This document shows positions 1 to 64,000 of a DNA stretch of 64,000 nucleotides, one piece after another. Location of the stretch: positions 1 to 64,000 of IMG/VR virus record IMGVR_UViG_3300008963_000727; one strand, given 5' to 3'. How positions within the stretch are numbered: the stretch's first letter is position 1; each line of letters starts with the position of its first letter. The position numbers and the translations under genes were made by a program. This DNA comes from a virus. The notes under the pieces were generated by a model that saw only the letters and a program-made list of their open reading frames with translations, did no database searches and was not told the DNA's origin.

Positions 1-1
1 A

Positions 2-1069
2 CCAATTTACTCTGACAATTCGGGTGGCTTATCTCAAGAATTTACCAGATTAGGTGGGTCGCTAAGAAGCGTTATGCCACCAGAAATTGCAGCGGCAAAT
101 GCAGCATTATCAAGAAGTTTGGGGCAAATAACGAATATCTTTTCTGTCCCAGTTGATGATTTCGCAAAAGTATTACAAGATGTTGAAACTTTAAAAGACA
201 TTGATTCTATCCAAGACCAACCAGAACTTGTAGAGGATAATATTCAAGATATATGGTTTGATGAGAGCAGTCCTATTGATTTGGGCACAGGTCCTAGAGG
301 AAGACTATTGCTAACCGATTTAATTGGTATTGCTTCAGGATATAATATCGTTGCTCCAATACAGCAAAATAGAGAATTGTTCTTAGAATTAGAATCTGCG
401 GGGGTGTTTTTGCCATTTACTAAAAAAGGTGGACCCGAAGATCCAAGCATTGGGTTTTTTCAAGTTATTGAACATGTTTTAAATAACGAATATACAACTG
501 TCCAGACTACAGGCGGACAAGAGCCAGAAATTATTTCAGTTACAATAACAATACCATCAGGAGTAAAAGGAGAGGGAGAGTACGTAAAAGATACTTTTGG
601 AGAAGCATTTAATTCAGCTTGGTTCAATGGCATTTATCCAGAGTTAGTAGCAGCAACAAAAGCCATTGTTAATAATAATCCAGAAACCGCAAACACCATT
701 ATTGAAAACACCAAACGTTGGCAGATTCACCGTGCCAGAGAAAAACTCAACAGAGACAGGTTAATAGAACCAAATTTCTATGATCTACCACACTCCCGAG
801 AAGATTCCCTAAGATTTGCTCAGCAATTGCCTCAAAGAGCATTAGACATTACAGTTGGTGGTGCAGGACAACTTTTAGAAGGAATTGCTGACCGAAGTAC
901 AGAGGGTGGTCAAGCATTAATTTCTGCATTACGAGAAGGACGCAATATTGATCGCCTTGAATCTATCGGGATTTCAACCAGATCTATTAATTCTCCTCCA
1001 GAAGGTGACAGTATTAAGTTTGAAACATCAAAATATTCAGTTGATGAATCCAGAGACCGTCTTACATAG
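2..1069 (+). CDS. C-terminal part of a probable virion structural protein (5' end outside window)
   Basis: The reading frame is open to the left edge, so the ATG at 74 is probably internal and the true start lies outside the window. The visible 355 residues are acidic to neutral, have no membrane segment, and contain a proline/glycine-rich middle and a helical C-terminal third. I recognise no enzymatic motif. The style (long, soluble, ending just before an early-type promoter) fits a tail or baseplate protein, but that is inference from context; the function is unknown. Confidence 0.6.
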   Translation, partial: PIYSDNSGGLSQEFTRLGGSLRSVMPPEIAAANAALSRSLGQITNIFSVPVDDFAKVLQDVETLKDIDSIQDQPELVEDNIQDIWFDESSPIDLGTGPRGRLLLTDLIGIASGYNIVAPIQQNRELFLELESAGVFLPFTKKGGPEDPSIGFFQVIEHVLNNEYTTVQTTGGQEPEIISVTITIPSGVKGEGEYVKDTFGEAFNSAWFNGIYPELVAATKAIVNNNPETANTIIENTKRWQIHRAREKLNRDRLIEPNFYDLPHSREDSLRFAQQLPQRALDITVGGAGQLLEGIADRSTEGGQALISALREGRNIDRLESIGISTRSINSPPEGDSIKFETSKYSVDESRDRLT

Positions 1070-1072
1070 ACA

Positions 1073-1101
1073 TTGACATTTTAACATAATACTTGTATAA
1101 T
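1073..1101 (+). promoter_or_regulatory. sigma70-like promoter of the ligase gene, leaderless geometry
   Basis: TTGACA at 1073-1078, a 17-nt spacer and TATAAT at 1096-1101. Only six bases separate the -10 box from the ATG at 1108, so the expected transcription start falls on or next to the start codon. The TTG at 1093 lies inside the promoter and is therefore not the likely start. Confidence 0.85.
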
Positions 1102-1107
1102 AGCGGG

Positions 1108-2175
1108 ATGATTCAAATAACCAGTTTAGGTTCTAAGGTTTTTGAAGGGTTAAGAGTGGCTGCAGACTGGATTTACGATCTCAATAGTTCAAATAGCAGA
1201 AAACAAAAAGAACGAGTTATTGAACGGGCATTAATTGCATCAAGACTTGGGAGTAGCAGTGCACAATGTTTTCTTTACAATTGTTATTTGGCATATAATC
1301 CATTTTTTGTTTATCACACAAAATCTGTCCCAGAAACACAAGACTTGTCTGACAAGGAAAATCCGTGGATTGAGTTTTGGGGATTGATAGAAGATTTGCG
1401 AACAACAAAAGTATCTGGATACAAAGCAGAACGGTCCATTGAAAGAATGAGTTCTCGGTTTGATTCAGATGAATGGAACTTAGTTGCACGACCTGTTATC
1501 TTAAAAGATTTACGCTGCGGAATTTCAACAAAAACACTTAATAATGTTTTGGGTTCAACCGAATGGAAAATTCCTGTATTTGATTGCCAACATTCTCAAG
1601 ATAGTGAAAATCACCCACGACAACTTTCTGGAAGAAAATGGATAGAACCAAAGTTAGATGGTTCAAGAGCATTAGCAGTTATAACAGCCAGTTCAGTTGT
1701 TATGCATAGTAGAACTGGCAAAGTACTAAAAAACTTTAAACATCTTGAAAAACTGATACTTGAAAATATTGATATTTTTGACAGCCAAGCAAATCTTGGT
1801 ACTCGGTATGTCATTGATGGCGAGATCATAACAAAAGATGAAATGCTTGATGACGCCGTTTTTTACATATTTGACGTTATTCCACTTAGTGATTTTATAG
1901 ATGGCAGTTGTGAAATACAGCAGCATTACCGACACGAAATTATCCAGAATATAACTAAAAAATTACATCAACGAACTCCTTTTATTCGTGGTCTCAATGG
2001 TATTGAAGTAGATTTATCAACATCTGAAGGGCATAATATTATGCATCGGTACGCTCGCTCATCAGTCAATGATGGATTTGAAGGTATTATGATAAAAGAT
2101 CTAAACGCTCCATATTTTTGTGGGAATAGTAGTGCGTGGCTCAAATGGAAGCCTAGTATTTCTAATGCCCAATAA
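1108..2175 (+). CDS. ATP-dependent DNA ligase
   Basis: Seals nicks in duplex DNA using ATP via a lysyl-AMP intermediate. The nucleotidyltransferase motif I KLDGS is visible with the adenylated lysine near residue 182. Later motifs follow in order: VIDGEII (motif III/IIIa region), FEGIMIKD (motif IV) and WLKWKP (motif V). The N-terminal ~170 residues are helical, as in T4 gp30-like ligases. At 355 residues it is shorter than T4 gp30 (487), as are many phage ligases. I chose ATG 1108 because an upstream TTG at 1093 lies in the -35/-10 spacer. No Shine-Dalgarno sequence is visible, in keeping with a leaderless mRNA. The role in phage replication and repair is inferred from the family. Confidence 0.93.
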   Translation: MIQITSLGSKVFEGLRVAADWIYDLNSSNSRKQKERVIERALIASRLGSSSAQCFLYNCYLAYNPFFVYHTKSVPETQDLSDKENPWIEFWGLIEDLRTTKVSGYKAERSIERMSSRFDSDEWNLVARPVILKDLRCGISTKTLNNVLGSTEWKIPVFDCQHSQDSENHPRQLSGRKWIEPKLDGSRALAVITASSVVMHSRTGKVLKNFKHLEKLILENIDIFDSQANLGTRYVIDGEIITKDEMLDDAVFYIFDVIPLSDFIDGSCEIQQHYRHEIIQNITKKLHQRTPFIRGLNGIEVDLSTSEGHNIMHRYARSSVNDGFEGIMIKDLNAPYFCGNSSAWLKWKPSISNAQ

Positions 2176-2205
2176 AAATGTAGTTTGTGTTTATCACCTC
2201 TATGA

Positions 2206-2214
2206 GATAAATAC
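2206..2214 (+). promoter_or_regulatory. T4-type late promoter (GATAAATAC)
   Basis: GATAAATAC lies 20 nt upstream of the start of the GIY-YIG gene and is followed by a strong AGGAGG-like site (CGGAGG, 2221-2226). The box matches the class seen repeatedly in this window. Confidence 0.6.
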
Positions 2215-2234
2215 TTTTTTCGGAGGAATTACAG

Positions 2235-3101
2235 ATGTACCACTACACTTATATCATTACTAATAATAATGAAACAACTGATAATGGAAAATATTATATT
2301 GGTGTCAGGACTTCATTGAATATGCCACATGAAGATACAGAATACTTTGGATCCAGTGAATATCTTAAAGAGGATATCAATGAAAAAGGAAAAAATAGTT
2401 TTACGAAGGAAATTTTAGGTATTTTTAATAATCGCGAAGAAGCAATGCAGCATGAAATTGAGTTACATAATTTTTTTGATGTAGAAAAGAATGATTTATT
2501 TTATAATAAACACAATGCTAGAAATGAAGGATTTAGTTGGTACGGAAGAAATCATTCACCAGAAACAATAGAAAAAATAAAGAAACAACGCCAAAAACAA
2601 AAAGTAACAAAAGAACAAATTGAAAAGTTTAAAAATACATGGAAAGAAAAAACCGACGAGGAAAGAAATCAATATAAACTTTATAGACAAAAAATTTGGC
2701 AAGACAAAACGCCTGAAGAAAAAATAAATTTTAAAAATAAAATGTCTGAGATTGTGAAAGAACAGTGGAGAAAAATTTCAGAAGAAGAAAAAATAAAAAG
2801 AACCAAAAAAATTTTAGAAACAAAATCTAAATGGGACAATGAACAAAGAAAAAAAGATTTTGAAAATAGATCAAAAGCACAAAAAATATCAAAAAACAAC
2901 AGAACACCTAGCGAAATAAAAAATACCGTAAAAAAACGCAAAAAAACTTATGAGCAAATGTCTAAAGAACAATTAAATGAAATAAGTAATAAGTTAAGTA
3001 AAAAAATGAAAGGCAGAAAATGGTACAATAATGGATTTGTTTCTAAAATGTTTTTTGAAGATGATGTACCAGATGGCTTTAAACCGGGAAGAAAATTTTG
3101 A
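2235..3101 (+). CDS. GIY-YIG homing endonuclease
   Basis: The N-terminus carries a GIY-YIG nuclease core: YTYIITN followed about 12 residues later by YYIGVRTS, with a conserved acidic/helical stretch around residues 55-85. Next comes a NUMOD3-type DNA-binding motif (residues ~95-115, with SPETIEKIKKQ). The rest is a very lysine-rich helical tail (residues 110-250), and the C-terminus has another short DNA-binding module (KMKGRKWYNNG). This is the standard layout of phage free-standing mobile endonucleases (Seg / I-TevI-like). It is inserted between the ligase and a membrane-protein gene, and its TGA overlaps the downstream TTG start. It has its own late promoter, like I-TevI. Confidence 0.88.
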   Translation: MYHYTYIITNNNETTDNGKYYIGVRTSLNMPHEDTEYFGSSEYLKEDINEKGKNSFTKEILGIFNNREEAMQHEIELHNFFDVEKNDLFYNKHNARNEGFSWYGRNHSPETIEKIKKQRQKQKVTKEQIEKFKNTWKEKTDEERNQYKLYRQKIWQDKTPEEKINFKNKMSEIVKEQWRKISEEEKIKRTKKILETKSKWDNEQRKKDFENRSKAQKISKNNRTPSEIKNTVKKRKKTYEQMSKEQLNEISNKLSKKMKGRKWYNNGFVSKMFFEDDVPDGFKPGRKF

Positions 3102-5017
3102 TTTTTAGTTATGTAACACTTGCTACGGCATTAATTTTATCAGTATCAGCCATATATTATTCAGTCACTGGACTCGCCGCTATTTTTGCTGGGGCTGCAT
3201 TAACTACATTGATAATGGGAACTATTCTGGAGTCTTCTAAACTAGTTACAGTAGTTTGGCTTCATAGATATTGGCATCAGGCTACTTGGTGGTTAAAAAC
3301 ATACCTTGTAATTGCTGTTATCGTTTTAATGTTTATAACTAGTATGGGAATTTTCGGCGGATTATCAAACGCCCACGTTCAGCAGACTGCCCAAGGCGAC
3401 AGTGCCACTGCACAATTAGAAAGAATCAATTCAGAAATTGCACGACAAGAGGCTGTTGTTTCCCGGGCTGAAGACAAAATTGAATCTGCACAAAGTGAAG
3501 GTGTAGGTGGTGATTCAATTATTCAATCACAGATTGACAGAGAACAAGAAAGAATTGATCGTGCATACGAAAGAGTAGAACCTGCTATTCAAGAACAACG
3601 CGATATCATAGATCGTCAAGAGGGACGCATACTTGATGATATAGAAGAAATTGATACCGAATTAGACAGTCTAGACGCTGCAGTTTCAAATGGTGAAATC
3701 GCCACAGCACAAAGTATTATAGGTGTTCAATCAGATGGTATAATGGGTCCTAATACCAGAGAGGCAATTGAAAACTATCGCGATAGAAAATCAGATGACA
3801 AAGATGCTTTGGAAGAACGATTAGACGAGGTGGATAATGATTCACGTGTCATTGAGGCAAGGGAAGAAATTGATCGTCTGAGAAAACGCGTTGAATCGCA
3901 AGTTGAAGATTCCCAAAATTTGATTACAAGATTACGGTCTCAATTAGGAACAAACACTGGCGAAGATATTGACGCTGTAATTGATGAACAAACTGCACGA
4001 ATAGAATCAGCATCTGGCAAAATTGATAATCTTACCGAAGAAAAATTTGAAATAGAAGCCAAAACTAGACAGTTGGAAGCCGAGGTTGGTCCTATAAAAT
4101 ATATTGCGGAATTTGTATATGGAGAAGAGGCTGATCAAAATCTTCTTGAAAAAGCAGTGCAATGGGTTATTGTTATTATAATTTTTGTATTTGATCCGCT
4201 CGCAGTTCTTCTGCTCATTGCAAGTCAATATACATTTAGATGGAATGGACAAGACTTGTTTGACCACGTTACACCACCACCGCCTACAAGTCCGCCCACA
4301 AACAAAAATAATGGCGGAAGTACTGAAAATACTAACAGTAATAACACTAACAATGCTCAGCCTGTTACCGAAAGTAACGAAAAATATTCAAATATTGATG
4401 AAACTTTTGGTAATAGTGATTTTGAATGGACTCAGAAGGTAGATACTCCACACTATAACTATACTTTGGATTACGAAACTGCATATAATGATGTTTATAA
4501 TGATGATAGGCTTGCAACCAATTATGATCTAGAGGCCCCAGTATCCAGCGAAACAGAGAACCCAGAGCACTTTTATACTATTGATGAGACCAATGATTTA
4601 GAAACTACAGATTTTACTGAAAATTTGAGTGAGGAACATCCTTATGAACTAACAACTGGGTATGTTGAGTATAGAGGAAAACGATACACAAGAGATGTTT
4701 TCCAACGATTATATCCCAAGATTCAACTTCAATCAGACAATGATCCAAGAGAAACAAATGCTGGGTTTGGTACAGAATTCCCAACCAATCCAGAACGGGG
4801 AGATCTTTTTCTCCGAGTAGATTATTTGCCAACCAGATTGTTTAAGTGGAATGGTCAAAAATGGATTCCAGTAGATAAGGAACAAACAGACCAGTATGCA
4901 TATCACGATGCATATATTGATCACCTCATTGAAAAAATATCAACGGGCGAATATGATCCAGAATTATTAACAGATCTAGAAAGAACACAATTAGAAGAGA
5001 GACTAAAAGACCGGTAA
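3098..5017 (+). CDS. Large membrane-anchored coiled-coil protein with a PG-binding-like motif
   Basis: 639 residues, TTG start overlapping the previous stop. Three hydrophobic helices lie in the first ~95 residues (starting at residues ~3, ~28 and ~68) and a fourth at ~355-376, just before a proline-rich turn (PPPPTSPP). The segment from ~105 to 350 is strongly charged coiled coil (ERINSEIARQE and following heptads). Within it, near residue 209, VQSDGIMGPNTREAI resembles the core of a peptidoglycan-binding (PG_binding_1) repeat. The region after the last helix is Asn/Asp/Thr-rich, probably disordered, and ends in a small folded domain with WNGQKW. It could be a cell-envelope or superinfection-related protein; the function is not established. 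It sits directly upstream of clpX (2-nt gap). Confidence 0.8.
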   Translation: MIFSYVTLATALILSVSAIYYSVTGLAAIFAGAALTTLIMGTILESSKLVTVVWLHRYWHQATWWLKTYLVIAVIVLMFITSMGIFGGLSNAHVQQTAQGDSATAQLERINSEIARQEAVVSRAEDKIESAQSEGVGGDSIIQSQIDREQERIDRAYERVEPAIQEQRDIIDRQEGRILDDIEEIDTELDSLDAAVSNGEIATAQSIIGVQSDGIMGPNTREAIENYRDRKSDDKDALEERLDEVDNDSRVIEAREEIDRLRKRVESQVEDSQNLITRLRSQLGTNTGEDIDAVIDEQTARIESASGKIDNLTEEKFEIEAKTRQLEAEVGPIKYIAEFVYGEEADQNLLEKAVQWVIVIIIFVFDPLAVLLLIASQYTFRWNGQDLFDHVTPPPPTSPPTNKNNGGSTENTNSNNTNNAQPVTESNEKYSNIDETFGNSDFEWTQKVDTPHYNYTLDYETAYNDVYNDDRLATNYDLEAPVSSETENPEHFYTIDETNDLETTDFTENLSEEHPYELTTGYVEYRGKRYTRDVFQRLYPKIQLQSDNDPRETNAGFGTEFPTNPERGDLFLRVDYLPTRLFKWNGQKWIPVDKEQTDQYAYHDAYIDHLIEKISTGEYDPELLTDLERTQLEERLKDR

Positions 5018-5019
5018 TT

Positions 5020-6225
5020 ATGACTGATAATTCTCCTCATATCTGTAATTTCTGTAATCGCCCAGAATCTGAAGTTCAGAAACTTATTGTTAATAATTCT
5101 GTGGGTATATGCAATGAATGTGTTGTAATGTGCCAAGATTTATTAAAAGAACAAATTAATGGTTCTTCTGATAGTGTTAATATTAATCCAATAGAAATTA
5201 AAAACACTCTTGATAAAAATGTATTTGGACAAGATTGGGCCAAAATTGTCTTAAGTGTAGCAATTGCAAACCACTATAAAAGAATTTCAAATACAAATGA
5301 AAATAATTTGGCAAAATCAAATGTCTTAATGATTGGTCCCACTGGTTCAGGAAAAACATTATTAGCACAAACTGTAGCAAAGTATTTGGATGTTCCATTT
5401 ACTATTGCTGATGCTACCTCAGTAACCGAATCAGGATATGTAGGTGATGATGTTGAGAGTTTGGTTTCAAGATTATTAATTGCTGCTGATGGTGACGTTA
5501 AAAAATGTGAAAATGGCATTATTTTTGTTGATGAAATTGACAAAATTGCCAGAAAAAGCGAAAGCTCTTCTATCACTAGAGATGTTTCTGGCGAAGGCGT
5601 TCAACAGGCACTGTTAAAAATAGTAGAAGGCACTGTATGCCGGGTGCCTCCAGTGGGTGGTAGAAAAAATCCAAACTCGGGAACAGTTGATATTGATACG
5701 TCAAACATACTGTTCATTGCAGGTGGAGCGTTTATCGGTCTGGGTGATATTGTCCGTCGCCGTCAATCAGGAACAGCATCTGGTTTTACTGCACACATTG
5801 TCTCTCCGTCGGAAGAAGTGGATTTAGGCAAGGTTACCCCAGACGATCTTGTTAGTTTTGGAATGATTCCTGAATTTGTGGGAAGATTCCCAAATGTTGT
5901 CCCGCTAACAGAATTAGATAAGGGTGCATTAATATCAATATTAACAGAAGTTGATGGAAATTTAGTTAATCAATACAAAACATTATTTGCTCAAGAAGAT
6001 ATTGAACTTGAAATTACTCCAGATGCACTTGATGAGATCGCTGATAAAACGCTGGTCGGTGGAACAGGTGCCCGTGGGTTGCATTCAAACATAGAAAAAT
6101 CATTGCTCCCACATATGTTTGAAATGGTTCGGTATAGAGAAAACAATATTAACAAAATTATTGTAAATAAAGAACTTGTTGAACAACCAGCAAGTTTAAT
6201 TGATAAGAAATTTTACAATTTCTAA
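5020..6225 (+). CDS. clpX: ClpX, AAA+ unfoldase subunit of ClpXP
   Basis: Full-length ClpX (401 residues; E. coli 424). An N-terminal C4 zinc finger (Cys 9, 12, 31, 34) is followed by Walker A GPTGSGKT (106-113), pore loop GYVG (139-142), Walker B with FVDEID (D171, E172) and the RKH-type loop, here GGRKN. The small domain ends with TGARGLHSNIEKSL. By alignment with E. coli ClpX from memory, the ClpP-docking tripeptide IGF is replaced by SGF (254-256), so docking on host ClpP could be altered. It has the partner ClpP (21537) and adaptor ClpS (7105) in the same window. It uses ATP to unfold tagged proteins in the cytoplasm; the targets in infection are unknown. Confidence 0.96.
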   Translation: MTDNSPHICNFCNRPESEVQKLIVNNSVGICNECVVMCQDLLKEQINGSSDSVNINPIEIKNTLDKNVFGQDWAKIVLSVAIANHYKRISNTNENNLAKSNVLMIGPTGSGKTLLAQTVAKYLDVPFTIADATSVTESGYVGDDVESLVSRLLIAADGDVKKCENGIIFVDEIDKIARKSESSSITRDVSGEGVQQALLKIVEGTVCRVPPVGGRKNPNSGTVDIDTSNILFIAGGAFIGLGDIVRRRQSGTASGFTAHIVSPSEEVDLGKVTPDDLVSFGMIPEFVGRFPNVVPLTELDKGALISILTEVDGNLVNQYKTLFAQEDIELEITPDALDEIADKTLVGGTGARGLHSNIEKSLLPHMFEMVRYRENNINKIIVNKELVEQPASLIDKKFYNF

Positions 6226-6269
6226 AACAACACATAAATGTAATTAAAGGAACTCAAAGGTATTGACAA

Positions 6270-6509
6270 TTGAGAAAGAAAACTGACGAAATAAAGATTA
6301 AAGGAAATCGCGTAGAGGTTCGTGACGGACAATTTGAACGTGCACTTAAAAAGTTTAAGAAAAAAGTTGATGAATCTGGTGTGCTAAAAGATGTTCGGAA
6401 ACATGAATTCTATGAAAAGCCCTGCCAAGAAAGAAAGGCTAAAAAAGCCGCTGCGAGAAAGCGTTGGCTTAAAAAATTAAACGATGAAAAAAAGAATCAG
6501 CCCTTTTAA
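6270..6509 (+). CDS. rpsU: Ribosomal protein bS21 homologue
   Basis: 79 residues, very basic. The bS21 pattern is visible: [19 protein letters not shown], then a glutamate/arginine stretch and [16 protein letters not shown] with a lysine/arginine-rich helical tail. bS21 binds the 30S platform next to the anti-Shine-Dalgarno region and helps initiation; phage copies are known from marine phages and very large phages and are thought to bias ribosomes to phage mRNA. The start is TTG 6270: an in-frame TGA at 6264 excludes anything further upstream, and AAAGG at 6256-6260 is a fair ribosome binding site. It lies between clpX and hsp20. Confidence 0.92.
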
Positions 6510-6526
6510 ATGAACCGTAATTAGTG

Positions 6527-6564
6527 TATAATAAATACATGTGCAACGCCAACTTGGGTTGCAC
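6527..6564 (+). promoter_or_regulatory. Late promoter plus 5'-UTR hairpin upstream of hsp20
   Basis: ATAAATAC at 6531-6538 (also readable as TATAAT 6527-6532). A 7-bp hairpin GTGCAAC (6541-6547) / GTTGCAC (6558-6564) begins right at the expected transcription start. The hairpin does not include the AGGAGG ribosome binding site 30 nt further on, so it may cap or stabilise the mRNA. Confidence 0.6.
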
Positions 6565-6597
6565 TATTAGTCACTTGCTTAATAAAGGAGGACAACA

Positions 6598-7035
6598 ATG
6601 ACTAAAATTACTTCATTAGACCTATCACCGTTTTACAGAAATACAATTGGAATGGATCGAATTTTTGATCGCGTAATGGATCAAGTTGATACCGCTGGTT
6701 CCAATGGCAATTATCCACCATATAACATCGTTCGTGTTGATGAAGATCGTTATGAAATTCAGGTGGCAGTTGCTGGTTTCAATAAAGAAGAGATAGATAT
6801 TGAATACCATGAAGGACACCTAACTGTTACAGGTAGACAGGAAAACAAAAACGAAGATATTGAATATCTTTACCATGGTATTTCATCAAGAGACTTCACG
6901 CGTTCATTTACGCTTGCCGAATATGTAGAGGTAAATAATGCGGTTATTGAGAATGGAATTCTTACTATTAGTTTAGAGCGTATTGTCCCTGAGACAATGA
7001 AGCCTAAGTCTATTGCAATTACCCAAAAGGGATAA
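6598..7035 (+). CDS. Hsp20 / alpha-crystallin small heat-shock protein
   Basis: 145 residues with an alpha-crystallin domain (about residues 37-130). Visible hallmarks are YNIVRVDEDRYEIQVAVAGF, LTVTGRQE, the arginine-containing strand FTRSFTLAEYV and ENGILTISLERIVPE (the C-terminal consensus GILTI). The preceding ~35 residues with YRNTIGMDRIFDRV are the IbpA-like N-terminus. Small heat-shock proteins hold unfolding proteins for refolding; hsp20 genes are common in marine T4-like phages, where a role in virion assembly is suspected. It has a strong AAAGGAGG site and its own late promoter, and is followed by a hairpin terminator. Confidence 0.95.
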   Translation: MTKITSLDLSPFYRNTIGMDRIFDRVMDQVDTAGSNGNYPPYNIVRVDEDRYEIQVAVAGFNKEEIDIEYHEGHLTVTGRQENKNEDIEYLYHGISSRDFTRSFTLAEYVEVNNAVIENGILTISLERIVPETMKPKSIAITQKG

Positions 7036-7053
7036 TCAGTCTCTTGCAAACTA

Positions 7054-7080
7054 TAGAGCAGGGTCTTAGACCCTGCTCTA
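7054..7080 (+). terminator. Hairpin terminator between hsp20 and clpS
   Basis: A perfect 12-bp stem (7054-7065 with 7069-7080) and a 3-nt loop built on GAGCAGGGTC. There is no real T-tract after it (ACTAATTTAATTT), so it may be a weak terminator or a processing/stability hairpin. Confidence 0.65.
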
Positions 7081-7104
7081 CTAATTTAATTTACGAGGAA
7101 ACAA

Positions 7105-7419
7105 ATGACAACATCATCCGCATCAAGCGAGACAAAAGTAGAAATTAATACAGAGTTGCGTGAGCCACCAATGTACCAACTAATTTATATTAATGACAAT
7201 AGTACTGCATATGATTTTGTTGTTGAAAGTTTGATGAATCATCTTAATTATACTGAGGCTACTGCTCAAAAGATTACTGAAGAAGTTCATGAAGCGGGAT
7301 CTGCGTGTGTGGCAGTTCTTCCATATGAGATTGCAGAACAAAAGGGCATTGAGATTACAGTAAGTGCACGTAGCAACGGGTATCCTTTAAATATTAAAAT
7401 TGAGCCCGAAGCAGATTAA
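7105..7419 (+). CDS. clpS: ClpS, N-end-rule adaptor
   Basis: 104 residues, close to E. coli ClpS (106). After a ~20-residue flexible tail comes PPMYQLIYINDNS, with the N-degron pocket residues N30 and D31; His62 in EEVHEAG is the third pocket residue; ALRP-like ending YPLNIKIEPEAD. ClpS delivers proteins with bulky N-terminal residues to ClpA in proteobacteria. No clpA is seen here, so either host ClpA or the phage ClpX must be the partner. Ribosome binding site ACGAGGAAAC. It converges with the minus-strand gene at 7416, overlapping by 4 nt. Confidence 0.93.
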   Translation: MTTSSASSETKVEINTELREPPMYQLIYINDNSTAYDFVVESLMNHLNYTEATAQKITEEVHEAGSACVAVLPYEIAEQKGIEITVSARSNGYPLNIKIEPEAD

Positions 7420-8204
7420 ATTATTACTTCAATACGCTTTGGGTGATAAACAGACTTGGCCCAAGTTGATCCCTTTTCACCCAAGCAGTTATTAACATAT
7501 CGGATATTATTAATAACAGAATCAACATCTTTGTGGTAATGTCCAAAGCACCACGTATCAACTTTTCTTTCCGTGTCTTGTTCTAAAATTTGTTTAATAT
7601 ATGAATTGCCCAACAGATTATACTGAAGATCATCGTCAAATTCTTCATCGTGTTTTGTAATCATTTCGTGAGGAACAGTATGTGTAACAACAACAATTTT
7701 CTTAATATCTGGCATTGTCTGACACCGGTTGACAGTGTTTGCAAGATAATTCGCATCATTAATTGCCATAGCACGTAGTGTCATTGCATCACCAACATTA
7801 ATGTCATATCTATCAACAGCGTATTTTACTGAGTTTTCAAAATCCATGTTGGGATTGAAGTCGTATGTCCACCAGCCATTGGTACCGACTATCGCAACAC
7901 CATTGATTATGACCATGTTATCTTGCAGGAAAATAACATTTGGTATTTTTTGCAATTCTTCAACTAAGGTTTGATAACTTGAACCAAGATCAGAATAATT
8001 CCAACGATGCTCTGCATTACCATCAATATAAACGACTTTTTTGTAGCATTGGGACAAATGGGTAAGACAAGAAACCGTATCCTGAATATTTTTAGAAATA
8101 TCTCCAGCCACCACACAACATTGGCTGGTTGGCTGTCCATCCCAGTTAAAGCCATCTCGAGTTTCAAGATGTAAATCTGAAATTAAATCAAATGACAAGT
8201 ACAT
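7416..8204 (-). CDS. Calcineurin-like metallophosphoesterase
   Basis: 262 residues with the metal-binding motifs in order: DLHLE (D-x-H, residue ~10), AGDIS (GD), DGNAEHR (GN-x-E/H), VVTHTVP (histidine) and FGHYHKD (GHxH-like). These define the two-metal phosphoesterase fold. The substrate could be a phosphoester, nucleotide or nucleic acid and cannot be read from sequence. It is one of few minus-strand genes, read from a short 30-nt divergent gap shared with the gene at 8235. A second, different phosphoesterase lies at 17028. Confidence 0.9.
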   Translation of the reverse strand: MYLSFDLISDLHLETRDGFNWDGQPTSQCCVVAGDISKNIQDTVSCLTHLSQCYKKVVYIDGNAEHRWNYSDLGSSYQTLVEELQKIPNVIFLQDNMVIINGVAIVGTNGWWTYDFNPNMDFENSVKYAVDRYDINVGDAMTLRAMAINDANYLANTVNRCQTMPDIKKIVVVTHTVPHEMITKHDEEFDDDLQYNLLGNSYIKQILEQDTERKVDTWCFGHYHKDVDSVINNIRYVNNCLGEKGSTWAKSVYHPKRIEVII

Positions 8205-8210
8205 AATACA

Positions 8211-8217
8211 TATTTAC
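8211..8217 (-). promoter_or_regulatory. Possible late-type promoter for the minus-strand phosphoesterase
   Basis: On the minus strand GTAAATA is followed by six bases and then the ATG at 8204. This fits the late-box spacing seen elsewhere but the box is imperfect. Confidence 0.35.
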
Positions 8218-8234
8218 AATAAAAGGAAAAACTT

Positions 8235-8594
8235 ATGCAAATAATATTTGGTGAACCACCACAAGAAATAGTTGAGAAGTATGTGGTATTAGAATTGGAT
8301 ACCATAAAGTATGCTGAAGATGCAGAGCCGATAACTGCTTATTGTGTCATTGGTGGGGAAAATGTTACCTTAGAAGAGGTTTCTGTTCTTAAACAAACTG
8401 CTGATATGCATAAAGCATTAATGAACAATTATCGCAAAAAGAATTGGGATTTTTGTGAGCAAGCAATAGAGTCTCTTAGAGGAAAGTTTAAAGGAGAAAT
8501 GGATTCATTTTATGATGTATTAGAATCACGAATCCGAGACTATAAAAAAGGCAATATTGTATCTGAATGGGATGGAATTTTACGAAAGTATTAA
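8235..8594 (+). CDS. Conserved-looking phage protein of unknown function
   Basis: 119 residues, soluble, mixed alpha/beta N-terminal half (IVEKYVVLELDT, ITAYCVIGG) and a charged helical C-terminal half containing NNYRKKNWDFCEQAIESLRG. Good ribosome binding site (AAAAGGAAAAA, 8221-8231). Its 3' end overlaps the convergent glycosyltransferase-like gene by 4 nt. I recognise no family. Confidence 0.7.
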   Translation: MQIIFGEPPQEIVEKYVVLELDTIKYAEDAEPITAYCVIGGENVTLEEVSVLKQTADMHKALMNNYRKKNWDFCEQAIESLRGKFKGEMDSFYDVLESRIRDYKKGNIVSEWDGILRKY

Positions 8595-9967
8595 GATATT
8601 CCTATATTTTTCTTGCTTAATTCTATTCTTTCTGGATATTCAGATACAATTTGATCAGACCTATGTTTTGCATTTTTTTTCAAATATTTTTTATATAGCC
8701 TGTTTGACCGATATACAAGCCATAATTCTTTCGCAGTCTGGTTCTTTGGGTTATCTAACACACTTAATGAGTGTTGCAAATTTGTTTTTAATTCGGTTTT
8801 TATTAAATTAAAAAAATCATTCGAAAAAAACCATTTTTTATTTTCTTCGGCAATCAGATGCATTTTACAAAACAATTCATTTTTTTCGTTTTGTGTCAAA
8901 TTAGATATTTTTTTCATTGTTTCAATTATTTTTTCCATTCTTTTTGATGGGTCTGTGATAGTGTCATAACTTTCATCAATTAAACCATCAAATGATTTGA
9001 ATCCATATGATTTTAAATATTGTAATGCGTTTTTTTCAGAAACCAAAATAAAAGGTTTCCCGCAAGCAATTGGTCTCAAGATTTTTTCTGTTAGAAAAAT
9101 TTTATTTTGGTCAAAGACTGTTTCTAGTACTACATCAATTGCAGAATTTTTATAGTCATCTACAGAATATGATGCACTTAATGAAGGGTCAGAATTATTT
9201 TTTGTAATATATTCTGATTTATCAATTAATTCTTTTTCTTTTATTGAAATATTCCATTCTTTTGTTTTTGATAGACTATTACTAAAGTGTGACTGGTCAT
9301 TATACTCACTGAAAAATATATTTGCGTATTTGTCTATATTATTTTTAATCATTGTGCTTAAAAATTTAAGTCTATATTCTCTCACTCCTGACCATCCTCG
9401 GCAATAGATATTAAAATGCTTACTGAAATTAGAAAAAGAGGAATAATTAAGATATTCATCATGTTCAGCAAACCGATACCAATCTAAGGAGATAAAAGCA
9501 TGTGACCAGTAATACGCACCCACAAATCCATTTTTTTCGTACTTTTCTAAATCTTTACTTTCTTTTTCAGAATGTAATAAAATTTTCTTGTCATACACGG
9601 AAAAAACTATTTCCGGAGAACCATCTATATTTTTTTTCTTTTCTGCTATTTTTTGTTCTAAAGAATTTTCATGTCGTATATAATCAGCATTTTGATATAA
9701 TTCTTTCTTTTCTTCGGTTTTTCCATCATATAAAGTATAATATAATGGTTCTTGGTCATTACATATTAGTATTTTATGGTGCCAACTCCTGACGCTTCTT
9801 GATGATGATTTTAAGTTAAGCATAATATTCTGAATATGATTTTGCGTAGTCAAGTTTTTTATATTTTTAGAGCCATGTGGATCAAATCTGTACATGATTA
9901 GGTTTTTATTTGTGTGCCCAGTCAAACTGAATATATAATCATATAAGTTATCAAGAGGTATAGTCAT
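8591..9967 (-). CDS. Glycosyltransferase-like protein, paralogue 1 of 4
   Basis: 458 residues from ATG 9967; an upstream in-frame ATG at 10000 exists but lies inside the divergent dehydrogenase gene. The C-terminal third contains FLTEKILRPIACGKPFI, then YLKSYGFKSFDGLIDESYD and a DPSKRMEKI stretch. The same signature (TEK-x5-A-x3-PFI ... GF-x-F/D-x2-IDESYD ... R) recurs at 36334, 40871 and 53228, so the four are paralogues. The TEK...P core resembles the donor-binding part of GT-B transferases of the GT10 (fucosyltransferase) type. The glycosyltransferase role is inference. It is flanked by the sugar-nucleotide dehydrogenase at 9969, which supports a glycan pathway. Confidence 0.75.
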   Translation of the reverse strand: MTIPLDNLYDYIFSLTGHTNKNLIMYRFDPHGSKNIKNLTTQNHIQNIMLNLKSSSRSVRSWHHKILICNDQEPLYYTLYDGKTEEKKELYQNADYIRHENSLEQKIAEKKKNIDGSPEIVFSVYDKKILLHSEKESKDLEKYEKNGFVGAYYWSHAFISLDWYRFAEHDEYLNYSSFSNFSKHFNIYCRGWSGVREYRLKFLSTMIKNNIDKYANIFFSEYNDQSHFSNSLSKTKEWNISIKEKELIDKSEYITKNNSDPSLSASYSVDDYKNSAIDVVLETVFDQNKIFLTEKILRPIACGKPFILVSEKNALQYLKSYGFKSFDGLIDESYDTITDPSKRMEKIIETMKKISNLTQNEKNELFCKMHLIAEENKKWFFSNDFFNLIKTELKTNLQHSLSVLDNPKNQTAKELWLVYRSNRLYKKYLKKNAKHRSDQIVSEYPERIELSKKNIGIS

Positions 9968-9968
9968 T

Positions 9969-11207
9969 TTGAATTCAATAGGTTTTATCGGGTTAGGCAA
10001 ATTGGGCCTAGACTGTGCAGAAGTTTTTGCTGAACAGTATACGGTTTATGGTTACGATATTTACCCACGTCAAAGTCAGTCAGTCAATATTTGTGAATCA
10101 ATAAAAGAGTTAGTTAATAAAAGTGACTGGATTTTTATTGCGGTTCCAACTCCACACGATAAGGGCTATGATGGAAGTGTTCCAAGTTCTCATATGGAAC
10201 CACGGGATTTTGATCATTCTGCAGTGAAAGAAGCACTGACCTCTGTCAATACACATGCAGAAAGTTCTAAGAAAGTTGTGCTAATTTCAACAGTTTTGCC
10301 CGGCACAACACGCAAACATTTTGCTGAATTATTAAATGATAAGCATAGGTTATTTTATAATCCATATCTTATCGCTATGGGGAGTGTCAAATGGGACATG
10401 GTTAACCCTGAAATGATCATGATTGGAACAGAAAGTGGAGATGATGTTGAAGTACAAAAATTGATCGATATATATCAGCCAATTATGCAAAACAATCCCA
10501 GATACGTCACTGGCACTTGGGATGAGTGTGAGGCAATTAAAATTTTCTATAATACATTTATTTCAACAAAAATTGGCCTTGTGAATATGATACAAGATTG
10601 TGCTATGAAAATAGGTAATATCGATGTTGATGTTGTTACTGATGCATTGGCAAATAGTACAATGCGTATAATGGGCCCAAAATATATGACAGCAGGGATG
10701 GGCGATTCAGGGGCTTGTCATCCACGTGACAACATAGCACTCCGCTGGTTGGCAGAAGAATATGAACTTGGCTATGATCTATTTGATACAATTATGACAG
10801 CCCGGGAAAGACAAGCAGAAAATCTTGCTAAATTTTTGGTGCAGCAGAGTGAAGAACATAATGATCTGCCTATTGTAATTCATGGAAAATCTTATAAACC
10901 AAATGTCCCATATTGTATAGGAAGTTATTCAACATTAGTAGGACATTACGTAAAAGAATTGGGCCGTTCTGTTTGTTATGTTGATCCATTGGCAGATGAC
11001 ACTACTGAAGTTGTTGATGATGTTGCTTCACCCGCTGTAATATTATTAGCACATAACAGAAAAATAACTTATGGTTATACTGGCGAAGAGGCAGAAGACG
11101 AAGCATACTTTGAATTTGCTCCCGGAAGTGTCGTGGTTGACCCATGGCGAGCAACTGAAGAAAAATATAATATAAAGGTAATACATTATGGAAATACTAG
11201 AAAGTAA
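9969..11207 (+). CDS. UDP-glucose / GDP-mannose 6-dehydrogenase family protein
   Basis: 412 residues. The N-terminal Rossmann motif is GFIGLGKLGLDCA; a middle helical domain contains KIFYNTFISTKIGLVNM; the catalytic cysteine lies in GACHPRDNIALRWL (C250; the family has GxCxPKD). The C-terminal UDP-binding half has GKSYKPNVP and VYVDP-like motifs. The family oxidises the C6 hydroxyl of a nucleotide sugar to a uronate with two NAD+. K-to-R in the catalytic PKD motif (PRD here) is a variation. Start TTG 9969, only one base from the divergent ATG at 9967. It precedes an oxygenase and an amidinotransferase in an overlapping run, suggesting synthesis of a modified sugar or amine. Confidence 0.88.
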   Translation: MNSIGFIGLGKLGLDCAEVFAEQYTVYGYDIYPRQSQSVNICESIKELVNKSDWIFIAVPTPHDKGYDGSVPSSHMEPRDFDHSAVKEALTSVNTHAESSKKVVLISTVLPGTTRKHFAELLNDKHRLFYNPYLIAMGSVKWDMVNPEMIMIGTESGDDVEVQKLIDIYQPIMQNNPRYVTGTWDECEAIKIFYNTFISTKIGLVNMIQDCAMKIGNIDVDVVTDALANSTMRIMGPKYMTAGMGDSGACHPRDNIALRWLAEEYELGYDLFDTIMTARERQAENLAKFLVQQSEEHNDLPIVIHGKSYKPNVPYCIGSYSTLVGHYVKELGRSVCYVDPLADDTTEVVDDVASPAVILLAHNRKITYGYTGEEAEDEAYFEFAPGSVVVDPWRATEEKYNIKVIHYGNTRK

Positions 11208-11712
11208 AGACAGATGGTCTCGTTTTAAACTTCCAGAAGTTTGGTGGAAAGGTCACGAAACGCTCGCATATTACAATGAACAATTTAATGATCCTGACTC
11301 ACTGGCTTGGTGGCGGTCTCTTGGGTATACACAAACAAAATTTACTGGTGACATGTACGATATGAGATCAGAAGAACCGGAGTGGATGAACAGATTTCGC
11401 GAGTACCTGCCGTGGAAACACTTTTCTTGGTCAATATACAGAATGACTCCGGGATGTGCATTACCTAAGCATAGCGACCTTTATGTCCGGTTTAGAAAAT
11501 TACACAATATAGAAGATGCAAGTAAAATTCGACGTGCAGTTGTTTTCCTTGATGATTGGCAAAGCGGACACTATTTTGATGTAGATGATAACCCCATCTT
11601 GCAGTGGCGAGCAGGTGAAGGTGTGATATGGGAAAATGATGTTCCTCATAGTGCAGCGAATGTTGGTGTCACAGATCGTTATACATTACAGATTACCGGG
11701 GTTGTAGATTAA
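11188..11712 (+). CDS. Fe(II)/2-oxoglutarate-dependent oxygenase, Asp/Asn beta-hydroxylase-like
   Basis: 174 residues with the double-stranded beta-helix metal triad visible: LPKHSDLY (H-x-D) and the distal histidine in DVPHSAAN, followed by an arginine for 2-oxoglutarate in DRYTLQITG. The strand RRAVVFLDDWQSGHYF is typical of phage and marine aspartyl/asparaginyl hydroxylase-like proteins. It hydroxylates a protein side chain or small molecule; the substrate is unknown. It overlaps the dehydrogenase by 20 nt and is followed after 1 nt by the amidinotransferase, so the three are probably co-translated. Confidence 0.85.
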   Translation: MEILESKDRWSRFKLPEVWWKGHETLAYYNEQFNDPDSLAWWRSLGYTQTKFTGDMYDMRSEEPEWMNRFREYLPWKHFSWSIYRMTPGCALPKHSDLYVRFRKLHNIEDASKIRRAVVFLDDWQSGHYFDVDDNPILQWRAGEGVIWENDVPHSAANVGVTDRYTLQITGVVD

Positions 11713-11713
11713 C

Positions 11714-12637
11714 GTGGATATCAATGTTCATTCATATAATGAATGGGATAAACTGAAACAGGTGGTAGTTGGTTCTGCATTACATGCTAACTGGCCATCT
11801 AATGACTCAGTTTTCTCCAAAGAATCAGAAAAAACTTCTTGGACTGCAACTCCAGTACCATCTGGCCCCGTCCCAGATTGGGTGGTACGTGATACAGAAA
11901 GAGATTTAGAAAAACTATGTATTGTTTTAGAAGATCTTGGAGTAGATGTTCTTCGTCCAAATGAAATGGATTTTGTCACTCGTGAAGGAATGTATAATTA
12001 TTGTCCACGGGATAGGCTTCTCGTAGCAGGAGAAAAGGTTGTTGATCCTGCTATGATGTATCCATGTAGAGATCAAGAAATAGAGGCACTAGATTTTGTT
12101 GCCGATTTTGCTGATGTTGTAAAAATGCCAAGAAATTCTGGAATGACATTAGACGCCGCCAATATATGCAGATTGGGAGACACGTGGTTATACCTTGAAA
12201 GCCCGAGTGGGAATAGAAACGCAGCAAATTGGTTGAAAGAACAATTTCCTGAAATAGATATTCAAGTAGTCAATTTTTACTCTGGTGTCCATATAGACAG
12301 TACAATTGTTCCTTTAAATGATCATACTGTAATGTTAAATGCTCAAAGAGTAACTGAAGAAAATTGCCCAGCAGTATTTGATGAATGGGACAAAATATGG
12401 ATAGATGATTGTGCTGCACGTGCGTTTTATCGTTATCCATATGCCAGTAAGTGGATTGGAATGAACTGTTTAAGCGTAGATTCATCCACAGTCATTGTTG
12501 ATAATTTGCAAAAAAAGATAATTACATTATTAGAGAAGAAAAATTTTGATGTAATTCCGCTTGAATTAAGACACAGCAGGACACTTGGTGGCGGTTTTCA
12601 TTGTGTTACATTAGATACATGGAGACAAAATGATTGA
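11714..12637 (+). CDS. Amidinotransferase (glycine / inosamine amidinotransferase family)
   Basis: 307 residues, GTG start. The pentein-fold catalytic pieces are present: a DAANICRLGD segment (Asp), SGVHIDSTIVPL (His with Asp) and GGGFHCVTLD with the nucleophilic cysteine at 297. The early CPRD segment (YNYCPRDRLLVAG) is also typical. The family moves an amidino group from arginine to an amine such as glycine or an aminocyclitol. Its position after a nucleotide-sugar dehydrogenase and an oxygenase suggests guanidination of a sugar or amino compound. Related genes occur in marine T4-like phages, where their role is unclear. Confidence 0.87.
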   Translation: MDINVHSYNEWDKLKQVVVGSALHANWPSNDSVFSKESEKTSWTATPVPSGPVPDWVVRDTERDLEKLCIVLEDLGVDVLRPNEMDFVTREGMYNYCPRDRLLVAGEKVVDPAMMYPCRDQEIEALDFVADFADVVKMPRNSGMTLDAANICRLGDTWLYLESPSGNRNAANWLKEQFPEIDIQVVNFYSGVHIDSTIVPLNDHTVMLNAQRVTEENCPAVFDEWDKIWIDDCAARAFYRYPYASKWIGMNCLSVDSSTVIVDNLQKKIITLLEKKNFDVIPLELRHSRTLGGGFHCVTLDTWRQND

Positions 12638-13667
12638 TAAAGATCAACTAGCACGTACAATAGAAGACCAAATTAAACAGGTTATATCAGGGTACGTTGC
12701 TGAAACTATACAACAGCCAACATGGCAAAATCACCTTAAGACAATTATAAATCAAGTTGTTAGTAGAATGACAGGGGAGATGATGTCATCTACTGATAAC
12801 AGTGAGGTTGTTTCACAGGTAATTAGAGAAAGTTTAAGTCTTAACCAAGATGTTCTCACGAAAACATTTCCCGGTATTACAGACTTAAGTAAAACTGAAA
12901 AAGAACTTACTGTCTTAGATGGTACAGTAGTTGTTGAAAATGAATTGGTTTCCCGAGTTATACGTGCAATTGAAAGTATTAATGCTGAATCTGTGACTGT
13001 AAAAGATTTGTCAGTGACTGGCAGCGTAAACGTTGACAATGAGAGTTGGCAAAGTTTAGCAGACACTGTATCCACCAAAACACTTGATCAGTTAGGAGAA
13101 AGGTTTGTAACTGATACTGTAGATAAAGTATTAGATACGGCTAAAAATAGCGGAATTGAGTTCTCAAATGTACGACTTGGAGATCAGTTACTGGTTGATG
13201 GAAATCAATTGTCCAGCCGCATTACTGATACTAAAATAGAAAAAACTGGTACCCTAAAGTCATTAGATGTATCAGGCAATGCAGATATTTTTGATACCTT
13301 ACATGTAGTCAATGGACGAATCGGCGTAAACACTGACACCCCTGACATGTCTTTAAATATATGGGATGAAGAAGTGTCAATATCTGTTGGTAAAATTTCT
13401 TCCAACCGTGCATTCATTGGTAGCAATAGAAAGCATGAAATTGCATTAGGCGTAAATCGTCAAGGTGATATAGTTATTGATTCTGATGGCAATACAACTA
13501 TAAAGAACCTTCGTGTTGGTCGTAATACAATAGGACATGCTGATCAAGTTCCGGGGTGGTCTGGAACAAAAGGTGATTTCATTATTAATACTGCTCCCGG
13601 CAAAGACAATGTGTTTGGGTGGATTTGTTTAGGTGATTATCGCTGGAAAACACTGAAGTCTGTATGA
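12630..13667 (+). CDS. Tail fibre or baseplate-like structural protein
   Basis: 345 residues. The N-terminal ~100 residues are helical. A beta-repeat region follows (VTVKDLSVTGSVNVDN, TLKSLDVSGNADIFDT, GRIGVNTDTPDMSLNIWD), like the repeated strands of trimeric phage fibres. The C-terminal tip has IGHADQVPGWSGTKGDFI and ends in GWICLGDYRWKTLKSV, a pattern I associate with fibre tips of T4-like marine phages. It overlaps both neighbours by a few bases. A role in host contact is inferred from the fold type, not demonstrated. Confidence 0.7.
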   Translation: MIDKDQLARTIEDQIKQVISGYVAETIQQPTWQNHLKTIINQVVSRMTGEMMSSTDNSEVVSQVIRESLSLNQDVLTKTFPGITDLSKTEKELTVLDGTVVVENELVSRVIRAIESINAESVTVKDLSVTGSVNVDNESWQSLADTVSTKTLDQLGERFVTDTVDKVLDTAKNSGIEFSNVRLGDQLLVDGNQLSSRITDTKIEKTGTLKSLDVSGNADIFDTLHVVNGRIGVNTDTPDMSLNIWDEEVSISVGKISSNRAFIGSNRKHEIALGVNRQGDIVIDSDGNTTIKNLRVGRNTIGHADQVPGWSGTKGDFIINTAPGKDNVFGWICLGDYRWKTLKSV

Positions 13668-14203
13668 ATATAAGTTGGATTGTCACACCGCAATATCAAA
13701 CACAAGTAGATATTAAAGAGATAGGACCAATATGGGGTTCTGATATCACTTGGAGAATGTTTAACACTGATAATGTAATTTGTTTTGATTATCGTCGTGC
13801 ATCTGATTTAGTTACCAGAAACTTCCAAGAGCAGTGCAACTTTTACATACCAGAAAAGTTTTTTAGTGATTTAAATCGCCCATCATCTGTTCATCTCGTT
13901 GGTGGTGGATTTTCTGACGAAGTGGATCAAAAAGAAGAAGTGGTTGCTGCTCATCTTGTAAAAGATGTAAGTGATATAGTATTGTTAGGTGGATTTGATT
14001 TTTCAGCAGAATTTGAAAATTTAGAAGAATATGAACGGCATAGAGCAAATAATTTTCTTAATAGTATGAGACGCATTATAGAGACTTCTGAAAATATTCA
14101 GTGGGTTGCCCTTGATCATGTTAAACCACTTGATGAAAGATTCAGTAAGTTAGAAAACTTTACACAAGATACTACCGAAAATGTAGTATCTCTCCTCTCA
14201 TAA
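13664..14203 (+). CDS. Hypothetical protein following the fibre-like gene
   Basis: 179 residues, ATGA overlap with the fibre-like gene. The sequence is soluble and alpha/beta with a glycine-rich turn HLVGGGFSDEV and a strand-helix DIVLLGGFDFS. No known motif is visible. Tight coupling to the fibre-like gene suggests a related role such as a chaperone or accessory particle protein, which is inference only. Confidence 0.7.
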   Translation: MNISWIVTPQYQTQVDIKEIGPIWGSDITWRMFNTDNVICFDYRRASDLVTRNFQEQCNFYIPEKFFSDLNRPSSVHLVGGGFSDEVDQKEEVVAAHLVKDVSDIVLLGGFDFSAEFENLEEYERHRANNFLNSMRRIIETSENIQWVALDHVKPLDERFSKLENFTQDTTENVVSLLS

Positions 14204-14218
14204 ATTTCTCAATATAGA

Positions 14219-14247
14219 TTGACTAACCGAACACATTGTCATATAAT
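14219..14247 (+). promoter_or_regulatory. sigma70-like promoter of the UV endonuclease, leaderless geometry
   Basis: TTGACT (14219-14224), 17 nt, TATAAT (14242-14247), then exactly six bases to the ATG at 14254. The geometry is identical to that upstream of the ligase. Confidence 0.85.
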
Positions 14248-14253
14248 AGCACT

Positions 14254-15306
14254 ATGACAAATAAACGTATCGGATTTTGCTGTAAGTGGCTTAGCGACAT
14301 GAGTGCTAAGTCTAATTCCCTTAACCGCGACTTAAATGGTAGGTCAACTACCATGAAGTGGCTTCGTGAACACCCTGAAGATGCTGTAGAAAGACAGTGG
14401 GAGTTAATGAATTTTAACGCCCGTGCTGCATATAACCTTGTTGAACGCGTGGGCTCCTTAGAGCCTGAGTTGCGACAAGTCCGACTTGGCTCTGAGATGT
14501 TGCAAGGATATACAGAATCTAATTGGCAAGACTGGTGGCAGCAGCCGAGCGTTCAGCAACACCTTGAGTCAATTTTTGCTCCTGTGGGCAACCTTGCACG
14601 TAAGTTAGATGTTCGTCTTAGTTTCCACCCCGGACAGTTCTGCTGTTTAGTTTCTGATAATCCAGAGATTGTAGAGAGCAGTCTTGCAGAAATGGAATAC
14701 CATACAGACTTGGCTCGTTGGATGGGTTATGGAAAAGAGTTTCAGGATTTCAAAATCAATGTGCATGTAAGTGGTCGCCGTGGACCGGGGGCAATGCGTG
14801 AAGTAATCAATCGCATGAGCCCAGAACTTCGCAATTGCCTTACATTAGAAAACGATGAGTTTACAATTGGCATTGATGACCTCATTGAATTGCGAGATGT
14901 TGCTGCGATTGTCTTTGATGTGCATCATCATTGGGTTAAGACAGGTGAATATTTTAGTCCGCATGATGATCGTGTAAATTATATTTTGGAAAGTTGGCGG
15001 GGTGCTCGTCCTGTAGTGCACTATAGTCAGTGTCGTGAAGATCTTCTTGACGGACATGACCCCGATATTTTCCCAGATATGCAGTCACTGTTATCTGCTG
15101 GATTCAAGAAGACAAAGTTGAGAGCACACTCCGACTTTATGTGGAACAATGCACAAAATGAACAAATGTTAGAATTTTGGGAATGGGCTGATATTCAAGT
15201 GGAAGCCAAGGCCAAGAATCTTGCATCGGCTGATTTGTTAGACCGATGGATACAAAAAAGCCGGACAAATTGCCCGGCTGAAACTGAATGTGTCGAGGTT
15301 CTTTAA
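14254..15306 (+). CDS. uvsE: UV damage endonuclease (UvdE/UvsE family)
   Basis: 350 residues forming the TIM-barrel of UvdE. Recognisable landmarks are IGFCCKW at the start, LSFHPGQFCCL, a LENDEF metal/active-site strand and FDVHHHWV with metal-binding histidines. The enzyme nicks DNA 5' of cyclobutane dimers, 6-4 products and some abasic sites, starting repair without light. ATG 14254 is preferred over an upstream TTG inside the promoter; no Shine-Dalgarno is visible, fitting a leaderless mRNA. The last codons contain the terminator of the convergent gene. Confidence 0.93.
   Translation: MTNKRIGFCCKWLSDMSAKSNSLNRDLNGRSTTMKWLREHPEDAVERQWELMNFNARAAYNLVERVGSLEPELRQVRLGSEMLQGYTESNWQDWWQQPSVQQHLESIFAPVGNLARKLDVRLSFHPGQFCCLVSDNPEIVESSLAEMEYHTDLARWMGYGKEFQDFKINVHVSGRRGPGAMREVINRMSPELRNCLTLENDEFTIGIDDLIELRDVAAIVFDVHHHWVKTGEYFSPHDDRVNYILESWRGARPVVHYSQCREDLLDGHDPDIFPDMQSLLSAGFKKTKLRAHSDFMWNNAQNEQMLEFWEWADIQVEAKAKNLASADLLDRWIQKSRTNCPAETECVEVL
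15254..15279 (-). terminator. Rho-independent terminator for the minus-strand basic-protein gene
   Basis: Read on the minus strand: AGCCGG-type stem (15259-15279) followed by six T (complement of 15254-15259). It lies inside the last codons of the UV endonuclease, so the same bases code for protein on + and stop transcription on -. Confidence 0.8.
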
Positions 15307-15587
15307 GTGTTCGACTTTTTAGTAGTTGTCTTTTTGGTACCTGTGGTGCTGGTTTTTCTTCCAGTAGTTGCACTCTTTTTGGTGCCAGTCTTGCTGGTAC
15401 TACTCGCGGTCTTCTTGGCACCAGCAGTATTAGTTTTGGTGGCAGTTGCCTTCTTAGTTGAACCAGTAGTGGTTTTTTTAGTAGTTGACCGCGTGGCTGG
15501 TTTCTTTTCAGCAGGTTTTTGTGATGCAACTTGCTGAGATTCTGTTGGTGTATTTCCACCAAACAGGCGTTTAATAAAATTAAACAT
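15303..15587 (-). CDS. Lysine/threonine-rich low-complexity basic protein, histone H1-like
   Basis: 94 residues. The first ten (MFNFIKRLFG) are hydrophobic and basic. The rest is nearly only K, T, S, A and G in repeats such as GTKKS, TTKK and STKKAT. The composition resembles bacterial and phage H1-like DNA-compacting proteins, so DNA or RNA binding is plausible but unproven; the hydrophobic N-terminus could instead be a membrane or capsid anchor. Strong AGGAGG site, and its own terminator at 15254. It overlaps the end of the UV endonuclease by 4 nt. Confidence 0.75.
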   Translation of the reverse strand: MFNFIKRLFGGNTPTESQQVASQKPAEKKPATRSTTKKTTTGSTKKATATKTNTAGAKKTASSTSKTGTKKSATTGRKTSTTGTKKTTTKKSNT

Positions 15588-15656
15588 AATTTCCTCCTTT
15601 TGGTTATTTATGTATAGATATTATTAGGTCAATGAATTTTATTATAGGAGAAACAA

Positions 15657-15836
15657 ATGAAAGACTTTTTTATTTTTAATTGGATTACTTCACGGTTTTC
15701 AGAAAGGACGACATGGGACGGAGTAGTGCTAATTGCTGCTGGATTATCTTTCTTTCTGCTTAAGCCTATTGCATCAATTGTAGCAGCACTTGCCGTACTG
15801 TATGGTCTTTGGACTATTCTGCAGCCAGAATTCTAA
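15657..15836 (+). CDS. Small membrane protein
   Basis: 59 residues from ATG 15657 with a good site (TAGGAG, 15645-15650). A charged N-terminus with FNWITSRFSERTTWDG is followed by two adjacent hydrophobic segments (VVLIAAGLSFFLL and IASIVAALAVLYGLW). Small two-helix proteins of this kind are common in T4-like marine phages. Function unknown. Confidence 0.75.
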   Translation: MKDFFIFNWITSRFSERTTWDGVVLIAAGLSFFLLKPIASIVAALAVLYGLWTILQPEF

Positions 15837-16108
15837 GAATCACCGCCCATTTCATCATAGCCGATGTTTTTGGACTTGAGAAATTTTTTAAACTCTTCTT
15901 TTTCGGAGGGGTCGTAAAACATTACTTGGGCTCTGTCACCGGCTTTACTATATGATTCTTGCTCTGAACGAAACTCTTTCATTAAAGATGTCAGTTCATA
16001 AGAACTAATATCTAAAAGCATGACGTTTGGTTGTGTGATTAACTGTTGTTCTTCTTGTTCAAGCAAGTTGATTGTTTCACGAATTTGGTCAGCAGTGTTT
16101 TTATTCAT
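15833..16108 (-). CDS. Hypothetical small helical protein
   Basis: 91 residues starting MNKNTADQIRETINLLEQ. I use ATG 16108 because a late-type box (ATAAATAT) ends four bases upstream; a longer reading to 16195 would place the promoter inside the gene. The N-terminal half is a glutamine/glutamate-rich helix and the C-terminus is FKKFLKSKNIGYDEMGGDS. It overlaps the convergent membrane-protein gene by 4 nt. No family recognised. Confidence 0.7.
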   Translation of the reverse strand: MNKNTADQIRETINLLEQEEQQLITQPNVMLLDISSYELTSLMKEFRSEQESYSKAGDRAQVMFYDPSEKEEFKKFLKSKNIGYDEMGGDS

Positions 16109-16110
16109 CT

Positions 16111-16120
16111 TAATATTTAT
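16111..16120 (-). promoter_or_regulatory. T4-type late promoter on the minus strand
   Basis: Minus-strand ATAAATATTA, with ATAAATAT ending four bases before the ATG at 16108. Late-box spacing predicts a leaderless or nearly leaderless RNA. Confidence 0.6.
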
Positions 16121-16246
16121 GATGTTAGTAAAATTCTCAGATCTTAAATTTATTTTGCACTGCACAATAAAATGATAAATAAAATCAGTTGTCAAACGCT
16201 ATTATAGGTTTGCCAATTATAACTCGCTTACCAAAAGGAGATAATT

Positions 16247-16438
16247 ATGAGTTACATTCAACATTTTTCAACACAAGAACTTCTCAACAACATTGAGAAA
16301 AATTATAATTCTGTGTCCAGATTCATTCAGCCAGAGTGGTTGCGTTCATATTATGAAACTGTAACTGCAGCAAACTTTGAGGTTGCTCGTGCAACTGTTG
16401 CTGAAGTAGAAAAGGCACTCCCCGTTAATAATAATTAA
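16247..16438 (+). CDS. Small soluble protein of unknown function
   Basis: 63 residues, helical, with TQELLNNIEKNYNSVSRFI and EVARATVAEVEKAL, reminiscent in composition of phasin-like helices but too short to assign. Strong AAAGGAG site. A clear terminator follows. Confidence 0.7.
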   Translation: MSYIQHFSTQELLNNIEKNYNSVSRFIQPEWLRSYYETVTAANFEVARATVAEVEKALPVNNN

Positions 16439-16455
16439 AATAATTGTTGATTTGC

Positions 16456-16506
16456 AATCCGGTCTATGTTAGGCTTCATCTAAGTTTAGCAAGACCGGAT
16501 TTTTTA
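16456..16506 (+). terminator. Rho-independent terminator
   Basis: Ten-base stem AATCCGGTCT (16456-16465) with AGACCGGATT (16492-16501), followed by TTTTT. The T-tract runs straight into the ATG of the next gene at 16506, so that gene needs read-through. Confidence 0.85.
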
Positions 16507-16772
16507 TGAAACGGATTATAATCACAAGTGCATTTGCACTGTCACTAAGTGGGTGTGCTGGATTGACGTCACAAAGCCCACCTACTGATGTAGCACTCAT
16601 TCCAAATGACTGTGCAAATACGCATCATATTATTCCGTGGCTGGAGAGCCAACTTGAACGCCCTAAAGGCGTATTCCAATCCAACGCTCAACATCAGGAG
16701 AGTATTCGTGCAATTAAACACCGTATTTGGAGCATGCGTTATCATTGTGAGCCTACTGACGACAGCATGTAG
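16506..16772 (+). CDS. Small lipoprotein
   Basis: 88 residues. Type II signal peptide MKRIIITSAFALSLSGC with lipobox LSGC, so lipidation at Cys17 is expected. The mature part is short, with NDCANTHHIIPW and a YHC near the end. The last 65 nt overlap the next lipoprotein gene in another frame. An overlapping pair of small lipoproteins recalls spanin gene arrangements, but neither has the membrane-plus-coiled-coil layout of an inner-membrane spanin, so I do not assign a lysis role. Confidence 0.72.
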   Translation: MKRIIITSAFALSLSGCAGLTSQSPPTDVALIPNDCANTHHIIPWLESQLERPKGVFQSNAQHQESIRAIKHRIWSMRYHCEPTDDSM

Positions 16773-17037
16773 CACATCATCTGCACCGACATATTCAATG
16801 AGTGTTGATAGTTTAAATCACTATCAAGTTGATTGTTCAAAAAAAGAAGAACAGATACACTTTATTCAGAGTATGCGACCAACAGAGCCACAGCGTAATA
16901 TGGCAGCGATTGTTGCGACAGTACCATTCGCATGGATGGGTGATGTTGGGAATTATTCTGGTCAGCGTGAAGTAGCGTCTGGCCGCAAAGACTGGATGTT
17001 AAATCAGATTCTTATGGAGTTAAATCGATGCCCTTAG
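16708..17037 (+). CDS. Second small lipoprotein, start embedded in the preceding gene
   Basis: 109 residues from GTG 16708, which has AGGAG seven bases upstream and gives a proper lipoprotein signal (MQLNTVFGACVIIVSLLTTAC, lipobox TTAC). Longer readings to 16606 have no such signal. The mature part contains two further cysteines and a hydrophobic patch AAIVATVPFAWMGDVGNY. Overlaps the previous gene by 65 nt and the next by 10 nt. Envelope protein of unknown role. Confidence 0.65.
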   Translation: MQLNTVFGACVIIVSLLTTACSTSSAPTYSMSVDSLNHYQVDCSKKEEQIHFIQSMRPTEPQRNMAAIVATVPFAWMGDVGNYSGQREVASGRKDWMLNQILMELNRCP

Positions 17038-17582
17038 AAAAAAATATATGGCTGATTGCAGACACACATTTGAATCATAAAAACATTCTTCATTTTAGAA
17101 ATTATCATACCGGAGAATTAATTCGACCCGGGTTTGATGATATTCATCAGATGAATGAGTATATTATTGATCAGTGGAATTCTCATATCAATCCGGGTGA
17201 TAAAGTTATTCATCTTGGTGATGTATTCTTTGGACCAAAAGAAGAATTTCTTCCTATGTGGAAACAGTTGCATGGTTCCAAAGAATTAATAGTTGGTAAT
17301 CATGATGATGTTAAGTTCTTTGCTAAAAATGAATTAGTCACAAAAATTCATATGTGGAAGCAGATGCGAGATTTTGGATTGCTGTTATCACATGTTCCTT
17401 TGCATGAGAAACAATTAAGACGTGGTCCACCCGGCGAGGAACATGATTATATGGATAATCATCTACTCAATGTGCATGGTCATATTCATGATGAACCATC
17501 GCCACCGGGGCCATACCGTTGCATTTGCGTGGAACAGACGGATTATAAACCAGTAAATTTAGAGAACTTGACAATCACATAA
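17028..17582 (+). CDS. Metallophosphoesterase (small phage type)
   Basis: 184 residues with a complete set of metal ligands: ADTHLNH (D-x-H), HLGDVFF (GD), IVGNHDD (GNHD), LSHVPLH (His) and VHGHIHDE (GHxH). The GNHD core and short length match the YfcE-like or phage phosphoesterase group. The substrate may be a nucleic acid end or a nucleotide. Overlaps the lipoprotein gene by 10 nt. Confidence 0.9.
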   Translation: MPLEKNIWLIADTHLNHKNILHFRNYHTGELIRPGFDDIHQMNEYIIDQWNSHINPGDKVIHLGDVFFGPKEEFLPMWKQLHGSKELIVGNHDDVKFFAKNELVTKIHMWKQMRDFGLLLSHVPLHEKQLRRGPPGEEHDYMDNHLLNVHGHIHDEPSPPGPYRCICVEQTDYKPVNLENLTIT

Positions 17583-17628
17583 TCGTTTACTAAACTTAAA
17601 CCTCATTTACAGTAAAGGAGTAACTAAA

Positions 17629-17814
17629 ATGTTTCTTGATGATCGCGAAGCAGTAAACAGTCTGATTGAAGATATTTTTGAGCGTGAAATTTCTCCTGTA
17701 CATGAAAGTGGTTGGGTTGATATGGGCGAAATTTTTACTAATGATGATATCAACATGCTAACTGAAACGCACTCAGAACTTGATTGCACTCCAAATCTTG
17801 AAAAGTATATGTAA
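17629..17814 (+). CDS. Small acidic protein of unknown function
   Basis: 61 residues, strongly acidic, with DREAVNSLIEDIFEREISPV and a D/N-rich loop FTNDDINML. AAAGGAG site. A terminator follows after 8 nt. No family recognised. Confidence 0.7.
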   Translation: MFLDDREAVNSLIEDIFEREISPVHESGWVDMGEIFTNDDINMLTETHSELDCTPNLEKYM

Positions 17815-17822
17815 TTAAGAAG

Positions 17823-17851
17823 TGTGGGTAGGATTTCTGCCCACATTTTTT
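17823..17851 (+). terminator. Rho-independent terminator
   Basis: TGTGGG (17823-17828) pairs with CCCACA (17840-17845), followed by six T. The T-tract also provides the -35 box of the next promoter. Confidence 0.78.
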
Positions 17852-17878
17852 GAAACAGCATTAAAACTACACTATTCA
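17850..17878 (+). promoter_or_regulatory. sigma70-like promoter
   Basis: TTGAAA (17850-17855), 17 nt, TATTCA (17873-17878), upstream of the small gene at 17900. Confidence 0.6.
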
Positions 17879-17899
17879 TCAGCCAACAAGAGATTAGAA

Positions 17900-18037
17900 A
17901 TGATTCGCCAACCCGGGGATATTCAACGAGATATTGATCGTGCCAAAAACAATCAAGAGCGTGATCAGTTGTATCGCGAACTTTCCCAATCACAGGCACA
18001 TTGGGACCGAATAAGATTGATAGGTGCACTGGGTTGA
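17900..18037 (+). CDS. Small charged helical protein
   Basis: 45 residues from ATG 17900 (MIRQPGDIQRDIDRAKNNQ), a single charged helix ending in IRLIGALG. A longer GTG reading at 17822 lies in a terminator and promoter, so the short form is preferred. Function unknown. Confidence 0.6.
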   Translation: MIRQPGDIQRDIDRAKNNQERDQLYRELSQSQAHWDRIRLIGALG

Positions 18038-18062
18038 CACGATAGTCCGGAAGTAATATACT
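18034..18062 (+). promoter_or_regulatory. sigma70-like promoter
   Basis: TTGACA (18034-18039), 17 nt, TATACT (18057-18062), upstream of the SprT-like gene. The -35 overlaps the stop codon of the previous small gene. Confidence 0.85.
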
Positions 18063-18103
18063 GATCACATCATTTAGGGCAATACAGCAAAGAGAGATTG
18101 GAA

Positions 18104-18568
18104 ATGAATCTTCAGGAAGCAGAAACCCTCGCAATTGAGTTGATTAACAAGCACCTTGATGGCACATGGTCTTTTCGCTGGAACCGTCGTCAAAGAGCAT
18201 TCGGACTTTGCCATTATGGTCGTAACACAATTGAATTGAGTCGGATCCTTACTGAAACAGAATCCGAGTATGCCACGCGGCAGACTATTCTTCATGAAAT
18301 CGCTCACGCTATCGCAGGGTTCCATGCAGGTCATGGACCAGAGTGGAAAATGGTTGCTCGTCGCCTTGGCGTAGAAAACCCCAAATGTAAGCGTAATGCA
18401 ACCGGTGATACTAAGCCAAATTACAAGTGGGCCATTAAGTATAACAATGAAGTAATTAAGGGTTATTTCCGTCGTCCCAATCGTAATATTCAGCGACGCA
18501 TCTCACAGATGTATCTTAGGGGGCGTCCTGAAACCGAAGGACAACTTTATATCGAGCGTGTGGCATGA
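18104..18568 (+). CDS. SprT-like zinc metalloprotease domain protein
   Basis: 154 residues. The HEIAHAIAG motif (H64-E-x2-H68) with a third ligand candidate in AGHGPEWK matches SprT/Spartan-type domains. C-terminal part basic, with PKCKRNATGDTKPNYKW, possibly nucleic-acid binding. Spartan relatives cut DNA-protein crosslinks; the role here is inferred only. ATG 18104 preferred over TTG 18098. The stop overlaps the next ATG. Confidence 0.85.
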   Translation: MNLQEAETLAIELINKHLDGTWSFRWNRRQRAFGLCHYGRNTIELSRILTETESEYATRQTILHEIAHAIAGFHAGHGPEWKMVARRLGVENPKCKRNATGDTKPNYKWAIKYNNEVIKGYFRRPNRNIQRRISQMYLRGRPETEGQLYIERVA

Positions 18569-18711
18569 AATCACTAATTATTCTTGTAATTGGAATCACA
18601 GTCGGGTATTATTTTGGTATGGAAAACGTCGATAGCATCAGTGGTGTTATCGACATTACCCGAGATGCGTTTCAGTTTGCAGCAAATAAACTTGGAGAAT
18701 ACAATGATTGA
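18565..18711 (+). CDS. Very small membrane protein
   Basis: 48 residues in ATGA overlap with the SprT-like gene. One N-terminal hydrophobic helix (SLIILVIGITVGYYFGM) followed by an amphipathic tail. Overlaps the next ATG by 8 nt. It sits in a tightly coupled run, which supports it being a real gene. Confidence 0.65.
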   Translation: MKSLIILVIGITVGYYFGMENVDSISGVIDITRDAFQFAANKLGEYND

Positions 18712-18928
18712 TATTCAGGGCGTAACCCGTGAACAAGCAGAGATCCTTGATCAACTTTGGGCGTGTGAGTCTGAGGATGATGTGCATGAACTTCGTCTGG
18801 CTATGGACCCCGATCAGTGGCACACGCTTGATTTGTTGGTTGAAGCAATTGCTTTGGGTGTTTTAGATGAAGAAGTTCAATCAGAAGTTGATTGTGCACA
18901 GGTAAGGACTATTTTATCCAACTTTTAG
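18704..18928 (+). CDS. Small acidic protein of unknown function
   Basis: 74 residues from ATG 18704 with GGAGAA upstream (MIDIQGVTREQAEILDQLW). Helical and acidic. A longer frame from 18590 would run through the membrane-protein gene and is not used. No family recognised. Confidence 0.7.
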   Translation: MIDIQGVTREQAEILDQLWACESEDDVHELRLAMDPDQWHTLDLLVEAIALGVLDEEVQSEVDCAQVRTILSNF

Positions 18929-18940
18929 GTATAAAATTTT

Positions 18941-19066
18941 ATGGATTCTAATTCACTAAAAAAGAGTATTGAGGAATCTCGCAAACAGCGTGAAAAAACT
19001 CTGCGAAGAATTGATAAATTAGAATCTGACATTCGTAAAGTTAAGCGGATGCTTAACCTATCATAA
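18941..19066 (+). CDS. Small coiled-coil protein
   Basis: 41 residues, MDSNSLKKSIEESRKQREK then RRIDKLESDIRKVKRML: an almost continuous basic/acidic heptad helix. Weak ribosome binding site. Real but functionally unknown small phage gene, judged from composition and tight spacing. Confidence 0.6.
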   Translation: MDSNSLKKSIEESRKQREKTLRRIDKLESDIRKVKRMLNLS

Positions 19067-19079
19067 TGGATAAACAGTT

Positions 19080-19652
19080 ATGAAAAAAATCACATCTTTG
19101 TTGGCACTAACTTTTGGTATTGCGATTTCTGCACAGGCACAGGAATGTGTGTATCAATCACGAACGGTCACAAAAAACGACCTTGAAATTAGTGAGCGTA
19201 GTAACATTGTCCGAGATGTAACTGATGTTGGCAATGGCAACCGTAAATGCACAGTTCACTTTAGTGTCAGAATTAATCAAGACTGGAAAATGGCGACTGG
19301 TGAATGGGAGTGGTCTGGAAACAAACCACACCAACAGGCATGTGCCAAGGCAGTTCAACTTGCTGAAAAAATGGTAATTGAACGCGTTGCTGAACGAGAT
19401 GTTAGCAATGAACAAGTTCTTGTTTGTAATGATGATGAACGATATGAACAGTTAAAAAACATTGATGTCGGTACAGTTGGTTCTATTGAACAGTTTCGTC
19501 CCCATCCAGAATATGATAATTCTTTTTATCATCAGGGAGCAGAGTGCCGTTGGTTTGTGGATGCAAACTTTACAGGTACAGAAATTCGCAAGTATGAAGG
19601 TGTTATTTGTGAAACTAAACCTGATAAGTGGGTTGTTGTTGATAAATTTTAA
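19080..19652 (+). CDS. Exported protein of unknown function
   Basis: 190 residues with a classical signal peptide (MKKITSLLALTFGIAISAQA, cut before QECVYQ). The mature domain has five cysteines in an even-looking spread (ECVYQ, RKCTVHF, QACAKAV, LVCNDDE, AECRWFV, VICETKP), suggesting disulfides in the periplasm or cell surface. Exported proteins are unusual for phages and fit the envelope theme of the downstream lipoprotein and curli-like genes. Confidence 0.72.
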   Translation: MKKITSLLALTFGIAISAQAQECVYQSRTVTKNDLEISERSNIVRDVTDVGNGNRKCTVHFSVRINQDWKMATGEWEWSGNKPHQQACAKAVQLAEKMVIERVAERDVSNEQVLVCNDDERYEQLKNIDVGTVGSIEQFRPHPEYDNSFYHQGAECRWFVDANFTGTEIRKYEGVICETKPDKWVVVDKF

Positions 19653-19653
19653 C

Positions 19654-19682
19654 TTGACATTAGGTTTATTAATTAATATAAT
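19654..19682 (+). promoter_or_regulatory. sigma70-like promoter
   Basis: TTGACA (19654-19659), 17 nt, TATAAT (19677-19682), upstream of the run 19719-21388. Confidence 0.88.
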
Positions 19683-19718
19683 ACCAAGTGCCACTAAATT
19701 TAACAGAAGGATACAATA

Positions 19719-19931
19719 ATGAATTGGGATAGAAACGGTCATATTATTAGCGGGATGTACGAAGGCGTTGCTTACGCCGGACGTGTAACTAACTCCCGAG
19801 CAAAGTCTGGTGGAGAAATTCAGCACACTATTGACCTTTTTGAGCCAATTTATGTTGATGGCAAGCGTCATGATAAAATCACGGTAAATGATCTATTTGT
19901 CTTGCCTAATCGTTCTCGGATGAGTGCATAA
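19719..19931 (+). CDS. Small beta-rich protein of unknown function
   Basis: 70 residues, MNWDRNGHIISGMYEGVAY then a strand-rich core ending VNDLFVLPNRSRMSA. AGAAGGA site. The pattern (short, SH3-like strand order) is common among phage small proteins. Unknown. Confidence 0.72.
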   Translation: MNWDRNGHIISGMYEGVAYAGRVTNSRAKSGGEIQHTIDLFEPIYVDGKRHDKITVNDLFVLPNRSRMSA

Positions 19932-19935
19932 AATT

Positions 19936-20205
19936 ATGGAAAAATACTACATCGATGAATTTGTAAATTATATTGCTCCATCTCGTGGACGTTGTATTGA
20001 TATGAGCACACAAGTAAAAGCAGATGATGATAGTGTGCTATATGAAGAGATTCCCGATGAGTTTGCAAGTAGATTTCAATGGGACACTTGTAATAAACGT
20101 GCTTTTCCCGTGATGGTTTGGGAAAAGGAAGGAGAGCCCGTGGCATACTGGGATTGTGAGTATTGTGTGGGCTATTTTATGAACACTGAGGTATCTGATG
20201 TTTAA
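19936..20205 (+). CDS. Small protein of unknown function
   Basis: 89 residues from ATG 19936, which follows the previous stop by 4 nt; a GTG at 19924 is an alternative. Contains WDTCNKRAFPVMVW and a C-x2-C (WDCEYCVGYF) that could bind metal. Unknown. Confidence 0.65.
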   Translation: MEKYYIDEFVNYIAPSRGRCIDMSTQVKADDDSVLYEEIPDEFASRFQWDTCNKRAFPVMVWEKEGEPVAYWDCEYCVGYFMNTEVSDV

Positions 20206-20359
20206 TATTCAGTTGTGTACTTTTACAAAAGATTATGAAGGGGTTAGATTCAGTGTCTTTTCTGTGGGCATTACCGGTGAAAGAGAAAGATGCCTGTTTG
20301 CCATTGCCAAAGACGAAGATGCTTGGTATTTTGATATATTCTTTTTACGAATTATATAA
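20198..20359 (+). CDS. Small protein of unknown function
   Basis: 53 residues (MFNIQLCTFTKDYEGVRFS...), beta-rich, overlapping the previous gene by 8 nt. Unknown; retained because of coupling and compact coding. Confidence 0.55.
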   Translation: MFNIQLCTFTKDYEGVRFSVFSVGITGERERCLFAIAKDEDAWYFDIFFLRII

Positions 20360-20377
20360 TTACGCCGAGGCAAAAAC

Positions 20378-20788
20378 GTGTTAGAAGAAAAGATCAATCA
20401 ATATCGCGAAAACTTTGATATGGTGAGAGAGTTGTCGAATGACAATACTGCTGTGTTTGAGTATATTATTGATCTTGGAAAAAAGTTACAGGCAGACCCA
20501 CTGTCAGAAGAAAAAAGAACAGAGCATAGCCGTGTAAGCAAATGTCAATATGATTTGTTTGTAGATTGGGAAAATGGTAAATGGCATGCATATTCAAATG
20601 GGTTGATTTCTAGTGGATATGCGTATATACTCTTAGACGTGTTTAATAGTATTCCACTTGAAGAAGTCAATAAGGTAACAAGTGAATCATTTGAACCGTT
20701 GGGAATATCTCAACTATTATCAATGAACCGATCAGATGGATTTTACCAGATGATTGAAATTATGAAGCGTAACGCAACAAAGGTATAA
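20378..20788 (+). CDS. SufE-like Fe-S cluster assembly protein
   Basis: 136 residues, GTG start. The SufE pattern is visible: EYIIDLGKKLQADPLSEE, then RVSKCQYDLFV with the sulfur-accepting cysteine position (C56; family V-x-GCQS), GLISSGYAYILLDVFN, and FEPLGISQLLSMNRSDGF. SufE takes persulfide sulfur from SufS/CsdA for Fe-S cluster building. The glycine before the Cys and the serine after it are changed (KCQY), so activity is not certain. Phage copies are rare; related Fe-S proteins occur in marine phages. Confidence 0.78.
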   Translation: MLEEKINQYRENFDMVRELSNDNTAVFEYIIDLGKKLQADPLSEEKRTEHSRVSKCQYDLFVDWENGKWHAYSNGLISSGYAYILLDVFNSIPLEEVNKVTSESFEPLGISQLLSMNRSDGFYQMIEIMKRNATKV

Positions 20789-20791
20789 AAA

Positions 20792-21388
20792 ATGTTTATT
20801 AAAACTACACGTAACACAGTTGGTATTGCTGCCGTAGCATTAACACTGGCTGCTTGTTCCTCTACTTCAGACATTTATCAAGAGCGAGCAGAAAAGCAGC
20901 GTGAACTTGACAGCAAGGCCGTTGAAAGCACACTTGATAATATGCCAGACTGGATGACAGAAGTTCCAGAATCAGAGTCTGCAATTTATCAGAATGGTTC
21001 TGCTGCTAGTAGCAATTTATCAATGAGCCGGGCAAAAGCACGAAATATGGCTTATGGTCAGATTTGTGTTGCAGCAGGTGGTACTGTGAGTCAACAGAAT
21101 CAGACATTTATTTCTGATACTGGTAACTCCAGTGTAGAAAATTCTGAATTGGCTATTCGTAGTATGTGCACATCAACTGACATTACTGGAGCAGAAGTTG
21201 CTGATGAGGTAGTTGTACAGGAAAATAGTCGTTATCGTACATATGTTCTTGTTGCACTTCCAATTGGTGATGCAAATGTTCTCCTAGAGCGGAAACGTGA
21301 ACAGGAGATTCAAGAAAAAGCACTAGACCGTTCTAGTGAAGTTTTTGAAGAGATTGACACCAGAGAAGAAGCCCAGTCTTCTGAATAA
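20792..21388 (+). CDS. LPP20-like lipoprotein
   Basis: 198 residues. Signal peptide with lipobox LAACSS (Cys22). The mature part has the LPP20 features PDWMTEVPES and YQNGSAASSNLSMSRAKARNMAYGQI, then a beta strand TYVLVALPIGDANVL. LPP20-family proteins are outer-membrane lipoproteins of unknown function. It lies 150 nt before clpP and about 800 nt before the curli-type genes, with a terminator between. Confidence 0.78.
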   Translation: MFIKTTRNTVGIAAVALTLAACSSTSDIYQERAEKQRELDSKAVESTLDNMPDWMTEVPESESAIYQNGSAASSNLSMSRAKARNMAYGQICVAAGGTVSQQNQTFISDTGNSSVENSELAIRSMCTSTDITGAEVADEVVVQENSRYRTYVLVALPIGDANVLLERKREQEIQEKALDRSSEVFEEIDTREEAQSSE

Positions 21389-21422
21389 TAAAAAATCTAA
21401 CCAACGGCCATTCGGTCATTAA

Positions 21423-21484
21423 CCCAGTCAGCGTCTGTCTCCTTTGCCCCTTTTGCCCTGTCTACGCTGACTGGGCATTTTTTT
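21423..21484 (+). terminator. Rho-independent terminator before clpP
   Basis: CCCAGTCAGCGT (21423-21434) pairs perfectly with ACGCTGACTGGG (21464-21475), loop 29 nt, followed by CA and seven T. Confidence 0.85.
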
Positions 21485-21497
21485 GTCTTAAAGAAAT

Positions 21498-21505
21498 ATA
21501 AATCA
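21498..21505 (+). promoter_or_regulatory. Possible late-type promoter of clpP
   Basis: TATAAATC at 21498-21505, 31 nt before the clpP ATG; one base from the late box TATAAATA. Confidence 0.35.
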
Positions 21506-21536
21506 TAAATTAATATATAAACAAAAAGAGGAAAAC

Positions 21537-22121
21537 ATGCCTAATTTAGTGCCCATTGTTTTGGAAAAAACTGCTCAAGGCGAGCGTAGTTACGACATTT
21601 ATAGTCGGTTATTAAAAGACCGAATCATAATGCTTGATACAGAGGTTAGTGAACATTCTGCAAGCCTTATTGTGGCACAAATGCTATTCTTAGAGTCAGA
21701 AGATCCAGACTCTGATATTCTGTTTTACATCAACTCCCCCGGCGGCAGCGTCACTGCTGGCATGAGCATTTACGACACGATGCAGTTTATTAAATGCGAT
21801 GTTTCAACTATTGTTATAGGGCAAGCCGCGAGTATGGGGTCATTGTTATCTGCAAGTGGAACAGCAGGGAAAAGAAAGATTCTGCCTCACGCTCGGCATA
21901 TGATCCATCAACCATTGGGCGGTGCGTCAGGGCAAGCATCAGATGTAGAAATACAAGCCAAAGAATTACTTCGCTGGAAAACAATTCTTACGGGCGTGTA
22001 TGCTAAGCATACTGGCAAGGATGTAGAAGCACTTCAGGCTGATATGGAACGAGATAACTTCATGGGTGCACAAGAGTCAATTGATTATGGCTTGGCTGAC
22101 GAATTAATTTATAATAGATAA
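21537..22121 (+). CDS. clpP: ClpP, serine protease subunit
   Basis: 194 residues, full length for mature-type ClpP. The catalytic triad is intact: Ser99 in GQAASMGS, His124 in RHMIHQP and Asp173 in MERDNFM. Hydrophobic substrate-binding motif [16 protein letters not shown] is present. It forms the tetradecameric chamber fed by ClpX or ClpA. The phage also carries ClpX (5020) and ClpS (7105), so a complete phage-specific protease is possible. Good AGAGGAAA site and its own transcription unit after a strong terminator. Confidence 0.96.
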
Positions 22122-22184
22122 ATTAAAATCTATACTTAATTTGTCCAAAATATAAATTAAATAACACATAGGAAAGTATATACT

Positions 22185-22676
22185 ATGTGTTTACTTAAAA
22201 ATTGTCTTATCACTGCAGTACTTGTTGCCGCCATGGTCCTCTTTGGCGGTACAGTTTTTGCATCCCAACTAACACATCAATTTAAAAATCCTTCTTTTTC
22301 AGGACAAGGATGGTCAAACCACGTCTTGTCTAATGAACAATTGAGGCACAATCGCGAGAAAGAAATTCGTGAACGTAAAGAAGCAGAGCAACGACGTTTA
22401 GAAAGAGAAATGGAAGATTCTATTCTCAAGAAGTTTGTGACTAACATGGAATCAAGAATTTACGCCACTTTGTCAAAACAAATGGTAGACAATATGTTTA
22501 CAAAATGTGAGGAAGGGGATGAATCTTGTACTCAGCCTGACGGTGGGTCTACGGAAATAGAAGGATCCACTATTACTTGGAATAGATCTGAATCAGGTGC
22601 TATTACACTTACTGTAGATGGACCAGAGGGCTTTACAGAAATAGATATACCCGGTCCCGGGGAATTATTATTTTGA
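22185..22676 (+). CDS. csgF: CsgF-like curli assembly factor
   Basis: 163 residues with a signal peptide (cut near VFASQ). The mature N-terminus SQLTHQFKNPSFSGQG matches the CsgF N-terminal peptide that inserts into the CsgG channel (E. coli: F-x-NPxFGG). The rest differs: a long charged helix (residues ~50-75, EREKEIRERKEAEQRR-like), then a small C-terminal beta domain with two cysteines. In curli systems CsgF sits on the outside of the CsgG pore and holds the nucleator. Overlaps csgG by 4 nt. Confidence 0.85.
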   Translation: MCLLKNCLITAVLVAAMVLFGGTVFASQLTHQFKNPSFSGQGWSNHVLSNEQLRHNREKEIRERKEAEQRRLEREMEDSILKKFVTNMESRIYATLSKQMVDNMFTKCEEGDESCTQPDGGSTEIEGSTITWNRSESGAITLTVDGPEGFTEIDIPGPGELLF

Positions 22677-23509
22677 TAAAGACACCTATAAATCTTGTAT
22701 TTTGTTTAGCGATTTTAAGTGGGTGTGCTGCAACTGGAGAAGATAGATTTCAATCTGAACCTGCAGATATACAACCTGCTCCTATGCAGGAAAAATTAGA
22801 TGATATCCCCGAGTTAAATGGACCAAAGATTACGATAGCAGTTTATGATTTTTCAGATAAAACAGGACAAAGACAACCCAATGAAAATATAGCAAGTTTA
22901 TCTACCGCAGTTACACAAGGTGCAGAGGTTTGGGTTATTAAAAGTTTACAAGATATCGGCAATAGTTCGTGGTTTGATGTTGTTGAGCGAGTAGGTTTAG
23001 ATAATTTAGTAAAAGAAAGACAACTTATACGAAATACCAGAGAAAATTATGGCGAAGAGAGCCGCCAATTAGACCCAATGCGATTTGCAGGGTTAATATT
23101 AGAGGGTGGTATTGTAGGTTATGATGCAAATGTTTTAACCGGAGGTGCAGGGGCAAGGTACTTGGGAATTGGGGTAGATACCGAGTACAGGGTAGATACA
23201 GTAACTGTTGTAATGAGGTTAGTAAGTGTTAATTCAGGAAGAGTTTTAACGTCTGTGGCAACAGAAAAAACAATATTATCAACAAAGACGGGGGCAAATT
23301 TATTTCGTTTTTTTGATATGGGAACAGAACTCGTTGAGACTGAAATGGGCATGACAGCCAACGAGCCTGTAAATTATGCTGTGAGGGCAGCAATAGAAGC
23401 CGGAGTAATAGAACTTGTTTATCAAGGAGCGGAAAAAGAACTCTGGCAGTTTAAAGGGAGCGACAAAAATGAGAGGGGCATTAACTCTAACGCTGATACT
23501 AATGGTTAG
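22673..23509 (+). CDS. csgG: CsgG-like curli secretion channel lipoprotein
   Basis: 278 residues, TTG start in TTTTGA overlap. Lipobox LSGCAA gives a lipid anchor. CsgG signatures follow: ITIAVYDFSDKTGQRQP, STAVTQGAEVWVIKSL, ERVGLDNLVKERQLIR, LILEGGIVGYDANVLTGG, GARYLGIG, EKTILSTKTGANLFRFFD and NEPVNYAVRAAIEAGVIEL. CsgG forms the nonameric outer-membrane pore that exports curlin. In the constriction loop the usual Phe (E. coli F56) appears as Leu (ASLSTAV), by my alignment. CsgE and the regulator CsgD are not in the window. Confidence 0.93.
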   Translation: MIKTPINLVFCLAILSGCAATGEDRFQSEPADIQPAPMQEKLDDIPELNGPKITIAVYDFSDKTGQRQPNENIASLSTAVTQGAEVWVIKSLQDIGNSSWFDVVERVGLDNLVKERQLIRNTRENYGEESRQLDPMRFAGLILEGGIVGYDANVLTGGAGARYLGIGVDTEYRVDTVTVVMRLVSVNSGRVLTSVATEKTILSTKTGANLFRFFDMGTELVETEMGMTANEPVNYAVRAAIEAGVIELVYQGAEKELWQFKGSDKNERGINSNADTNG

Positions 23510-24155
23510 TATGGCATGGGCAAATGAAATATATGTGGATCAGATTGGTGATAATCTTGATCTTGATATCACACAAGATGGCACAGATAACGTTGCAGGT
23601 ACTTCAGAAGAACCAATGGTACTGAATGGCGATGATATGACTTTTGACATAGATCAGATAGGCGATAACAATATTATTGCAGCAACTATCAATGGTAATA
23701 CCTACACAGGTACTATTAGCCTTACTGGCAACAACAACAATGTTGATCTTGCTTGTGATAGTGTTGATGCAGTTCAATGTGAAACTGTGACAGCAGATAT
23801 TACAGTTAATGGTGATGGTGCAGACATAGATCTTCGCATAGGCGAAACTGCGGATGCTTCCGATCTTGTAGCAACATTCACAGTAGACGGTGATGCGAAC
23901 GTGATTGACGCTGAAGTAGACGGTGTAGATGCTGATGCTACTGTGGTGATTGACAACAGTAGCAGTCTTGCAGGTGGCAATACTGTTAATGTTGATATGG
24001 ATGGTGACGGTGATGTCAACGGACATTCACTCAATCTTGATATTACAGGTGGCGGCGGTGTTTATAACGTGACACAGAGCGGCATAAATGACAACACAGT
24101 GGATGCAACATTTGAAGGCGATAACGCTACTGTTGATATTGATCAGTCTGACTAA
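23469..24155 (+). CDS. Curlin-like (CsgA/CsgB type) amyloid repeat protein, major
   Basis: 228 residues from ATG 23469 with AAAGGGAG upstream; signal peptide ends near AWANE. The mature protein is made of short repeats with Q/I/G-D-N spacing typical of curlins: VDQIGDNLDLDITQDG, FDIDQIGDNNIIAA, YNVTQSGINDNTV. The middle is aspartate- and asparagine-rich with valine/isoleucine strands. It has two cysteines in the middle. The start overlaps csgG by 41 nt and the end overlaps fecR by 68 nt. Likely the exported fibre subunit; the highly acidic composition differs from E. coli CsgA. Confidence 0.82.
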   Translation: MRGALTLTLILMVSMAWANEIYVDQIGDNLDLDITQDGTDNVAGTSEEPMVLNGDDMTFDIDQIGDNNIIAATINGNTYTGTISLTGNNNNVDLACDSVDAVQCETVTADITVNGDGADIDLRIGETADASDLVATFTVDGDANVIDAEVDGVDADATVVIDNSSSLAGGNTVNVDMDGDGDVNGHSLNLDITGGGGVYNVTQSGINDNTVDATFEGDNATVDIDQSD

Positions 24156-25230
24156 TATTTCTGCACACGCCGCAATAGGTAGCGTGTCAGAAATATCAGG
24201 CTCGGGCGTGTTAGAACGTGAAGAGTCCGTTATTCAGGGTGAGCAAGGCACAGAAGTAGAATCCTACGATACTGCTGTGACCGAAAAAGGCAGGATGAGA
24301 ATTGACTTTGTGGATGATACTCGTGTTGATGTCACAGAGCATTCTCGTCTTGTTATAGATGAATTTGTGTATGATCCTGCTGCAAACGAAGGTTCACTTG
24401 CCCTAAAAATCAGTCTGGGTTCTGTCAAATATGCATCTGGACAAATCGCGAAAAAGCATCAGCAGAATGTAAAAATAGAAACGCCGTCCGCTACCATTGG
24501 TGTACGTGGTACTGACTTTGCGATGGTAGTAGATGAAATAGGAGGCTCCACAGTCACATTATTGCCTTCATGCAGAATAGTGAATCCCAGAGAACCCGCA
24601 CAATGTTTTGTGGGTGAAATAACTGTTGAATCCGATGCGGGTATGGTTGTAATGAATGAAGCATTTCAAACTACAGTAATAGAAACAGGAAATAAGCCAC
24701 CATCTAAGCCGTTGGTGCTTGATATAGACCCATCACAATTAAACAGTATGTTGATTGTGAGAAAAGAATCCAACTATGACTTGACTGCAAGAGAGTTGCA
24801 AGAACAGGCAGATGCGTTGGACGTGGATTATCTTGAGTTTGATGAATTAGATGAGGATAGTTTGCAAGAAACAATTGATGGAATATGGAATACAGAATTA
24901 GGTGATACTGCAGATATATTAAAAGTTGATATATTTGATATTATGCAAAATCTTCGTAATAACGTTAATTCCGCACTTGCAAATCAATTAGATAACCAAT
25001 ATGTGTTTGGAGACAGGCCAGAGGGATTAGATCCAGAAACTGGTATATTCTTTCAAGCCCCGCCACCAGAATTTACAGTAAGAAGAAAAGATGAAGCGGG
25101 AAACACATTTGAACTTAAACTAAGTGAATCACATGGTTATTCAATAGACATTTTACAAGGAAATTTTATAAAATATGATTATCAAACTGGTATTGGCAAT
25201 AATCGTATTAGGATTGATCAAAGTCGCTAA
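24088..25230 (+). CDS. FecR-domain exported protein
   Basis: 380 residues from ATG 24088. The first 28 codons give a good signal peptide (ITLLLILISLTNISAHA) although they also code, in another frame, for the end of the curlin. The mature part starts IGSVSEISGSGVLEREE and contains the FecR core: a beta-rich stretch with RMRIDFVDDTRVDVTEHS, and IETPSATIGVRGTDFAM, the FecR hallmark. The C-terminal half is acidic and helical. FecR domains outside iron uptake commonly accompany sensor proteins and curli-type systems; here it probably senses or binds an envelope partner of the cyclase at 25526. Confidence 0.88.
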   Translation: MTTQWMQHLKAITLLLILISLTNISAHAAIGSVSEISGSGVLEREESVIQGEQGTEVESYDTAVTEKGRMRIDFVDDTRVDVTEHSRLVIDEFVYDPAANEGSLALKISLGSVKYASGQIAKKHQQNVKIETPSATIGVRGTDFAMVVDEIGGSTVTLLPSCRIVNPREPAQCFVGEITVESDAGMVVMNEAFQTTVIETGNKPPSKPLVLDIDPSQLNSMLIVRKESNYDLTARELQEQADALDVDYLEFDELDEDSLQETIDGIWNTELGDTADILKVDIFDIMQNLRNNVNSALANQLDNQYVFGDRPEGLDPETGIFFQAPPPEFTVRRKDEAGNTFELKLSESHGYSIDILQGNFIKYDYQTGIGNNRIRIDQSR

Positions 25231-25501
25231 TGCGGATGAAATTGATATCCTTCAACAAGGCAATGATTTTGAACTTTCTGTTCTACAATCATCTGGAGAT
25301 AACTTTTTACAAGGTAGCGTTGTAGGAGATAACCACTCTATAACCTCTGAGCAATCTGGGAGTTCTTCTGCATCGTTTGATTTAACGAATTCTGGCGGTG
25401 GTGTTAATTTAAATATTCAACAAAATGACAATGATTCTGTATCCGTGACTAAAATTTGCACAGACCCCGCTGGGTGTTCTGTTTCTATTAATCAAAATTA
25501 A
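25175..25501 (+). CDS. Second curlin-like protein, minor
   Basis: 108 residues with a signal peptide (IIKLVLAIIVLGLIKVANA). The mature part has curlin-type repeats: IDILQQGNDFELSVLQS, GDNFLQGSVVGDNHSITS, LNIQQNDNDSVSV, SVSINQN. It has two cysteines in KICTDPAGCSV. It starts inside fecR (56 nt overlap). The short size suggests a nucleator (CsgB-like) or a capping subunit; inference. Confidence 0.78.
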   Translation: MIIKLVLAIIVLGLIKVANADEIDILQQGNDFELSVLQSSGDNFLQGSVVGDNHSITSEQSGSSSASFDLTNSGGGVNLNIQQNDNDSVSVTKICTDPAGCSVSINQN

Positions 25502-25513
25502 TAATACACGAAC

Positions 25514-25521
25514 ATAAATAT
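25514..25521 (+). promoter_or_regulatory. T4-type late promoter of the CHASE2 cyclase
   Basis: ATAAATAT at 25514-25521 followed by four bases and the ATG at 25526. A leaderless late transcript is expected. Confidence 0.65.
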
Positions 25522-25525
25522 CCCA

Positions 25526-27580
25526 ATGAAGTGGATAACTCATTGGACAACGGCTCTCATAACCTTAATCTTAATTCTATCTATACACTACAGTGATGGG
25601 TTTATCACCGAGACGCTTCGCCTTAAACAATTTGACCTACTACAACAAACCGATCCCGTTCAAGTTTCCAAAGACATTGGCGTTGTTACTATTGATGAGG
25701 ATGCAATAGAACGATATGGACAATGGCCTTGGAGCAGGGAAACTATAGCAGATATAATATGGCAGTTGAGAAAAGATGGGGCAGGTGTAATTGTACTTCC
25801 TATTTTATTTTCAGAAATTGACAGGTTAGGGGGTGATGAGTATCTTGCTGAAACCCTTGAAAACAACAGCATAGTAATATCACAAACAGGCACACAGAGG
25901 TATAGTCAAAACTCTGTTCCAAGAGGCATCGCAAAAATAGGCGAACCTGTGCCCTATCTATTCCAATGGCAAGGCGTTTTGGGTCCTATTCCAGAGCTAG
26001 GAAAAGCAGCAGATGGTGTGGGCGTTATCAATACAGTTCCTGAGATAGACGGCGTTGTTCGCAGAGTGCCACTTCTTATGCGAGTAGAAGACGAGGTGTT
26101 TCCCTCTTTGGGAGTAGAAGTTATTAGAGTAGCAACAGGCCAACCATCTTATCAAGTAAAAGAATCTGGATCGGGAATAGAGGCAGTCCGAGTTCCCGGG
26201 TTTCCCATAATAAACACAGACCCCAATGGAAGAATATGGTTACGATGGAATAAAAAATTCCCCACCATATCTGCAGCAGAATCTGACTTTTCAGAGTTTC
26301 AAGGCAAAACTGTAATCATTGGTGCTCAAGCCGCAGGGATAAGTGGTATCATAGCCTCCCCAACAGGACCAAGATATAATTACGAACCCGCAGCAGTAAC
26401 TTTACAAACACTTATTGACGGCGAACAAATTGAGCGTCCTTACTGGGCATTTCAAGCAGAACTTGCATCTACTCTTGCGTTAGGCTTGGTGGTTATTGTT
26501 CTTGGAAGATTCACGCCTTATTGGGTAGTGGGTATAGGAATGATTGCACTTAGTGCCACACTTGTATTCGCTGTAGATTATGCTTGGTCTAACTATTTGT
26601 ACATGCTTGATGGTACAATGCCTCTTGCTGCATTAATTCTTGTTGGATTACACTCAGTATTTCTTCGCTTTGTGAAAGAATTTAAAGAAAAACAAGCAAT
26701 TAAAAAGCAATTTTCTGGATATGCTTCCCCACAAGTTGTAAAACTACTTCAGACCAATCCTGATTTAATCAAACACGGCACAAAAAAGAAAATCACAACC
26801 GTAATGACTGATCTCCGAGGATTTACTCCTCTAAGTGAAAGTTTTGGTGATGATGTTCAAGGTTTGACGCGTATGATGAACTCATATATGGATGCAATAT
26901 CCAAGCCCGTTCTTGAAAGTAATGCCATGATTATCAAGTACATTGGTGATGCAACCATGCATATTCACAATGCACCGATAGATGACGATATGCATGCTAC
27001 AAACGCTGTATCCACCGCATTAAAGATGTTATCTGCAGTTGATCGGTTCAATGAGCATTTGACAGAACAAAATAAACCACAAATTGGAATGGGTGTAGGA
27101 ATTAATACTGGTAAAGCCTATATGGGAGAAATTGGTAGTACTCAGCGTCACAGTTATGATGTATTGGGTGATAGTGTTAATGTTGCCGCTCGTTTAGAAG
27201 GACAATCAAAGTCCTATGGCGTAAGAATAGTCACAGGTTCTGAAACCGCTCATTTAACATACAAACAGTTTTTCTATCTGGAGTTAGATAAAATAGCAGT
27301 AAAAGGAAAGAGCAAACCGTTAAAAATTTACACGGTATTAGAACACGCCGAAAATACACCTGACGAATATTTTGATGCAAGAGAAAAGCATGATCGTATG
27401 TTAGAGATGTATCGCATTAAAAACTTTGATGAAACAATTACATTATGCAATGAGTTGTGTGGAAGTTTTGATGGTGCCATGGATGCTTATTATGATTTGT
27501 GGATAGAGCGTTGTAAATTTATGCTTGCCCAAGATTTGCCATCTGATTGGGATGGCACATTCACAGCAACCAGCAAATAA
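25526..27580 (+). CDS. CHASE2-domain class III adenylate/guanylate cyclase
   Basis: 684 residues: one N-terminal membrane helix, an extracytoplasmic CHASE2 domain (about residues 40-305, with DIGVVTIDEDAIERYGQWPW), three more membrane helices (~310-385) and a cytoplasmic class III catalytic domain (~415-605). The metal aspartates D429 (MTDLRGFT) and D475 (KYIGDATM), and SYDVLGDSVNVAARLEG with the transition-state Asn and Arg, are intact. The K and D of the substrate pocket favour ATP. It would make cAMP in the host in response to an envelope signal. Bacterial genes of this type often follow a fecR gene, as here. Confidence 0.92.
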   Translation: MKWITHWTTALITLILILSIHYSDGFITETLRLKQFDLLQQTDPVQVSKDIGVVTIDEDAIERYGQWPWSRETIADIIWQLRKDGAGVIVLPILFSEIDRLGGDEYLAETLENNSIVISQTGTQRYSQNSVPRGIAKIGEPVPYLFQWQGVLGPIPELGKAADGVGVINTVPEIDGVVRRVPLLMRVEDEVFPSLGVEVIRVATGQPSYQVKESGSGIEAVRVPGFPIINTDPNGRIWLRWNKKFPTISAAESDFSEFQGKTVIIGAQAAGISGIIASPTGPRYNYEPAAVTLQTLIDGEQIERPYWAFQAELASTLALGLVVIVLGRFTPYWVVGIGMIALSATLVFAVDYAWSNYLYMLDGTMPLAALILVGLHSVFLRFVKEFKEKQAIKKQFSGYASPQVVKLLQTNPDLIKHGTKKKITTVMTDLRGFTPLSESFGDDVQGLTRMMNSYMDAISKPVLESNAMIIKYIGDATMHIHNAPIDDDMHATNAVSTALKMLSAVDRFNEHLTEQNKPQIGMGVGINTGKAYMGEIGSTQRHSYDVLGDSVNVAARLEGQSKSYGVRIVTGSETAHLTYKQFFYLELDKIAVKGKSKPLKIYTVLEHAENTPDEYFDAREKHDRMLEMYRIKNFDETITLCNELCGSFDGAMDAYYDLWIERCKFMLAQDLPSDWDGTFTATSK

Positions 27581-27584
27581 ATAC
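27577..27584 (+). promoter_or_regulatory. T4-type late promoter
   Basis: ATAAATAC overlapping the cyclase stop codon and ending four bases before the ATG at 27589. Leaderless geometry. Confidence 0.65.
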
Positions 27585-27588
27585 TTTT

Positions 27589-27867
27589 ATGGAGTTTTTA
27601 ACACTTGTATCTGAAGTTGGATTCCCTATTGCTGGTGCACTGGTAGCAGGAGCATTTGTTTTTATATCGCTGAGATTTATACTTGCAAGTGTTACCGAAT
27701 CTCTAAACACTCTCAAAAACATTATATCTCAATTAGATAACCGTGTCTTAACAATGAACAATGATCTTGTAAAAATAGATGCACTTATGAGTTATGCATT
27801 AGGAGTTAAACCAAACATAGAGCGGATTGCTGCGAATGAGGGCAAGGATGATGCTCGCCGAGATTAA
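27589..27867 (+). CDS. Small holin-like membrane protein, BhlA/UviB-like
   Basis: 92 residues from ATG 27589. One membrane helix (GFPIAGALVAGAFVFISLRFI) preceded by SEVGFPI, and a helical tail SLNTLKNIISQLDNRVLTM. The layout (short N-terminus, YGFPI-like helix, coiled tail) resembles BhlA/UviB holin-like proteins. It is a paralogue of the next gene. Lysis role is inference. Confidence 0.68.
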   Translation: MEFLTLVSEVGFPIAGALVAGAFVFISLRFILASVTESLNTLKNIISQLDNRVLTMNNDLVKIDALMSYALGVKPNIERIAANEGKDDARRD

Positions 27868-27869
27868 AA

Positions 27870-28214
27870 ATGGATAACATTGTCAATGCCATTAATGAAT
27901 ATGGTTTTCCTATTGTTGCCGCAGTGGGAATGGGTGGGTTCATTTATTATATATGGCGATGGGTAACAGAAACCGTTGATCCAGTTATTGGCGAGACAAT
28001 GGGAACACTTATTAAGTTAGTAGATAGAGTTAGAATGTTGGATAACGATATGATTCGTCTCAACACAAAACTCGCAATGGTTTTAGAACATAAATCTCAT
28101 ATTGACCAAAATCTTTCAGCAGAACAGCGAGATGAATTAGAAGAAATTATTCATCGCTATCAATCACAAAGTGAAACATTTGATTCTACTGGAAACTCCC
28201 CCAAAAACAAATAA
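27870..28214 (+). CDS. Small holin-like membrane protein, paralogue of 27589
   Basis: 114 residues. NAINEYGFPIVAAVGMGGFIYYIW is the membrane helix with the same YGFPI lead-in as its neighbour; the tail DRVRMLDNDMIRLNTKL matches the neighbour's coil, then an extra C-terminal extension. Tandem duplication is likely. No amidase or other endolysin is visible nearby. Confidence 0.68.
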   Translation: MDNIVNAINEYGFPIVAAVGMGGFIYYIWRWVTETVDPVIGETMGTLIKLVDRVRMLDNDMIRLNTKLAMVLEHKSHIDQNLSAEQRDELEEIIHRYQSQSETFDSTGNSPKNK

Positions 28215-28235
28215 TATAATTTGGTGCTCTGCAAC

Positions 28236-28262
28236 ATAAATACTCCCATAAAAAAGGAGTAT
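28236..28262 (+). promoter_or_regulatory. Late promoter nested in an RBS-hiding hairpin
   Basis: ATAAATAC (28236-28243). A 7-bp stem ATACTCC (28240-28246) / GGAGTAT (28256-28262) buries the GGAG ribosome binding site. Late RNA is expected to start around 28248-28250, after the 5' arm, so only read-through RNA could form the hairpin. Confidence 0.65.
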
Positions 28263-28266
28263 AAAG

Positions 28267-28488
28267 TTGTATATCATGTCATTAGGAAAATCTATTTCTG
28301 AAATGTCTATTGAAGAGATTAACCGTGCAGTGCAAGATAGATCGGACTGGATAGAAAATTATCTGAGTATATCACTTGAGGGCGATACGACGGTTGATAT
28401 GGAACCATTAAGGCATTGGTCCAATGAACTATATGCACTCAATTCTGCCAGAATACAACGCTTTTCAGAATTAAAAGCCACAGCATAA
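28267..28488 (+). CDS. Small protein under hairpin/late-promoter control
   Basis: 73 residues from TTG 28267 (spaced 7 nt from GGAG) or 70 from ATG 28276 (MSLGKSISEMSIEEINRAVQ). Acidic, helical, with LEGDTTVDMEPLRHW. Function unknown. The T4-like switch upstream suggests a late product. Confidence 0.65.
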   Translation: MYIMSLGKSISEMSIEEINRAVQDRSDWIENYLSISLEGDTTVDMEPLRHWSNELYALNSARIQRFSELKATA

Positions 28489-28494
28489 ACTCTG

Positions 28495-28503
28495 ATTAAA
28501 TAC
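28495..28503 (+). promoter_or_regulatory. Late-type promoter
   Basis: ATTAAATAC, seven bases before the ATG at 28511. Confidence 0.5.
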
Positions 28504-28510
28504 AGGTATT

Positions 28511-29158
28511 ATGATACCTTCAGCCAACATTCATGCAAACAGTAATGCCAAGATTATTTTTTCCAGTTTAAAAACTGTAGGACAGCATTACTACTATCGT
28601 AATTCTGCGATTGATAAAATATTCTTCTTAAATATACCCAAAAATGCATCGTCCTATATTAGAAACACGATGCATTTTATTGATAACCCATCCACCGAAC
28701 CACGAAGTTTTTGTATTGTTCGTGAGCCATTAGAAAGATTTATAAGCATTTACAAATATATGATAAATGTAGAAGAAAGATTTGACGAGTTCTTTCAAGC
28801 ATTCTTGTATGATAAAGATTTATCTAATGAGAATTATATAAAAGTTGGTGTTGAACACCTAATGCCGCAATCGTTTTTTGTAGATAACGCACCATCTGAA
28901 TGGAAAAAACAATGCCAACTTATCACAATGGAAGATTTTTTTGCTGATGGTGTGGAATCTGGACTTCAACAAGTTGGATTAAAATCCAGAATTAGTCTTC
29001 CTAATACCAAAGTTAATTCCTCTGACTATGATGCATCATACAAAGATTGGATAATTGATAAAATCTATAAAGACCACTCAGAAATTTTTGACAAATATCT
29101 ATCTCAAGATTCTGAACTGTACCAAAAAGCAAAAAATAGAGAAGTGCTAATCCCTTGA
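28511..29158 (+). CDS. Sulfotransferase-family protein 1
   Basis: 215 residues. FFLNIPKNASSYIRNTM is the 5'-phosphosulfate-binding loop (PK-x2-SS) and FCIVREPLERFISIYKYM the 3'-phosphate motif (R-x-P-x2-RF-x-S). The enzyme should move sulfate from PAPS to a sugar or protein. A second member lies at 57106. With glycosyltransferase-like genes in the same window, glycan sulfation is a reasonable guess. Confidence 0.8.
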   Translation: MIPSANIHANSNAKIIFSSLKTVGQHYYYRNSAIDKIFFLNIPKNASSYIRNTMHFIDNPSTEPRSFCIVREPLERFISIYKYMINVEERFDEFFQAFLYDKDLSNENYIKVGVEHLMPQSFFVDNAPSEWKKQCQLITMEDFFADGVESGLQQVGLKSRISLPNTKVNSSDYDASYKDWIIDKIYKDHSEIFDKYLSQDSELYQKAKNREVLIP

Positions 29159-29183
29159 CATATGATGCTATACGGTGTAGCAT
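29155..29183 (+). promoter_or_regulatory. Promoter of the tRNA-Leu
   Basis: TTGACA (29155-29160), 17 nt, TAGCAT (29178-29183), ten bases before the tRNA 5' end. The -35 overlaps the sulfotransferase stop codon. Confidence 0.75.
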
Positions 29184-29192
29184 ACTAAAAAT

Positions 29193-29277
29193 GCCCGGGT
29201 GGTGGAATGGGTAGTCACTGAGGATTTAAAATCCTTTGCCGCAAGGCGTGCGAGTTCGAGTCTCGCTCCGGGCACCA
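29193..29277 (+). tRNA. tRNA-Leu (TAA)
   Basis: 85 nt including CCA. Acceptor GCCCGGG with TCCGGGC, long variable arm (class II), anticodon loop TTTAAAA with TAA, T-loop GTTCGAGTC. Encoded CCA. Confidence 0.93.
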
Positions 29278-29286
29278 AATAAAAAT

Positions 29287-29328
29287 TCTGATGGTATTTT
29301 AAACTGTTTAAATACAATTGCCATCAGA
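29287..29328 (+). other. Long imperfect hairpin between tRNA-Leu and tRNA-Thr
   Basis: TCTGATGG (29287-29294) pairs with CCATCAGA (29321-29328) and the inside contains a further near-perfect AT-rich palindrome (GTATTTTAAAC with GTTTAAATAC). Possibly a tRNA processing element or small RNA. Confidence 0.5.
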
Positions 29329-29331
29329 CAG

Positions 29332-29360
29332 TTGCCGAGTTAATCGCTCGGCAATTTTTT
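29332..29360 (+). terminator. Rho-independent terminator after tRNA-Leu
   Basis: TTGCCGAG (29332-29339) / CTCGGCAA (29347-29354) followed by TTTTTT, ending exactly at the tRNA-Thr 5' end. Confidence 0.85.
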
Positions 29361-29434
29361 GCCCGGTTAGTTAAATGGTATAACCACGGTTTTGTAATCC
29401 GTTGTTGGGAGTTCGATTCTCTCACCGGGCACCA
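29361..29434 (+). tRNA. tRNA-Thr (TGT)
   Basis: 74 nt with CCA. Acceptor GCCCGGT with ACCGGGC, anticodon loop TTTGTAA, T-loop GTTCGATTC. The last pair of the anticodon stem is T-T. Confidence 0.9.
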
Positions 29435-29442
29435 ATACACTC

Positions 29443-29500
29443 GGCCTGTATCTCAGTTGGATAGAACCAGCCTTCTATAGTAAAGTCATTTGAACCAAAC
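29443..29500 (+). pseudogene. Degenerate tRNA-Arg (TCT) remnant
   Basis: A good 5' half (GGCCTGTATCTCAGTTGGAT, then AGAACCAGCC TTCTA) resembles a tRNA D-arm and anticodon arm with TCT, but the 3' half is lost: no T-arm or matching acceptor strand follows. Either a decayed gene or the target scar of a recombination event. Confidence 0.6.
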
Positions 29501-29512
29501 CCTCTTTAATAA

Positions 29513-29520
29513 CTAAATAC
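29513..29520 (+). promoter_or_regulatory. Late-type promoter
   Basis: CTAAATAC 24 nt before the GTG at 29544; one base from the window's late box. Confidence 0.45.
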
Positions 29521-29543
29521 CTTAATAAACATAGGATTATGAA

Positions 29544-30422
29544 GTGATAGTTACTGACCTATTTGAAGGTATTTCTGATATAATTTTTCATCGCACTGGA
29601 TTTGGAAATCTAAAACAAATTCTTGAAAAAGACCAATTTGAACTGCGTCCAACATTTGCTAAACCATCAGAACAAGAATCAACCAGACGAAAGACAGACT
29701 TGTACTTTATGTCTACTGCCAGAACAAAAAACAGCAAATATATTAGTGACAGTGGATCTCCAGTATTAACACTTGATGGTCAAAAACTAAAACAAAATTA
29801 TTCTGGTTATGGTATGGATTATTATGGCCCATCATGGAGAGAAGTCAGTGGTGGTGAATATGAGCAAGAAGATCGTGTTTTCTCGCAAAAACCTAACATA
29901 ACCAATGCCAAAAAATATATTCTAATGATAGAGTTAGTCATGGAGTTCAATGCTGGTCAAGCAGACAATATTTTTAAAATTTATAGCATGGCTAAAAAAA
30001 GCGGCATACCAATAAAATTTTATGATAGTAAAGAAGATAGAAACCTTGGTAAAAATGCATTATCAGAAAAGGCGGTAAGAGAGGAGTTAAAGCGAAATCT
30101 TGCTAATTTAGAAAAGCGTAGACCATACACTCCACCGAGAAAAGAAATGTATGTTGGTGACGCAGTTCCTGCTATATTTTTAGGATTAAAGTTTGACCCA
30201 GAAGATAACATTCCTGCAGATGCAAAAACCCGAATTGATAAATTTCTAAGAAAATGGCCGGGAATGGACAAAGAATCTGTGCGTGTAGATTTTCACAATG
30301 CAGTATCTGATAAAAAATACAGAAACTTGATGACTCAAATTGTCGCGTTTATGAAGAAAAATAATTTGCGAACGATTGATGATTTGGGCGAGTTTGTGTA
30401 TCAAAAATGGATAGATAGATAA
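29544..30422 (+). CDS. Protein with possible ADP-ribosyltransferase-like fold and capsid-targeting-like N-terminus
   Basis: 292 residues, GTG start (MIVTDLFEGISD). The next segment FHRTGFGNLKQILEKDQF, then FMSTARTKNS and YEQEDRVFS, resembles the order of strands and the E-x-E/D element of ART-type folds, but no motif is conclusive. The first 12 residues (hydrophobic-acidic, TDLFEG) recall T4 capsid-targeting N-termini such as that of Alt, an injected ART. So an injected host-modifying enzyme is possible; low certainty. Its stop overlaps the ATG of the cysteine-protease-like gene. Confidence 0.6.
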   Translation: MIVTDLFEGISDIIFHRTGFGNLKQILEKDQFELRPTFAKPSEQESTRRKTDLYFMSTARTKNSKYISDSGSPVLTLDGQKLKQNYSGYGMDYYGPSWREVSGGEYEQEDRVFSQKPNITNAKKYILMIELVMEFNAGQADNIFKIYSMAKKSGIPIKFYDSKEDRNLGKNALSEKAVREELKRNLANLEKRRPYTPPRKEMYVGDAVPAIFLGLKFDPEDNIPADAKTRIDKFLRKWPGMDKESVRVDFHNAVSDKKYRNLMTQIVAFMKKNNLRTIDDLGEFVYQKWIDR

Positions 30423-30943
30423 TGGTTAAAATTTTTGAAGTTGAAAACAACAATACAAATACAATCGAAAATATTATAAAAATTGCACAAAACATATTTG
30501 GCACTGATAATCTTAGCAGTGGCAACTGTGGAAATTTTGCGTTAGCATTAGGTAAAATTCTTAAAGAAAAAGGCTTAAATCCAAAACTTGCTTTTACATT
30601 CAGAGAAGTAGATGATCTTACAAGCACCGAAATATCTAATCAAGGTACTCAAACTATCAGCAAAACAACTGTGTCCACTGAAACTATAGATGATGTTATT
30701 AACGCAGAAACTGATATCTATCATATTATTTTAAAAGTAAATGGGCAGTATTACGATGGCACAGGAAAAACAAACACAGACGAATTATTAGATATGGCAG
30801 ATGATCAATATGATGATTATTATCCGGGATTTTTTGATAATATCGAGTTGAATGACCCGGCTATGTTAAAATTAATACGAACTGAAACCAACTGCCAAAT
30901 TCCAATGCAAACATTTTATCAAAAAATTAAAGAAAAAATTTAA
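30422..30943 (+). CDS. Papain/transglutaminase-like cysteine enzyme candidate
   Basis: 173 residues, ATAATG overlap with the previous gene. A Cys36 at the start of a helix (SSGNCGNFALALGKIL), His101 (IYHIILKVNGQYY) and Asp112 (YDGTG) appear in the order and context of papain-like or transglutaminase-like triads. It may cut or modify a protein, perhaps in partnership with 29544. No signal peptide. Inference from motif order only. Confidence 0.62.
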   Translation: MVKIFEVENNNTNTIENIIKIAQNIFGTDNLSSGNCGNFALALGKILKEKGLNPKLAFTFREVDDLTSTEISNQGTQTISKTTVSTETIDDVINAETDIYHIILKVNGQYYDGTGKTNTDELLDMADDQYDDYYPGFFDNIELNDPAMLKLIRTETNCQIPMQTFYQKIKEKI

Positions 30944-30976
30944 CATTCAAAACACAAGATAAATTATAGAGTCAAT

Positions 30977-31054
30977 TCCGGCGTGGCTGAGATGGTAAAA
31001 GCGGCTGACTGTTAATCAGCGTCATTTATGTAGGTTCGACTCCTACCGCCGGAG
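30977..31054 (+). tRNA. tRNA-Asn (GTT)
   Basis: Acceptor TCCGGCG with CGCCGGA, anticodon stem TGACT-GTTAATC, T-loop GTTCGACTC, discriminator G. CCA is not encoded (CATT follows), unlike the other tRNAs here. Confidence 0.9.
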
Positions 31055-31087
31055 CATTCATATCCTTTCTCAATCTCCCATATCTTA

Positions 31088-31095
31088 ATAAATAC
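31088..31095 (+). promoter_or_regulatory. T4-type late promoter
   Basis: ATAAATAC five bases before the ATG at 31101. Confidence 0.65.
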
Positions 31096-31100
31096 ACTGT

Positions 31101-31628
31101 ATGAAAATAAAAGATATCTTATCCGAGGATAAAGATCCACTTTCTCAGTGGAACAACCAAGATCCAGTAAATTATATTAAACACTTACAAAAAACTTTTG
31201 GCAAACCTGACGAACTAACAACAGAACGTGCAGTTTGGTACAACAAAGATGGATTCAAGCGTATTGAAGTGTTGGATGAATATATCCTTCATAGTTCACC
31301 AACCCCACATTACGATTTTGTTTATTCATATATTGATTTGGATATCCCACATGAACTCTCTGATGAATTTGCCAAAAGTTCAGAAAGCATCCTAATTGAC
31401 CACCTTAAGGGTGAAGTGGGTGGACGCTGTGCTACACTTACTGCTAATGCGGTAACGCTGCAATATGTTATCGATGTTGTTACTAATAATGTTAAGCCTT
31501 CAAAAGCAGAATATGAAAAGCGTATTAAATCAATGAAGCGTATGTTTGAGAAAGGCGAAAAATATGAAAACGATTGGTGGCCTGACAAATCAAACGATGC
31601 TGACCCCAGCAATCCTTATTACAAATAA
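31101..31628 (+). CDS. Hypothetical phage protein with capsid-targeting-like N-terminus
   Basis: 175 residues, MKIKDILSEDKDPLSQW. The LSED-type N-terminus recalls capsid-targeting peptides. The C-terminus KYENDWWPDKSNDADPSNPYYK is acidic and aromatic. No catalytic motif. Probably a late product, from its promoter. Confidence 0.65.
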   Translation: MKIKDILSEDKDPLSQWNNQDPVNYIKHLQKTFGKPDELTTERAVWYNKDGFKRIEVLDEYILHSSPTPHYDFVYSYIDLDIPHELSDEFAKSSESILIDHLKGEVGGRCATLTANAVTLQYVIDVVTNNVKPSKAEYEKRIKSMKRMFEKGEKYENDWWPDKSNDADPSNPYYK

Positions 31629-31642
31629 TTGCACAATAATAC

Positions 31643-31671
31643 TTGACAAGCACTCCCCTCGCCTGTATTCT
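31643..31671 (+). promoter_or_regulatory. sigma70-like promoter
   Basis: TTGACA (31643-31648), 17 nt, TATTCT (31666-31671). Confidence 0.82.
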
Positions 31672-31704
31672 GCACACAAGTGTTAGTTAAAAAGGATGCT
31701 TGAT

Positions 31705-32034
31705 ATGTCAATGAACAAGATTATTCGTGAAAGAAAAGTCGCAGTGCTATACTCGCCGGGCTTTGGTGGCGGTTGGTTTTCTTGGAACACAGGCTGCCCA
31801 GAGTGCATCTTTGACCCTGAGATAGTCCAAATGGTACTTGACCGCGAACAAGCAGACGCAATTGAAGGGCGAGCACGAGAGAAGTGGAATCAGGGTGACA
31901 ACCATTTCTTCCCGGGCGGTGCAGATGCTCTTCAGGTGGCGTGGTTGCCCGAGGGTGTTCGTTTCTTTATCGAAGAGTATGATGGTTCAGAGGCAATAGT
32001 CACAGAACACGAAGTAAAATGGGTTACAGCATGA
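31705..32034 (+). CDS. Conserved phage protein of unknown function (FGxGWxSWN type)
   Basis: 109 residues from ATG 31705 (in-frame ATGs at 31696 and 31711 are alternatives; AAAGGA is best spaced for 31705). VAVLYSPGFGGGWFSWN followed by two cysteines (TGCPECIFDP) is a pattern I know from many unrelated phages, function unknown. Overlaps the next ATG by 4 nt. Confidence 0.75.
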   Translation: MSMNKIIRERKVAVLYSPGFGGGWFSWNTGCPECIFDPEIVQMVLDREQADAIEGRAREKWNQGDNHFFPGGADALQVAWLPEGVRFFIEEYDGSEAIVTEHEVKWVTA

Positions 32035-32270
32035 TCAAACAGCGTATTCAAGATTGTATATCTGGTTCAGGTTATCTTGAACGATACGGATCGCACCCGG
32101 GAACCTTACCGCTCATCGGCCCTGTCGTACTAGATGCGGTGGCTGGTTCAGAGCGAGGTTGGATGGGTAGTGTATTAGGTGCTGTTATGATGCTTGTGTT
32201 GTTTGGTGGCGTGTGGTTAATTGGAGCACATGATCGCGGCAAAGAACATCGTCTTCAACGCCGGGGTTGA
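32031..32270 (+). CDS. Small single-pass membrane protein
   Basis: 79 residues, ATGA overlap (MIKQRIQDCISGSGYLERYG). One helix near the C-terminus (MGSVLGAVMMLVLFGGVWLI) followed by a charged tail DRGKEHRLQRRG. Unknown. Confidence 0.65.
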   Translation: MIKQRIQDCISGSGYLERYGSHPGTLPLIGPVVLDAVAGSERGWMGSVLGAVMMLVLFGGVWLIGAHDRGKEHRLQRRG

Positions 32271-32295
32271 CAACTCAACTGTTAAAGCATATATT
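32267..32295 (+). promoter_or_regulatory. sigma70-like promoter
   Basis: TTGACA (32267-32272) overlapping the previous stop, 17 nt, TATATT (32290-32295). Confidence 0.8.
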
Positions 32296-32329
32296 GAAAT
32301 AACTTGAAATATACCAAGAGGATTTAAAA

Positions 32330-32506
32330 ATGGGATTTCTTGAAACACTTACAATTGTATTCATCGTACTCAAACTAACCGCAGTTATTGATTGGAGTTG
32401 GTTATATGTTTTCTCTCCTATCTTTGTTGCAGTCGGCATCTACTTTCTGATTTTTGCAACATACTTTGTTGTAGAACTACGATCTAAATTACGATCTATC
32501 AAGTAA
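32330..32506 (+). CDS. Small membrane protein, Fragile-X-F type phage family
   Basis: 58 residues with two hydrophobic segments. MGFLETLTIVFIVLKLTAVIDWSWLYVFSPIF matches the layout of the widespread phage proteins named transmembrane Fragile-X-F (VLKLTGVIDWSWWWVFAP). AGAGGA site. Function unknown. (Motif shown in parts: FIVLKLTAVIDWSWLYVF.). Confidence 0.75.
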   Translation: MGFLETLTIVFIVLKLTAVIDWSWLYVFSPIFVAVGIYFLIFATYFVVELRSKLRSIK

Positions 32507-32520
32507 TAGGAAAAGTAGTC

Positions 32521-32706
32521 ATGGTTGATATTGTAGATGATATTAGAAATGACCCAAGACAGTGCCCTGCATGTGAGCAGGGCATTATCTGTCCAATGAT
32601 TAAACAAGAAACCAGTGAGTATTTGGGGCGTATGATTTGTGATACTTGTGGGTCAGAGTTTAAAGTATCATACGAAAAGTATGCAGAACTTCAGGGTATA
32701 TCATGA
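32521..32706 (+). CDS. Small zinc-ribbon protein
   Basis: 61 residues. CPAC (residues ~18-21) and a later CDTC give four cysteines for one zinc; a CPM lies between. Might bind nucleic acid or a polymerase subunit. Overlaps the next ATG by 4 nt. Confidence 0.7.
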   Translation: MVDIVDDIRNDPRQCPACEQGIICPMIKQETSEYLGRMICDTCGSEFKVSYEKYAELQGIS

Positions 32707-32912
32707 GTGAAAATTCAATATTAAAAGCAAGAATAGACTCTTGCGAAAGGCGACAAACAGTAGCCGGAATATTAATAGCAATTGGTGTTGCAGCACAACA
32801 GTCAGGCAGTTTTTTTGATTGCTGGACAGTTGAGTATCTTGGGGTTGTTAAAATATTAGCTGGGTTGGCTGTTTTGACATATTCAATGTACCGTTCTGTT
32901 GTAGATTATTAA
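32703..32912 (+). CDS. Small two-helix membrane protein
   Basis: 69 residues with helices VAGILIAIGVAAQQSG and VVKILAGLAVLTYSMY and two cysteines (DSCERR, DCWTVE). Unknown. Confidence 0.65.
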   Translation: MSENSILKARIDSCERRQTVAGILIAIGVAAQQSGSFFDCWTVEYLGVVKILAGLAVLTYSMYRSVVDY

Positions 32913-32924
32913 TTTAAAAAAACA

Positions 32925-32953
32925 TTGACTGAGAAATCATTTACTGATAGTCT
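32925..32953 (+). promoter_or_regulatory. Promoter of the tRNA-Lys
   Basis: TTGACT (32925-32930), 17 nt, TAGTCT (32948-32953). TAGCAT/TAGTCT -10 boxes precede both promoter-bearing tRNAs. Confidence 0.72.
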
Positions 32954-32979
32954 ACACATATTGAAATAAGTTTTAAAAC

Positions 32980-33055
32980 GGGTGCGTAGCTCAGTTGGTA
33001 GAGCATCGGACTTTTAATCCGCTGGCCGGGGGTTCGAGACCCTCCGCACCCACCA
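32980..33055 (+). tRNA. tRNA-Lys (TTT)
   Basis: 76 nt with CCA. Acceptor GGGTGCG with CGCACCC, anticodon loop CTTTTAA, T-loop GTTCGAGAC. Confidence 0.95.
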
Positions 33056-33080
33056 TACATTAAAATAGGAAATAAAACAT

Positions 33081-33890
33081 ATGACATGTGGATGTGGCAG
33101 ATCACCAGACGGTTGTAGAGGTTGGCACAACCTCTCAGAAGAAGAATATCAGGTTGAGTATCAGCGGTTTCTGGCAGAAGAACAGGGACTGATGACTGTA
33201 ACCGAAGTAGAACATTATACTGATAATCTTTTTCGGTTTAGAGTGACAAAGCCAGACAACTTTGAATTTACTGCTGGCGACTTTACTATGATTAGTATTG
33301 ATGACGCTCCTAAACGTGCATATAGTATTACTTCAAGTCCTAGTGACGATTACTTAGAATTCTATAGTATCAAGGTTCCAGATGGTCCTCTTACTAGTAA
33401 GTTGCAGAACATTGTAGTTGGAGATACCGTTTATGTCAGTAACCAGCCAACGGGCAGTTTAATCCTTGATAATCTAAGCGATGGTAAAGACCTTTGGATG
33501 CTGGCAACAGGCACTGGTATTGCCCCATTTATTAGTTTGCTACGAGACGCCGCTACCAAGGAAAAGTATGAAAATCTTCACCTTGTTTGGAGTGTGAGAA
33601 CCGCTGATGAACTTGCGGCATATGATGAATTTCTAAAAGATGCAGGTGTAGATTATATTCCTGTTGTCACTCAAGATGGTACATGGGGTGGATTTACGCA
33701 GCGTATTACTGATTTGATTAGGAAAGGCATATTAATGACTGACGCTGCACCAGACACAGATAAAGTCATGCTTTGTGGAAACATGGATTTTAATGTAGAA
33801 ATTCGTGACATCCTAAAAAGCAAGAACTGGGTACAAGGTGGCAGAAAAACTCCCGGTTCATTTGTTCTTGAACGTGCATTCGTAGGATAA
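33081..33890 (+). CDS. Ferredoxin-NADP reductase-like flavoprotein with an N-terminal cysteine module
   Basis: 269 residues. The first ~30 are MTCGCGRSPDGCRGWHNLSEE, a Cys-rich module also seen in marine phage proteins and possibly metal-binding. Then an FNR fold: FAD-binding RAYSITSSPS (R-x-Y-S), a nucleotide site ATGTGIAPFISLLRD and CGN near residue 234, ending PGSFVLERAFVG, the bacterial FNR C-terminus. It would transfer electrons between NADPH and a ferredoxin or flavodoxin. With SufE it hints at Fe-S or redox metabolism carried by the phage. The fusion is unusual. Confidence 0.88.
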   Translation: MTCGCGRSPDGCRGWHNLSEEEYQVEYQRFLAEEQGLMTVTEVEHYTDNLFRFRVTKPDNFEFTAGDFTMISIDDAPKRAYSITSSPSDDYLEFYSIKVPDGPLTSKLQNIVVGDTVYVSNQPTGSLILDNLSDGKDLWMLATGTGIAPFISLLRDAATKEKYENLHLVWSVRTADELAAYDEFLKDAGVDYIPVVTQDGTWGGFTQRITDLIRKGILMTDAAPDTDKVMLCGNMDFNVEIRDILKSKNWVQGGRKTPGSFVLERAFVG

Positions 33891-33899
33891 CGATTTTAT

Positions 33900-33976
33900 T
33901 CGGGAATAGTTTAATTGGCAGAACGCTGGACTTTGAATCCAGAGATGACTCGGTTCGATTCCGTCTTCCCGAACCA
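33900..33976 (+). tRNA. tRNA-Gln (TTG)
   Basis: 77 nt with CCA. Acceptor TCGGGAA with TTCCCGA, anticodon loop CTTTGAA, T-loop GTTCGATTC. Starts 9 nt after the flavoprotein stop. Confidence 0.93.
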
Positions 33977-33978
33977 TT

Positions 33979-33987
33979 TATAAATAT
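33979..33987 (+). promoter_or_regulatory. T4-type late promoter
   Basis: TATAAATAT directly after the tRNA-Gln CCA, ending four bases before ATG 33992. Confidence 0.68.
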
Positions 33988-33991
33988 CAAA

Positions 33992-34414
33992 ATGATTAAT
34001 CCTAAACAATATATTACAGATAACAGAATCAAACTTCGTGGGTTTGGCCCACAGGGGGCACAGGGAGAAGAAAATAGAAAGCGTGGTGACCAGTTTATGA
34101 GAGAACTGATTGCCAACACGTCTCAGCACCCATTCAACAATAACGCCAGAATTATTGGCAATGCTCATGTAGTAATAGAATACGATGGTGACGGAGTTCG
34201 TATTAAAAATATTCAGTCTCATGAACCCGGTTCTGGTGCTGGCACAAGAGCACTTCAATATCTCATAAGATTGTCTGAAAAACACAAAGTACCACTCCAT
34301 TTGTATGCCAAGGGGTATGCATCAACCAAGACAAGTCAGTTAAAAAATTGGTATAAACGGTTTGGATTTGAGCCAGATGAGAGTGGTGCACAAGAAATGA
34401 CCCGCAAACCTTGA
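33992..34414 (+). CDS. GNAT-family acetyltransferase-like protein
   Basis: 140 residues. The acetyl-CoA loop is suggested by EPGSGAGTRALQYLIRLS (motif A, R/Q-x2-G-x-G/A), then PLHLYAKGY and LKNWYKRFGFEPDE, the usual GNAT ending. The N-terminal ~50 residues are divergent. The substrate is unknown. Confidence 0.72.
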   Translation: MINPKQYITDNRIKLRGFGPQGAQGEENRKRGDQFMRELIANTSQHPFNNNARIIGNAHVVIEYDGDGVRIKNIQSHEPGSGAGTRALQYLIRLSEKHKVPLHLYAKGYASTKTSQLKNWYKRFGFEPDESGAQEMTRKP

Positions 34415-34428
34415 TACGAGGGTTAATC

Positions 34429-34842
34429 ATGAATACCTTGGAAACATTTAATCATCTTGTTGGACCAGTTGAAAAGTTTGATGACTTGTTAGGTCATTGT
34501 ATTACTCACATTGATAAAAAGCATGATGAACTAAAATTGTATCTAAGCGATGCAGTATATGTTCATATGTATCATCAACAAGACTGCTGTGAAGATGTGT
34601 TTATTGAAGACGTTTGTGGTGACTTAGATGACTTAATTGGTTCTCCACTACTTCAGGCAGAAGAAGTCAGTAACCGTGATGACGAAGGCCCGCTAAATGA
34701 ATATGATGAATCATATACATGGACATTTTACAAATTCGCCACAAATAAAGGTTTTGTGACTATTCGTTGGTATGGGTCATCAAATGGGTACTACTCTGAG
34801 TATGTTGATGTAGAAGTTGTTGATGATTCTAAACGCAACTAA
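34429..34842 (+). CDS. DUF7448-like phage protein
   Basis: 137 residues from ATG 34429 with GAGGG upstream. DDLLGHCITHI, HQQDCCEDVFIEDVCGDLDDL and SYTWTFYKFATNKG, TIRWYGSSNGYYSE are the hallmarks of this beta-rich family, frequent in phages, function unknown. Paired cysteines in QDCCED. Confidence 0.82.
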   Translation: MNTLETFNHLVGPVEKFDDLLGHCITHIDKKHDELKLYLSDAVYVHMYHQQDCCEDVFIEDVCGDLDDLIGSPLLQAEEVSNRDDEGPLNEYDESYTWTFYKFATNKGFVTIRWYGSSNGYYSEYVDVEVVDDSKRN

Positions 34843-34880
34843 TATTGCGTATAAAAACTAAACGCAAACATATCTAACTG

Positions 34881-34908
34881 TTGACTTCTTTGTGGTAGTC
34901 TGTATAAT
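34881..34908 (+). promoter_or_regulatory. sigma70-like promoter
   Basis: TTGACT (34881-34886), 16 nt, TATAAT (34903-34908). Confidence 0.82.
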
Positions 34909-34945
34909 CGTACTCAGACTTAAGGCAAAGCAGAGGCAACAAGTC

Positions 34946-35098
34946 ATGAAAGAAACCATTCAGTCTTATATTGATGCTTGTGACAGCAATATTGCAAAGT
35001 ATATGCTCATTGAAGACAAAGAAGAGCGTGAACGGGCACTCGATGCAATCTATGTCATGAAAGCCGAATTTGAAAAAACCCTTGCAGAACTACAGTAG
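34946..35098 (+). CDS. Small helical protein
   Basis: 50 residues from ATG 34946 (MKETIQSYIDACDSNIAKYM) after AGAGGCAAC. An upstream reading would pass through the promoter. A charged coiled-coil. Same AGAGGCAAC ribosome binding region as the next gene. Unknown. Confidence 0.65.
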   Translation: MKETIQSYIDACDSNIAKYMLIEDKEERERALDAIYVMKAEFEKTLAELQ

Positions 35099-35110
35099 TA
35101 TTGATATACT
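35082..35110 (+). promoter_or_regulatory. sigma70-like promoter
   Basis: TTGCAG (35082-35087), 17 nt, TATACT (35105-35110), starting within the end of the previous gene. Confidence 0.65.
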
Positions 35111-35142
35111 ATCCTTGTTGGTTAAAAAAAGAGGCAACGAAA

Positions 35143-35568
35143 ATGGCTTACATCACTACCGAAGAAGTCCGTGCTATTCGCAATGAACTCAAGAACTGGT
35201 TCCCGACAATGAAGTTTTCTGTACGGAAAGATGATGGTCTTGCAGTTACTGTATCCATTCTTTCTGGTGATTGTGATTTTTCTGATATTGAACTACGTAA
35301 CTTCATCACTGGAGATATCGTCAACTTCAGTGGTTACATACAGGTCAACCACCATCATCTTTATAACTATGGGGATCATCAGTATCTTCTTGGTGAAATT
35401 CTTGATGTCATCAAGACTGCACCAGCAAATGCAGAAGGTGGTCGGGCATGGTATAACAACTCTGATGCCATGGTTGATTACTTTGACACTGCTTTTTACA
35501 TTCATATGGAAATCGGTCGTTGCAACCGCTCATATAAGTTTGTAGAAAGTAAAAAGAAGGCAGCATAA
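35143..35568 (+). CDS. LPD29-like domain protein
   Basis: 141 residues from ATG 35143. VRAIRNELKNWFPTMKFSV, then VNHHHLYNYG and DYFDTAFYIHMEIGRCNRSY follow the pattern of the large-polyvalent-protein domain 29 found in phages and mobile elements, where it is often part of multi-domain proteins. Here it stands alone. Its function, possibly anti-defence, is unknown. Confidence 0.78.
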   Translation: MAYITTEEVRAIRNELKNWFPTMKFSVRKDDGLAVTVSILSGDCDFSDIELRNFITGDIVNFSGYIQVNHHHLYNYGDHQYLLGEILDVIKTAPANAEGGRAWYNNSDAMVDYFDTAFYIHMEIGRCNRSYKFVESKKKAA

Positions 35569-35586
35569 AGAAACTTGGGATATTGT

Positions 35587-35609
35587 GTCGTGGCTGCAAT
35601 GGCCACGAC
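35587..35609 (+). other. Stable hairpin in a 154-nt untranslated leader
   Basis: GTCGTGGC (35587-35594) pairs with GCCACGAC (35602-35609). The 35569-35722 gap also has CCTC-AATTATTC-GAGG. It lies just after the LPD29-like gene and could be its 3' end or a processing element; no T-tract follows directly. Confidence 0.5.
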
Positions 35610-35708
35610 TTCTCAAAAAGAAAAACAAACCCACAATTTGGCCGTGCAGCATTGTACTTTTCTCCTCAATTATTCGAGGTTATTTTAGTGGGCACGGGTA
35701 TTTTTTCT

Positions 35709-35718
35709 CTATAAATAT
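35709..35718 (+). promoter_or_regulatory. T4-type late promoter (CTATAAATAT)
   Basis: CTATAAATAT, four bases before ATG 35723. Confidence 0.7.
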
Positions 35719-35722
35719 TCCA

Positions 35723-36337
35723 ATGCATGATTCTATTGACGATGACTGGGTATGGGACAAAGTACCCACTGAACATTTATGGATATTTGACAAGTTAATT
35801 CTTGCGAAAAAGTGTGGGTATTCCTCTGGTCCAGTTGGCATATCTGTTCCGCAACCCGGTTGGTATATTGTTCGTCCATGTGTGCATATTATGGGATTTG
35901 GCTTGGGTGCTCAACGAGCGTGGATAGATAGTAAAACTGACGAATACTCATTTGGGCACTTTTGGTGTGAATGGTTTTCGGGTAGGCATCTATCAGTTGA
36001 TTACTCATACGGGAAACAAGTTTTATGCGTTGAAGGGCATAAAAACAATTTATCGGATGCAGCACATAATCTTTCTATTTGGGATAAATGGGTCAAAACA
36101 AATGATGATGTGTCACTCCCCAAAATTTTAAATTTTTTAAAAGAATATCCGTATGTCAATTGTGAGTTTATTGGTGGAAAATTAACTGAAGTACATCTTA
36201 GACACAATCCTGACTTTCGTTGGGGGCAATTGGAATACATTCCAGTATGGGAGGGAGAGAGTACAATACCACCAAGTAGATATACTTTTGTTCATGACCC
36301 AGAAGTTCATGGACGTATTGGGGCGTTTATAAAATGA
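35723..36337 (+). CDS. Conserved phage protein of unknown function
   Basis: 204 residues from ATG 35723 (MHDSIDDDWVWDKVPTEHLW). A longer frame to 35585 would contain the promoter and hairpins. WCEWFSGRHLSVDYSYGKQV and HIMGFGLGAQ are strongly patterned; I associate them with a conserved T4-like marine phage protein but know no function. The last codons overlap the next ATG by 4 nt. Confidence 0.72.
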   Translation: MHDSIDDDWVWDKVPTEHLWIFDKLILAKKCGYSSGPVGISVPQPGWYIVRPCVHIMGFGLGAQRAWIDSKTDEYSFGHFWCEWFSGRHLSVDYSYGKQVLCVEGHKNNLSDAAHNLSIWDKWVKTNDDVSLPKILNFLKEYPYVNCEFIGGKLTEVHLRHNPDFRWGQLEYIPVWEGESTIPPSRYTFVHDPEVHGRIGAFIK

Positions 36338-37332
36338 ACAAAAAAACTTTTACCATAACACCAGATACTAAAGAGATAGATTTAACAGCAGAGGTTTATT
36401 ATGTAGAAGATCATATACCAGATTTGGATAATTTTGTTGAATGTGTTGAATTAGACTTCAGAATTAACAATTCTAATTCTATAAAATATTATTTTGATAA
36501 ACATGGCGTGGATTACAGAGAAAAACAATTTGTATTTGATCATTACTTGTATTACGATGATTTTAAAGATAATGGGTATTTTAATCCAAGTCTATTCATT
36601 TCTGATGTAAAAGATTTTTTGAAGTATGAAAAAGACAATAACATTAATCACCAATTTTCAGTTGATGATGTAATTAAGAAAAAACATATCCCATTAAATT
36701 GTTTAATGAATAAAGGTAGACCACACAGAGAAATCACAAGTTGCTGGTTGCTAAACAATGTTAATTTAAAAAATTTGCTCTACACACAAAGATGCCAATC
36801 ATCAAATCACCGATCTTCTGCAAGAAACTATATTGATTTTTTAGACAATAAAAATAGTATTAAAGAATACAGTGAATTGCCAAAAAGATGGATTAATTTT
36901 TATTCTTCTCTGACATACAAAGACAATGCTCAACGATTTTACCAATATTTTAATCCAAAAATTTTTTCTAAAACTTTTTTTAGTTTGGTGTTAGAGCCTG
37001 ACTTCCTTGACAATTCTTGTTCATTAAGCGAAAAGTATATCTATGCAATAAAAGGTTTGACTATTCCTATAGTAAGTGGATATAAAATATATGAAAAACT
37101 AGAAGCATTAGGCTTTCACATTTTTGATGATATTATAAACACTGATTATCAATATGAAATACACCCAGTAAAAAGAATATGGAAAATGTTAGAGAGTAAT
37201 AAAGAATTAATGACTGGCAGTATAGAACGTTTTAAAAATGAATCAGTAAAACAGCGAATGATTGAAAATTATAATCACGTTGACAATGTTGACAAATTAA
37301 TATATAATTTCCGGTATTTAAATGACAGATAA
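36334..37332 (+). CDS. Glycosyltransferase-like protein, paralogue 2 of 4
   Basis: 332 residues. The family core is recognisable: SEKYIYAIKGLTIPIVSG then LEALGFHIFDDIINTDYQYE and a VKRIWKML stretch. Compared with paralogue 1 the DESYD block is worn to NTDYQ. N-terminal half has KGRPHREITSCWLLNN, shared in type with paralogue 4 (RPHRKILANQL). The donor and acceptor are unknown. Confidence 0.7.
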   Translation: MNKKTFTITPDTKEIDLTAEVYYVEDHIPDLDNFVECVELDFRINNSNSIKYYFDKHGVDYREKQFVFDHYLYYDDFKDNGYFNPSLFISDVKDFLKYEKDNNINHQFSVDDVIKKKHIPLNCLMNKGRPHREITSCWLLNNVNLKNLLYTQRCQSSNHRSSARNYIDFLDNKNSIKEYSELPKRWINFYSSLTYKDNAQRFYQYFNPKIFSKTFFSLVLEPDFLDNSCSLSEKYIYAIKGLTIPIVSGYKIYEKLEALGFHIFDDIINTDYQYEIHPVKRIWKMLESNKELMTGSIERFKNESVKQRMIENYNHVDNVDKLIYNFRYLNDR

Positions 37333-37334
37333 AA

Positions 37335-37769
37335 ATGCCAAAAATAGAAAATTGTTCTTTTCATGATGTGCAGCGTGGCAATCATCGTATATCTCCCATT
37401 GGTTCGGTGTTGATTCAGATTTCTGATCCACCAGATCCTGTATACCCAGAACCTGCCGAAGATGTATTTGTTGAAAAGCACCAGTTTGCATTTCTTGATG
37501 CGGACAATCCAACACAATATTTTCCAGAAGAACAGTTAATTTCAACAGAGCAAGCACAACAAATTGTTGAGATACTAAAAACCGCTCTTGACAATGAACA
37601 AGATGTTTTAGTACATTGTGTGGTAGGAGCCTGTCGTTCTGGTGCTGTTGTTGAAGTAGCAGAAATGATGGGATTTGACGAATGCTTTCGTTATCGTTTG
37701 CCTAATGTTAGAGTTAAACGTATGTTAATGGAAGCCGCTGGTTTATTGCCAGTTGATACTAAAGGATAA
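37335..37769 (+). CDS. Tyrosine/dual-specificity phosphatase-like protein
   Basis: 144 residues. The P-loop VLVHCVVGACRSGAV has the C-x5-R signature (C95, R101) with following serine. N-terminal strands VLIQISDP fit the DSP fold; a general-acid Asp could lie at LDADNP. It may dephosphorylate a protein, RNA cap-like or phosphoester. Begins 3 nt after the transferase-like gene. Confidence 0.78.
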   Translation: MPKIENCSFHDVQRGNHRISPIGSVLIQISDPPDPVYPEPAEDVFVEKHQFAFLDADNPTQYFPEEQLISTEQAQQIVEILKTALDNEQDVLVHCVVGACRSGAVVEVAEMMGFDECFRYRLPNVRVKRMLMEAAGLLPVDTKG

Positions 37770-37775
37770 CATATA

Positions 37776-38009
37776 ATGACCTTACCATTTGAAAGAAAAA
37801 GAGCGGTAACAAATACCGAGCAGTTCTTAAAGGATTTGCTCGACCCTCAAAAAACACCACGAGTACCAGCAAACGTTCGTCGTCAGGCTGGTTCGTTGTT
37901 AAAGCACTATCCTCGTCATCATGAAATGGACAGTGCTGGAGAACAAGCTCCAAATATTTTTGGTGATGATGATTTAAAAGTATTGACAAAGAATAATAAA
38001 CCTGTATAA
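37776..38009 (+). CDS. BPSL0761-like small protein
   Basis: 77 residues. MTLPFERKRAVTNTEQFL, then TPRVPANVRRQAGSLLKHYP and NIFGDDD follow the BPSL0761 family pattern (small, helical, widespread in proteobacteria and phages, function unknown). Confidence 0.78.
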   Translation: MTLPFERKRAVTNTEQFLKDLLDPQKTPRVPANVRRQAGSLLKHYPRHHEMDSAGEQAPNIFGDDDLKVLTKNNKPV

Positions 38010-38067
38010 TATAATAAAGTTCTTTTACAATTTAATATTAAAATCGTAACTTAATTTAGTTAGAGCA

Positions 38068-38095
38068 GATCAGCAATAAATAATATTGTATGATC
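38068..38095 (+). promoter_or_regulatory. Late promoter inside a start-codon hairpin of the homing endonuclease
   Basis: GATCA-G-CAATA (38068-38078) pairs with TATTG-TA-TGATC (38084-38095); the ATG at 38090 lies in the 3' arm and ATAAATAA (38076-38083) in the loop side of the 5' arm. A late RNA starting at about 38089-38090 would be leaderless and free of the hairpin. Confidence 0.58.
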
Positions 38096-38914
38096 CATCA
38101 AAAAATAATAAAGTTAGTAAATCAAGGCTACCTCAAAAAAGATATTCCAGAAATTTTAGGAGTATCATATAGTTTGGTAAGAAAGGTTTCAAAAGGCATT
38201 GAGAGTAAAAATCGTTATGCATCAAGAAAAAATAACAATCCAGTAATAAATGCCAATTGTCAATATTGTGGTAAACTTTATAAAACAAAAGTATCTTTGC
38301 GTCAGCATGAAATACGGTGTAAAGAAAACCCCGACAAAATAAAAGTTAAACCTTCATATGGAATGTTAGGTAAGGAGGGAAAAGGTTCTAATCAGTTTCT
38401 AAAAGCAGAAAGATTAAATCAGCCAAAGCCTGTCGTCTCCGAAGAAACTAGAAAAAAAATATCAGAGGCGAGTAAAAAAAGAGTATGGACGACTGAACAA
38501 AAGTCTAATCATTCTAAATCTATGTTGAAAGCCGTTGAAGATTATCCTGAATCATATTCGGTGAATAACATTATTGGTAGAGTTAAACAAATTGAATACA
38601 GGGGAATTCTCTTAAAAGGTAATTGGGAAGTTAAGACCGCAGAGTGGCTAGACTTTAATAAAATAGAGTGGCAATATGAACATTGTTCTTATCCCTACAT
38701 TTTTGAGGGCAAAGAACGGCGTTATTTTCCAGATTTTTATTTGCCAGAGTATGATTCTTATTTGGAAGTAAAAGGATTTGAAACAGAACAAGATCGGGCA
38801 AAGTGGAATCAATTAACAGCAAATCTTGTAGTTATTGATAAAAAAGTAGTTGACAATTTGTATGATTATAGTATAATGCAACTATTGAATGAACATAAGT
38901 TTTTGGGACCATAG
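38090..38914 (+). CDS. PD-(D/E)XK-type homing endonuclease
   Basis: 274 residues. A helix-turn-helix-like N-terminus (LKKDIPEILGVSYSLVRKVS), a C2H2-like zinc finger (CQYCGKLYKTKVSLRQHEIRC, residues ~57-77) and a NUMOD-type motif with VSEETRKKISEASKKR. The C-terminal nuclease has RRYFPDFYLPEYDSYLEVKG, the PD...E-x-K core, as in vsr-like free-standing endonucleases. Its last 10 bases form the 5' end of the tRNA-CAT. Placement against a tRNA is typical of mobile endonucleases. Confidence 0.85.
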   Translation: MIHQKIIKLVNQGYLKKDIPEILGVSYSLVRKVSKGIESKNRYASRKNNNPVINANCQYCGKLYKTKVSLRQHEIRCKENPDKIKVKPSYGMLGKEGKGSNQFLKAERLNQPKPVVSEETRKKISEASKKRVWTTEQKSNHSKSMLKAVEDYPESYSVNNIIGRVKQIEYRGILLKGNWEVKTAEWLDFNKIEWQYEHCSYPYIFEGKERRYFPDFYLPEYDSYLEVKGFETEQDRAKWNQLTANLVVIDKKVVDNLYDYSIMQLLNEHKFLGP

Positions 38915-38982
38915 TTTAATTGGTTAAAACCCCGTCCTCATAAGACGCGTGAGTCTCAGTTCAAATCTGAGTGGTCCCACCA
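38905..38982 (+). tRNA. tRNA with CAT anticodon (Met, or Ile if modified by TilS)
   Basis: 78 nt with CCA. Acceptor GGGACCA with TGGTCCC, anticodon stem CGTC-CTCATAA-GACG, T-loop GTTCAAATC, A73. CTCATAA occurs in both elongator Met and tRNA-Ile2. A TilS-like gene at 45655 makes lysidine-modified Ile2 plausible. The 5' end overlaps the homing endonuclease stop. Confidence 0.9.
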
Positions 38983-39004
38983 TTTAAAAAAAATATGGAG
39001 ACAA

Positions 39005-39154
39005 TATAACGATACACACTCAGGGTTGCGTTCAGTGTACAAGACATGAACGGTAAATGTACTAGAACCATCGGGAGTGGCTTCCCGACTGCACTATACA
39101 GACCCTGCCAAATCCTAGGCTATCGGGCAATAAAAATGAGTGTGTATTGTTATG
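39005..39154 (+). ncRNA. Structured RNA A, closed by an 18-bp stem
   Basis: 39005-39022 pairs with 39137-39154, all 18 positions (two G-T wobbles). Inside are a TCGGGA/TCCCGA hairpin (39071-39088), a GTTC-A-GTGTAC / GTAC-TA-GAAC arm (39029-39069) and GCC/GGC around 39107-39120. About 150 nt, no ORF, directly after the tRNA-CAT. It lacks recognisable tmRNA, 6S or RNase P motifs. Resembles in position the stable RNAs C and D of the T4 tRNA region, but similarity was not tested. Confidence 0.75.
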
Positions 39155-39171
39155 GTGTCATCAATGCAATT

Positions 39172-39266
39172 TTTTAGTATAGAGACTGAAACACTCTGCA
39201 GGGTGTTCCTTTCGGTGGAGGAAGTTTACCTTTAGAGGGAAAAACCGAACAGTCTCTATTCTAAAA
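39172..39266 (+). ncRNA. Structured RNA B, three-way junction
   Basis: TTTTAG-T-ATAGAGACTG (39172-39188) pairs with CAGTCTCTAT-T-CTAAAA (39250-39266), 16 bp with one T-T mismatch. Inside: ACACTC-TGCA-GGGTGT hairpin (39191-39206) and TTCGGT (39211-39216) with ACCGAA (39244-39249). About 95 nt. Confidence 0.72.
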
Positions 39267-39282
39267 CATTGTTATCATTGAC

Positions 39283-39392
39283 AAGATGACTGCTGAAATG
39301 GGAGTAGCCGGGTTCGATTCCCGTGCACCCGGTGGCCGGTGATAAAAAGGTAGCTCCGCTCGGTGGTTCAACTCCACCCTGTCAGTCATCTT
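39283..39392 (+). ncRNA. Structured RNA C with two T-arm-like hairpins
   Basis: AAGATGACTG (39283-39292) pairs perfectly with CAGTCATCTT (39383-39392). Inside lie CGGG-TTCGATT-CCCG (39309-39323) and GGTGG-TTCAACT-CCACC (39362-39378), both with tRNA T-loop sequence and 7-nt loops, and AGC-TCC-GCT. No anticodon arm or CCA in the usual places. About 110 nt. Confidence 0.72.
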
Positions 39393-39429
39393 CTCAATGG
39401 TTTTAAAAGTAAAAAAATAGGAAAAATTT

Positions 39430-39876
39430 GTGATTGAAGAAACCGAAGAACCCGTAGTACGAATTCATCCACTTGAAAAGAAATCAGTGGATTATTTGGT
39501 TGAGATGTTTCAGAAAACACCTGAAGGTAATGTGCGTGGGTTTGATGTCACAGAGACTTACCGCTGGGGTCAGGGATTTGTTCCCGAAGAAGACATGGAT
39601 TGGGTTGAGGAAGAAGAAGTAGCAGTGTGCGACCCTCAACATGGATGGGGAGCAGAACTGGACGACCTTATCGCAGTATCCGTAGAATTCCATGGCGAAT
39701 TTGATTCCGAAGAACGAGATTATATTGAACAGTTATGCACTCGTGAAACAGAAGACGCTGATGGTCTTACAGGTTTGGAGTGGATCTTTGGTGGTGAGCA
39801 TGATTGGGAAGTGGATATGGAACAGATTCTAATTCGAGCACCTTTTGTTATAGACAAAGGCGAAGAAGACACTTAG
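39430..39876 (+). CDS. Acidic hypothetical protein
   Basis: 148 residues, GTG start after AGGAAAAAT. Very acidic (DMDWVEEEEVAVCDP, EFDSEERDYIEQ), aromatic WGQGF and HDWEVDME. No motif. It is the only coding gene between the structured RNAs. Confidence 0.72.
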   Translation: MIEETEEPVVRIHPLEKKSVDYLVEMFQKTPEGNVRGFDVTETYRWGQGFVPEEDMDWVEEEEVAVCDPQHGWGAELDDLIAVSVEFHGEFDSEERDYIEQLCTRETEDADGLTGLEWIFGGEHDWEVDMEQILIRAPFVIDKGEEDT

Positions 39877-39894
39877 TTTAAATATTAAATCATT

Positions 39895-39980
39895 ACCCCC
39901 TGTTCCCGACAGCGGTCTTCTAAACCGCTTCCTTAATGTTGGGTGGAAGGTGCAAGGTTCAATTCCTTCAGGGGGTGCCA
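39895..39980 (+). tRNA. tRNA-Arg (TCT)-like RNA lacking a D-arm
   Basis: Acceptor ACCCCCT (39895-39901) with AGGGGGT (39970-39976), discriminator G, CCA. Anticodon arm AGCGGT-CTTCTAA-ACCGCT (39911-39929) with TCT. T-loop GGTTCAATTCC. Only nine bases separate acceptor and anticodon stem; there is no D-arm. Instead CCCGAC (39905-39910) pairs with GTTGGG (39938-39943), extending the anticodon helix. May be a truncated tRNA, a tRNA mimic or a fourth structured RNA. Confidence 0.7.
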
Positions 39981-39999
39981 AACAAAAGAGAGAAACATT

Positions 40000-40578
40000 A
40001 TGAAAATTAATCTACGCAAAGCACACGCTATTCAAACACAGATTCGTGAAGAAATGAATCGTTTAGATTTTTCTACCGAAATTTCACTTAATGAATATGA
40101 GTGGGCAGAAGACCAAGTTAAGACAGCCAAGAGCAATCTTGATGGTCACTTGAAAACATGGGATAAACTAACTGGCGTTATGCTTGATATTCGCAAGAAG
40201 GTTGCACGAGCAAATGCAGATGAAGGTATTTCTGACCTCCTCGCAGATGCAGCAATGATTGACAAGCAAATTCAACTTTACACGCAGTTTGCAAATGCCC
40301 GACCACAAGATAAAACTACTGTTTTGAACGGTCGTCTTAAAAAGCGTCAGGAATCTACTGAAGCAAGCCATTATGGTGGCTTTGGTGGTGTTTCTATTAG
40401 CACAGGCGTTCTGACTGATAATGATATTGACAAATATCGCTTAGAACTTGCCAACCTTAAACGTACCAAGCAGGAAGTACAGGAAATGATTCTTGCTGCT
40501 AACATTGACACTGAAATTGAGTTAGATGAAGATGAAGAAAAACTTCTTGCTCGTTTAGGTATGATTTCCGATTTTTGA
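40000..40578 (+). CDS. Helical protein of unknown function
   Basis: 192 residues from ATG 40000 (MKINLRKAHAIQTQIREEMN); an earlier ATG at 39943 is inside the tRNA-like RNA. Mostly amphipathic helices, with a glycine-rich hinge HYGGFGGVSIS near residue 125 and an acidic end. AGAGAGAAA site. No family recognised. Confidence 0.72.
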   Translation: MKINLRKAHAIQTQIREEMNRLDFSTEISLNEYEWAEDQVKTAKSNLDGHLKTWDKLTGVMLDIRKKVARANADEGISDLLADAAMIDKQIQLYTQFANARPQDKTTVLNGRLKKRQESTEASHYGGFGGVSISTGVLTDNDIDKYRLELANLKRTKQEVQEMILAANIDTEIELDEDEEKLLARLGMISDF

Positions 40579-40608
40579 TGGTTAAGCCTGTTTTGAGTGG
40601 TAAACCAT

Positions 40609-40850
40609 CCAGAAGCGGTTGAAAAGTGAGGATGAACCCCAGTAAGTTTTTTCTTACTATTTTTTAACAGAGAACGCGTTGATGACGTGACTTTCTGCAG
40701 TGTTCCAAAGTGATTATTTGATTTTGTAAATTGTTCTTTGGAAATAAGCAGTTTGTAAATTGTGATTTGTGCATTGTTTATGCTGGATCACTGATACGGT
40801 TAATCAGCATATGTCTTTTGTTTTTGTTCATTACTCGTTCACCGCTTCTG
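40609..40850 (+). ncRNA. Structured RNA E, about 240 nt, closed by a long-range stem
   Basis: CAGAAGCGGT (40610-40619) pairs with ACCGCTTCTG (40841-40850); the helix continues imperfectly to ATGAAC (40632-40637) / GTTCAT (40826-40831). Inside: CTGC...TTCCAAAG (40695-40710) with CTTTGGAA...GCAG (40736-40751); ATGCTG (40780) with CAGCAT (40805-40810); a small hairpin 40641-40658. The direct repeat TTTGTAAATTGT occurs twice (40724, 40752). No ORF. A late promoter for the next gene begins 7 nt after the helix. Confidence 0.7.
40641..40665 (+). terminator. Weak hairpin-T terminator inside RNA E
   Basis: AGTAAG-TTTTTT-CTTACT followed by A and six T. All-AT-rich 6-bp stem, so termination may be partial; it would shut off the upstream gene. 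Confidence 0.55.
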
Positions 40851-40856
40851 TTTTTC

Positions 40857-40865
40857 TATAAATAT
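40857..40865 (+). promoter_or_regulatory. T4-type late promoter (TATAAATAT)
   Basis: TATAAATAT, five bases before ATG 40871. Confidence 0.72.
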
Positions 40866-40870
40866 CACTA

Positions 40871-41896
40871 ATGAATTTTCGCAGAGAATTTACCGTTGCT
40901 TATCCCTTTCAAGCACAATTTCCAAATGCTATTGAAATAGACCGCTCAGAGTTTTCTCTGGTACTTGACGGCATTTTTGAAAATTATAATGACGTAAGAC
41001 AAGAAATCCCACCCGTACCAAAAGAAGATATATGCTTTATATTTGAAGAAAATTGTGAGTCATATAAAGAGTGGGACTGGGATTTTGTATTAAACAGAAT
41101 TTATAGTTGTCTTAAAGATATCCCAATATTTGTCAATGACGAGTATTACTACAATATCTTTAAAAGAAATGGGTTTTCAGTTTGGAGATACTGGCCCGGC
41201 CATCTAATTGCTCCAATATATGAAATCAACTCAGATTTCGATTTACGCCTTGATAGCATTGACAAAACATTTTGTCGGTTAAGTAGTAGTCGCCATGACC
41301 ACAATTATTACATACACAAATTCTTAGTAGAAAAACAGTTGTTGGATAATACACACTGGAGTTATAGCAAGTGTGATTATCATGAGTGGTACTACAACTT
41401 CAATCGTTTTCTAAATTTAAGAGAACGTGATTATACGGAATTGCCAGAGCAGGAACAGGCTGGATCACACATTGGGCAGATGATGTCTTTTGATAGCCTA
41501 CAGCCACATATAAAAAGTGCAGTGAGCATAAATTGTGAAACTGTATTTCATGGCCATGGACCGTGTTATTCTGAAAAGTTAATTAAATGTGCTAACCTTG
41601 CTCGACCATTTATTGAAGTGAGTTCTCCACATACACTAAAAGATTTGCGAAAATGGGGATTTGAAAGTTTTCCAGATTTGATTGATGAATCCTATGATGA
41701 CATAGAAGATCCACATGAACGTATCGAACACGTTTGTGGCGAGATTGATAGGCTATCTAAAATACCACTACAACATTTTAAAGACTATATTGCGAAGAAC
41801 GAAGAAAAATTACATCATAATTTTGTTGTGGGCCAACGAATGGCAGAGTCCGTTTTCGAGCAAAATTATCGCGGCTTAATATTGCCCAATTTATAA
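40871..41896 (+). CDS. Glycosyltransferase-like protein, paralogue 3 of 4
   Basis: 341 residues. Core: YSEKLIKCANLARPFIEVSS, then LRKWGFESFPDLIDESYDD and EDPHERIEHV. The DESYD block is the best preserved of the four. N-terminal part has an RYWPGHLIAPIYE stretch and RLSSSRHDHNYYIHKFL (motif near residue 140, like RPHR of the others). Late promoter at its start. Confidence 0.75.
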   Translation: MNFRREFTVAYPFQAQFPNAIEIDRSEFSLVLDGIFENYNDVRQEIPPVPKEDICFIFEENCESYKEWDWDFVLNRIYSCLKDIPIFVNDEYYYNIFKRNGFSVWRYWPGHLIAPIYEINSDFDLRLDSIDKTFCRLSSSRHDHNYYIHKFLVEKQLLDNTHWSYSKCDYHEWYYNFNRFLNLRERDYTELPEQEQAGSHIGQMMSFDSLQPHIKSAVSINCETVFHGHGPCYSEKLIKCANLARPFIEVSSPHTLKDLRKWGFESFPDLIDESYDDIEDPHERIEHVCGEIDRLSKIPLQHFKDYIAKNEEKLHHNFVVGQRMAESVFEQNYRGLILPNL

Positions 41897-41944
41897 AACT
41901 TTTTAGCATTACCAAAATTCTTTAAGTATGGCAAAGGAATATTT

Positions 41945-42412
41945 GTGACAACCAAAATAGACTTCAACAACATCGATAAATTTTTAGAAACTTGTGGTCC
42001 AGAAACACGATTGTATGTAGGTTGTGATAGTCGGGTATTTCACAATAGCGAACGAAAACCAATGATTTCTTATACTACAGCCATTGTTGTGCATATCGAT
42101 AGCAAGCACGGTGGGAAATTGTTTTATGAAAACTCGGTTGAAGAAGCCAAGGGATTAGACAAAAAGAAACCCAGTCTTCGTTTAATGACCGAAGTGTATA
42201 AAGTATCACAATTATATCTTGATTTGATTGATAATGTTGACAATTGTTTAGACAAAGACATTGAGATACATCTTGATATTAATCCAGAAAAAGAGCATAA
42301 AAGTTCTGCAATTATAACTGAAGCATTGGGATATATTCGAGGTATGTGTCAAGTTGATGCTAAAGTAAAACCAGAAGCATGGGCTGCATCATCAGTGGCA
42401 GATGCTTTTTGA
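41945..42412 (+). CDS. YkuK/DUF458-type RNase-H-like protein
   Basis: 155 residues, GTG start after AAAGGAAT. LYVGCDSRVF (G-x-DS, strand 1 acidic residue), TTAIVVHIDSKHGGK, RLMTEVYKVSQLYLDL and EIHLDINPEKEHKSS, AWAASSVADAF follow the DUF458 family. The fold is RNase-H-like, suggesting a nuclease or nucleic-acid-binding role; biochemical function not established. Confidence 0.82.
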   Translation: MTTKIDFNNIDKFLETCGPETRLYVGCDSRVFHNSERKPMISYTTAIVVHIDSKHGGKLFYENSVEEAKGLDKKKPSLRLMTEVYKVSQLYLDLIDNVDNCLDKDIEIHLDINPEKEHKSSAIITEALGYIRGMCQVDAKVKPEAWAASSVADAF

Positions 42413-42442
42413 ATAAATACTTGAGTCAGTAGGAGACTCAAG
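42411..42442 (+). promoter_or_regulatory. Late promoter nested in an RBS-hiding hairpin
   Basis: GAATAAATAC (42411-42420) overlaps the 5' arm CTTGAGTC (42420-42427), which pairs with GACTCAAG (42435-42442). The loop holds AGTAGGA, the ribosome binding site; the TTG start follows immediately. A late RNA starting near 42425-42427 lacks the 5' arm. Confidence 0.75.
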
Positions 42443-42772
42443 TTGTCAAAAAAATCTTATAAAAACTCATTCCAAGAATTTGCTGATTTAAACAAAGATG
42501 GCAAAATCACAGAACAAGAATTAGTTCATTACGAAAAACTAATTGAACTGGAAAACGAAGATGAAAAATCTGATGCCCAAAGAAAAATGGCTTGGTTTAG
42601 TTTGAGTGGAATGCTCTTATATCCGTTCGCTGTGGTAGTTGCTAATCTTTTGGGTCTTGATAAAGCACCTGACATTTTGGGAGATATGGCACCAACTTAT
42701 TTTGTCTCTGTGGCTGCTATTGTTGCTGCTTTTTATGGCAAAGAAGCCTACGTTGGTAAAAAATCTAGTTAG
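42443..42772 (+). CDS. EF-hand membrane protein, holin-like
   Basis: 109 residues, TTG start. DLNKDGKITEQEL is a canonical EF-hand calcium loop (residues ~14-26), then a charged linker and two hydrophobic segments (WFSLSGMLLYPFAVVVANLL and FVSVAAIVAAFYG). Calcium-regulated membrane protein; a holin or ion-linked role is possible given T4 lysozyme-like control upstream, but that is inference. The stop overlaps the convergent gene. Confidence 0.78.
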   Translation: MSKKSYKNSFQEFADLNKDGKITEQELVHYEKLIELENEDEKSDAQRKMAWFSLSGMLLYPFAVVVANLLGLDKAPDILGDMAPTYFVSVAAIVAAFYGKEAYVGKKSS

Positions 42773-43011
42773 CCAATTACTTTTAATAATCCGTTGACAG
42801 CCGACACTAAGTTGCTGCGTAATTCCATATCGTCGCCATCTTGATCTAATCTATCTGTTCTGATTAAATCTTCTAATAGTTCTTTATACTCAGAGTCAGT
42901 GAGATTTCCTCTACGATATTGTTGATGAATAGCCTTGGCAACTTCGGCTCTTTCTCTTGCCCAGCGTTTCTCTGAAGTCATTACTTCTTCTAATTGATCC
43001 ATTGCACTCAT
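42769..43011 (-). CDS. Small charged protein of unknown function
   Basis: 80 residues on the minus strand, overlapping the EF-hand gene by 4 nt and the lipoprotein gene by 4 nt. Helical, MDQLEEVMTSEKRWARERAE, then LTDSEYKELLEDLIRTDRL. Coupled to the lipoprotein; possibly its cytoplasmic partner or a virion protein. Unknown. Confidence 0.7.
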   Translation of the reverse strand: MSAMDQLEEVMTSEKRWARERAEVAKAIHQQYRRGNLTDSEYKELLEDLIRTDRLDQDGDDMELRSNLVSAVNGLLKVIG

Positions 43012-43400
43012 AGTTTAAATCTCCCTAATATTGCTTCGGCTGCTCTACCACTCTGTTGTTGCATATTTCGCTTTTTCAAATTGCAATATACAGGATTGAT
43101 AGAATTCTCTTTCTCAAATCTGTTTTCAAATGCTTCTACTGTTTCATCAAGTGGTTGGATTAATTGTAGAACATCTTGGTGTCTCCAACCGGAACTCTTG
43201 CTGTATGTTTGGAACCATTCTATTTCATCTGTTATTGCCGTTATTTGATTTTGTTTTAGATTATCACAATCAACATTATTAACTGCAATTTGAATATCAA
43301 CAATAGACTCTGCTTGATTTGGATCCCAAAAACTTGGAATTTTTATTGTTGAGCAACCAGTTATGGTGGCTAATAATAGTACAGTTGCGAACGATCTCAT
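43008..43400 (-). CDS. Lipoprotein near the holin-like gene
   Basis: 130 residues. Signal MRSFATVLLLATITGC with lipobox ITGC. The mature part has NVDCDNLKQ and NPVYCNLKK cysteines and a helical IEWFQTYSK segment. A lysis (outer-membrane spanin-like) role could be imagined because it sits beside the EF-hand membrane gene, but no spanin partner is recognisable. Minus strand, late promoter upstream. Confidence 0.72.
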   Translation of the reverse strand: MRSFATVLLLATITGCSTIKIPSFWDPNQAESIVDIQIAVNNVDCDNLKQNQITAITDEIEWFQTYSKSSGWRHQDVLQLIQPLDETVEAFENRFEKENSINPVYCNLKKRNMQQQSGRAAEAILGRFKL

Positions 43401-43404
43401 ACTT

Positions 43405-43412
43405 TTATTTAG
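43405..43412 (-). promoter_or_regulatory. Late-type promoter, minus strand
   Basis: Minus-strand CTAAATAA then AAGT then the ATG at 43400. Confidence 0.5.
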
Positions 43413-43443
43413 GTGTAATTCGGATATTAACTTCTGCTTTAAA

Positions 43444-43451
43444 ATAAATAC
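43444..43451 (+). promoter_or_regulatory. T4-type late promoter
   Basis: ATAAATAC 22 nt before ATG 43474. It forms a divergent pair with the minus-strand box at 43405. Confidence 0.65.
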
Positions 43452-43473
43452 TTTATAAACTACAATTAAAATT

Positions 43474-45213
43474 ATGAGATTTCAAGAATTTTCCAAATTT
43501 ATAATAAAGCCACACCTGTTTGAGAATAAGCAGCAATACAAGCAAATCATGGATACCATGGTGAATGCTGATATTATCAGTCAAGAAAGAGCCAATGAGA
43601 AACTAAAAGAAGTAAGAACTCTTCTTAAAAGAGCAGATCGTATCATCTGGTGGCTTCGCTGGTGGAGAATAAAAGAGACCGGTGAAGTTATTGATGCAAA
43701 AATACAAGAATTGGAAAATAAATGGCAGTTTGTGCAATCTGATAGAGATGCTGGTACAGACGCACCACAATCAGCGGAAGAGCTTAAACAACAAGTTCAA
43801 CAATTAGAAAATCTGTATAAAAAAATAACCAAAAAAAATTTTGACTTTTATGTTAATAACACTAGTAATTTAATAGAGTTTCAAGGTGCATTTAATGTTT
43901 TAGCTTTAGGGAATCACTGGTCTACCATGTTTGAGCAATCTCCCCAAGTTAATGCAGTAGAATGGGAAGCAAATCTTGATCCAACTGAACTTATTAGACG
44001 ATTACAAGAAGCAGAAAGAGAGTGGGAACAAAAACAGCGTGAGGAAATTGAACCTGAACCTGACGACCAAATCATTATTGATTACGGCAAATACGCTTGG
44101 GTTAAATTAGACAGAGAATATTGTGAAATAGAAGGCAGAGCAATGGGTCATTGTGGCAACACAGGTGCACCGTCTGGTGGAGATCGTATATTAAGTTTCC
44201 GCTCAAAAGTCGGTGAAACAAAACAAAAGCCACATCTTACCTTTATTTTGGACCAGAACGGGTATTTGGGAGAAATGAAAGGGCGTGGTAATGACAAACC
44301 CAGCGAGAAATATCATCCGTATATAATTGATTTACTACAGAAAGATTTTGTAAAAGGCATCAAAGGCGGTGGTTATTTGCCTGAAAATAACTTTGAGATG
44401 GAAGATTTAGACGATGGTGTTGCCGAAAAATTATTAGATGCAAAACCTGCATTGGGCGGTTTAGTTGCAATTTATGAAAAACAGGGAATGAGTGAGGAAG
44501 TCATAAATGCGTTTGAATCTCAATTACGAAGTTCTGAACTAGATTATGAAGATATAGTTAAAAATGGAGAAGATTCATATATTGTTATTGGTGAATTTTC
44601 CGAATTAATCGATATTAGTAATCAATTTTCAGTTGATAGAACAGTTTCAGATCTTATAGATATTTTTGAAGATTCAGACACTTATCAAAACATAAGCAAT
44701 ATGGTTGATGGCACACTCGGCGAAGATGGCTATGCAAAAGAGTTATACGACGAATTAGACGAGGATGTTCAAGAAAAAATCGAAAAATATGCAAGAGAAG
44801 ATGCCGGTGAAACGGCTGATATTGACAGTTTTGAAGATATGATAGAAGAATCATTGGATATTCGTCGTATGTTTATGAGTGCCTTGTTTGATGGAATATA
44901 TTCTGGTACAACTGCGAAAGCAGAAAAGTACCTAGGTGAGTGGTTAAGAGACAATGGTTTCGTACAAACAGAAGGTTCTGAAAAATATCAACTTAGATTA
45001 TCTATTGAACTTATGTTAGATTTTATGGAGTCCCTCACCGATGATCGCCCCATAAATGTTTCTCAATTTGGTGACTGGGGTGACATACTAGATGCACTTA
45101 CCAGTATTTCAGAGCCAACTATAAGCATTGACAATGTATATGCTTATGATGAGGATGCAGCCAAAGAAAAATTGCAAGAAGAGATTGACGAATTGTTTGG
45201 TGAAGACAATTAA
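43474..45213 (+). CDS. Large phage protein with MGHCG motif and capsid-targeting-like N-terminus
   Basis: 579 residues. N-terminus MRFQEFSKFIIKPHLFENK is close in style to T4 internal-protein targeting peptides (M-x2-YQEFI). Residues ~45-200 are helical with a WWLRWWRI patch. The middle, YCEIEGRAMGHCGN to ILSFRSKVGE, PHLTFILDQNGYLGEMKGRGN, is a distinctive motif block that recalls PcfJ-like proteins. The C-terminal half is acidic. Probably a packaged or virion-associated protein; the activity is unknown. Late promoter upstream. Confidence 0.72.
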   Translation: MRFQEFSKFIIKPHLFENKQQYKQIMDTMVNADIISQERANEKLKEVRTLLKRADRIIWWLRWWRIKETGEVIDAKIQELENKWQFVQSDRDAGTDAPQSAEELKQQVQQLENLYKKITKKNFDFYVNNTSNLIEFQGAFNVLALGNHWSTMFEQSPQVNAVEWEANLDPTELIRRLQEAEREWEQKQREEIEPEPDDQIIIDYGKYAWVKLDREYCEIEGRAMGHCGNTGAPSGGDRILSFRSKVGETKQKPHLTFILDQNGYLGEMKGRGNDKPSEKYHPYIIDLLQKDFVKGIKGGGYLPENNFEMEDLDDGVAEKLLDAKPALGGLVAIYEKQGMSEEVINAFESQLRSSELDYEDIVKNGEDSYIVIGEFSELIDISNQFSVDRTVSDLIDIFEDSDTYQNISNMVDGTLGEDGYAKELYDELDEDVQEKIEKYAREDAGETADIDSFEDMIEESLDIRRMFMSALFDGIYSGTTAKAEKYLGEWLRDNGFVQTEGSEKYQLRLSIELMLDFMESLTDDRPINVSQFGDWGDILDALTSISEPTISIDNVYAYDEDAAKEKLQEEIDELFGEDN

Positions 45214-45226
45214 TAGATAATATTAC

Positions 45227-45258
45227 ATAAATAAGGCATATAGGAGCGAAATATGCCT
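45227..45258 (+). promoter_or_regulatory. Late promoter nested in an RBS- and start-hiding hairpin
   Basis: ATAAATAA (45227-45234) touches the 5' arm AGGCATAT (45234-45241), which pairs with ATATGCCT (45251-45258). The loop holds AGGAG and the 3' arm includes the ATG at 45253. A late RNA starting around 45239-45241 lacks most of the 5' arm. Confidence 0.75.
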
Positions 45259-45594
45259 GATACTGCAGAGTTAGAACAACTTATAGCACCGTATCTAACA
45301 GGTCTTTTTATATTAGTACTAACACTTTGGTTTAGAGACTTAGCAACCAAAATGGCAAAAGGACTTGCTTTTAAACTTGATAAAAATTTCAATGAAGGTG
45401 ATCAAGTTATTTTAGACGGTACTCCCGCTGTTATTATTAGAATTGGAATCACTACCACAGTTTTTGGAACATATAGGACGGAACCAGACAGTGTTGATGT
45501 AAAACACTACTGGAGATATGTACCAAATGAACGCATACCTTATCTTACCTTAGAAAAAATTATCAGCGATAACGGAACAAAAGAAACCGCTTGA
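45253..45594 (+). CDS. Small MscS-domain-like membrane protein
   Basis: 113 residues. One membrane helix (LIAPYLTGLFILVLTLWF), then the MscS beta-domain signature NEGDQVILDGTPAVIIRIG and TTVFGTY, with YWRYVPNERIPYL. It has only one pore-type helix, so on its own it may form or modulate a small channel. Late, translationally gated gene. Confidence 0.78.
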   Translation: MPDTAELEQLIAPYLTGLFILVLTLWFRDLATKMAKGLAFKLDKNFNEGDQVILDGTPAVIIRIGITTTVFGTYRTEPDSVDVKHYWRYVPNERIPYLTLEKIISDNGTKETA

Positions 45595-45619
45595 CATTCT
45601 GTTTTACATGATGTAGCCT
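45591..45619 (+). promoter_or_regulatory. sigma70-like promoter of the TilS-like gene
   Basis: TTGACA (45591-45596) overlapping the MscS-like stop codon, 17 nt, TAGCCT (45614-45619). Confidence 0.7.
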
Positions 45620-45654
45620 ACTGTATGAAAGTAGCCACATTGTAAAACTGGATA

Positions 45655-46272
45655 ATGATTAAACTTCAAGGTCAACTACCACACAAATTCATTCTCGCCT
45701 GTTCCGGCGGCGTTGACTCTATGAGTGCGTTAGACTTCTTGCAGCGAAAGCACGAGGTTGTTGTGCTCTATGTCAATCACGGCACTGTTCAAGCAACTGC
45801 AATGCAAGATTGTGTGGTCAATTATTGTCAGGAAAATGACATTGAGGTTATTGTCAGACATATTGACAACCCAAACCGACCAGATGATAAAAGTCCAGAA
45901 GAACACTGGCGTAACGAACGCTATCGTATTATTGATGCCGTATCTGAAGATACCGATTTGCCAGTTGTCACCTGTCACCATCTTGATGATTGTATTGAGA
46001 CTTGGATTTGGTCAGCAATGCATGGCATTCCAAAAATCATTCCGTGGAATCGTCTAAACACAGTTATTCGTCCATTTCGTCTTACACCCAAGCGTGTTTT
46101 TAGACAGTGGGCTGAGCGACACAATGTGCCGTATGTTGAAGATTCCAGCAATAGTGAAATGCGATATACCAGAAATTATGTCAGGCATGTATGTGTCCCG
46201 CATGTAAAGCACATTAATCCCGGAATTGAAAAAACGATTGCGAAAAAAGTTTTGACTTCCGGTCCTGCATAA
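45655..46272 (+). CDS. tilS: TilS-like tRNA-Ile lysidine synthetase
   Basis: 205 residues, the catalytic core only. PP-loop SGGVDS (17-22), EEHWRNERYRIIDA, TCHHLDDCIETWIW and VIRPFRLTPK, DSSNSEMRYTRNYVRH follow the TilS/MesJ order. TilS adds lysine to C34 of a CAU anticodon, turning a Met-like codon reader into Ile (AUA). A tRNA-CAT lies at 38905. The C-terminal tRNA-binding domains of the full bacterial enzyme are missing, as in short TilS forms. Activity is inferred. Confidence 0.85.
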   Translation: MIKLQGQLPHKFILACSGGVDSMSALDFLQRKHEVVVLYVNHGTVQATAMQDCVVNYCQENDIEVIVRHIDNPNRPDDKSPEEHWRNERYRIIDAVSEDTDLPVVTCHHLDDCIETWIWSAMHGIPKIIPWNRLNTVIRPFRLTPKRVFRQWAERHNVPYVEDSSNSEMRYTRNYVRHVCVPHVKHINPGIEKTIAKKVLTSGPA

Positions 46273-46292
46273 TTTAATAGAGGAAATAGACA

Positions 46293-46502
46293 ATGAAAGA
46301 TATCCATAAAATGTTACTTTCACGAGAGCAAGTAGAAAAAATGTACGATTTGCTTCAAGAAAATGATAAAGCACGGTACATGTGGCTTCGGTCAAAAGAC
46401 AACTTGACCGGAATAGGCCCAGATGTTTTGATAGCAACGGTTGAAGATATTAACACAGACATACTGAAAGAAAAAGATATCACAGACCCGGGGACTTGGT
46501 AA
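46293..46502 (+). CDS. Small hypothetical protein
   Basis: 69 residues, charged, MLLSREQVEKMYDLLQEND at the start and an acidic end. AGAGGAAA site. Coupled by 7 nt spacing to the next gene. Unknown. Confidence 0.68.
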   Translation: MKDIHKMLLSREQVEKMYDLLQENDKARYMWLRSKDNLTGIGPDVLIATVEDINTDILKEKDITDPGTW

Positions 46503-46504
46503 TT

Positions 46505-46783
46505 ATGACTAGAGTACAAAAACGGTTTCTTCAAAAGATTGCAAAGCCTGTTCTTACTACTGCTACAGTTTTGGGAACAATTTCATTAACGCATTTTGCT
46601 GCGACACTGTGGGGATATACTCTTGCTCATGTGGTGTTGGCCCTATTTTATATTGTGCCACTGGTTTGTTTCTTGGGTGGAATCTTATATGGGTTATTCG
46701 TGTTTTGTTCTGATAACTGGCATGATGCACGAGAAGAAGTAGAACAAGAAAACGAAACTCTTATGCAGGTGTTGAAAAAATGA
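46505..46783 (+). CDS. Small two-helix membrane protein
   Basis: 92 residues from ATG 46505 (an upstream TTG at 46496 is less likely). Helices GTISLTHFAATLWGYTLA and FYIVPLVCFLGGILYGLFVF, then an acidic coiled tail. Unknown. Confidence 0.68.
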   Translation: MTRVQKRFLQKIAKPVLTTATVLGTISLTHFAATLWGYTLAHVVLALFYIVPLVCFLGGILYGLFVFCSDNWHDAREEVEQENETLMQVLKK

Positions 46784-47190
46784 TTAAACATGATCCAGTA
46801 TTTCCAACTGAAAAGGTAGTTGAGCATTATACTAAAAAAGACGGTGTGTCTGTACAGTATGTATGCACCACTGATCTTTCTCTCAGTGACACACCTGCAG
46901 ATGTTTTTTACCGTGAAACACCACATCCAGAGTTTGGTAATCGTTATTTTGGCTTATATTATCATCCCGATGGGCAGGTAATGATTACTAATGCTGATGG
47001 AGTGGAAGAGTTCGAGTTTGGCTTAGTAGAAAATGATGATGGTGATTTAGAATATTCACGGAGCCATCATGACTATAAACAATTTGAAAATGGTAACACA
47101 ATTGATGGTGGAAGAACCTATATCCGTTCGTCTCTGAATGGATGCGAGGTATACCGAGTAAAAGATGGAAAATTTGTCAAAGATGAATGA
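46780..47190 (+). CDS. Hypothetical protein
   Basis: 136 residues, ATGA overlap. Beta-rich, with YYHPDGQVMITNADGVEEF. Aromatic. Unknown; belongs to a run of overlapping small genes from 46293 to 52512. Confidence 0.7.
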   Translation: MIKHDPVFPTEKVVEHYTKKDGVSVQYVCTTDLSLSDTPADVFYRETPHPEFGNRYFGLYYHPDGQVMITNADGVEEFEFGLVENDDGDLEYSRSHHDYKQFENGNTIDGGRTYIRSSLNGCEVYRVKDGKFVKDE

Positions 47191-47416
47191 TGTCAATACA
47201 GAAGCGAAACCCACAGATTATGCCGAGTACGGTGGAGATATTGATCGTTGGGAAAACAAAAATTTAGAATATCCAGATTGTAGTTGTGGTTGTATCTGGT
47301 ATGACCGTATAGACGATGATTATGGATATTGCAGAAACCCACGTTCAGAAAGATTTGGACTGCTTACCTTTGAACATCAATCTGGGTTTAACTGTTTTGA
47401 AGAATCTAATGCTTAA
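47183..47416 (+). CDS. Small cysteine-rich protein
   Basis: 77 residues from ATG 47183 (47165 is an alternative). Cys motif DCSCGCIWYDRIDDDYGYC then NCFE: up to five cysteines able to bind zinc or an Fe-S cluster. Unknown. Confidence 0.65.
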   Translation: MNDVNTEAKPTDYAEYGGDIDRWENKNLEYPDCSCGCIWYDRIDDDYGYCRNPRSERFGLLTFEHQSGFNCFEESNA

Positions 47417-47438
47417 CAACAATTTAAGAGGTTAAAAA

Positions 47439-47744
47439 ATGAGCAAGTATGTAATGGTTGACGCAATTTCACAGTTTCGTATGCGTTATGTTGTAGAAGT
47501 TCCCGATGATGCTGAATGCGATCCGATTGAATATGCAGAAGATTCCGTAGTTTGCGAAGATGTCAAAGAATTTACACAGAAACATCTTGGCGAAACAATT
47601 GTTAGTTCGCGTGAGGTTACACTAGAAGAAGCAATTAAGCAGTTTAGAGAAGATGAGCCTATAAATGTTGGATGGACTAATGATATAATTGTTGAAAACG
47701 CAATTACCGAAATTGGTTATAAACCAGAAAGGATTAAAAAATGA
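47439..47744 (+). CDS. Small acidic hypothetical protein
   Basis: 101 residues, AGAGG site. RYVVEVPDDAECDPIEYAED resembles several small phage proteins with a common acidic motif. Unknown. Overlaps the next ATG by 4 nt. Confidence 0.68.
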   Translation: MSKYVMVDAISQFRMRYVVEVPDDAECDPIEYAEDSVVCEDVKEFTQKHLGETIVSSREVTLEEAIKQFREDEPINVGWTNDIIVENAITEIGYKPERIKK

Positions 47745-47932
47745 AAATTAATATTGAATTAGATTTGACAACAGATGAAGCAAAAGAACTCTTTATACCA
47801 TCTGAAAAGCAAGCAGAATTAGGTAGCCAAGTTTATGAAAAGTGGTTAGAATCTGTGCATAAAAGTATCACGGAAGTATATAATCCAATAAATTATATGA
47901 ATAATGAAGATAAAAGCGGTACACCCAAGTAA
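47741..47932 (+). CDS. Small acidic helical protein
   Basis: 63 residues, MKINIELDLTTDEAKELFIP. Helical. Overlaps the next gene by 29 nt. Confidence 0.65.
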   Translation: MKINIELDLTTDEAKELFIPSEKQAELGSQVYEKWLESVHKSITEVYNPINYMNNEDKSGTPK

Positions 47933-48203
47933 ATTTTTCTACAATCAATACCGTTATCGTGTTAGTGTGCAGTCATATGTTGTGCTAAAACCAGAAACCT
48001 GCTGCCCACACCGAACAACAGTGAATGATAAACCACCGCTTGACGAAACTCGCCGTGCTATAAGCAGCCGAGACACAAAACTTGTCCCTGATGTATCACA
48101 GTGGGGTAATGTCACGGTCTACTTCAATGATATATCTTTGGTAGATGACCTTAAAAATATGGAAGACTTGCTGGTTTATAATTTGGTAGAAGCCGTAATT
48201 TAA
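47904..48203 (+). CDS. Small hypothetical protein
   Basis: 99 residues; start ATG 47904 inside the preceding gene. Contains PETCCPHRTTV, possible metal site. Unknown. Confidence 0.6.
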   Translation: MKIKAVHPSKFFYNQYRYRVSVQSYVVLKPETCCPHRTTVNDKPPLDETRRAISSRDTKLVPDVSQWGNVTVYFNDISLVDDLKNMEDLLVYNLVEAVI

Positions 48204-48212
48204 ACACATTGG

Positions 48213-48674
48213 ATGGAGAAAATGACAACTGAAAAAGATGATATACTGCAAAAATTCACCGACATAAGTGAAGAAATACAAGCAGCGAAAGATGAATACG
48301 AAAAACAGAACGATGCGTGGTGGGAAGGTCTTACCGAGAAAGAAAGAGAAGACGCCTTCTACGCAGTGTGTAAGAGAATCTGGAAGGCAGATGGTCAGGA
48401 CAGAGGTTCCTATCGTCATACACTTTACCAAGTATTTGGTTTTGACACTGGAATGTACGGCAGAGGTTTAGACTGTGGATATATGTCAATCCATAATGCT
48501 ATCTTTGATGGTGAAGAATTAAATGCAATGTCGGGCATTAATCGTCTTGAGGTTATTGATGCCGATGAAAGAAGTTATGTAAGGTATCTTGACAAGAGAG
48601 AAATTCCAAAGTATTCTCTACAAGACGATAATAACACATTGAAAATTTTTATTGATGACAAAATTATAGGTTGA
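48213..48674 (+). CDS. Hypothetical protein
   Basis: 153 residues; ATG 48213 or 48222. EKREDAFYAVCKRIWKAD-like motif and DCGYMSIHNAIFDGEEL. Acidic and aromatic. Unknown. Confidence 0.68.
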   Translation: MEKMTTEKDDILQKFTDISEEIQAAKDEYEKQNDAWWEGLTEKEREDAFYAVCKRIWKADGQDRGSYRHTLYQVFGFDTGMYGRGLDCGYMSIHNAIFDGEELNAMSGINRLEVIDADERSYVRYLDKREIPKYSLQDDNNTLKIFIDDKIIG

Positions 48675-48677
48675 ACA

Positions 48678-48941
48678 ATGCCTTATATTAAAAAAGAACA
48701 GCGTGACATATTCAGAGATTTGCCAAAAAATTTGGGATACTGTTGTGATAACGCTGGAGAACTGAACTATATTTTTACAGTGGTTGTTCAAAATTATCTC
48801 AGAGATAAAGGATTAAATTACCAGAACGTCAATGATTGTATTGGTGCATTAGAGGGTTGTAAACTTGAGTTATACCGGCGTATTGCAGCACCGTATGAAG
48901 ATACAAAAATTGATGAAAACGGTGATGTAAAGGAAGTCTAA
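48678..48941 (+). CDS. DUF6899-like small phage protein
   Basis: 87 residues. MPYIKKEQRDIFRDL, then GELNYIFTVVVQNYL, NDCIGALEGCKLELYRRIAAPYED follow a conserved phage family (MPYIxxxxR ... GELNY ... YRR-x2-APYE). Overlaps the next ATG by one base. Function unknown. Confidence 0.8.
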   Translation: MPYIKKEQRDIFRDLPKNLGYCCDNAGELNYIFTVVVQNYLRDKGLNYQNVNDCIGALEGCKLELYRRIAAPYEDTKIDENGDVKEV

Positions 48942-49420
48942 TGATTCAAGAAACCTATTATAAGAAAGATGAAAACGGAGATTTTGTTCCTGTTTCACAT
49001 TATGATAGCAATGTAATGGAAAGTTTGCCTTACGGTGCACACTTGATTCGCGTAGCCCCCGGTCGTGGTGCAACACGCTATCACATTGATCCAGATAATG
49101 CCGCAGTTATTGCTGCGTTAGAATATGCCCGTGATGCTATTATCGTTGAACTGGTAGAAAACAGTTATGCAAAATCAAGTCATACGCCAGTGACTGCAAT
49201 GCAGAAAGAAGCATGGGACAATATGAAAGAGGCATTTGGAAATGATTTAGTTGGGTTGCAACATCCAAGCCCACACGAGGTTGCTCAAGCAGCAATATCA
49301 GAGTTGGAATTTCTGGTTGACGAAATGTTATCCAACGAGAGTGTTAAGAAAGCCTATGAAGAATTTGTCTTAATGGCAAAACTGTGTGGTCAGGAAAAAC
49401 AAAAAAAGGCAACATCATGA
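48941..49420 (+). CDS. Hypothetical protein
   Basis: 159 residues. RVAPGRGATRYHIDPDNAAVIAALEYARDAI has a beta-helix feel; the rest is helical. Unknown. ATGA overlap with the next gene. Confidence 0.7.
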   Translation: MIQETYYKKDENGDFVPVSHYDSNVMESLPYGAHLIRVAPGRGATRYHIDPDNAAVIAALEYARDAIIVELVENSYAKSSHTPVTAMQKEAWDNMKEAFGNDLVGLQHPSPHEVAQAAISELEFLVDEMLSNESVKKAYEEFVLMAKLCGQEKQKKATS

Positions 49421-49830
49421 AGAGTGAAACACCCGCCGAAGGCATTTTGAAGAAAAAAGATTATGGTGATGCTGTGTGGTATGAAGTTGAATGTGATTGC
49501 GGATCAAAGGATCATTATCACAGCATTTGGATAGAAGCAGACCGAGAAACAAAACAGATTTCAGTTGATATCACTACAGAAGTATCAACCGACTTTTGGA
49601 GTACAACTGTTGAACAAAATCCTCGGGTAGATAATGAAGCACTCTATTGGGTGTGGAGTTGGGCTGCATACATTCTAAATGAAACTGTGCGTCGCAGTCG
49701 GTTGATTTGGAATATTCTATTCCGTGGTTATGTAAAATATGAGTCAAGCATTTTTCTTTCTCGGCAACAAGCATTAAACTATGCTAACACACTTAACAAA
49801 GCAATAAAGAAAGTAGAAAGTGATGGGTGA
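49417..49830 (+). CDS. Small hypothetical protein with a putative membrane-adjacent helix
   Basis: 137 residues from ATG 49417. CDCGSKDHYHSIWIE includes a C-x-C metal candidate; WVWSWAAYILNETVRRSRLIW is a tryptophan-rich amphipathic or membrane helix. Unknown. Confidence 0.65.
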   Translation: MKSETPAEGILKKKDYGDAVWYEVECDCGSKDHYHSIWIEADRETKQISVDITTEVSTDFWSTTVEQNPRVDNEALYWVWSWAAYILNETVRRSRLIWNILFRGYVKYESSIFLSRQQALNYANTLNKAIKKVESDG

Positions 49831-50167
49831 TACTATTAAAAATTTTTCCAAAAAATATCGTGCTCGTGTAGAAGAAAGCCCCTATCGCGTTAATAAGGTC
49901 AAAAACACTGGCGTAACTTTTAGTGATAGAGAAGCAATTACAGATCCTGCTCTAGATATTGAATATGAACAAATGGTCGCAATTCACATGCCACAAGCAC
50001 AGTTTCATGCTCTTGTGGAACATGATACGTGGATTAGAAAACACTTTGGAAAAAGCATAGATCTAATAATTGACCAACACGAACACGAAAGTCGTGTTAG
50101 AAATGAAAATCCTGCTGTGAAAGATGCATATGAAAAGTATCTTACCGTGCTCAGTCTAGCACAATAA
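49823..50167 (+). CDS. Hypothetical protein
   Basis: 115 residues at most from 49820, 114 from ATG 49823. Charged, helical, HEHESRVRNENPAVKDAYEKY. Unknown. Confidence 0.68.
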   Translation: MGDTIKNFSKKYRARVEESPYRVNKVKNTGVTFSDREAITDPALDIEYEQMVAIHMPQAQFHALVEHDTWIRKHFGKSIDLIIDQHEHESRVRNENPAVKDAYEKYLTVLSLAQ

Positions 50168-50182
50168 TTTATTGAGGCAATT

Positions 50183-50245
50183 ATGAAAAATATAACCAAG
50201 ACCTTTCCTATGGGAGTTGGTAAATTAAATGGTTCCAAAACATGA
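50183..50245 (+). CDS. Possible leader peptide
   Basis: 20 codons (MKNITKTFPMGVGKLNGSKT) after GAGGCAA; the stop overlaps the next ATG. Could be a translational coupling peptide. Low confidence because so short. Confidence 0.4.
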   Translation: MKNITKTFPMGVGKLNGSKT

Positions 50246-50409
50246 AAACTAAAAGAAACAAATATCCTGATTATGTTCAGGTATCGCATGACGGCGATAT
50301 ATATGTTGATGTAGACAAGTGGATTCAGTCTCCCGAACGCGAACGCGAAATAGAATACACAGAACAATTGAGAAGGTATTTGAAAAATGAACAAAACATT
50401 AACCTATGA
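50242..50409 (+). CDS. Small hypothetical protein
   Basis: 55 residues (MKTKRNKYPDYVQVSHDGDI). Overlaps the next gene by 23 nt. Charged. Missing from simple minimum-length lists but fits the operon spacing. Unknown. Confidence 0.6.
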   Translation: MKTKRNKYPDYVQVSHDGDIYVDVDKWIQSPEREREIEYTEQLRRYLKNEQNINL

Positions 50410-50587
50410 AGAATGGTTAGAAAAACACGGAAGTAAAATAAAAGGCAACCTATGGACGTCAGTAGAAGAGCAGATATCTGAATTTCAAAAGTTTCATGGA
50501 GAGTCTTTGCAAGATGAAGTTGATAAGATAAATCAACAAGAGTATCAGTTATACTTACAACGAGTTGATGCAGGATTAGAAGAATGA
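50387..50587 (+). CDS. Small hypothetical protein
   Basis: 66 residues, helical, MNKTLTYEEWLEKHGSKIKG. Overlaps the next gene by 4 nt. Unknown. Confidence 0.65.
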   Translation: MNKTLTYEEWLEKHGSKIKGNLWTSVEEQISEFQKFHGESLQDEVDKINQQEYQLYLQRVDAGLEE

Positions 50588-51285
50588 AAGCGACCATAGG
50601 TAAACACGTGCACTGGTTCAACACCCAGCGTATAGAAAAACGATACCTAGAGTGGCGTCACGGTAAGTATGACTGGCAAGTCAATGATAGCGAACACGAT
50701 TGGTTAGATCGAACAGTATTGAAGTTCCTGGATGGATGGCAGAATGTACTGCATTATACCATCAACCTGATTCAGAGTCGACGTAAGCAAAAAGTACGAG
50801 TGCATGTAGACCCATGGGACGTTTGGAATGCAAACGAAACCCTTTCTCACATTATTCTACCTGTTTTAGAGCAGTTACGCGTAACCAAACAGGGTGCTCC
50901 GTTTGTTGATTTAGAAGACGTGCCCAAGAAATTGCATGGCGACAAACTTACCAAAAAGCAGAAAGAAAATGGCGAAGTAGACGACAAGCATTTTGAACGC
51001 TGGGATTACGTTCTAGACGCTATGATCTGGAGTTTTAGAGAAATTTCCGAAGACATGCCCGGCGAAGAAGAGTTTTTTACTGGAGAAAGTGATCTTATAT
51101 GGACCAAAGTTGATGTAAAAGGCAACGAAGTTGATGACGACTATGACGGCATAATTTATTACAGAATGGACAAAGGTCCTAATGATACTAGACATTTTGA
51201 CAAAGAAGGATATGATGCATATTCGGAGCGTGTGGATTATGGCCTAAAAATGTTTGGAAAATATTTTAGGGCACTTTGGGATTAG
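50584..51285 (+). CDS. Conserved phage protein of unknown function
   Basis: 233 residues. RRKQKVRVHVDPWDVWNANETLSHIILPVLEQL then KQGAPFVDLEDVPKKL and RWDYVLDAMIWSFREI recall a protein family often seen in tailed phages (VRVHIDPYDTW ... WDYVLDEMIWAF). Function not known. Starts with ATGA overlap. Confidence 0.78.
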   Translation: MKATIGKHVHWFNTQRIEKRYLEWRHGKYDWQVNDSEHDWLDRTVLKFLDGWQNVLHYTINLIQSRRKQKVRVHVDPWDVWNANETLSHIILPVLEQLRVTKQGAPFVDLEDVPKKLHGDKLTKKQKENGEVDDKHFERWDYVLDAMIWSFREISEDMPGEEEFFTGESDLIWTKVDVKGNEVDDDYDGIIYYRMDKGPNDTRHFDKEGYDAYSERVDYGLKMFGKYFRALWD

Positions 51286-51286
51286 T

Positions 51287-51544
51287 ATGGCTTGGTCAAT
51301 AGGTAATGAATCCCGCTGCGTTGTTAGAAATCTAACGCATGACATAGACAAAAATGGTGATATTCTGGAGTTTGAACCAAAACAAAAATTGGTTATCAAA
51401 ATAAACGAATCATCTATATTAGAAATGTTATATGTTGAATCTACAAAAATGTATCAATGTGTTCTTGGTAAAAATGTATTCGTATCGCTTGGCCCAGATT
51501 GGCGTATAGACAAAGAACAAGAGGACAACAAAGATGGGCGGTAA
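51287..51544 (+). CDS. Small hypothetical protein
   Basis: 85 residues from ATG 51287 one base after the previous stop. NESRCVVRNLTHDIDKNGD. Beta-rich with WRIDKEQ near the end. Unknown. Confidence 0.65.
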   Translation: MAWSIGNESRCVVRNLTHDIDKNGDILEFEPKQKLVIKINESSILEMLYVESTKMYQCVLGKNVFVSLGPDWRIDKEQEDNKDGR

Positions 51545-51665
51545 ATGGGAAGGTGGCAAAGGTGATCAACGAAGAAAAGGTGCAGATGATGACAAATACA
51601 AAAAAGGGTGGGACAGAATTTGGAACCCTGACTCTAACAAACAACCAGATAGAAAACACGATTGA
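51534..51665 (+). CDS. Small conserved phage protein (GKWEGGKG type)
   Basis: 43 residues, MGGKWEGGKGDQRRKGADD then a KGWDRIWNPD block. The pattern (GGKGSxxRP ... NWDRIF) is one I know from many phages, function unknown. It overlaps the next gene in a different frame, so both frames of 51586-51665 may be coding. Confidence 0.7.
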   Translation: MGGKWEGGKGDQRRKGADDDKYKKGWDRIWNPDSNKQPDRKHD

Positions 51666-52512
51666 TATATCTGATGCATTGTTTAGTGATGATGATATTA
51701 CAATTGACATCGATTGCATAGATTTGAGTGCTGGAGATGCAAGTATTGATGCAACAATAGACTGGCCATTTGATATATTTGATGTGGGTACTCCACTGAG
51801 AAAATTCACTTTTCCATCTGATCTTCTTGCTATTATCTGTGAGTTGAAGAATAAACAAATTGGCAATGTAGAAATTGTTCAGATACTGGAAGGATTTTTG
51901 CTATCTGGTACACTGGACATTGGCGACTCTGAACTTGAGAAGCATTTTCACAACCCTAGTAATGCTGCAAAAGAAAAAGCAGATGATATTAGAAAACACT
52001 TTGAAAGTAAATTCACGGTGGCAGCATTAAAATCTGGTGATGTTAGTGACACAAGAAAAAAGATGATGAGACTTTTAAGAGAAGACCTCTCTGCTAAAAC
52101 GGTTAATTCTGCTTGTTTTCCTTTGTTGGTAACTATCCCAGATTTTTATGATGAAGATTTAAAATTAGAACATCTACAATCACATTATCGTTCAGAAAAG
52201 TCAGCGTATAAAAATGATATGGTGCCTATTGCTAAAACACTTTACCCTGTATTGAAAACATCCAGAGGAAAAAGTGGTGGGAACGGAAGTTCACATTCAG
52301 GTGCAAGTTATTTTTGGGTGGATGAGGAAAAATATGTCTATAGAATATGGTGTGAGCGTTCAAACCGTCTGCGTCCATTTTTAGATTACTTTTTTTCAAA
52401 AGAAAGCGTTGATTTTGTTATACATAAAATGTCCAGAGACAAGATCCCGTCTGTAGATTTGTTTTTCTATGATGTGAGACAAATTCAGCCAGCAGAGACA
52501 ATTTATATTTAA
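51586..52512 (+). CDS. Hypothetical protein, helical
   Basis: 308 residues from ATG 51586 (AAAAGG seven nt upstream); a TTG at 51499 gives 337. The start overlaps the small gene above. A start near 51678 cannot be excluded. Helical central part (RKHFESKFTVAALKSGDVSD) and a C-terminal domain with SGASYFWVDEEKYVYRIWCE, NRLRPFLDYFF. No motif recognised. Confidence 0.65.
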   Translation: MMTNTKKGGTEFGTLTLTNNQIENTIDISDALFSDDDITIDIDCIDLSAGDASIDATIDWPFDIFDVGTPLRKFTFPSDLLAIICELKNKQIGNVEIVQILEGFLLSGTLDIGDSELEKHFHNPSNAAKEKADDIRKHFESKFTVAALKSGDVSDTRKKMMRLLREDLSAKTVNSACFPLLVTIPDFYDEDLKLEHLQSHYRSEKSAYKNDMVPIAKTLYPVLKTSRGKSGGNGSSHSGASYFWVDEEKYVYRIWCERSNRLRPFLDYFFSKESVDFVIHKMSRDKIPSVDLFFYDVRQIQPAETIYI

Positions 52513-52514
52513 AG

Positions 52515-52548
52515 ATAAGTACATGATAATTTGGAGATTATCATGTAC
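52515..52548 (+). promoter_or_regulatory. Late promoter nested in a perfect start-hiding hairpin of the nuclease gene
   Basis: ATAAGTAC (52515-52522, a one-base variant of the late box) overlaps the 5' arm GTACATGATAAT (52519-52530), which pairs perfectly with ATTATCATGTAC (52537-52548). The six-base loop TTGGAG holds the ribosome binding site; the ATG at 52543 lies in the stem. Late RNA beginning near 52527-52529 loses most of the 5' arm. Confidence 0.78.
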
Positions 52549-53013
52549 GAATACAGGGCAAAAGTAATTAATGTTGTAGATGGCGATACTGTTGATGTTG
52601 ATATTGATTTAGGATTTGACATCATATTGCGAGATGAAAGAGTACGCATAATGGGTATTGATACACCAGAGTCAAGAACATTAGACAGAGTAGAAAAACT
52701 ATTTGGCAAACTTGCTGGTAAAAGGGTTGGAGAATTATTAGAAGGTGATGTCATTCTCTGTACTCGTTTGAATAAAGAAGGCGAAGATATGCGAGGCAAG
52801 TTTGGGCGAGTATTGGGTGACTTTAAAATTGGTGATAAGTTATTAACTGAAATTTTAGTTGAAGAAGGTTACGCAGTCCCATATGACGGTGGTGCAAAAG
52901 AAGATATTGATGCTAAACACTTGGCTAATAGAAAACGATTATTGGCAGAAGGTGTAGTCACCGAAGAAGAACTTAAAGCCGCAGAAGAAGAAACACGAAG
53001 ATTAGCCAATTAA
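52543..53013 (+). CDS. Staphylococcal-nuclease-like (thermonuclease) protein
   Basis: 156 residues from ATG 52543. KVINVVDGDTVDVDIDLGF, RVRIMGIDTPESR (Arg and Glu of the active site) and KFGRVLGDFKIG (second Arg) are the SNase hallmarks. No signal peptide, so an intracellular or released nuclease. Translationally gated and late: it could degrade host DNA or release nucleotides at the end of infection. C-terminal acidic helix. Confidence 0.88.
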   Translation: MYEYRAKVINVVDGDTVDVDIDLGFDIILRDERVRIMGIDTPESRTLDRVEKLFGKLAGKRVGELLEGDVILCTRLNKEGEDMRGKFGRVLGDFKIGDKLLTEILVEEGYAVPYDGGAKEDIDAKHLANRKRLLAEGVVTEEELKAAEEETRRLAN

Positions 53014-53018
53014 AACGG

Positions 53019-53048
53019 TTGACTTTTGTGTCACTGTTATAATATTAT
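53019..53048 (+). promoter_or_regulatory. sigma70-like promoter
   Basis: TTGACT (53019-53024), 18 nt, TATTAT (53043-53048), upstream of ATG 53077. Confidence 0.68.
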
Positions 53049-53076
53049 AAACTTTGGTTTCTTAGGAGAGTAAACC

Positions 53077-53226
53077 ATGAAAAAAATTATGAACCGTTTA
53101 TACATTGCAGTCATATTTGTTCCTGTTCTTGTATGGACTACACTATATGAACTTGCTGTTGGTGTTCCTCGGTTACTGCTTCGTTCGTGGAAAGCAGAAA
53201 TTAAGGCAATGCGAAATGAGTGGTGA
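53077..53226 (+). CDS. Small membrane protein
   Basis: 49 residues, MKKIMNRLYIAVIFVPVLVW then a basic tail (LLLRSWKAEIKAMRNEW). AGGAGAG site. One hydrophobic helix. Unknown; not in the same frame as the following transferase-like gene. Confidence 0.68.
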   Translation: MKKIMNRLYIAVIFVPVLVWTTLYELAVGVPRLLLRSWKAEIKAMRNEW

Positions 53227-53227
53227 G

Positions 53228-54307
53228 ATGGAAATACTTGTCCAAGCAGACACTGATAACAAAGAAAATTTATTAAAATCATTTGAAAATAATAAAATCA
53301 AGTTTCAACATATAAATTTTTTTGATAATGATGAGAATTGTTACCTAATTCCTGAATTTATCGATGCTCTTGTCGTATTTGACTGTCATATGTTAGAAGA
53401 TTTATTTAATACGGATGCCGGTGTTAAATCAATATTCAGGTTCTTAAAAAACAAAAAAAATAAACTATGGGTATATCAAGATATAGATAATACAATCTTT
53501 CTAACATCGCAGAAATTTAAGAAAATATTATTTTATATAGATAAAAATATTATTTTTTCTAATATTTTTTTAATACATGATTCGCATCTTGTAAAAAAAT
53601 CTTTTTTTTACTCATTTAAAAATATTAAAAATTATATCAAACCATTACCAGATGATTTTTCCAGATTTCCTACAATATCTGAAAAAATAAAAAAAGGAGA
53701 TGATTCGAAATTTTTTTTATTAACCACAGTCGTTAAACATTGTAGACCGCATAGAAAAATTCTCGCCAATCAGTTACGACAACGGAACAATCTTTTAGAT
53801 AATTCTCATATAATTATGCACAACAACAGCGAAGATGCACATAACAATTGGATAGGTGAGCAAACTACTGTTCATGGTTGGCAAGATGGAAACCCATCTA
53901 TGGATTTATATAATAATAGTCTTTTTGAACTAGTACCAGAAACTGAGTACAAGCAATTATATCTTATAACAGAAAAAATTATCAAACCAATTGCCACAAT
54001 GACGCCTTTTTTAATACTATCAACAATGGGTTACTTAGATTTTTTGCGAAGTATAGGGTTTAAGACATTTGATGGGATTATTGATGAATCATATGATTTA
54101 GAACACCGTGTTGAAGATAGATCAAGAATGATTTTGAATGAACTAGAAAATATTTTGCATAAAGGCCCAAAAACTGTTTACAAAGAATGTTTGCCTATCC
54201 TAGAACACAATTTTCATCATTTGATGTATCTTTCTGGTTCTCATGATTATAAACATGATGAATTTATTAGATATTGTTTAGAAAAAACTAAACAAAATAT
54301 ACAATAA
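53228..54307 (+). CDS. Glycosyltransferase-like protein, paralogue 4 of 4
   Basis: 359 residues from ATG 53228; a 5' extension to 53105 overlaps the membrane-protein gene and is not used (an ATG at 53216 is an alternative). Core: LITEKIIKPIATMTPFLILS, LRSIGFKTFDGIIDESYD and RSRMILNEL. N-terminal half has HCRPHRKILANQLRQRN, as in paralogue 2. Unknown donor and acceptor; possibly adds sugar to DNA, protein or cell wall. Confidence 0.76.
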   Translation: MEILVQADTDNKENLLKSFENNKIKFQHINFFDNDENCYLIPEFIDALVVFDCHMLEDLFNTDAGVKSIFRFLKNKKNKLWVYQDIDNTIFLTSQKFKKILFYIDKNIIFSNIFLIHDSHLVKKSFFYSFKNIKNYIKPLPDDFSRFPTISEKIKKGDDSKFFLLTTVVKHCRPHRKILANQLRQRNNLLDNSHIIMHNNSEDAHNNWIGEQTTVHGWQDGNPSMDLYNNSLFELVPETEYKQLYLITEKIIKPIATMTPFLILSTMGYLDFLRSIGFKTFDGIIDESYDLEHRVEDRSRMILNELENILHKGPKTVYKECLPILEHNFHHLMYLSGSHDYKHDEFIRYCLEKTKQNIQ

Positions 54308-54310
54308 GTA

Positions 54311-54339
54311 TTGATATCCGTATTATAATCATATATAAT
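54311..54339 (+). promoter_or_regulatory. sigma70-like promoter
   Basis: TTGATA (54311-54316), 17 nt, TATAAT (54334-54339). Confidence 0.78.
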
Positions 54340-54366
54340 ACGCATAGATAAGCCAAGGAGTTGGAA

Positions 54367-54483
54367 ATGATTAGCAATTTTTTAAAGAAGGTGTTTAACA
54401 CCAAAAAGCCTACCAAAGAAGAAAGGCTTGACAAATCAGAGCATCGCAAGTACACTACAAAATATGAAGACCTTTGTCAGTAA
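54367..54483 (+). CDS. Very small charged protein
   Basis: 38 residues (MISNFLKKVFNTKKPTKEE) after AAGGAG. Basic then acidic, helical. Its promoter and site support it being translated. Unknown. Confidence 0.6.
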   Translation: MISNFLKKVFNTKKPTKEERLDKSEHRKYTTKYEDLCQ

Positions 54484-54535
54484 AAGTTCTTCATTGTAAA
54501 ACTTAAACACTATTAGCAATATAGAGAGATCCAAC

Positions 54536-54760
54536 ATGCTTACTATTAATGGACGCGAAGTTGATGTATCTGCCACAGTAGATGGTCACGGTGCTGCCGC
54601 TGCTGCTATCATGGGTGCCGATGTTTTTGCTGACGCATATATTGATTATGCAGAGTGGGTGGATACCGGTGAAGAATTTACGATTGCAGAGTATAAAGAG
54701 CATGAAGATATTCTGAACGATTTGGACGCTGGAGATATTTACTTCCATCAGGTAGCGTAA
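54536..54760 (+). CDS. Small acidic protein, paralogue of 61812
   Basis: 74 residues, MLTINGREVDVSATVDGHG then FADAYIDYAEWVDTGEEFT. The pattern NxREVxV ... DAYI-x2-A-x5-TGEE-x-T is shared with the gene at 61812. A terminator follows. Unknown. Confidence 0.7.
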   Translation: MLTINGREVDVSATVDGHGAAAAAIMGADVFADAYIDYAEWVDTGEEFTIAEYKEHEDILNDLDAGDIYFHQVA

Positions 54761-54775
54761 TACAGTTTAATACGG

Positions 54776-54815
54776 CCCCCGTCAGTTGCTTTATAGGACT
54801 GCTTGGGGGTTTTTA
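54776..54815 (+). terminator. Rho-independent terminator
   Basis: CCCCC (54776-54780) with GGGGG (54805-54809), inner CAGT/ACTG, followed by TTTTT. Confidence 0.85.
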
Positions 54816-54838
54816 TTTTTGAATTTTAAATTAAATCT

Positions 54839-55036
54839 ATGACAAGAAAAATAATGGGCAGGATGATTGAACTTGCTGACCACCAATTTGAGACTTGGGA
54901 AACGATCGCAATAGCAGTAATGGATTATATTAGTGAAGAAGAACTCGCCAAAATAGCAATCAAAGAAGAATTCATTGATCATGATGATGAAATTTTGACT
55001 GGTATCCACATTAACAAAGATAATACCGATGAGTGA
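54839..55036 (+). CDS. Small acidic protein upstream of a methyltransferase
   Basis: 65 residues (MTRKIMGRMIELADHQFETW), no clear ribosome binding site. Overlaps the methyltransferase start by 8 nt. Could be a small regulatory protein of the cassette. Unknown. Confidence 0.6.
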   Translation: MTRKIMGRMIELADHQFETWETIAIAVMDYISEEELAKIAIKEEFIDHDDEILTGIHINKDNTDE

Positions 55037-55793
55037 AATAACACTAATGCAGGGCGATTGTCTTGAGAGCATTGATCTAATTTACGAAAAAAGCGGATGC
55101 TGTGTTGATATGGTCTTAACCGACCTTCCTTATGGTACCACTTCAAATAAATGGGATTCTGTAATTGATTTAGAGAAAATGTGGGATAGGCTTGAATATA
55201 TTTGCGAACATACAGCAGCAAAGGTTTTTACCGCATCGCAACCATTTACTTCAACTTTAATTACTTCCAATATTAGTAAATTTCGTCATGAATGGATTTG
55301 GATCAAAAATAGAGGAAGCAATTTTGCTAATACAGTAAGAGAACCTATGAAAGAACATGAATCTGTTTTGGTTTTCAGTAATGGCAAATGGACTTATAAT
55401 AAACAAATGCAGCCAAGGACTGGATCGGGGCTTGATAGGGTCAAATATAATGTAGCATTTGAATCCAAATCGTCAAATTATCGTGACTTTGAAGGTAGAA
55501 AAACTAACAATCTGAAAGATCTTCGTGTCCCATCCTCGTGGCAAAAGTTTAACACCGAAGTTGGTTTACACCCAACCCAAAAACCTGTGGCTTTGATGGA
55601 ATATCTTATCAAAACTTATACAGACGAAGGCGATACAATTTTGGATTTTACAATGGGATCTGGAACTACCGGCGTGGCGGCGTCGAACCTCAATCGAAAT
55701 TTTATCGGTATTGAACTTGATCCTGAATATGTTGAGATTGCCAGAGCAAGAATTGGATCAGACAATCTATCAAATTTCTTTGACTTTGAGTAA
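55029..55793 (+). CDS. DNA adenine/cytosine-N4 methyltransferase 1 (beta class)
   Basis: 254 residues. Motif IV DLPY (32-35) is N-terminal and motif I TMGSGTTGVAA near the C-terminus, so the order is beta class. HPTQKP lies before motif I. Amino methylation of adenine or N4-cytosine is expected. Target sequence not readable. The C-terminus (LSNFFDFE) is almost the same as in methyltransferase 2, so the pair arose by duplication. Confidence 0.9.
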   Translation: MSEITLMQGDCLESIDLIYEKSGCCVDMVLTDLPYGTTSNKWDSVIDLEKMWDRLEYICEHTAAKVFTASQPFTSTLITSNISKFRHEWIWIKNRGSNFANTVREPMKEHESVLVFSNGKWTYNKQMQPRTGSGLDRVKYNVAFESKSSNYRDFEGRKTNNLKDLRVPSSWQKFNTEVGLHPTQKPVALMEYLIKTYTDEGDTILDFTMGSGTTGVAASNLNRNFIGIELDPEYVEIARARIGSDNLSNFFDFE

Positions 55794-55826
55794 AAAATGA
55801 TGAAAATTTAATAATTATGGAGAGTT

Positions 55827-56348
55827 ATGTTTTTAGTTGAAGATGCAGTTGATATAAAATATATTAAAGAAAATTTAAATGATTTGTGGGCGGGTACTAT
55901 ATTTGAAGGATATAGATACTTAGATAATAAACAAAAAGGTGAGTTTGGGGAGAGATATGTTGAACGCGGAATGAAAAAAAACCATGATATTCAACCGTCA
56001 AAATATAATAATGCAGGGCATGACAGAATCATTGACAAAATCCCCACAGAAATTAAATTCTCTCTTGCCCACAGTGATCACAAAAAAGGTATTATAAAAG
56101 ATAATTGTTGGACAATGAATCATGTTGCCGAGGGGAAAGATTGGGAAAGGCTCATATTTGTGGGTATTAACTCAGACCCAAAAAATCCTGTAATTAAATG
56201 GATGACTAAAAATGACTTTATTTCTTTAAAGAGTAAATATTTTAATCCACAACAAGGTGGCAACAGTGCGGACAATGATGATTGGATGACTGCAAGCAGA
56301 AAACTTTTTGAGTTGACAAAGGAAATGCGAGATATATCTGAATGGTAA
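55827..56348 (+). CDS. Candidate restriction endonuclease (PD-(D/E)XK-like)
   Basis: 173 residues between the two methyltransferases. KGEFGERYVERGM, then NNAGHDRIIDKIPTEIKFS (D66, E75, K77) resembles a D...E-x-K site. No DNA-binding domain is visible. Cassette position suggests a restriction partner; a repair nuclease or MTase accessory is the alternative. No homology search was possible. GGAGAG site; overlaps methyltransferase 2 by 7 nt. Confidence 0.6.
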   Translation: MFLVEDAVDIKYIKENLNDLWAGTIFEGYRYLDNKQKGEFGERYVERGMKKNHDIQPSKYNNAGHDRIIDKIPTEIKFSLAHSDHKKGIIKDNCWTMNHVAEGKDWERLIFVGINSDPKNPVIKWMTKNDFISLKSKYFNPQQGGNSADNDDWMTASRKLFELTKEMRDISEW

Positions 56349-57079
56349 ATTTGATGCAAGGTGAATGTCTGGAAATGATGGCAGAAATTCCAGATAATTC
56401 AATTGACATGGTTTTGGTTGATCTTCCTTATGGAACAACCGCATGTAAATGGGACAGTATAATTCCATTCGATAAATTGTGGGAACATTATTACAGAGTG
56501 TGCAAAGAAAATGCAGCAATGGTCTTTACAAGTGTTCAACCATTTACGACAACATTGATTGCATCTAACATCAACGACTACCGTTATGAATGGATTTGGG
56601 AAAAACCACAGGGAACAAATCCAATGTGTGCAAAAGTTATGCCGTTGAAGAACCACGAGAATATTGCGGTTTTCTACCGTAAAAAACCAACATACAATCC
56701 TCAAATGTGGTATAGCACACCATACTCTGGTTTTTCTTCCGAAACGGCAAAGATTGGTGAGGTGTATAATAGTGCAAAATCAAAGCACAGAGACAATCCA
56801 GATGGTTCAAGATATCCCAAAACAATTATTAAATGTAAACAAGATAAAGGATTGCACCCAACACAAAAACCATTAGAACTAATGCAATATCTAGTCAAAA
56901 CATACACTGATTTGGGTGATACTGTTTTAGATAATACAATGGGTAGCGGCACCACGGGTGTTGCTTGTGTCACCACCGGTCGTAATTTCACAGGTATTGA
57001 GTTAGACTCCGATTACTTTGCTGTCGCCAAAAAAAGAATAGATTCTGAAAAACTATCAGATTTTTTTGACTTTGAGTAA
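56342..57079 (+). CDS. DNA adenine/cytosine-N4 methyltransferase 2 (beta class)
   Basis: 245 residues. DLPY (27-30), HPTQKP and TMGSGTTGVAC in the same beta order. About half the residues match methyltransferase 1 in the core strings I can align by eye, but the target-recognition stretch between them (PQGTNPMCAKVMPLKNHE vs RGSNFANTVREPMKEHE) differs, so two sequences may be recognised. No separate terminator between the genes. Confidence 0.9.
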   Translation: MVNLMQGECLEMMAEIPDNSIDMVLVDLPYGTTACKWDSIIPFDKLWEHYYRVCKENAAMVFTSVQPFTTTLIASNINDYRYEWIWEKPQGTNPMCAKVMPLKNHENIAVFYRKKPTYNPQMWYSTPYSGFSSETAKIGEVYNSAKSKHRDNPDGSRYPKTIIKCKQDKGLHPTQKPLELMQYLVKTYTDLGDTVLDNTMGSGTTGVACVTTGRNFTGIELDSDYFAVAKKRIDSEKLSDFFDFE

Positions 57080-57091
57080 AGATAATACTTA

Positions 57092-57099
57092 CTAAATAA
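57092..57099 (+). promoter_or_regulatory. Late-type promoter
   Basis: CTAAATAA followed by six bases and ATG 57106. Confidence 0.5.
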
Positions 57100-57105
57100 G
57101 CCGAA

Positions 57106-57708
57106 ATGTTAATCTCTCATAAACATAAATTTGTTTTTACTGCTATTCCTAAAACAGGAACGAGATCGGTATATACAGTTTTAAAAAAGCATTATGATGG
57201 TGAAGTATATAAAGACCATCATACTGTAATACCGGATGAGTTCAAACACTTTTATTCATTTACGGTAATTAGAAACCCATATGATAGAGTAGTTTCTATG
57301 TGGTGGGCTACTTGTAAAAGAGAGTTAAGCACAGAAAAAACATATTTGGGCGATGATTTTAGAGTATTGGCAGGTTCAGATAAATTAGAAGATTTACTGT
57401 CCTACATGCTCAAGACAGACCGTAAAAATAATTTATTATCAAAGCAAAATGATTATCTAAAGCATAACCGGTTTGACTGTTTGCTGCGTAATGAAAAACT
57501 AAACGAACAGTTTAAAGACCTTCCATTTATTACCGGTGATGAAGATTTGCCAAGAGTAAATTCCACAACATTAGTTGGTGGTAGAACAGTTCTCGCCAGA
57601 GACCCAGATCCATTTGCACATATTAATTCCAAGTCCTTGAAACTTATTAATGAGTATTATGCAGAGGACTTTGATGTTCTTCCATATGAGAAAGTAACAA
57701 AACTATAA
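57106..57708 (+). CDS. Sulfotransferase-family protein 2
   Basis: 200 residues. KFVFTAIPKTGTRSVYTVL is the PAPS loop and FTVIRNPYDRVVSMWWATC the 3'-phosphate motif. Clearly the same family as 28511 but with the classical PK-TG-T-S loop. No terminal membrane helix, so a soluble enzyme. Substrate unknown. Confidence 0.83.
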   Translation: MLISHKHKFVFTAIPKTGTRSVYTVLKKHYDGEVYKDHHTVIPDEFKHFYSFTVIRNPYDRVVSMWWATCKRELSTEKTYLGDDFRVLAGSDKLEDLLSYMLKTDRKNNLLSKQNDYLKHNRFDCLLRNEKLNEQFKDLPFITGDEDLPRVNSTTLVGGRTVLARDPDPFAHINSKSLKLINEYYAEDFDVLPYEKVTKL

Positions 57709-57712
57709 CCAT

Positions 57713-57741
57713 TTGACATTTTCTCACTTTTGTCGTAAATT
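57713..57741 (+). promoter_or_regulatory. sigma70-like promoter, leaderless geometry
   Basis: TTGACA (57713-57718), 17 nt, TAAATT (57736-57741), six bases to ATG 57748, the same spacing as at the ligase and the UV endonuclease. Confidence 0.78.
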
Positions 57742-57747
57742 ATTTTT

Positions 57748-58380
57748 ATGACTACAAAATCCGAAATAAAAGACAGGTTTGTTCAGAAGTTTGGAGAGCC
57801 AACAACTCCAGATTATCTGGCAAAGTGTGTCATTGAGAATATTAAACTCGCACTACCTGCAATCAAGGTTCAAGGATTTTTTTGGGAGTTTATCTCAACT
57901 GCGGCAATCCCGAATAGGAACTGTTCTCCTGTTAATGGCGTTGATTTTTTAGAGAACCAACCTGACACACTAAAGTATTATCCCGGATTTTATGGGTCAT
58001 TGAGTATACGCGTTGATAAGTTATTATGGTTGGGCGACTATCCCAAAAAATACTGCCCGATTAACAAGGCTACAAAAAATTCACTTGTCCATATAGAAAA
58101 CGGCACAATGAACAATGGATTCAGATGGGAACTTAGCCCTTGGACTGAAATATTTGCGTATTGTATTAAAAACAATTTAACAAGTCCACTTGTATATACA
58201 TGGGAAATGTGTTTTTTTGAGGATGACTGGACACACTTTAAACCGTGGAGAGAAGAAGCAACTACCATGGGTATTCTAAAAAATGAACTTGTTCGTGGCG
58301 TAAATCACATTTCTCATAGTTACTCTTGGGTAGATCCGGCAACGCTTGAAGATGATAATCGTATTGTTAGTTTAGATTAA
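57748..58380 (+). CDS. Hypothetical protein, leaderless
   Basis: 210 residues (MTTKSEIKDRFVQKFGEPTT). Mixed fold with WEFISTAAIPNRNCSPVNG and YSWVDPATLEDD. No motif recognised; early-type promoter. Confidence 0.7.
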   Translation: MTTKSEIKDRFVQKFGEPTTPDYLAKCVIENIKLALPAIKVQGFFWEFISTAAIPNRNCSPVNGVDFLENQPDTLKYYPGFYGSLSIRVDKLLWLGDYPKKYCPINKATKNSLVHIENGTMNNGFRWELSPWTEIFAYCIKNNLTSPLVYTWEMCFFEDDWTHFKPWREEATTMGILKNELVRGVNHISHSYSWVDPATLEDDNRIVSLD

Positions 58381-58391
58381 CAATTTATCTC

Positions 58392-58420
58392 TTGACACGC
58401 TATAGGAATGCTGATACATT
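58392..58420 (+). promoter_or_regulatory. sigma70-like promoter
   Basis: TTGACA (58392-58397), 17 nt, TACATT (58415-58420). Confidence 0.78.
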
Positions 58421-58453
58421 CAAACTTCGTTAAACAAATTTGGAGAAACCAAA

Positions 58454-58726
58454 ATGACAAACCGTGAATCCATGCTTGCAAATCTTCGTGAGGGTGCTTA
58501 CCGAGTAACTTTCACCAAAAAGAATGGTGATACTCGTGAGATGCTTTGCACCCTTGAAATGCGAAATATTCCAGACTACATGCGACCAGTCAGCGAATCC
58601 GCTGTAAAAGATAACCCAGAGGTCATCCGTGTATTTGACATGGAAAAGTATGAATGGCGTTCATTCCGGGTAGATTCAGTAACTAACTTTGAATTTGAAC
58701 CCAACCCAGAATATGCCATCTATTAA
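58454..58726 (+). CDS. DUF2693-like small phage protein
   Basis: 90 residues. NLREGAYRVTFTKKNGDTREMLCTL, then VFDMEKYEWRSFRVDSV are the hallmarks of the small SH3-like family common in T4-like phages. Function unknown. (Motif parts: VTFTKKNGDTREMLCTL; WRSFRVDSV.). Confidence 0.82.
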   Translation: MTNRESMLANLREGAYRVTFTKKNGDTREMLCTLEMRNIPDYMRPVSESAVKDNPEVIRVFDMEKYEWRSFRVDSVTNFEFEPNPEYAIY

Positions 58727-58752
58727 ATCTGTGGTTGCTATTATAGAATTCG

Positions 58753-58760
58753 ATAAATAT
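58753..58760 (+). promoter_or_regulatory. T4-type late promoter
   Basis: ATAAATAT 22 nt before ATG 58783, with GGAGGTG as site. Not in a hairpin. Confidence 0.5.
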
Positions 58761-58782
58761 TTTTTGGAGGTGAAAAACTACA

Positions 58783-58974
58783 ATGGGTGACATGCTTTAT
58801 AATAGCAACCGTGCACAACCGCCAGTTGGCGTTAAAATGATTGAGGAAGATGAAAAATGGTATTGGGTTGATGATATTGAAATCCCAAACGGACCATTTG
58901 ACACTCGTCATGAAGCCGTTCAGGCTGCGTGGGCAGACCAAGACCTTGATTTAGATGACGACAACAATTACTAA
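58783..58974 (+). CDS. Small acidic protein
   Basis: 63 residues, KWYWVDDIEIPNGPFDTRHE and a DDD tail. Beta-strand then helix, like many small phage proteins. Unknown. Confidence 0.7.
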   Translation: MGDMLYNSNRAQPPVGVKMIEEDEKWYWVDDIEIPNGPFDTRHEAVQAAWADQDLDLDDDNNY

Positions 58975-58991
58975 ACACAGGAGTATTCATC

Positions 58992-59294
58992 ATGGGAATG
59001 TTTGATAGGATTTATTATGAAGGCAAAGAATATCAGACTAAAGATACTCCCGTGCAGTGTTTAGATACATATGAAATCCGTGGTGATGAACTATGGCTTA
59101 AAAATGTCGAGCGTGTGTGGGTCAATGATGATGACGCGATTCTTGGCGGTTATCTAAAGCCCATCTCAGAAAAGTGGGAAGCCGTGCCAGATTTTGATGG
59201 CAGTATAGAATTCTATGATGACAAAGATATCTATATTGCCCTATTCTGGGAAGGCAAGATGATTAAAATTAAAAAGAGAGACAGCAATACTTGA
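58992..59294 (+). CDS. Conserved phage protein (MGMFD type)
   Basis: 100 residues. MGMFDRIYYEGKEYQTKDTP then YEIRGDELWLKNVERV is a pattern seen in many phages; function unknown. Overlap-free, close to the next gene. Confidence 0.75.
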   Translation: MGMFDRIYYEGKEYQTKDTPVQCLDTYEIRGDELWLKNVERVWVNDDDAILGGYLKPISEKWEAVPDFDGSIEFYDDKDIYIALFWEGKMIKIKKRDSNT

Positions 59295-59295
59295 A

Positions 59296-59724
59296 ATGCT
59301 TCTCCAAAAAGCCAAATCAACATTTAATCGTCTTTATGAACCCTATGATTTAAAAACCGCTCATAAAGCCAGATTAGAAAAACGCCAGCCCCGAGAACAG
59401 ATTATCCGCGAGTATGACTGGGAAAATCTTCCTGAATGGTTCACAGACCGCTGGCATGTTGATTTTTTTATATTAACAAAAGAATACTTCAAGCGTTGGC
59501 ATACTTGGTATTTGATTCAAGGAGATAAAAAATTAGCCGAGCAGTATGCATTATATGATTATCCAGAAAGAATGATGAGTACCATTACTAATATATGTTT
59601 TTGGATACCCACCTATTCACACTGGCTAATAAAATACAATGACAATGACGAAATGGTTGTCAGAACACACATAACAAATCCAGACTCACGACTTGGGTTT
59701 GGCACTTTTACAGAAATTCAATAA
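59296..59724 (+). CDS. Hypothetical protein
   Basis: 142 residues, aromatic and basic, FKRWHTWYLIQGDKKLAEQY. Unknown. Confidence 0.68.
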   Translation: MLLQKAKSTFNRLYEPYDLKTAHKARLEKRQPREQIIREYDWENLPEWFTDRWHVDFFILTKEYFKRWHTWYLIQGDKKLAEQYALYDYPERMMSTITNICFWIPTYSHWLIKYNDNDEMVVRTHITNPDSRLGFGTFTEIQ

Positions 59725-59747
59725 CAGAAAACTTTGTAGGTGACAAA

Positions 59748-59984
59748 ATGGCTAACTTCAATGACCGTTTAACCCGCCTTGAAAAAGCAGTTGAGCGAAT
59801 TGAGCAACGACTCTGGGAACAAGACAATGAACCACTTGTTCCTGATGACGGAGGATTAGTTGACTTTGACGATGTCTCTCCTGAGATAAAAGAACTTAAA
59901 GAACAAATTGCTCAATTAGAAATTCAACGTCAAAACTTACTCAATGATGGTGAGAACGTCATTGAGTTTCCGCAAAAGACATAA
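59748..59984 (+). CDS. Small coiled-coil protein
   Basis: 78 residues. RLTRLEKAVERIEQRLWEQ and EIKELKEQIAQLEIQRQNLL are two coils with an acidic spacer. Unknown. Confidence 0.72.
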   Translation: MANFNDRLTRLEKAVERIEQRLWEQDNEPLVPDDGGLVDFDDVSPEIKELKEQIAQLEIQRQNLLNDGENVIEFPQKT

Positions 59985-59991
59985 ATTTTTC

Positions 59992-60018
59992 TTGACATCT
60001 TTTAAAATTGTCTATACC
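59992..60018 (+). promoter_or_regulatory. sigma70-like promoter
   Basis: TTGACA (59992-59997), 15 nt, TATACC (60013-60018). Confidence 0.6.
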
Positions 60019-60052
60019 CTAGGGTCGTTTTTAGAAAATAGAGAGAACAGAG

Positions 60053-60337
60053 ATGAGTAATCCAAATGTTGATTGGGATCATGCTCCAGAATGGGCCCAG
60101 TGTTGGGCAATGGATGCTGATGGTATGGCTTGCTGGTATGATGCAGAACCAGATTTAGATGAACCAGATTTGGTATGGACTACCATAAAAGAAAGTGTGT
60201 GGTCAGGCTTTGCGGAAGAAATGAAGTCGGCGGTAGCCCCCACTTTCGAGTGGAGTAGTAAAGATTGGAAAAAATCTCTGTCTCACCGGTGGGTGGCTGA
60301 AAGACTCACAGATAGACCGCTAAAAGAACGAGCATGA
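60053..60337 (+). CDS. Small acidic hypothetical protein
   Basis: 94 residues. WDHAPEWAQCWAMDADGMACW is tryptophan-rich; related short tryptophan-acidic phage proteins exist, function unknown. Confidence 0.68.
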   Translation: MSNPNVDWDHAPEWAQCWAMDADGMACWYDAEPDLDEPDLVWTTIKESVWSGFAEEMKSAVAPTFEWSSKDWKKSLSHRWVAERLTDRPLKERA

Positions 60338-60368
60338 GATGTGAAGTTAAGAACAAGGAATTTTAACA

Positions 60369-61217
60369 ATGCTTTTTGAATCGGAAATTCCCAAAGAGTT
60401 TGTAAAAAAACTTTTAAAGAAAGTCAATATCGATCATGATGCAGAAGTAAAGGCGATTTCTAAACCAAAATCTAATGATTTTGATGATGATGTTTTTATA
60501 GTAAATATTCTCCCGAATGGCGACACTACTGGTGCTGCTAAAGTTTTTGCAGAAACAGGAGATTATTGGGCTAAACTAATCATGAAATCAGGTAAATTCC
60601 CTCAATGGGATTGGTCTGTTCGTGGTGCCAAAGAGGCACTTCGCGGAATGAGCGTGAAAGGTAAGTTTTTTTCAATAGAGACAGATAGTTTTGGCACTGA
60701 TTTTAGGGCAAAAAAACCTACTCAAGAAGAATTGCGGAAATATTATTTTGATGATTTTGATGCACTTGCTGGAGGCATACATGGTGTATATTTTCATATG
60801 AAAAAAGTCTTTTTGCCTAAGTTAAGAGCCAAGATGGAAACAATGATTGACGACATCTATGCCAATTTAAGGTATCTCAGTAACGAGAAAAAACATTTAA
60901 ATGCAAAAACTGAACAAGAACGGGCATTGGAATGCGTTGCTGCGATAGAAAAAATTTCAAAAACTGGTTTTGACGAAGATCAACTATTAAAATCATTTGG
61001 CAAATATCAAAGTGGGTTTAATAGTTTTAACATAAATGACAAAGAGTTTGAAAATTTATTACAAACAGAACCTAATATTAGGGCTAAATGGGCAAAGATA
61101 GTTCTAGAATCGGCAAAAATGCAGCATGGTGTAGTAAAAAATATGCATTATGCACATGTTGTGAAAACACTTAAAAAGGAAACAGACACGGAGAACAACG
61201 ATGTATTTTACACCTAG
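60369..61217 (+). CDS. Hypothetical protein
   Basis: 282 residues. N-terminal beta strands (DDVFIVNILPNGDTTGA), middle helices with PQWDWSVRGAKEALRG, C-terminal helical block. No motif. Overlaps the next gene by 17 nt. Confidence 0.7.
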   Translation: MLFESEIPKEFVKKLLKKVNIDHDAEVKAISKPKSNDFDDDVFIVNILPNGDTTGAAKVFAETGDYWAKLIMKSGKFPQWDWSVRGAKEALRGMSVKGKFFSIETDSFGTDFRAKKPTQEELRKYYFDDFDALAGGIHGVYFHMKKVFLPKLRAKMETMIDDIYANLRYLSNEKKHLNAKTEQERALECVAAIEKISKTGFDEDQLLKSFGKYQSGFNSFNINDKEFENLLQTEPNIRAKWAKIVLESAKMQHGVVKNMHYAHVVKTLKKETDTENNDVFYT

Positions 61218-61401
61218 TGAAATTGAAAAAATGATTGAGAACATTAAAGTAAAAATGCAGGGGCTTTCTCCTATAGACCCCGATTTTATTGAACTTGATT
61301 GCGAACTTAACGCTCTATATCAAGAGTTACAGTTGATGGAGGACAATATGGCTCGTCTTCAAGAAGAAGAACTTTATTATCAAGAAGAATTTGTAGATTG
61401 A
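61201..61401 (+). CDS. Small coiled-coil acidic protein
   Basis: 66 residues, MYFTPSEIEKMIENIKVKMQ then a long acidic helix. Unknown. Confidence 0.68.
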   Translation: MYFTPSEIEKMIENIKVKMQGLSPIDPDFIELDCELNALYQELQLMEDNMARLQEEELYYQEEFVD

Positions 61402-61408
61402 AAGACTA

Positions 61409-61437
61409 TTGACATAATCAATCAGTGTGCCTATACT
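61409..61437 (+). promoter_or_regulatory. sigma70-like promoter
   Basis: TTGACA (61409-61414), 17 nt, TATACT (61432-61437). Confidence 0.85.
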
Positions 61438-61472
61438 ACAAGTGAACTTTTGGCAAAGAAAGGAAATATATC

Positions 61473-61727
61473 ATGGATCGCAATCAAATCATTGAAAATT
61501 ACCTCAATCTTGCCCGCGATGCTCAGGAAGCAGAGTATTACTGGGAGAACAATACAGGCAGTGAAGAGGCATACGTTGATGCCACAGACGCAGCCCACCT
61601 TTATTATCGTGACAACAGCATTACTCGTCAGGAACTGACTGACTACAATGACAGTAAACGAAATGTGGTCAAGTGCGATAACGTCAACGATGCTCTCGCG
61701 GCAATGGAAAACTTTTTCTCAAAGTAA
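61473..61727 (+). CDS. Small acidic helical protein
   Basis: 84 residues. MDRNQIIENYLNLARDAQEAEY. AAAGGAAA site. Unknown. Confidence 0.72.
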   Translation: MDRNQIIENYLNLARDAQEAEYYWENNTGSEEAYVDATDAAHLYYRDNSITRQELTDYNDSKRNVVKCDNVNDALAAMENFFSK

Positions 61728-61747
61728 AAAGAATAACATTCAAAGGA

Positions 61748-61776
61748 TTGACATTCTTAGACTACAATCATACAAT
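61748..61776 (+). promoter_or_regulatory. sigma70-like promoter
   Basis: TTGACA (61748-61753), 17 nt, TACAAT (61771-61776). Confidence 0.82.
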
Positions 61777-61811
61777 GCTGTATGGACACTATTAAACAAG
61801 AGGACTTGAAA

Positions 61812-62072
61812 ATGAAATTGAATGAACGTGAAGTTGAAATTGTTAGTTTTGGTGGAATTGATATGCGAGACTACCCGGAACTCTGTGATGCGTATATTGA
61901 AAATGCACGATTCACAGATACTGGCGAAGAACTTACAGAAGAACAGATTGACACTTTCCACGAAATGTATAAGTGTGATGTCAACGGTCTAGCCGCTATA
62001 GAGGCGGTAGAGGGTATGTTAGAGACAGGGGTTGACACACTCTACTCAAGAGCATATACTGTACACAGTTAG
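61812..62072 (+). CDS. Small acidic protein, paralogue of 54536
   Basis: 86 residues from ATG 61812, which has AGAGG nine nt upstream; ATG 61782 is an alternative. LNEREVEIVSFGGIDMRDY and DAYIENARFTDTGEELTEEQ match the small protein at 54536. The next promoter lies in its last codons. Unknown. Confidence 0.72.
   Translation: MKLNEREVEIVSFGGIDMRDYPELCDAYIENARFTDTGEELTEEQIDTFHEMYKCDVNGLAAIEAVEGMLETGVDTLYSRAYTVHS
62032..62060 (+). promoter_or_regulatory. sigma70-like promoter inside the previous gene
   Basis: TTGACA (62032-62037), 17 nt, TATACT (62055-62060), within the 3' end of the gene ending at 62072. Confidence 0.82.
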
Positions 62073-62091
62073 AGCAAAGAGGATAAACAGA

Positions 62092-62253
62092 ATGATTTAC
62101 CTAGTACTATTCGGATACAACTTGGAAGGCATGTGGAAGGACGATGCAAAGTCGTTCAGAGATGAGAACAAGGCCAAGGAGTACGGCGAGAGGATCCTGA
62201 GCGAAAACTCACTCTACGACTTCTACGAAGTTATTCCTATGGAGGTAGAGTAA
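62092..62253 (+). CDS. Small hypothetical protein
   Basis: 53 residues from ATG 62092 after AGAGGA (MIYLVLFGYNLEGMWKDDAK). Codon use here is GC-richer (CTC, TAC, GAG) than in neighbours, hinting at different ancestry. Unknown. Confidence 0.68.
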   Translation: MIYLVLFGYNLEGMWKDDAKSFRDENKAKEYGERILSENSLYDFYEVIPMEVE

Positions 62254-62265
62254 GAAGATCGTGGG

Positions 62266-62294
62266 TTGACACACCCCCCACTCTCCCCTATACT
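62266..62294 (+). promoter_or_regulatory. sigma70-like promoter
   Basis: TTGACA (62266-62271), 17 nt C-rich spacer, TATACT (62289-62294). Confidence 0.85.
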
Positions 62295-62326
62295 GTAGTC
62301 CAACTTATGGCAAAGAGAGCGGAAAG

Positions 62327-62602
62327 ATGGAATACACCTTTGAAATCTATAAAAAAGATGGTCGCACCAAAGCAGGTGAGCGGTTTCTGAAAGAGGTCAC
62401 GGTTGACTGCGGAGATTCGGACGCCGGTGTTGTTAAGGCACAAAACGAAATCTCTGAAAAGTTTCCAGCACCATCTTATCGTATTGAGCAGCATGTAACT
62501 TGGGTAACCCGCACTAATTTTATGTCGGGCAAAGAGTTCAAAGAGCGGTATGACACGCCTCATTATTGCTCACCCTCAAGCGAATCATACTGGAGTATGT
62601 AA
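62327..62602 (+). CDS. Small hypothetical protein
   Basis: 91 residues, MEYTFEIYKKDGRTKAGERF then beta strands; VTWVTRTNFMSGKEFKERYD. AGAG site. Unknown. Confidence 0.7.
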   Translation: MEYTFEIYKKDGRTKAGERFLKEVTVDCGDSDAGVVKAQNEISEKFPAPSYRIEQHVTWVTRTNFMSGKEFKERYDTPHYCSPSSESYWSM

Positions 62603-62610
62603 AAAACATA

Positions 62611-62643
62611 AGTAAGAGGGGCACAAGGAAGTGCCTCCTTACT
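62611..62643 (+). terminator. Strong hairpin after the small gene
   Basis: AGTAAGAGGGGCAC pairs with GTGCCTCCTTACT (one mismatch). There is no T-tract, so termination or protection of the 3' end is uncertain. Confidence 0.55.
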
Positions 62644-62670
62644 ACTAAATCTCAAAATCAATAGGTACCT

Positions 62671-63069
62671 ATGAATTTAGAATATGCTTTTATTCTGTTG
62701 CTTGCATTTCAAATCAAGCATTTCGTTGCAGATTATCCGCTGCAAAACTATCAAATGGTAGTAGAAAAAGGTCATTATGGTAAAAAGGGTGGAATATATC
62801 ATTCTCTTATCCATGCTGTTATGACATTTGCTGTGTTGGTGGCATTTGATTATCTCGTATTCCCCGTTGAATACACTGTAATGTTTGCTATAGCAGCAAT
62901 AGAGTTTTTCGTGCATTATCATATTGATTGGGGCAAAATGCAGATGTCAAAGCAATTCACTCCGCAAGAAAAAGGGTTTTGGAACTGGATTGGTTTTGAT
63001 CAATTGTTACATCATCTTACTTACATAGTGTTTGTGTGGGTTATCATAGGATCAAAGTTGATTGTCTAA
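62671..63069 (+). CDS. DUF3307-like membrane protein
   Basis: 132 residues, four hydrophobic segments. FQIKHFVADYPLQNYQMV, then HSLIHAVMTFAVLVAF and HYHIDWGKM are the DUF3307 landmarks (HF-x2-DF...Q, H-x2-H). Integral membrane protein of unknown activity, found in bacteria and phages. The stop overlaps the next gene. Confidence 0.78.
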   Translation: MNLEYAFILLLAFQIKHFVADYPLQNYQMVVEKGHYGKKGGIYHSLIHAVMTFAVLVAFDYLVFPVEYTVMFAIAAIEFFVHYHIDWGKMQMSKQFTPQEKGFWNWIGFDQLLHHLTYIVFVWVIIGSKLIV

Positions 63070-63268
63070 TATAGAACACCGTCTGTACGATATAGAATTA
63101 TGGCAAGAAAACAATATTGTTGATCGCAAGATAATGTTGGCAACACCTGCACGTATAACTTGGTATGCACTCCAAGGCTATCAAATTTTTGATTATTCTC
63201 AAAAGTTAGAAATGGAACCAGAGTTTTTTGACACCGAACAAGAAACCGTAATAGTTGATAAACAATAA
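63062..63268 (+). CDS. Small hypothetical protein
   Basis: 68 residues from TTG 63062 (overlap of 8 nt with the membrane-protein gene). ARITWYALQGYQIFDY. Unknown. Confidence 0.6.
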   Translation: MSNIEHRLYDIELWQENNIVDRKIMLATPARITWYALQGYQIFDYSQKLEMEPEFFDTEQETVIVDKQ

Positions 63269-63275
63269 CTGATTG

Positions 63276-63284
63276 TATAAGTAC
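63276..63284 (+). promoter_or_regulatory. Possible late promoter (TATAAGTAC)
   Basis: TATAAGTAC, 30 nt before ATG 63315. The same one-base variant as at the nuclease gene. Confidence 0.45.
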
Positions 63285-63314
63285 GGTCCCGAGATATAAA
63301 CCCGGAGAAATATT

Positions 63315-64000
63315 ATGCAAAACACAAGCGAACACGAACATCATCTTTCCCCACTGCTACGCCAAACATCTGACGTTGTTGTAGATCATGCTGAAGGCAT
63401 GTATGTATGGGGAGAAGATGGCAAGGGATATATGGATTTTTCTTCGGGAATTGGCGTTTTAAGCACAGGGCATTCTCACCCAAAAGTTATTGAGGCTGCA
63501 AAGGATCAGATTGATAAAGTAGTGCATGCCCAGTATGCTATTATGAAGCATCGCCCTATTTTAGAATTGTCAGATCGAATTTGTGAATTATTGCCTGATT
63601 CTATAAATTCTGTATTCTTTTCAAGTGCAGGAACAGAGGCAGTGGAAGCATCAATCCGACTGGCACGACAGGCAACCGGCAAGCCAAATATTATTGCTTT
63701 CCGTGGCTGCTTCCACGGTAGGACTATGGGAAGTCTAAGCACAACTACCTCGAGTGCTGCTGTTCGTCAGGGTGTGCAGCCTATGATGGGTGGCGTTGTA
63801 ACGGCACCTTTCCCCGACACTAATTGGTATAATATGACAGAGGATGAGGCTGCAGACTTCTGTTTGCGTGAACTTGATTATATCCTGCAGGTGCAGAGTG
63901 TGCCTATGGAAACTGCTGCAATGCTGATAGAAAGCATTCAGGGAGAAGCAGGATATATCACTGCAAGCAAGCGTTTCATGCAGGGACTGGAAGAGCGTTG
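63315..64000 (+). CDS. Class III PLP-dependent aminotransferase, N-terminal part (runs off the window)
   Basis: 228 codons visible from ATG 63315 (CCGGAG site). GKGYMDFSSGIGVLSTGHSHP, FFSSAGTEAVEASIRLAR and FRGCFHGRTMGSLS, then IESIQGEAGY (family PVQGEGG) are class III landmarks, close to GABA or acetylornithine aminotransferases. The PLP-binding lysine would lie beyond the window. Transfers an amino group between an omega-amine and a keto acid. Unusual in a phage; with amidinotransferase and dehydrogenase genes it hints at amine or amino-sugar metabolism. Confidence 0.88.
   Translation, partial: MQNTSEHEHHLSPLLRQTSDVVVDHAEGMYVWGEDGKGYMDFSSGIGVLSTGHSHPKVIEAAKDQIDKVVHAQYAIMKHRPILELSDRICELLPDSINSVFFSSAGTEAVEASIRLARQATGKPNIIAFRGCFHGRTMGSLSTTTSSAAVRQGVQPMMGGVVTAPFPDTNWYNMTEDEAADFCLRELDYILQVQSVPMETAAMLIESIQGEAGYITASKRFMQGLEER

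Follow-up and report, generated by a model that had tools for sequence, protein, structure and literature searches.

A tRNA-Arg(UCU)-like phage gene with one D-stem strand and the D-loop apparently transposed behind the anticodon arm, and its relatives in many phages

Introduction

Positions 39895–39980 on the plus strand of a phage DNA of 64,000 nucleotides (the first part of the 194,522-base virus record IMGVR_UViG_3300008963_000727, here called the window) look like a gene for tRNA-Arg(UCU) that has no D-arm in the usual place, and the question is whether such a gene can specify a working tRNA, is the remains of one, or encodes some other structured RNA. An ordinary tRNA is built in the order 10–13 (5' strand of the D-stem), D-loop 14–21, 22–25 (3' strand), anticodon arm, variable region and T arm. 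The sequence, its predicted fold and its relatives lead us to the view that the gene very probably encodes a working tRNA-Arg, reading AGA and AGG in the phage mRNAs during infection, in which the strands of the D-arm are arranged in a swapped order.

Results and Discussion

Parts and fold of the gene

An earlier note on this DNA, made from the letters alone, had described a tRNA-Arg(TCT)-like gene without a D-arm, and both the description and its coordinates proved exact (Table 1). The acceptor, anticodon arm, T-loop and CCA, which the note called good, are so: 8 of 8 acceptor pairs are formed (ACCCCCTG/CAGGGGGT), the arms are intact and the T-loop is ordinary. The note had also seen only nine bases in place of the D-region, paired with the variable region, and the linker between acceptor and anticodon stem is indeed the nine bases TTCCCGACA, in which CCCGAC pairs with GTTGGG of a 25-base variable region (hereafter the D-V helix). 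The acceptor, the anticodon stem and the D-V helix are all present in the unaided minimum-energy fold of the window strand, and for the T arm a competing pairing is preferred in RNA folding of that strand. An alternative fold with a normal D-arm was rejected, there being no room for it in nine bases. The gene thus departs from the canonical cloverleaf in having nine bases only where a D-arm should lie between positions 8 and 26, and also in its branch lengths, the canonical 7-bp acceptor and 5-bp T stem being replaced by 8/4 in the class to which it belongs (class I, see below) and kept as 7/5 in class II.

Table 1. Coordinates in the window of the parts of the gene, the gene downstream and the upstream remnant.
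Feature	Position	Strand	Basis
D-armless tRNA-Arg(UCU) of class I; CCA encoded	39895–39980	+	Sequence, fold, covariation in relatives
Acceptor stem, 5' strand ACCCCCTG, 8 bp with 39969–39976	39895–39902	+	Sequence; relatives
Acceptor stem, 3' strand CAGGGGGT, G73 and CCA	39969–39980	+	Sequence
CCCGAC, equivalent of canonical 22–25, continuous with the anticodon stem	39905–39910	+	Sequence, fold, covariation
Anticodon arm GCGGT-CTTCTAA-ACCGC, anticodon UCU (TCT) at 39919–39921	39912–39928	+	Sequence
CCT, pairs with AGG 39948–39950 as the 5' strand of a short stem in the variable arm, giving a pseudoknot	39931–39933	+	Moderate class I covariation
GTTGGG, transposed strand (equivalent of canonical 10–13), partner of 39905–39910	39938–39943	+	Sequence, fold, covariation
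GGA, D-loop mimic, equivalent of G18 G19 A20	39945–39947	+	Conservation in class I members found through pairing alone
T arm AAGG-TTCAATT-CCTT, 4-bp stem, hence 8/4 acceptor/T	39954–39968	+	Sequence
Gene directly downstream; orthologue in L307 preceded by ordinary tRNA-Arg(UCU)	40000–40578	+	Comparison with L307
Remnant resembling the 5' half of an ordinary tRNA-Arg(UCU) gene	29441–29477	+	Weak matches, E 0.06–0.7

The gene escapes the usual tRNA finders. The six tRNAs that ARAGORN reports in the window are ordinary ones and do not include it, nor is it listed for RF00005 at E≤1 in the Rfam search of the window. Its best Rfam match is tRNA-Sec (RF01852), with which it shares an 8-bp acceptor stem and a long variable region, but tRNA-Sec has a 6-bp D-stem and the anticodon UCA where the phage gene has no D-stem and UCU, and with a score of 34.6 bits against a cut-off of 47 this identity was rejected. 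In the D-armless family as a whole, ARAGORN touched 2 of 163 genes and called neither of them Arg. Our model R2, for which the structure was supplied, could not tell the gene apart from ordinary tRNAs (25.1 vs 26.1 bits), and the consensus that RNAalifold itself drew from alignment A2 (model R1) missed the D-V helix.

The locus and its nearest relative

The gene lies 18 bases past the preceding gene and 19 ahead of the start codon at 40000. For the downstream gene the ORF caller had chosen a GTG start (39943–40578) that falls inside the tRNA, and comparison with the nearest relative contig, L307, points to the ATG at 40000. In L307 it is an ordinary tRNA-Arg(UCU) that directly precedes this downstream gene, at the orthologous position; the alignment of the two DNAs resumes at window position 39981 and L307 position 1913, just past both tRNAs, and the downstream proteins are 90% identical. 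No other tRNA-Arg was found, by the Rfam tRNA model in the 194,522-base record or by ARAGORN in the window, as the Rfam model gives the same six tRNAs over the whole record. AGA codon use, which the earlier note had proposed as a check, fits such a tRNA, AGA being the commonest Arg codon with 261 of 740 in the 69 ORFs of at least 100 aa in the window. These data support the view that the gene takes the place of an ordinary tRNA-Arg(UCU).

A replacement of this kind had been suggested in the earlier note on the strength of a broken tRNA-Arg(TCT) relic at 29443, 10 kb upstream. That relic is confirmed only in part. About 37 bases, from D-arm to anticodon, are tRNA-Arg-like, with 81–85% identity to tRNA-Arg genes of other phages among the matches listed; the E-values are weak, nothing is left of the 3' half, and none of the Rfam families gave a tRNA match at the site. 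It is chiefly the tRNA-Arg(UCU) at the same locus in L307, and not the relic, that supports the replacement, and the relic is not favoured as direct predecessor at the 39895 site, since the ordinary tRNA-Arg of L307 occupies the D-armless locus itself.

Three neighbouring stretches upstream of the gene (38999–39159, 39167–39271 and 39276–39399) are each bounded by long inverted repeats; the last contains two T-arm-like hairpins, and the matching stretch of L307 (1622–1802) contains three. None of the three stretches had a match in the Rfam search of the window. The earlier note left it open that the odd gene might be a fourth structured RNA, an option that the arginine anticodons of its relatives, described below, make less likely. 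Elsewhere in the window, positions 6540–6603, just before an ORF at 6598, match a ROSE_3-like thermosensor with 35 bits against a cut-off of 43.

Relatives and distribution

The earlier note did not notice the G18G19A20 signature in the variable region, nor could it tell from the letters alone that a widespread family has this architecture. An unannotated homologue was found by blastn in Nitrincola phage 1M3-16, with 83% identity over 70 bases; neither its acceptor nor its anticodon stem pairs perfectly, and within its D-V helix a C-to-T change is offset by a G-to-A change. A faint blastn match in Aeromonas phage AhSzw-1 shows the same plan with different bases, and this phage has two D-armless tRNAs in tandem, CCU and UCU. 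Because of the Nitrincola homologue, and of a D-V helix kept in the relatives with many compensatory changes, the gene must be more than a chance arrangement.

Relatives are present in hundreds of phages, cultivated ones included, and most are unannotated. The AhSzw-1 gene is matched in 342 phage records, in 331 of them over at least 80% of its length, mainly from Vibrio (304) and Acinetobacter (31), and none of the four class I regions examined (AhSzw-1, PG07, Av-05 and Va1) has an annotated tRNA at the site. Besides AhSzw-1 and many Vibrio phages, the cultivated carriers include Felix O1, 121Q and Justusliebigvirus. Parsed D-armless genes of class II were obtained from Felix O1, 121Q, XacN1, Cp1R7A-A1, ManiMatter_Bas94, Eryne, Enygma, JLBYU50, HC-25922, VpaE1_ev78 and Zooman, and some of these named relatives have no encoded CCA. 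In two cases an annotation exists: 121Q gene 124 (KM507819 73585–73666; positions 500–581 of our locus L262) bears the label tRNA-Leu(taa) although it is a D-armless tRNA-Arg(UCU) of class II, and the copy of VpaE1_ev78 is annotated as an unnamed tRNA on the opposite strand.

Viral contigs were scanned with three patterns, and the strict-parse counts given here are matches over all loci collected. With the UCU loop fixed, 79 of at least 120 matches were D-armless, 30 ordinary and 11 unparsed; the class II pattern with a free anticodon gave at least 124 matches (115 D-armless, 3 ordinary, 6 unparsed), and the class I pattern with a free anticodon gave 47, namely 38 D-armless and 9 unparsed. The stricter rules were used after a parse on a loose T-loop motif, whose rows of D-armless Ser, Leu and Glu tRNAs were false, being ordinary tRNAs in the wrong register. 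A scan of bacterial genome contigs with the class II pattern only returned 42 stretches, of which six are D-armless Arg, three from Bradyrhizobium and one each from MAGs of Marinifilum, Chitinophagaceae and Dependentiae; 35 of the 42 were rejected as ordinary Ser or Leu tRNAs according to ARAGORN, and one (L266) is ambiguous. The three Bradyrhizobium loci (L270, L272 and L282) are dense arrays of 13–22 ARAGORN tRNAs in 8 kb together with a D-armless tRNA-Arg(ACG). Matches in Mycobacterium were dropped, the similarity being confined to the T arm of a tRNA-Gly.

Two classes and the conserved D-V helix

As judged from their sequences the relatives form two classes that share one plan, and these may be related or convergent. 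Class I, with the window gene, has the 8/4 branch and a D-V helix of 5–6 bp followed by xGGA, and also a short outer variable stem that produces a pseudoknot. Class II has the 7/5 branch, U8 and A9, and a D-V helix of 2–4 bp followed by TAAYTGGA, so that A14 R15 Y16 U17 G18 G19 A20 are reproduced in order in the transposed loop.

The candidates for the tests of the helix were chosen without requiring it, and near-identical sequences were dropped (class I from 50 to 47, class II from 133 to 118). All 5 positions are paired in 44 of the 47 class I sequences, with 228 of 235 cells paired, compared with at best 189 cells and 18 sequences in 2000 shuffles and at most 113 cells on slides of 1–3 bases; class I was counted by script because the MAFFT alignments A1 and A3 move some of its helices by one column. 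In class II the first pair is present in 118/118 sequences and the second in 117/118, with all four Watson-Crick types at each, and the third is non-standard in about half. In alignment A2 (60 sequences) 96.5% of 1185 cells are paired, with a covariation score of 0.896 against a shuffled mean of 0.206.

The G18G19A20 signature comes up again a short step past the 3' side of the D-V helix. When class I members were picked out by pairing alone, G18 was found in 26/26, G19 in 26/26 and A20 in 24/26. The Levitt pair 15:48 of class II is, among the matches listed, A:U in 109, G:C in 8 and other in 3 (n=120, four non-Arg rows of 124 being left out), a degree of pairing matched by 0 of 10,000 shuffles. 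The outer variable stem of class I is weak, with at least 3 pairs in 36/45 and only 2 in 9/45 (shuffles: mean 22, maximum 32). Position 73 is unconstrained in class I (T 23, A 12, G 6; n=41).

The broken ordinary tRNA-Arg remnant in the same genome might suggest that the gene is itself a degenerate tRNA heading for loss, with accidental pairing. All stems of the gene are intact, however, and in many phages compensatory changes maintain the plan, one class I member alone being similar to 342 records, so that this explanation is extremely unlikely here; as a general account of the family, degeneration is refuted by the covariation of the D-V helix.

Arginine identity

The window gene has the arginine anticodon UCU, and nearly all of its relatives have arginine anticodons as well. 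With the anticodon left free, Arg was found in 38/38 parsed class I genes (TCT 36, CCT 2) and, among the matches listed, in 114/115 D-armless class II genes (ACG 53, TCT 50, TCG 5, CCT 5, CCG 1, and one GAT). Non-arginine anticodons were seen as GAT (GAU) in L222 (7359–7442) and L043, and as a GTA (GUA) loop in L234, which was D-armless in one parse and failed the stricter one; in such members the fold may possibly have passed to tRNAs for other amino acids, or they may be missense readers. A20 is described in a passage of PMC9976931 as the main arginine determinant in E. coli, and the GGA at 39945–39947 offers this base in the transposed loop for putative recognition by ArgRS. The long variable region, and tRNA-Sec as best Rfam match, could instead point to charging with another amino acid, for example serine, with AGA recoded. 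The arginine anticodons together with A20 speak against this, as does the ordinary tRNA-Arg at the locus in L307; moreover the variable region serves the D-V helix and contains no long Ser-type arm, and we consider recoding very improbable.

The D-armless genes rarely duplicate the anticodon of a canonical tRNA-Arg on the same fragment. At the 40 loci that also have a canonical tRNA-Arg only 5 share the anticodon, where permutation gives a mean of 13.8 and a value as low in 3 of 10,000 permutations. The tRNA stretch of Felix O1 is an example, with 25 ARAGORN tRNAs among which Arg(ACG) is present and Arg(UCU) absent, and the D-armless Arg(UCU), unannotated as tRNA, sits inside it.

Colicin D cleaves tRNA-Arg. 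The gene product could be a mimic of tRNA-Arg and not an adaptor, acting as decoy for host nucleases of the colicin D type or as a regulator that occupies ArgRS. That the family is arginine would suit such a role, and PMC10264068 proposes that phage tRNAs counteract enzymes that deplete tRNAs, including Colicin D. A decoy would have no need to complement the canonical Arg anticodons of its fragment, yet this is what is observed; several arginine anticodons are kept (UCU, ACG, UCG, CCU, CCG and GCG), the gene exchanges with an ordinary tRNA-Arg at the same locus, and AGA is the commonest Arg codon. On these grounds a pure mimic is improbable, and a decoding tRNA-Arg is preferred.

Comparison with known tRNAs

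With canonical tRNA-Arg (RF00005) the family has in common the acceptor, anticodon and T arms, CCA, Arg anticodons and G18G19A20, but there is no D-arm in place, the equivalent of 10–21 lies behind the anticodon arm, and ARAGORN and the Rfam tRNA model do not find the window gene. The 8/4 and 9/3 tRNAs of Mukai et al. 2017 reportedly keep a D-arm and are of Ser, His, Cys or Sec type; class I has the same 8-bp acceptor and 4-bp T stem, but the window gene has no ordinary D-arm. Metazoan mitochondrial D-armless tRNA-Ser likewise has a short linker for the D-arm, but is mitochondrial and specific for serine, and it is not known to have any helix or D-loop mimic in place of the lost arm, whereas the D-V helix and GGA substitute for the D-arm in the phage gene. 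Such a tRNA-Ser is Y-shaped in the structure described in a passage of PMC11551756. According to the same part of that source an engineered D-arm-less tRNA-His (mini-HisT) is charged and used by E. coli; like the phage gene it lacks the D-arm, and it is usable by bacterial ribosomes, but it is artificial.

Proposed architecture

We propose that the segment equivalent to 10–21, the 5' strand of the D-stem with the D-loop, has been transposed behind the anticodon arm into the variable region. The strand equivalent to 22–25 would be kept in front, running into the anticodon stem, and the variable region would hold its partner strand with the D-loop signature (GGA = G18 G19 A20) after it. Taking the sequence with the known geometry of tRNA, the front and variable-region strands should run with the same polarity as the D-stem and D-loop of an ordinary L-shaped tRNA, and this polarity would let G18G19 meet the T-loop and the D-stem stack on the anticodon stem. 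The L-shape would thereby be retained despite the transposition, and A20, the main determinant for bacterial ArgRS, would still be presentable. Expression of the gene, charging by the host ArgRS and decoding are likewise to be expected from this plan.

An addition to the reading as a functional tRNA-Arg is that the odd fold was selected for escape from host tRNA-Arg nucleases or degradation. Arginine is almost alone affected, and PMC10264068 proposes that phage tRNAs evade anticodon nucleases, but the anticodon loop, where recognition usually takes place, is of the ordinary kind (CTTCTAA in 37/41 class I genes), and we regard selection for escape as rather unlikely. A broader and tentative proposal, less likely than not, is that the genes form a topologically new, natural and non-organellar class of tRNA, with one D-strand and loop transposed and the three-dimensional contacts kept, which would be Arg-specific because ArgRS reads A20, would have spread through phages of many hosts, and would be retained because nucleases or quality control directed against ordinary tRNA-Arg fail to recognise the fold.

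In the open-access literature searched, which did not cover bioRxiv preprints or most subscription papers, we found nothing on naturally occurring D-armless tRNAs of phages or bacteria, and priority is not established; the passages considered from the review PMC7609411 do not mention phage or virus.

Significance

Natural D-armless tRNA genes thus exist in phages, those of E. coli K-12 included, where they presumably serve unaltered host ribosomes. The proposed plan would show that the topology of a tRNA can be re-wired with its contacts kept, and it would explain arginine isoacceptors that are missing from phage tRNA sets. A whole class has been missed or mislabelled by the tRNA finders, as with 121Q gene 124 and its Leu label, and its existence raises the question why nearly only arginine is concerned.

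Follow-up and report, generated by a model that had tools for sequence, protein, structure and literature searches.

A family of folded phage RNAs with UUG at seven-nucleotide intervals, encoded beside the gene of a predicted helical protein

Y RNA, which is found with Ro/Rsr, has a long closing helix and a neighbouring gene for an RNA-binding protein. In type III toxin-antitoxin pairs such as ToxI/ToxN, a repeat-bearing RNA adjoins a single protein gene. OLE is a bacterial RNA of ~600 nt. It is structured and acts with small proteins (PMC12054373). GOLLD RNA (RF02032) and ROOL RNA are structured phage RNAs whose function is not known and which often lie near tRNA islands; no protein partner of ROOL has been identified (PMC12286853).

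The locus described here comes from a virus, and the whole stretch of DNA that was analysed, 64,000 nucleotides of IMG/VR record IMGVR_UViG_3300008963_000727, is referred to as the window. It carries a structured RNA, RNA E, which belongs to an undescribed and widespread family of phage RNAs that are real and folded. We consider, with a probability of roughly 0.6, that its members, phage ncRNAs of ~200-300 nt, make up a new class that acts in trans and forms a ribonucleoprotein with the helical protein encoded next to the RNA.

The folded RNA of the window and its close relatives

The minimum free energy of RNA E (40609-40850) is -71.4, compared with -50.4 +/- 4.4 for dinucleotide shuffles (z -4.79), and none of 200 shuffles was as good. 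Since the fold is also kept in close relatives, the multi-branched RNA of ~240 nt that an earlier note had read from the window is confirmed. Its constituent parts (Table 1) agree with that reading as well. The perfect 10-bp end helix joins 40610-40619 (CAGAAGCGGT) to 40841-40850 (ACCGCTTCTG), although perfect 10-bp arms of similar spacing occur at ~15 other places in the window, so that the end helix alone is not rare and proves little. Its imperfect continuation over ~25 positions is present, the P2, P4 and P6 hairpins are the internal helices inside the closing helix, and the direct repeats turned out to be UUG recurring every 7 nt. No ORF is conserved in RNA E, as had been stated; there is one chance ORF of 46 aa, and the relatives differ from one another by many small indels. 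A further hairpin on the 5' side, which the earlier note did not include, is conserved and overlaps the upstream gene at its stop codon. The complement of RNA E is also well folded (z -5.35 against shuffles), and because both strands fold well, other evidence was needed for the strand.

Table 1. Positions of the RNA, its helices and the adjoining features in the window
Feature	Position	Strand	Basis
Partner gene, 192-aa helical protein (MKINLRKA...), phrog_25230-like, candidate DIP1984/DUF6847-like fold	40000..40578	+	alignment, PHROG, model
5' hairpin GATGGTTAAGC...GGTAAACCATC abutting RNA E	40577..40609	+	internal loop common to L001, L084, L099, L107, L118
Structured ncRNA body (RNA E)	40609..40850	+	z -4.79; kept in L001, L083/L084
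Closing helix P1, 5' strand	40610..40637	+	near-invariant in relatives
P2 hairpin AGTAAG...CTTACT	40641..40658	+	MFE and centroid
P4 hairpin CTGC-TTCCAAAG...CTTTGGAA-GCAG	40695..40751	+	compensatory changes among three sequences
Three further UUG heptads, in P4 3' arm	40724..40744	+	
UUG heptad tract TTGTAAA TTGTGAT TTGTGCA TTGTTTA	40753..40780	+	lag-7 periodicity
P6 hairpin ATGCTG...CAGCAT	40780..40810	+	one compensatory pair, most others kept
Closing helix P1, 3' strand	40826..40850	+	near-invariant in relatives
T-run after closing helix, possible transcript end (inferred)	40851..40855	+	sequence
TATAAATA, claimed late promoter, unsupported	40857..40864	+	7 copies in 194 kb, against an expectation of 20.5

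The same locus is found in L001 (IMG/VR contig 3300026114_000004), where the flanking coding genes have ~90% protein identity, the RNA has 73% DNA identity to RNA E and both strands of the closing helix are almost unchanged. Two near-identical copies, L083 and L084, have the same upstream gene and an RNA that is 74% identical, followed by a different downstream gene. As they keep the upstream gene and swap the downstream one, we assign the RNA to the upstream gene, referred to below as the partner gene. In the comparison of the window, L001 and L083/L084, 4 of the 57 predicted pairs show both-side changes; P1 is for the most part invariant across the three sequences, and its unvarying pairs are silent on covariation. 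A DNA search of phages with RNA E returned two chance matches only. The 194-kb record holds no second copy of it, and a transposon or MITE was rejected on that ground. The L001 contig, from a phage, also has two adjacent genes (5725-8244) that by eye resemble TctA and TctC of a tricarboxylate transporter.

The earlier note had placed RNA E ahead of a transferase-like gene. A link with this downstream gene is refuted by L084, in which an unrelated gene follows the RNA, and the downstream gene was accordingly dropped as a candidate partner. Its transferase label has no Pfam or PHROG match behind it, and the 341-aa protein has no tblastn match in cultured phages. A late promoter had also been placed 7 nt past the RNA. 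The 8-mer TATAAATA does start 7 nt after 40850, but as a promoter it is unsupported: a T4-type late promoter motif should be enriched in the genome, and this one lies below expectation across the 194-kb record (Table 1) and so gives no evidence of a promoter. Being ~three times rarer than expected there, the 8-mer could be one that is avoided as a functional motif.

The partner gene and the RNA family beside it

The ATG start of the partner gene was fixed by alignment with relatives. The protein matches phrog_25230, to which no function is assigned, weakly (E 6e-4), and its AlphaFold model is all-helical (pLDDT 88.8). The best PDB match of the model is 3kdq from Corynebacterium diphtheriae, found with a Foldseek probability of 1.00 but an E of 0.03; superposition by VIA-align (Z 9.2, rmsd 7.5 over 142 residues) is within the background of helical proteins. 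We take 3kdq to be DIP1984, of the 'septicolysin' family. The likeness to DIP1984/DUF6847 (3KDQ) is thus that of a top fold match spanning most of the partner protein, whereas the sequence match is below the cut-off: the DUF6847 Pfam gathering score was not reached, and one of 28 relatives gave a sub-threshold match (E 0.0035). The titles and abstracts of the DIP1984/septicolysin literature give no function. Helical matches are easily nonspecific, and RNA binding by the partner protein is putative.

Relatives of the partner gene were found at 72 viral loci by a search from the alignment with relatives. By tblastn and profile search, homologues in cultured phages are present in CcrColossus and CcrPW (Caulobacter), in Brevundimonas jumbo phages and in the Vibrio phages 2.275.O, Vp_R1, SJSY21 and PG07. 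When 84,980 cellular genomes were scanned with a pattern, a single match came up, on a contig of a Myxococcales MAG that is possibly phage, so the partner gene appears to be essentially phage-borne. The 20-69 kb region of phage T5 has neither the partner gene nor a UUG run. The T5 record (L193) has annotated stable RNAs at 40848-41566 (RNAX and others) with no assigned function and no Rfam match.

At most partner-gene loci a multibranched RNA of 200-300 nt lies beside the gene. The eight cultured phages inspected have an unannotated gap of 273-315 nt directly 3' of the partner gene, with a long closing helix; in Vp_R1 and PG07 the closing helix after the gene was recognised by fold and eye. 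In CcrColossus the gene is gp272, and the gap behind it measures 284 nt. In group C (18 sequences), 24 of 41 pairs changed on both sides and 95.2% of cells are paired, compared with 10.8 +/- 1.9 both-side changes in shuffles (0/500 as good) and at most 10 in slid controls. Group B, ten sequences from large tRNA arrays, has both-side changes at 20 of its 39 pairs, again matched by none of 500 shuffles. Base-pair conservation, on which the earlier note had made its proposal depend, is therefore found as covariation in two clades. G-U cells outnumber A-C cells in group C (41/15), group B (67/7) and the window group (26/1), which places the RNA on the strand of the gene.

The covariance model of group C finds group B weakly, at the right place; that of group B has no match in the window and reaches L001 only at E 3.7, and a joint MAFFT alignment of clades A, E1 and E2 gave no useful consensus. 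The partner gene, the heptads and the covarying 5' hairpin join the window to other clades; the internal loop of this hairpin recurs in L099, L107 and L118, with two stem pairs swapped by compensation. The hairpin motif was found nowhere else in 1.86 Mb of sequence. Among the matches of a group B pattern, eight are true family members, seven of them directly after the partner gene and the eighth (L186) at a contig end where only the tail of the gene is visible; the other four are seemingly chance matches in unrelated, apparently coding DNA. The related loci L123 and L127, of one clade, have the partner gene and no recognisable RNA nearby. This clade offers a natural test case for RNA loss.

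Arrangement, heptads and possible roles

Does the RNA act in cis or in trans? It usually lies just downstream of the partner gene on the same strand. At L100-L106 and L112-L115 except L114, it lies immediately upstream, and the group B model finds the upstream RNAs of L100, L101, L102 and L106 at full length (E 1.4e-4 to 1.6e-3). At L112 a sigma70-like sequence, TTGACA-17-TAAAAT (11/12 match), ends ~25 nt before the closing helix. A third arrangement, with an extra gene between the RNA and the partner gene, is seen in L107, L108, L111, L114 and L117. In a tree of 55 partner proteins the upstream clade (support 100/99) is nested within the downstream ones. RNA and gene thus stay together through rearrangement, a pattern that favours a shared trans function over a 3' UTR. 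The alternative offered by the earlier note, a long 3' element of the previous gene, was right in tying the RNA to that gene but does not fit the clades in which the RNA is upstream or one gene away. More generally, the RNA could be a cis-acting untranslated element of the partner mRNA that serves stability, translation or autoregulation and is possibly bound by its own product. The constant strand and the usual downstream position would suit such an element, as would the 5' hairpin over the stop codon in the window and the T-run or terminator-like sequence after the RNA in several phages. We consider it unlikely, however, because the architecture is kept where the RNA is upstream or separated by a whole gene, and because the size, number of helices and heptad tract exceed those of a usual stability element.

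The UUG heptads are the hallmark of the family. They consist of UUG (with variants UUUG, UUGC and UGUG) at a spacing of 7 nt, as a rule in 3 to 6 copies, in a tract that is mostly single-stranded in predicted folds. Over 47 RNAs the z score of UUG is 40.8 at lag 7 and 28.7 at lag 14; in 28 dereplicated RNAs it is 33.6, 21.3 and 13.8 at lags 7, 14 and 21, and at most 2.8 at other lags. The window RNA alone has five lag-7 UUG pairs against 0.6 expected (0/5000 shuffles match), and its tract at 40753-40780 is the only run of at least four in the window. Runs of at least three heptads adjoin the partner gene at 46 of 65 dereplicated loci, compared with 0.0056 per kb in the control. Ten of the remaining 19 loci were recognised by a covariance model or by UG-type heptads, seven (L131-L133, L138, L140, Vp_R1 and PG07) by fold only, and the last two are L123 and L127. 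The window, with at least three consecutive UUG at 7-nt spacing and a phrog_25230/DIP1984-like neighbour on the same strand, thus belongs to the family. A short motif set at regular intervals in a largely open tract could also be a decoy or sponge: the heptads would titrate a host RNA-binding protein, RNase or small RNA, with only a loose relation to the neighbouring protein. This seems quite improbable, as the partner gene stays the same in phages that differ greatly, which suggests that the partner is made by the phage, and among known host factors none with a UUG period of 7 nt was identified.

In the window, in groups B and E and in the Vibrio phages, the RNA-gene cassette is placed among tRNA genes or near them; the stretches examined of group C and of the Caulobacter and Brevundimonas phages have no tRNA genes near it. 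GOLLD RNA was found ~135-205 nt upstream of the partner gene, apart from the heptad RNA, in L119 (2370-2829), L124 (2332-2795) and phage PG07 (L192, 948-1365), and GOLLD and the cassette may be functionally linked. That the heptad RNA is itself a GOLLD- or ROOL-like RNA, assembling with itself and without protein, is very unlikely: it too is a phage ncRNA near tRNA islands, with GOLLD for a neighbour at these three loci, but it has no Rfam match, measures ~240 nt instead of several hundred and has a constant protein partner. If the RNA were a repeat-containing antitoxin and the helical protein the toxin of a type III-like pair, this would account for a tandem-repeat RNA that adjoins one protein gene and shares its strand. 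Such a pair is barely credible here, since the model is all-helical and not of the ToxN ribonuclease fold (no Pfam match to a ToxN-like endoribonuclease was found in the partner protein), the 7-nt repeats lie within one folded RNA and are not long pseudoknot units, and the order of RNA and gene varies. A chance inverted repeat or transposable-element remnant, despite the good fold of both strands and the terminal, inverted arms, is practically eliminated by the covariation, the family-wide heptads and the strict association with the gene.

Several further features were seen in and around the tRNA genes. At 39894-39977 (+) of the window ARAGORN missed a tRNA-like gene that has an arginine-type TCT anticodon, a short D-arm region and a score of 34.6 bits, below the cut-off, to the tRNA-Sec model. 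At 39270-39400 (+) a tRNA-like stretch, with no ARAGORN or Rfam call, has the T-arm-like sequences GGGTTCGATTCCC and GGTGGTTCAACTCCACC in one outer stem. A 274-aa protein (38090-38914) with a weak C-terminal match to Phage_endo_I is possibly a homing endonuclease near tRNA genes. Possible stop-codon (suppressor) tRNAs with anticodons TTA and CTA occur at L084 5805-5877 and L121 4588-4662, in arrays that also carry the heptad RNA.

In the trans-acting ribonucleoprotein that we favour, the RNA and the neighbouring gene, which encodes a small helical protein, would be a two-component cassette whose products assemble with each other. We infer that the RNA is transcribed in the window phage and bound by the protein, with the closing helix and hairpins holding the heptad tract open. 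Each heptad might then bind one protein unit, giving a regular array. More tentatively, and with rather less confidence than in the ribonucleoprotein itself, the UUG tract could be a ruler along which copies of the helical protein are assembled, one unit per seven bases, in jumbo, T5-like and tRNA-array phages of many hosts. Since the cassette is found in or beside a tRNA island in many phages, the first guess would be that it serves translation or RNA metabolism in the course of infection.

This conserved RNA-protein cassette occurs in many environmental phages and in those of Caulobacter, Brevundimonas and Vibrio, which points to an unstudied step of infection, and the heptad RNA is unannotated in all records examined. 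Because CcrColossus carries the cassette and can be grown on Caulobacter crescentus, a harmless host for the laboratory, its function is directly testable. A UUG period of 7 nt is an unusual feature in an RNA, and what reads it could be learned from the structure of the complex. GOLLD, a neighbour of the same gene in several phages, would gain a further anchor through the family.

Comparison with described RNAs and systems

RNA E and its relatives were compared with all families of Rfam 15, including GOLLD, ROOL, OLE and Y RNA, and none reached the gathering score; at E values up to 5 there were tRNAs and noise, such as a chance-level match to SNORD87 (E 3, 40670-40738). Together with the homologues and the covariation, the lack of an Rfam match supports the proposal of the earlier note that this is a new phage ncRNA. 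We found no published description of the heptad RNA in a search that covered few subscription journals.

We know of no description of a 7-nt UUG tract in GOLLD or ROOL, and both are far larger than the heptad RNA. OLE is also larger, is bacterial and had no match to the heptad RNA in the Rfam search. Y RNA resembles the heptad RNA in its long closing helix and its protein-gene neighbour; it differs in that the protein is the Ro ring, whereas the partner of the heptad RNA is a small, predicted helical protein, and no Y RNA match was found in Rfam. The ToxI/ToxN pair differs in protein fold, repeat size and gene order. The heptad RNA thus fits none of the RNA families or systems described so far. 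As far as our searches show, the RNA family, its 7-nt UUG tract and its pairing with a helical protein are without precedent, and the general idea of an RNA with an adjacent protein partner has precedents in OLE, Y RNA and ToxIN.
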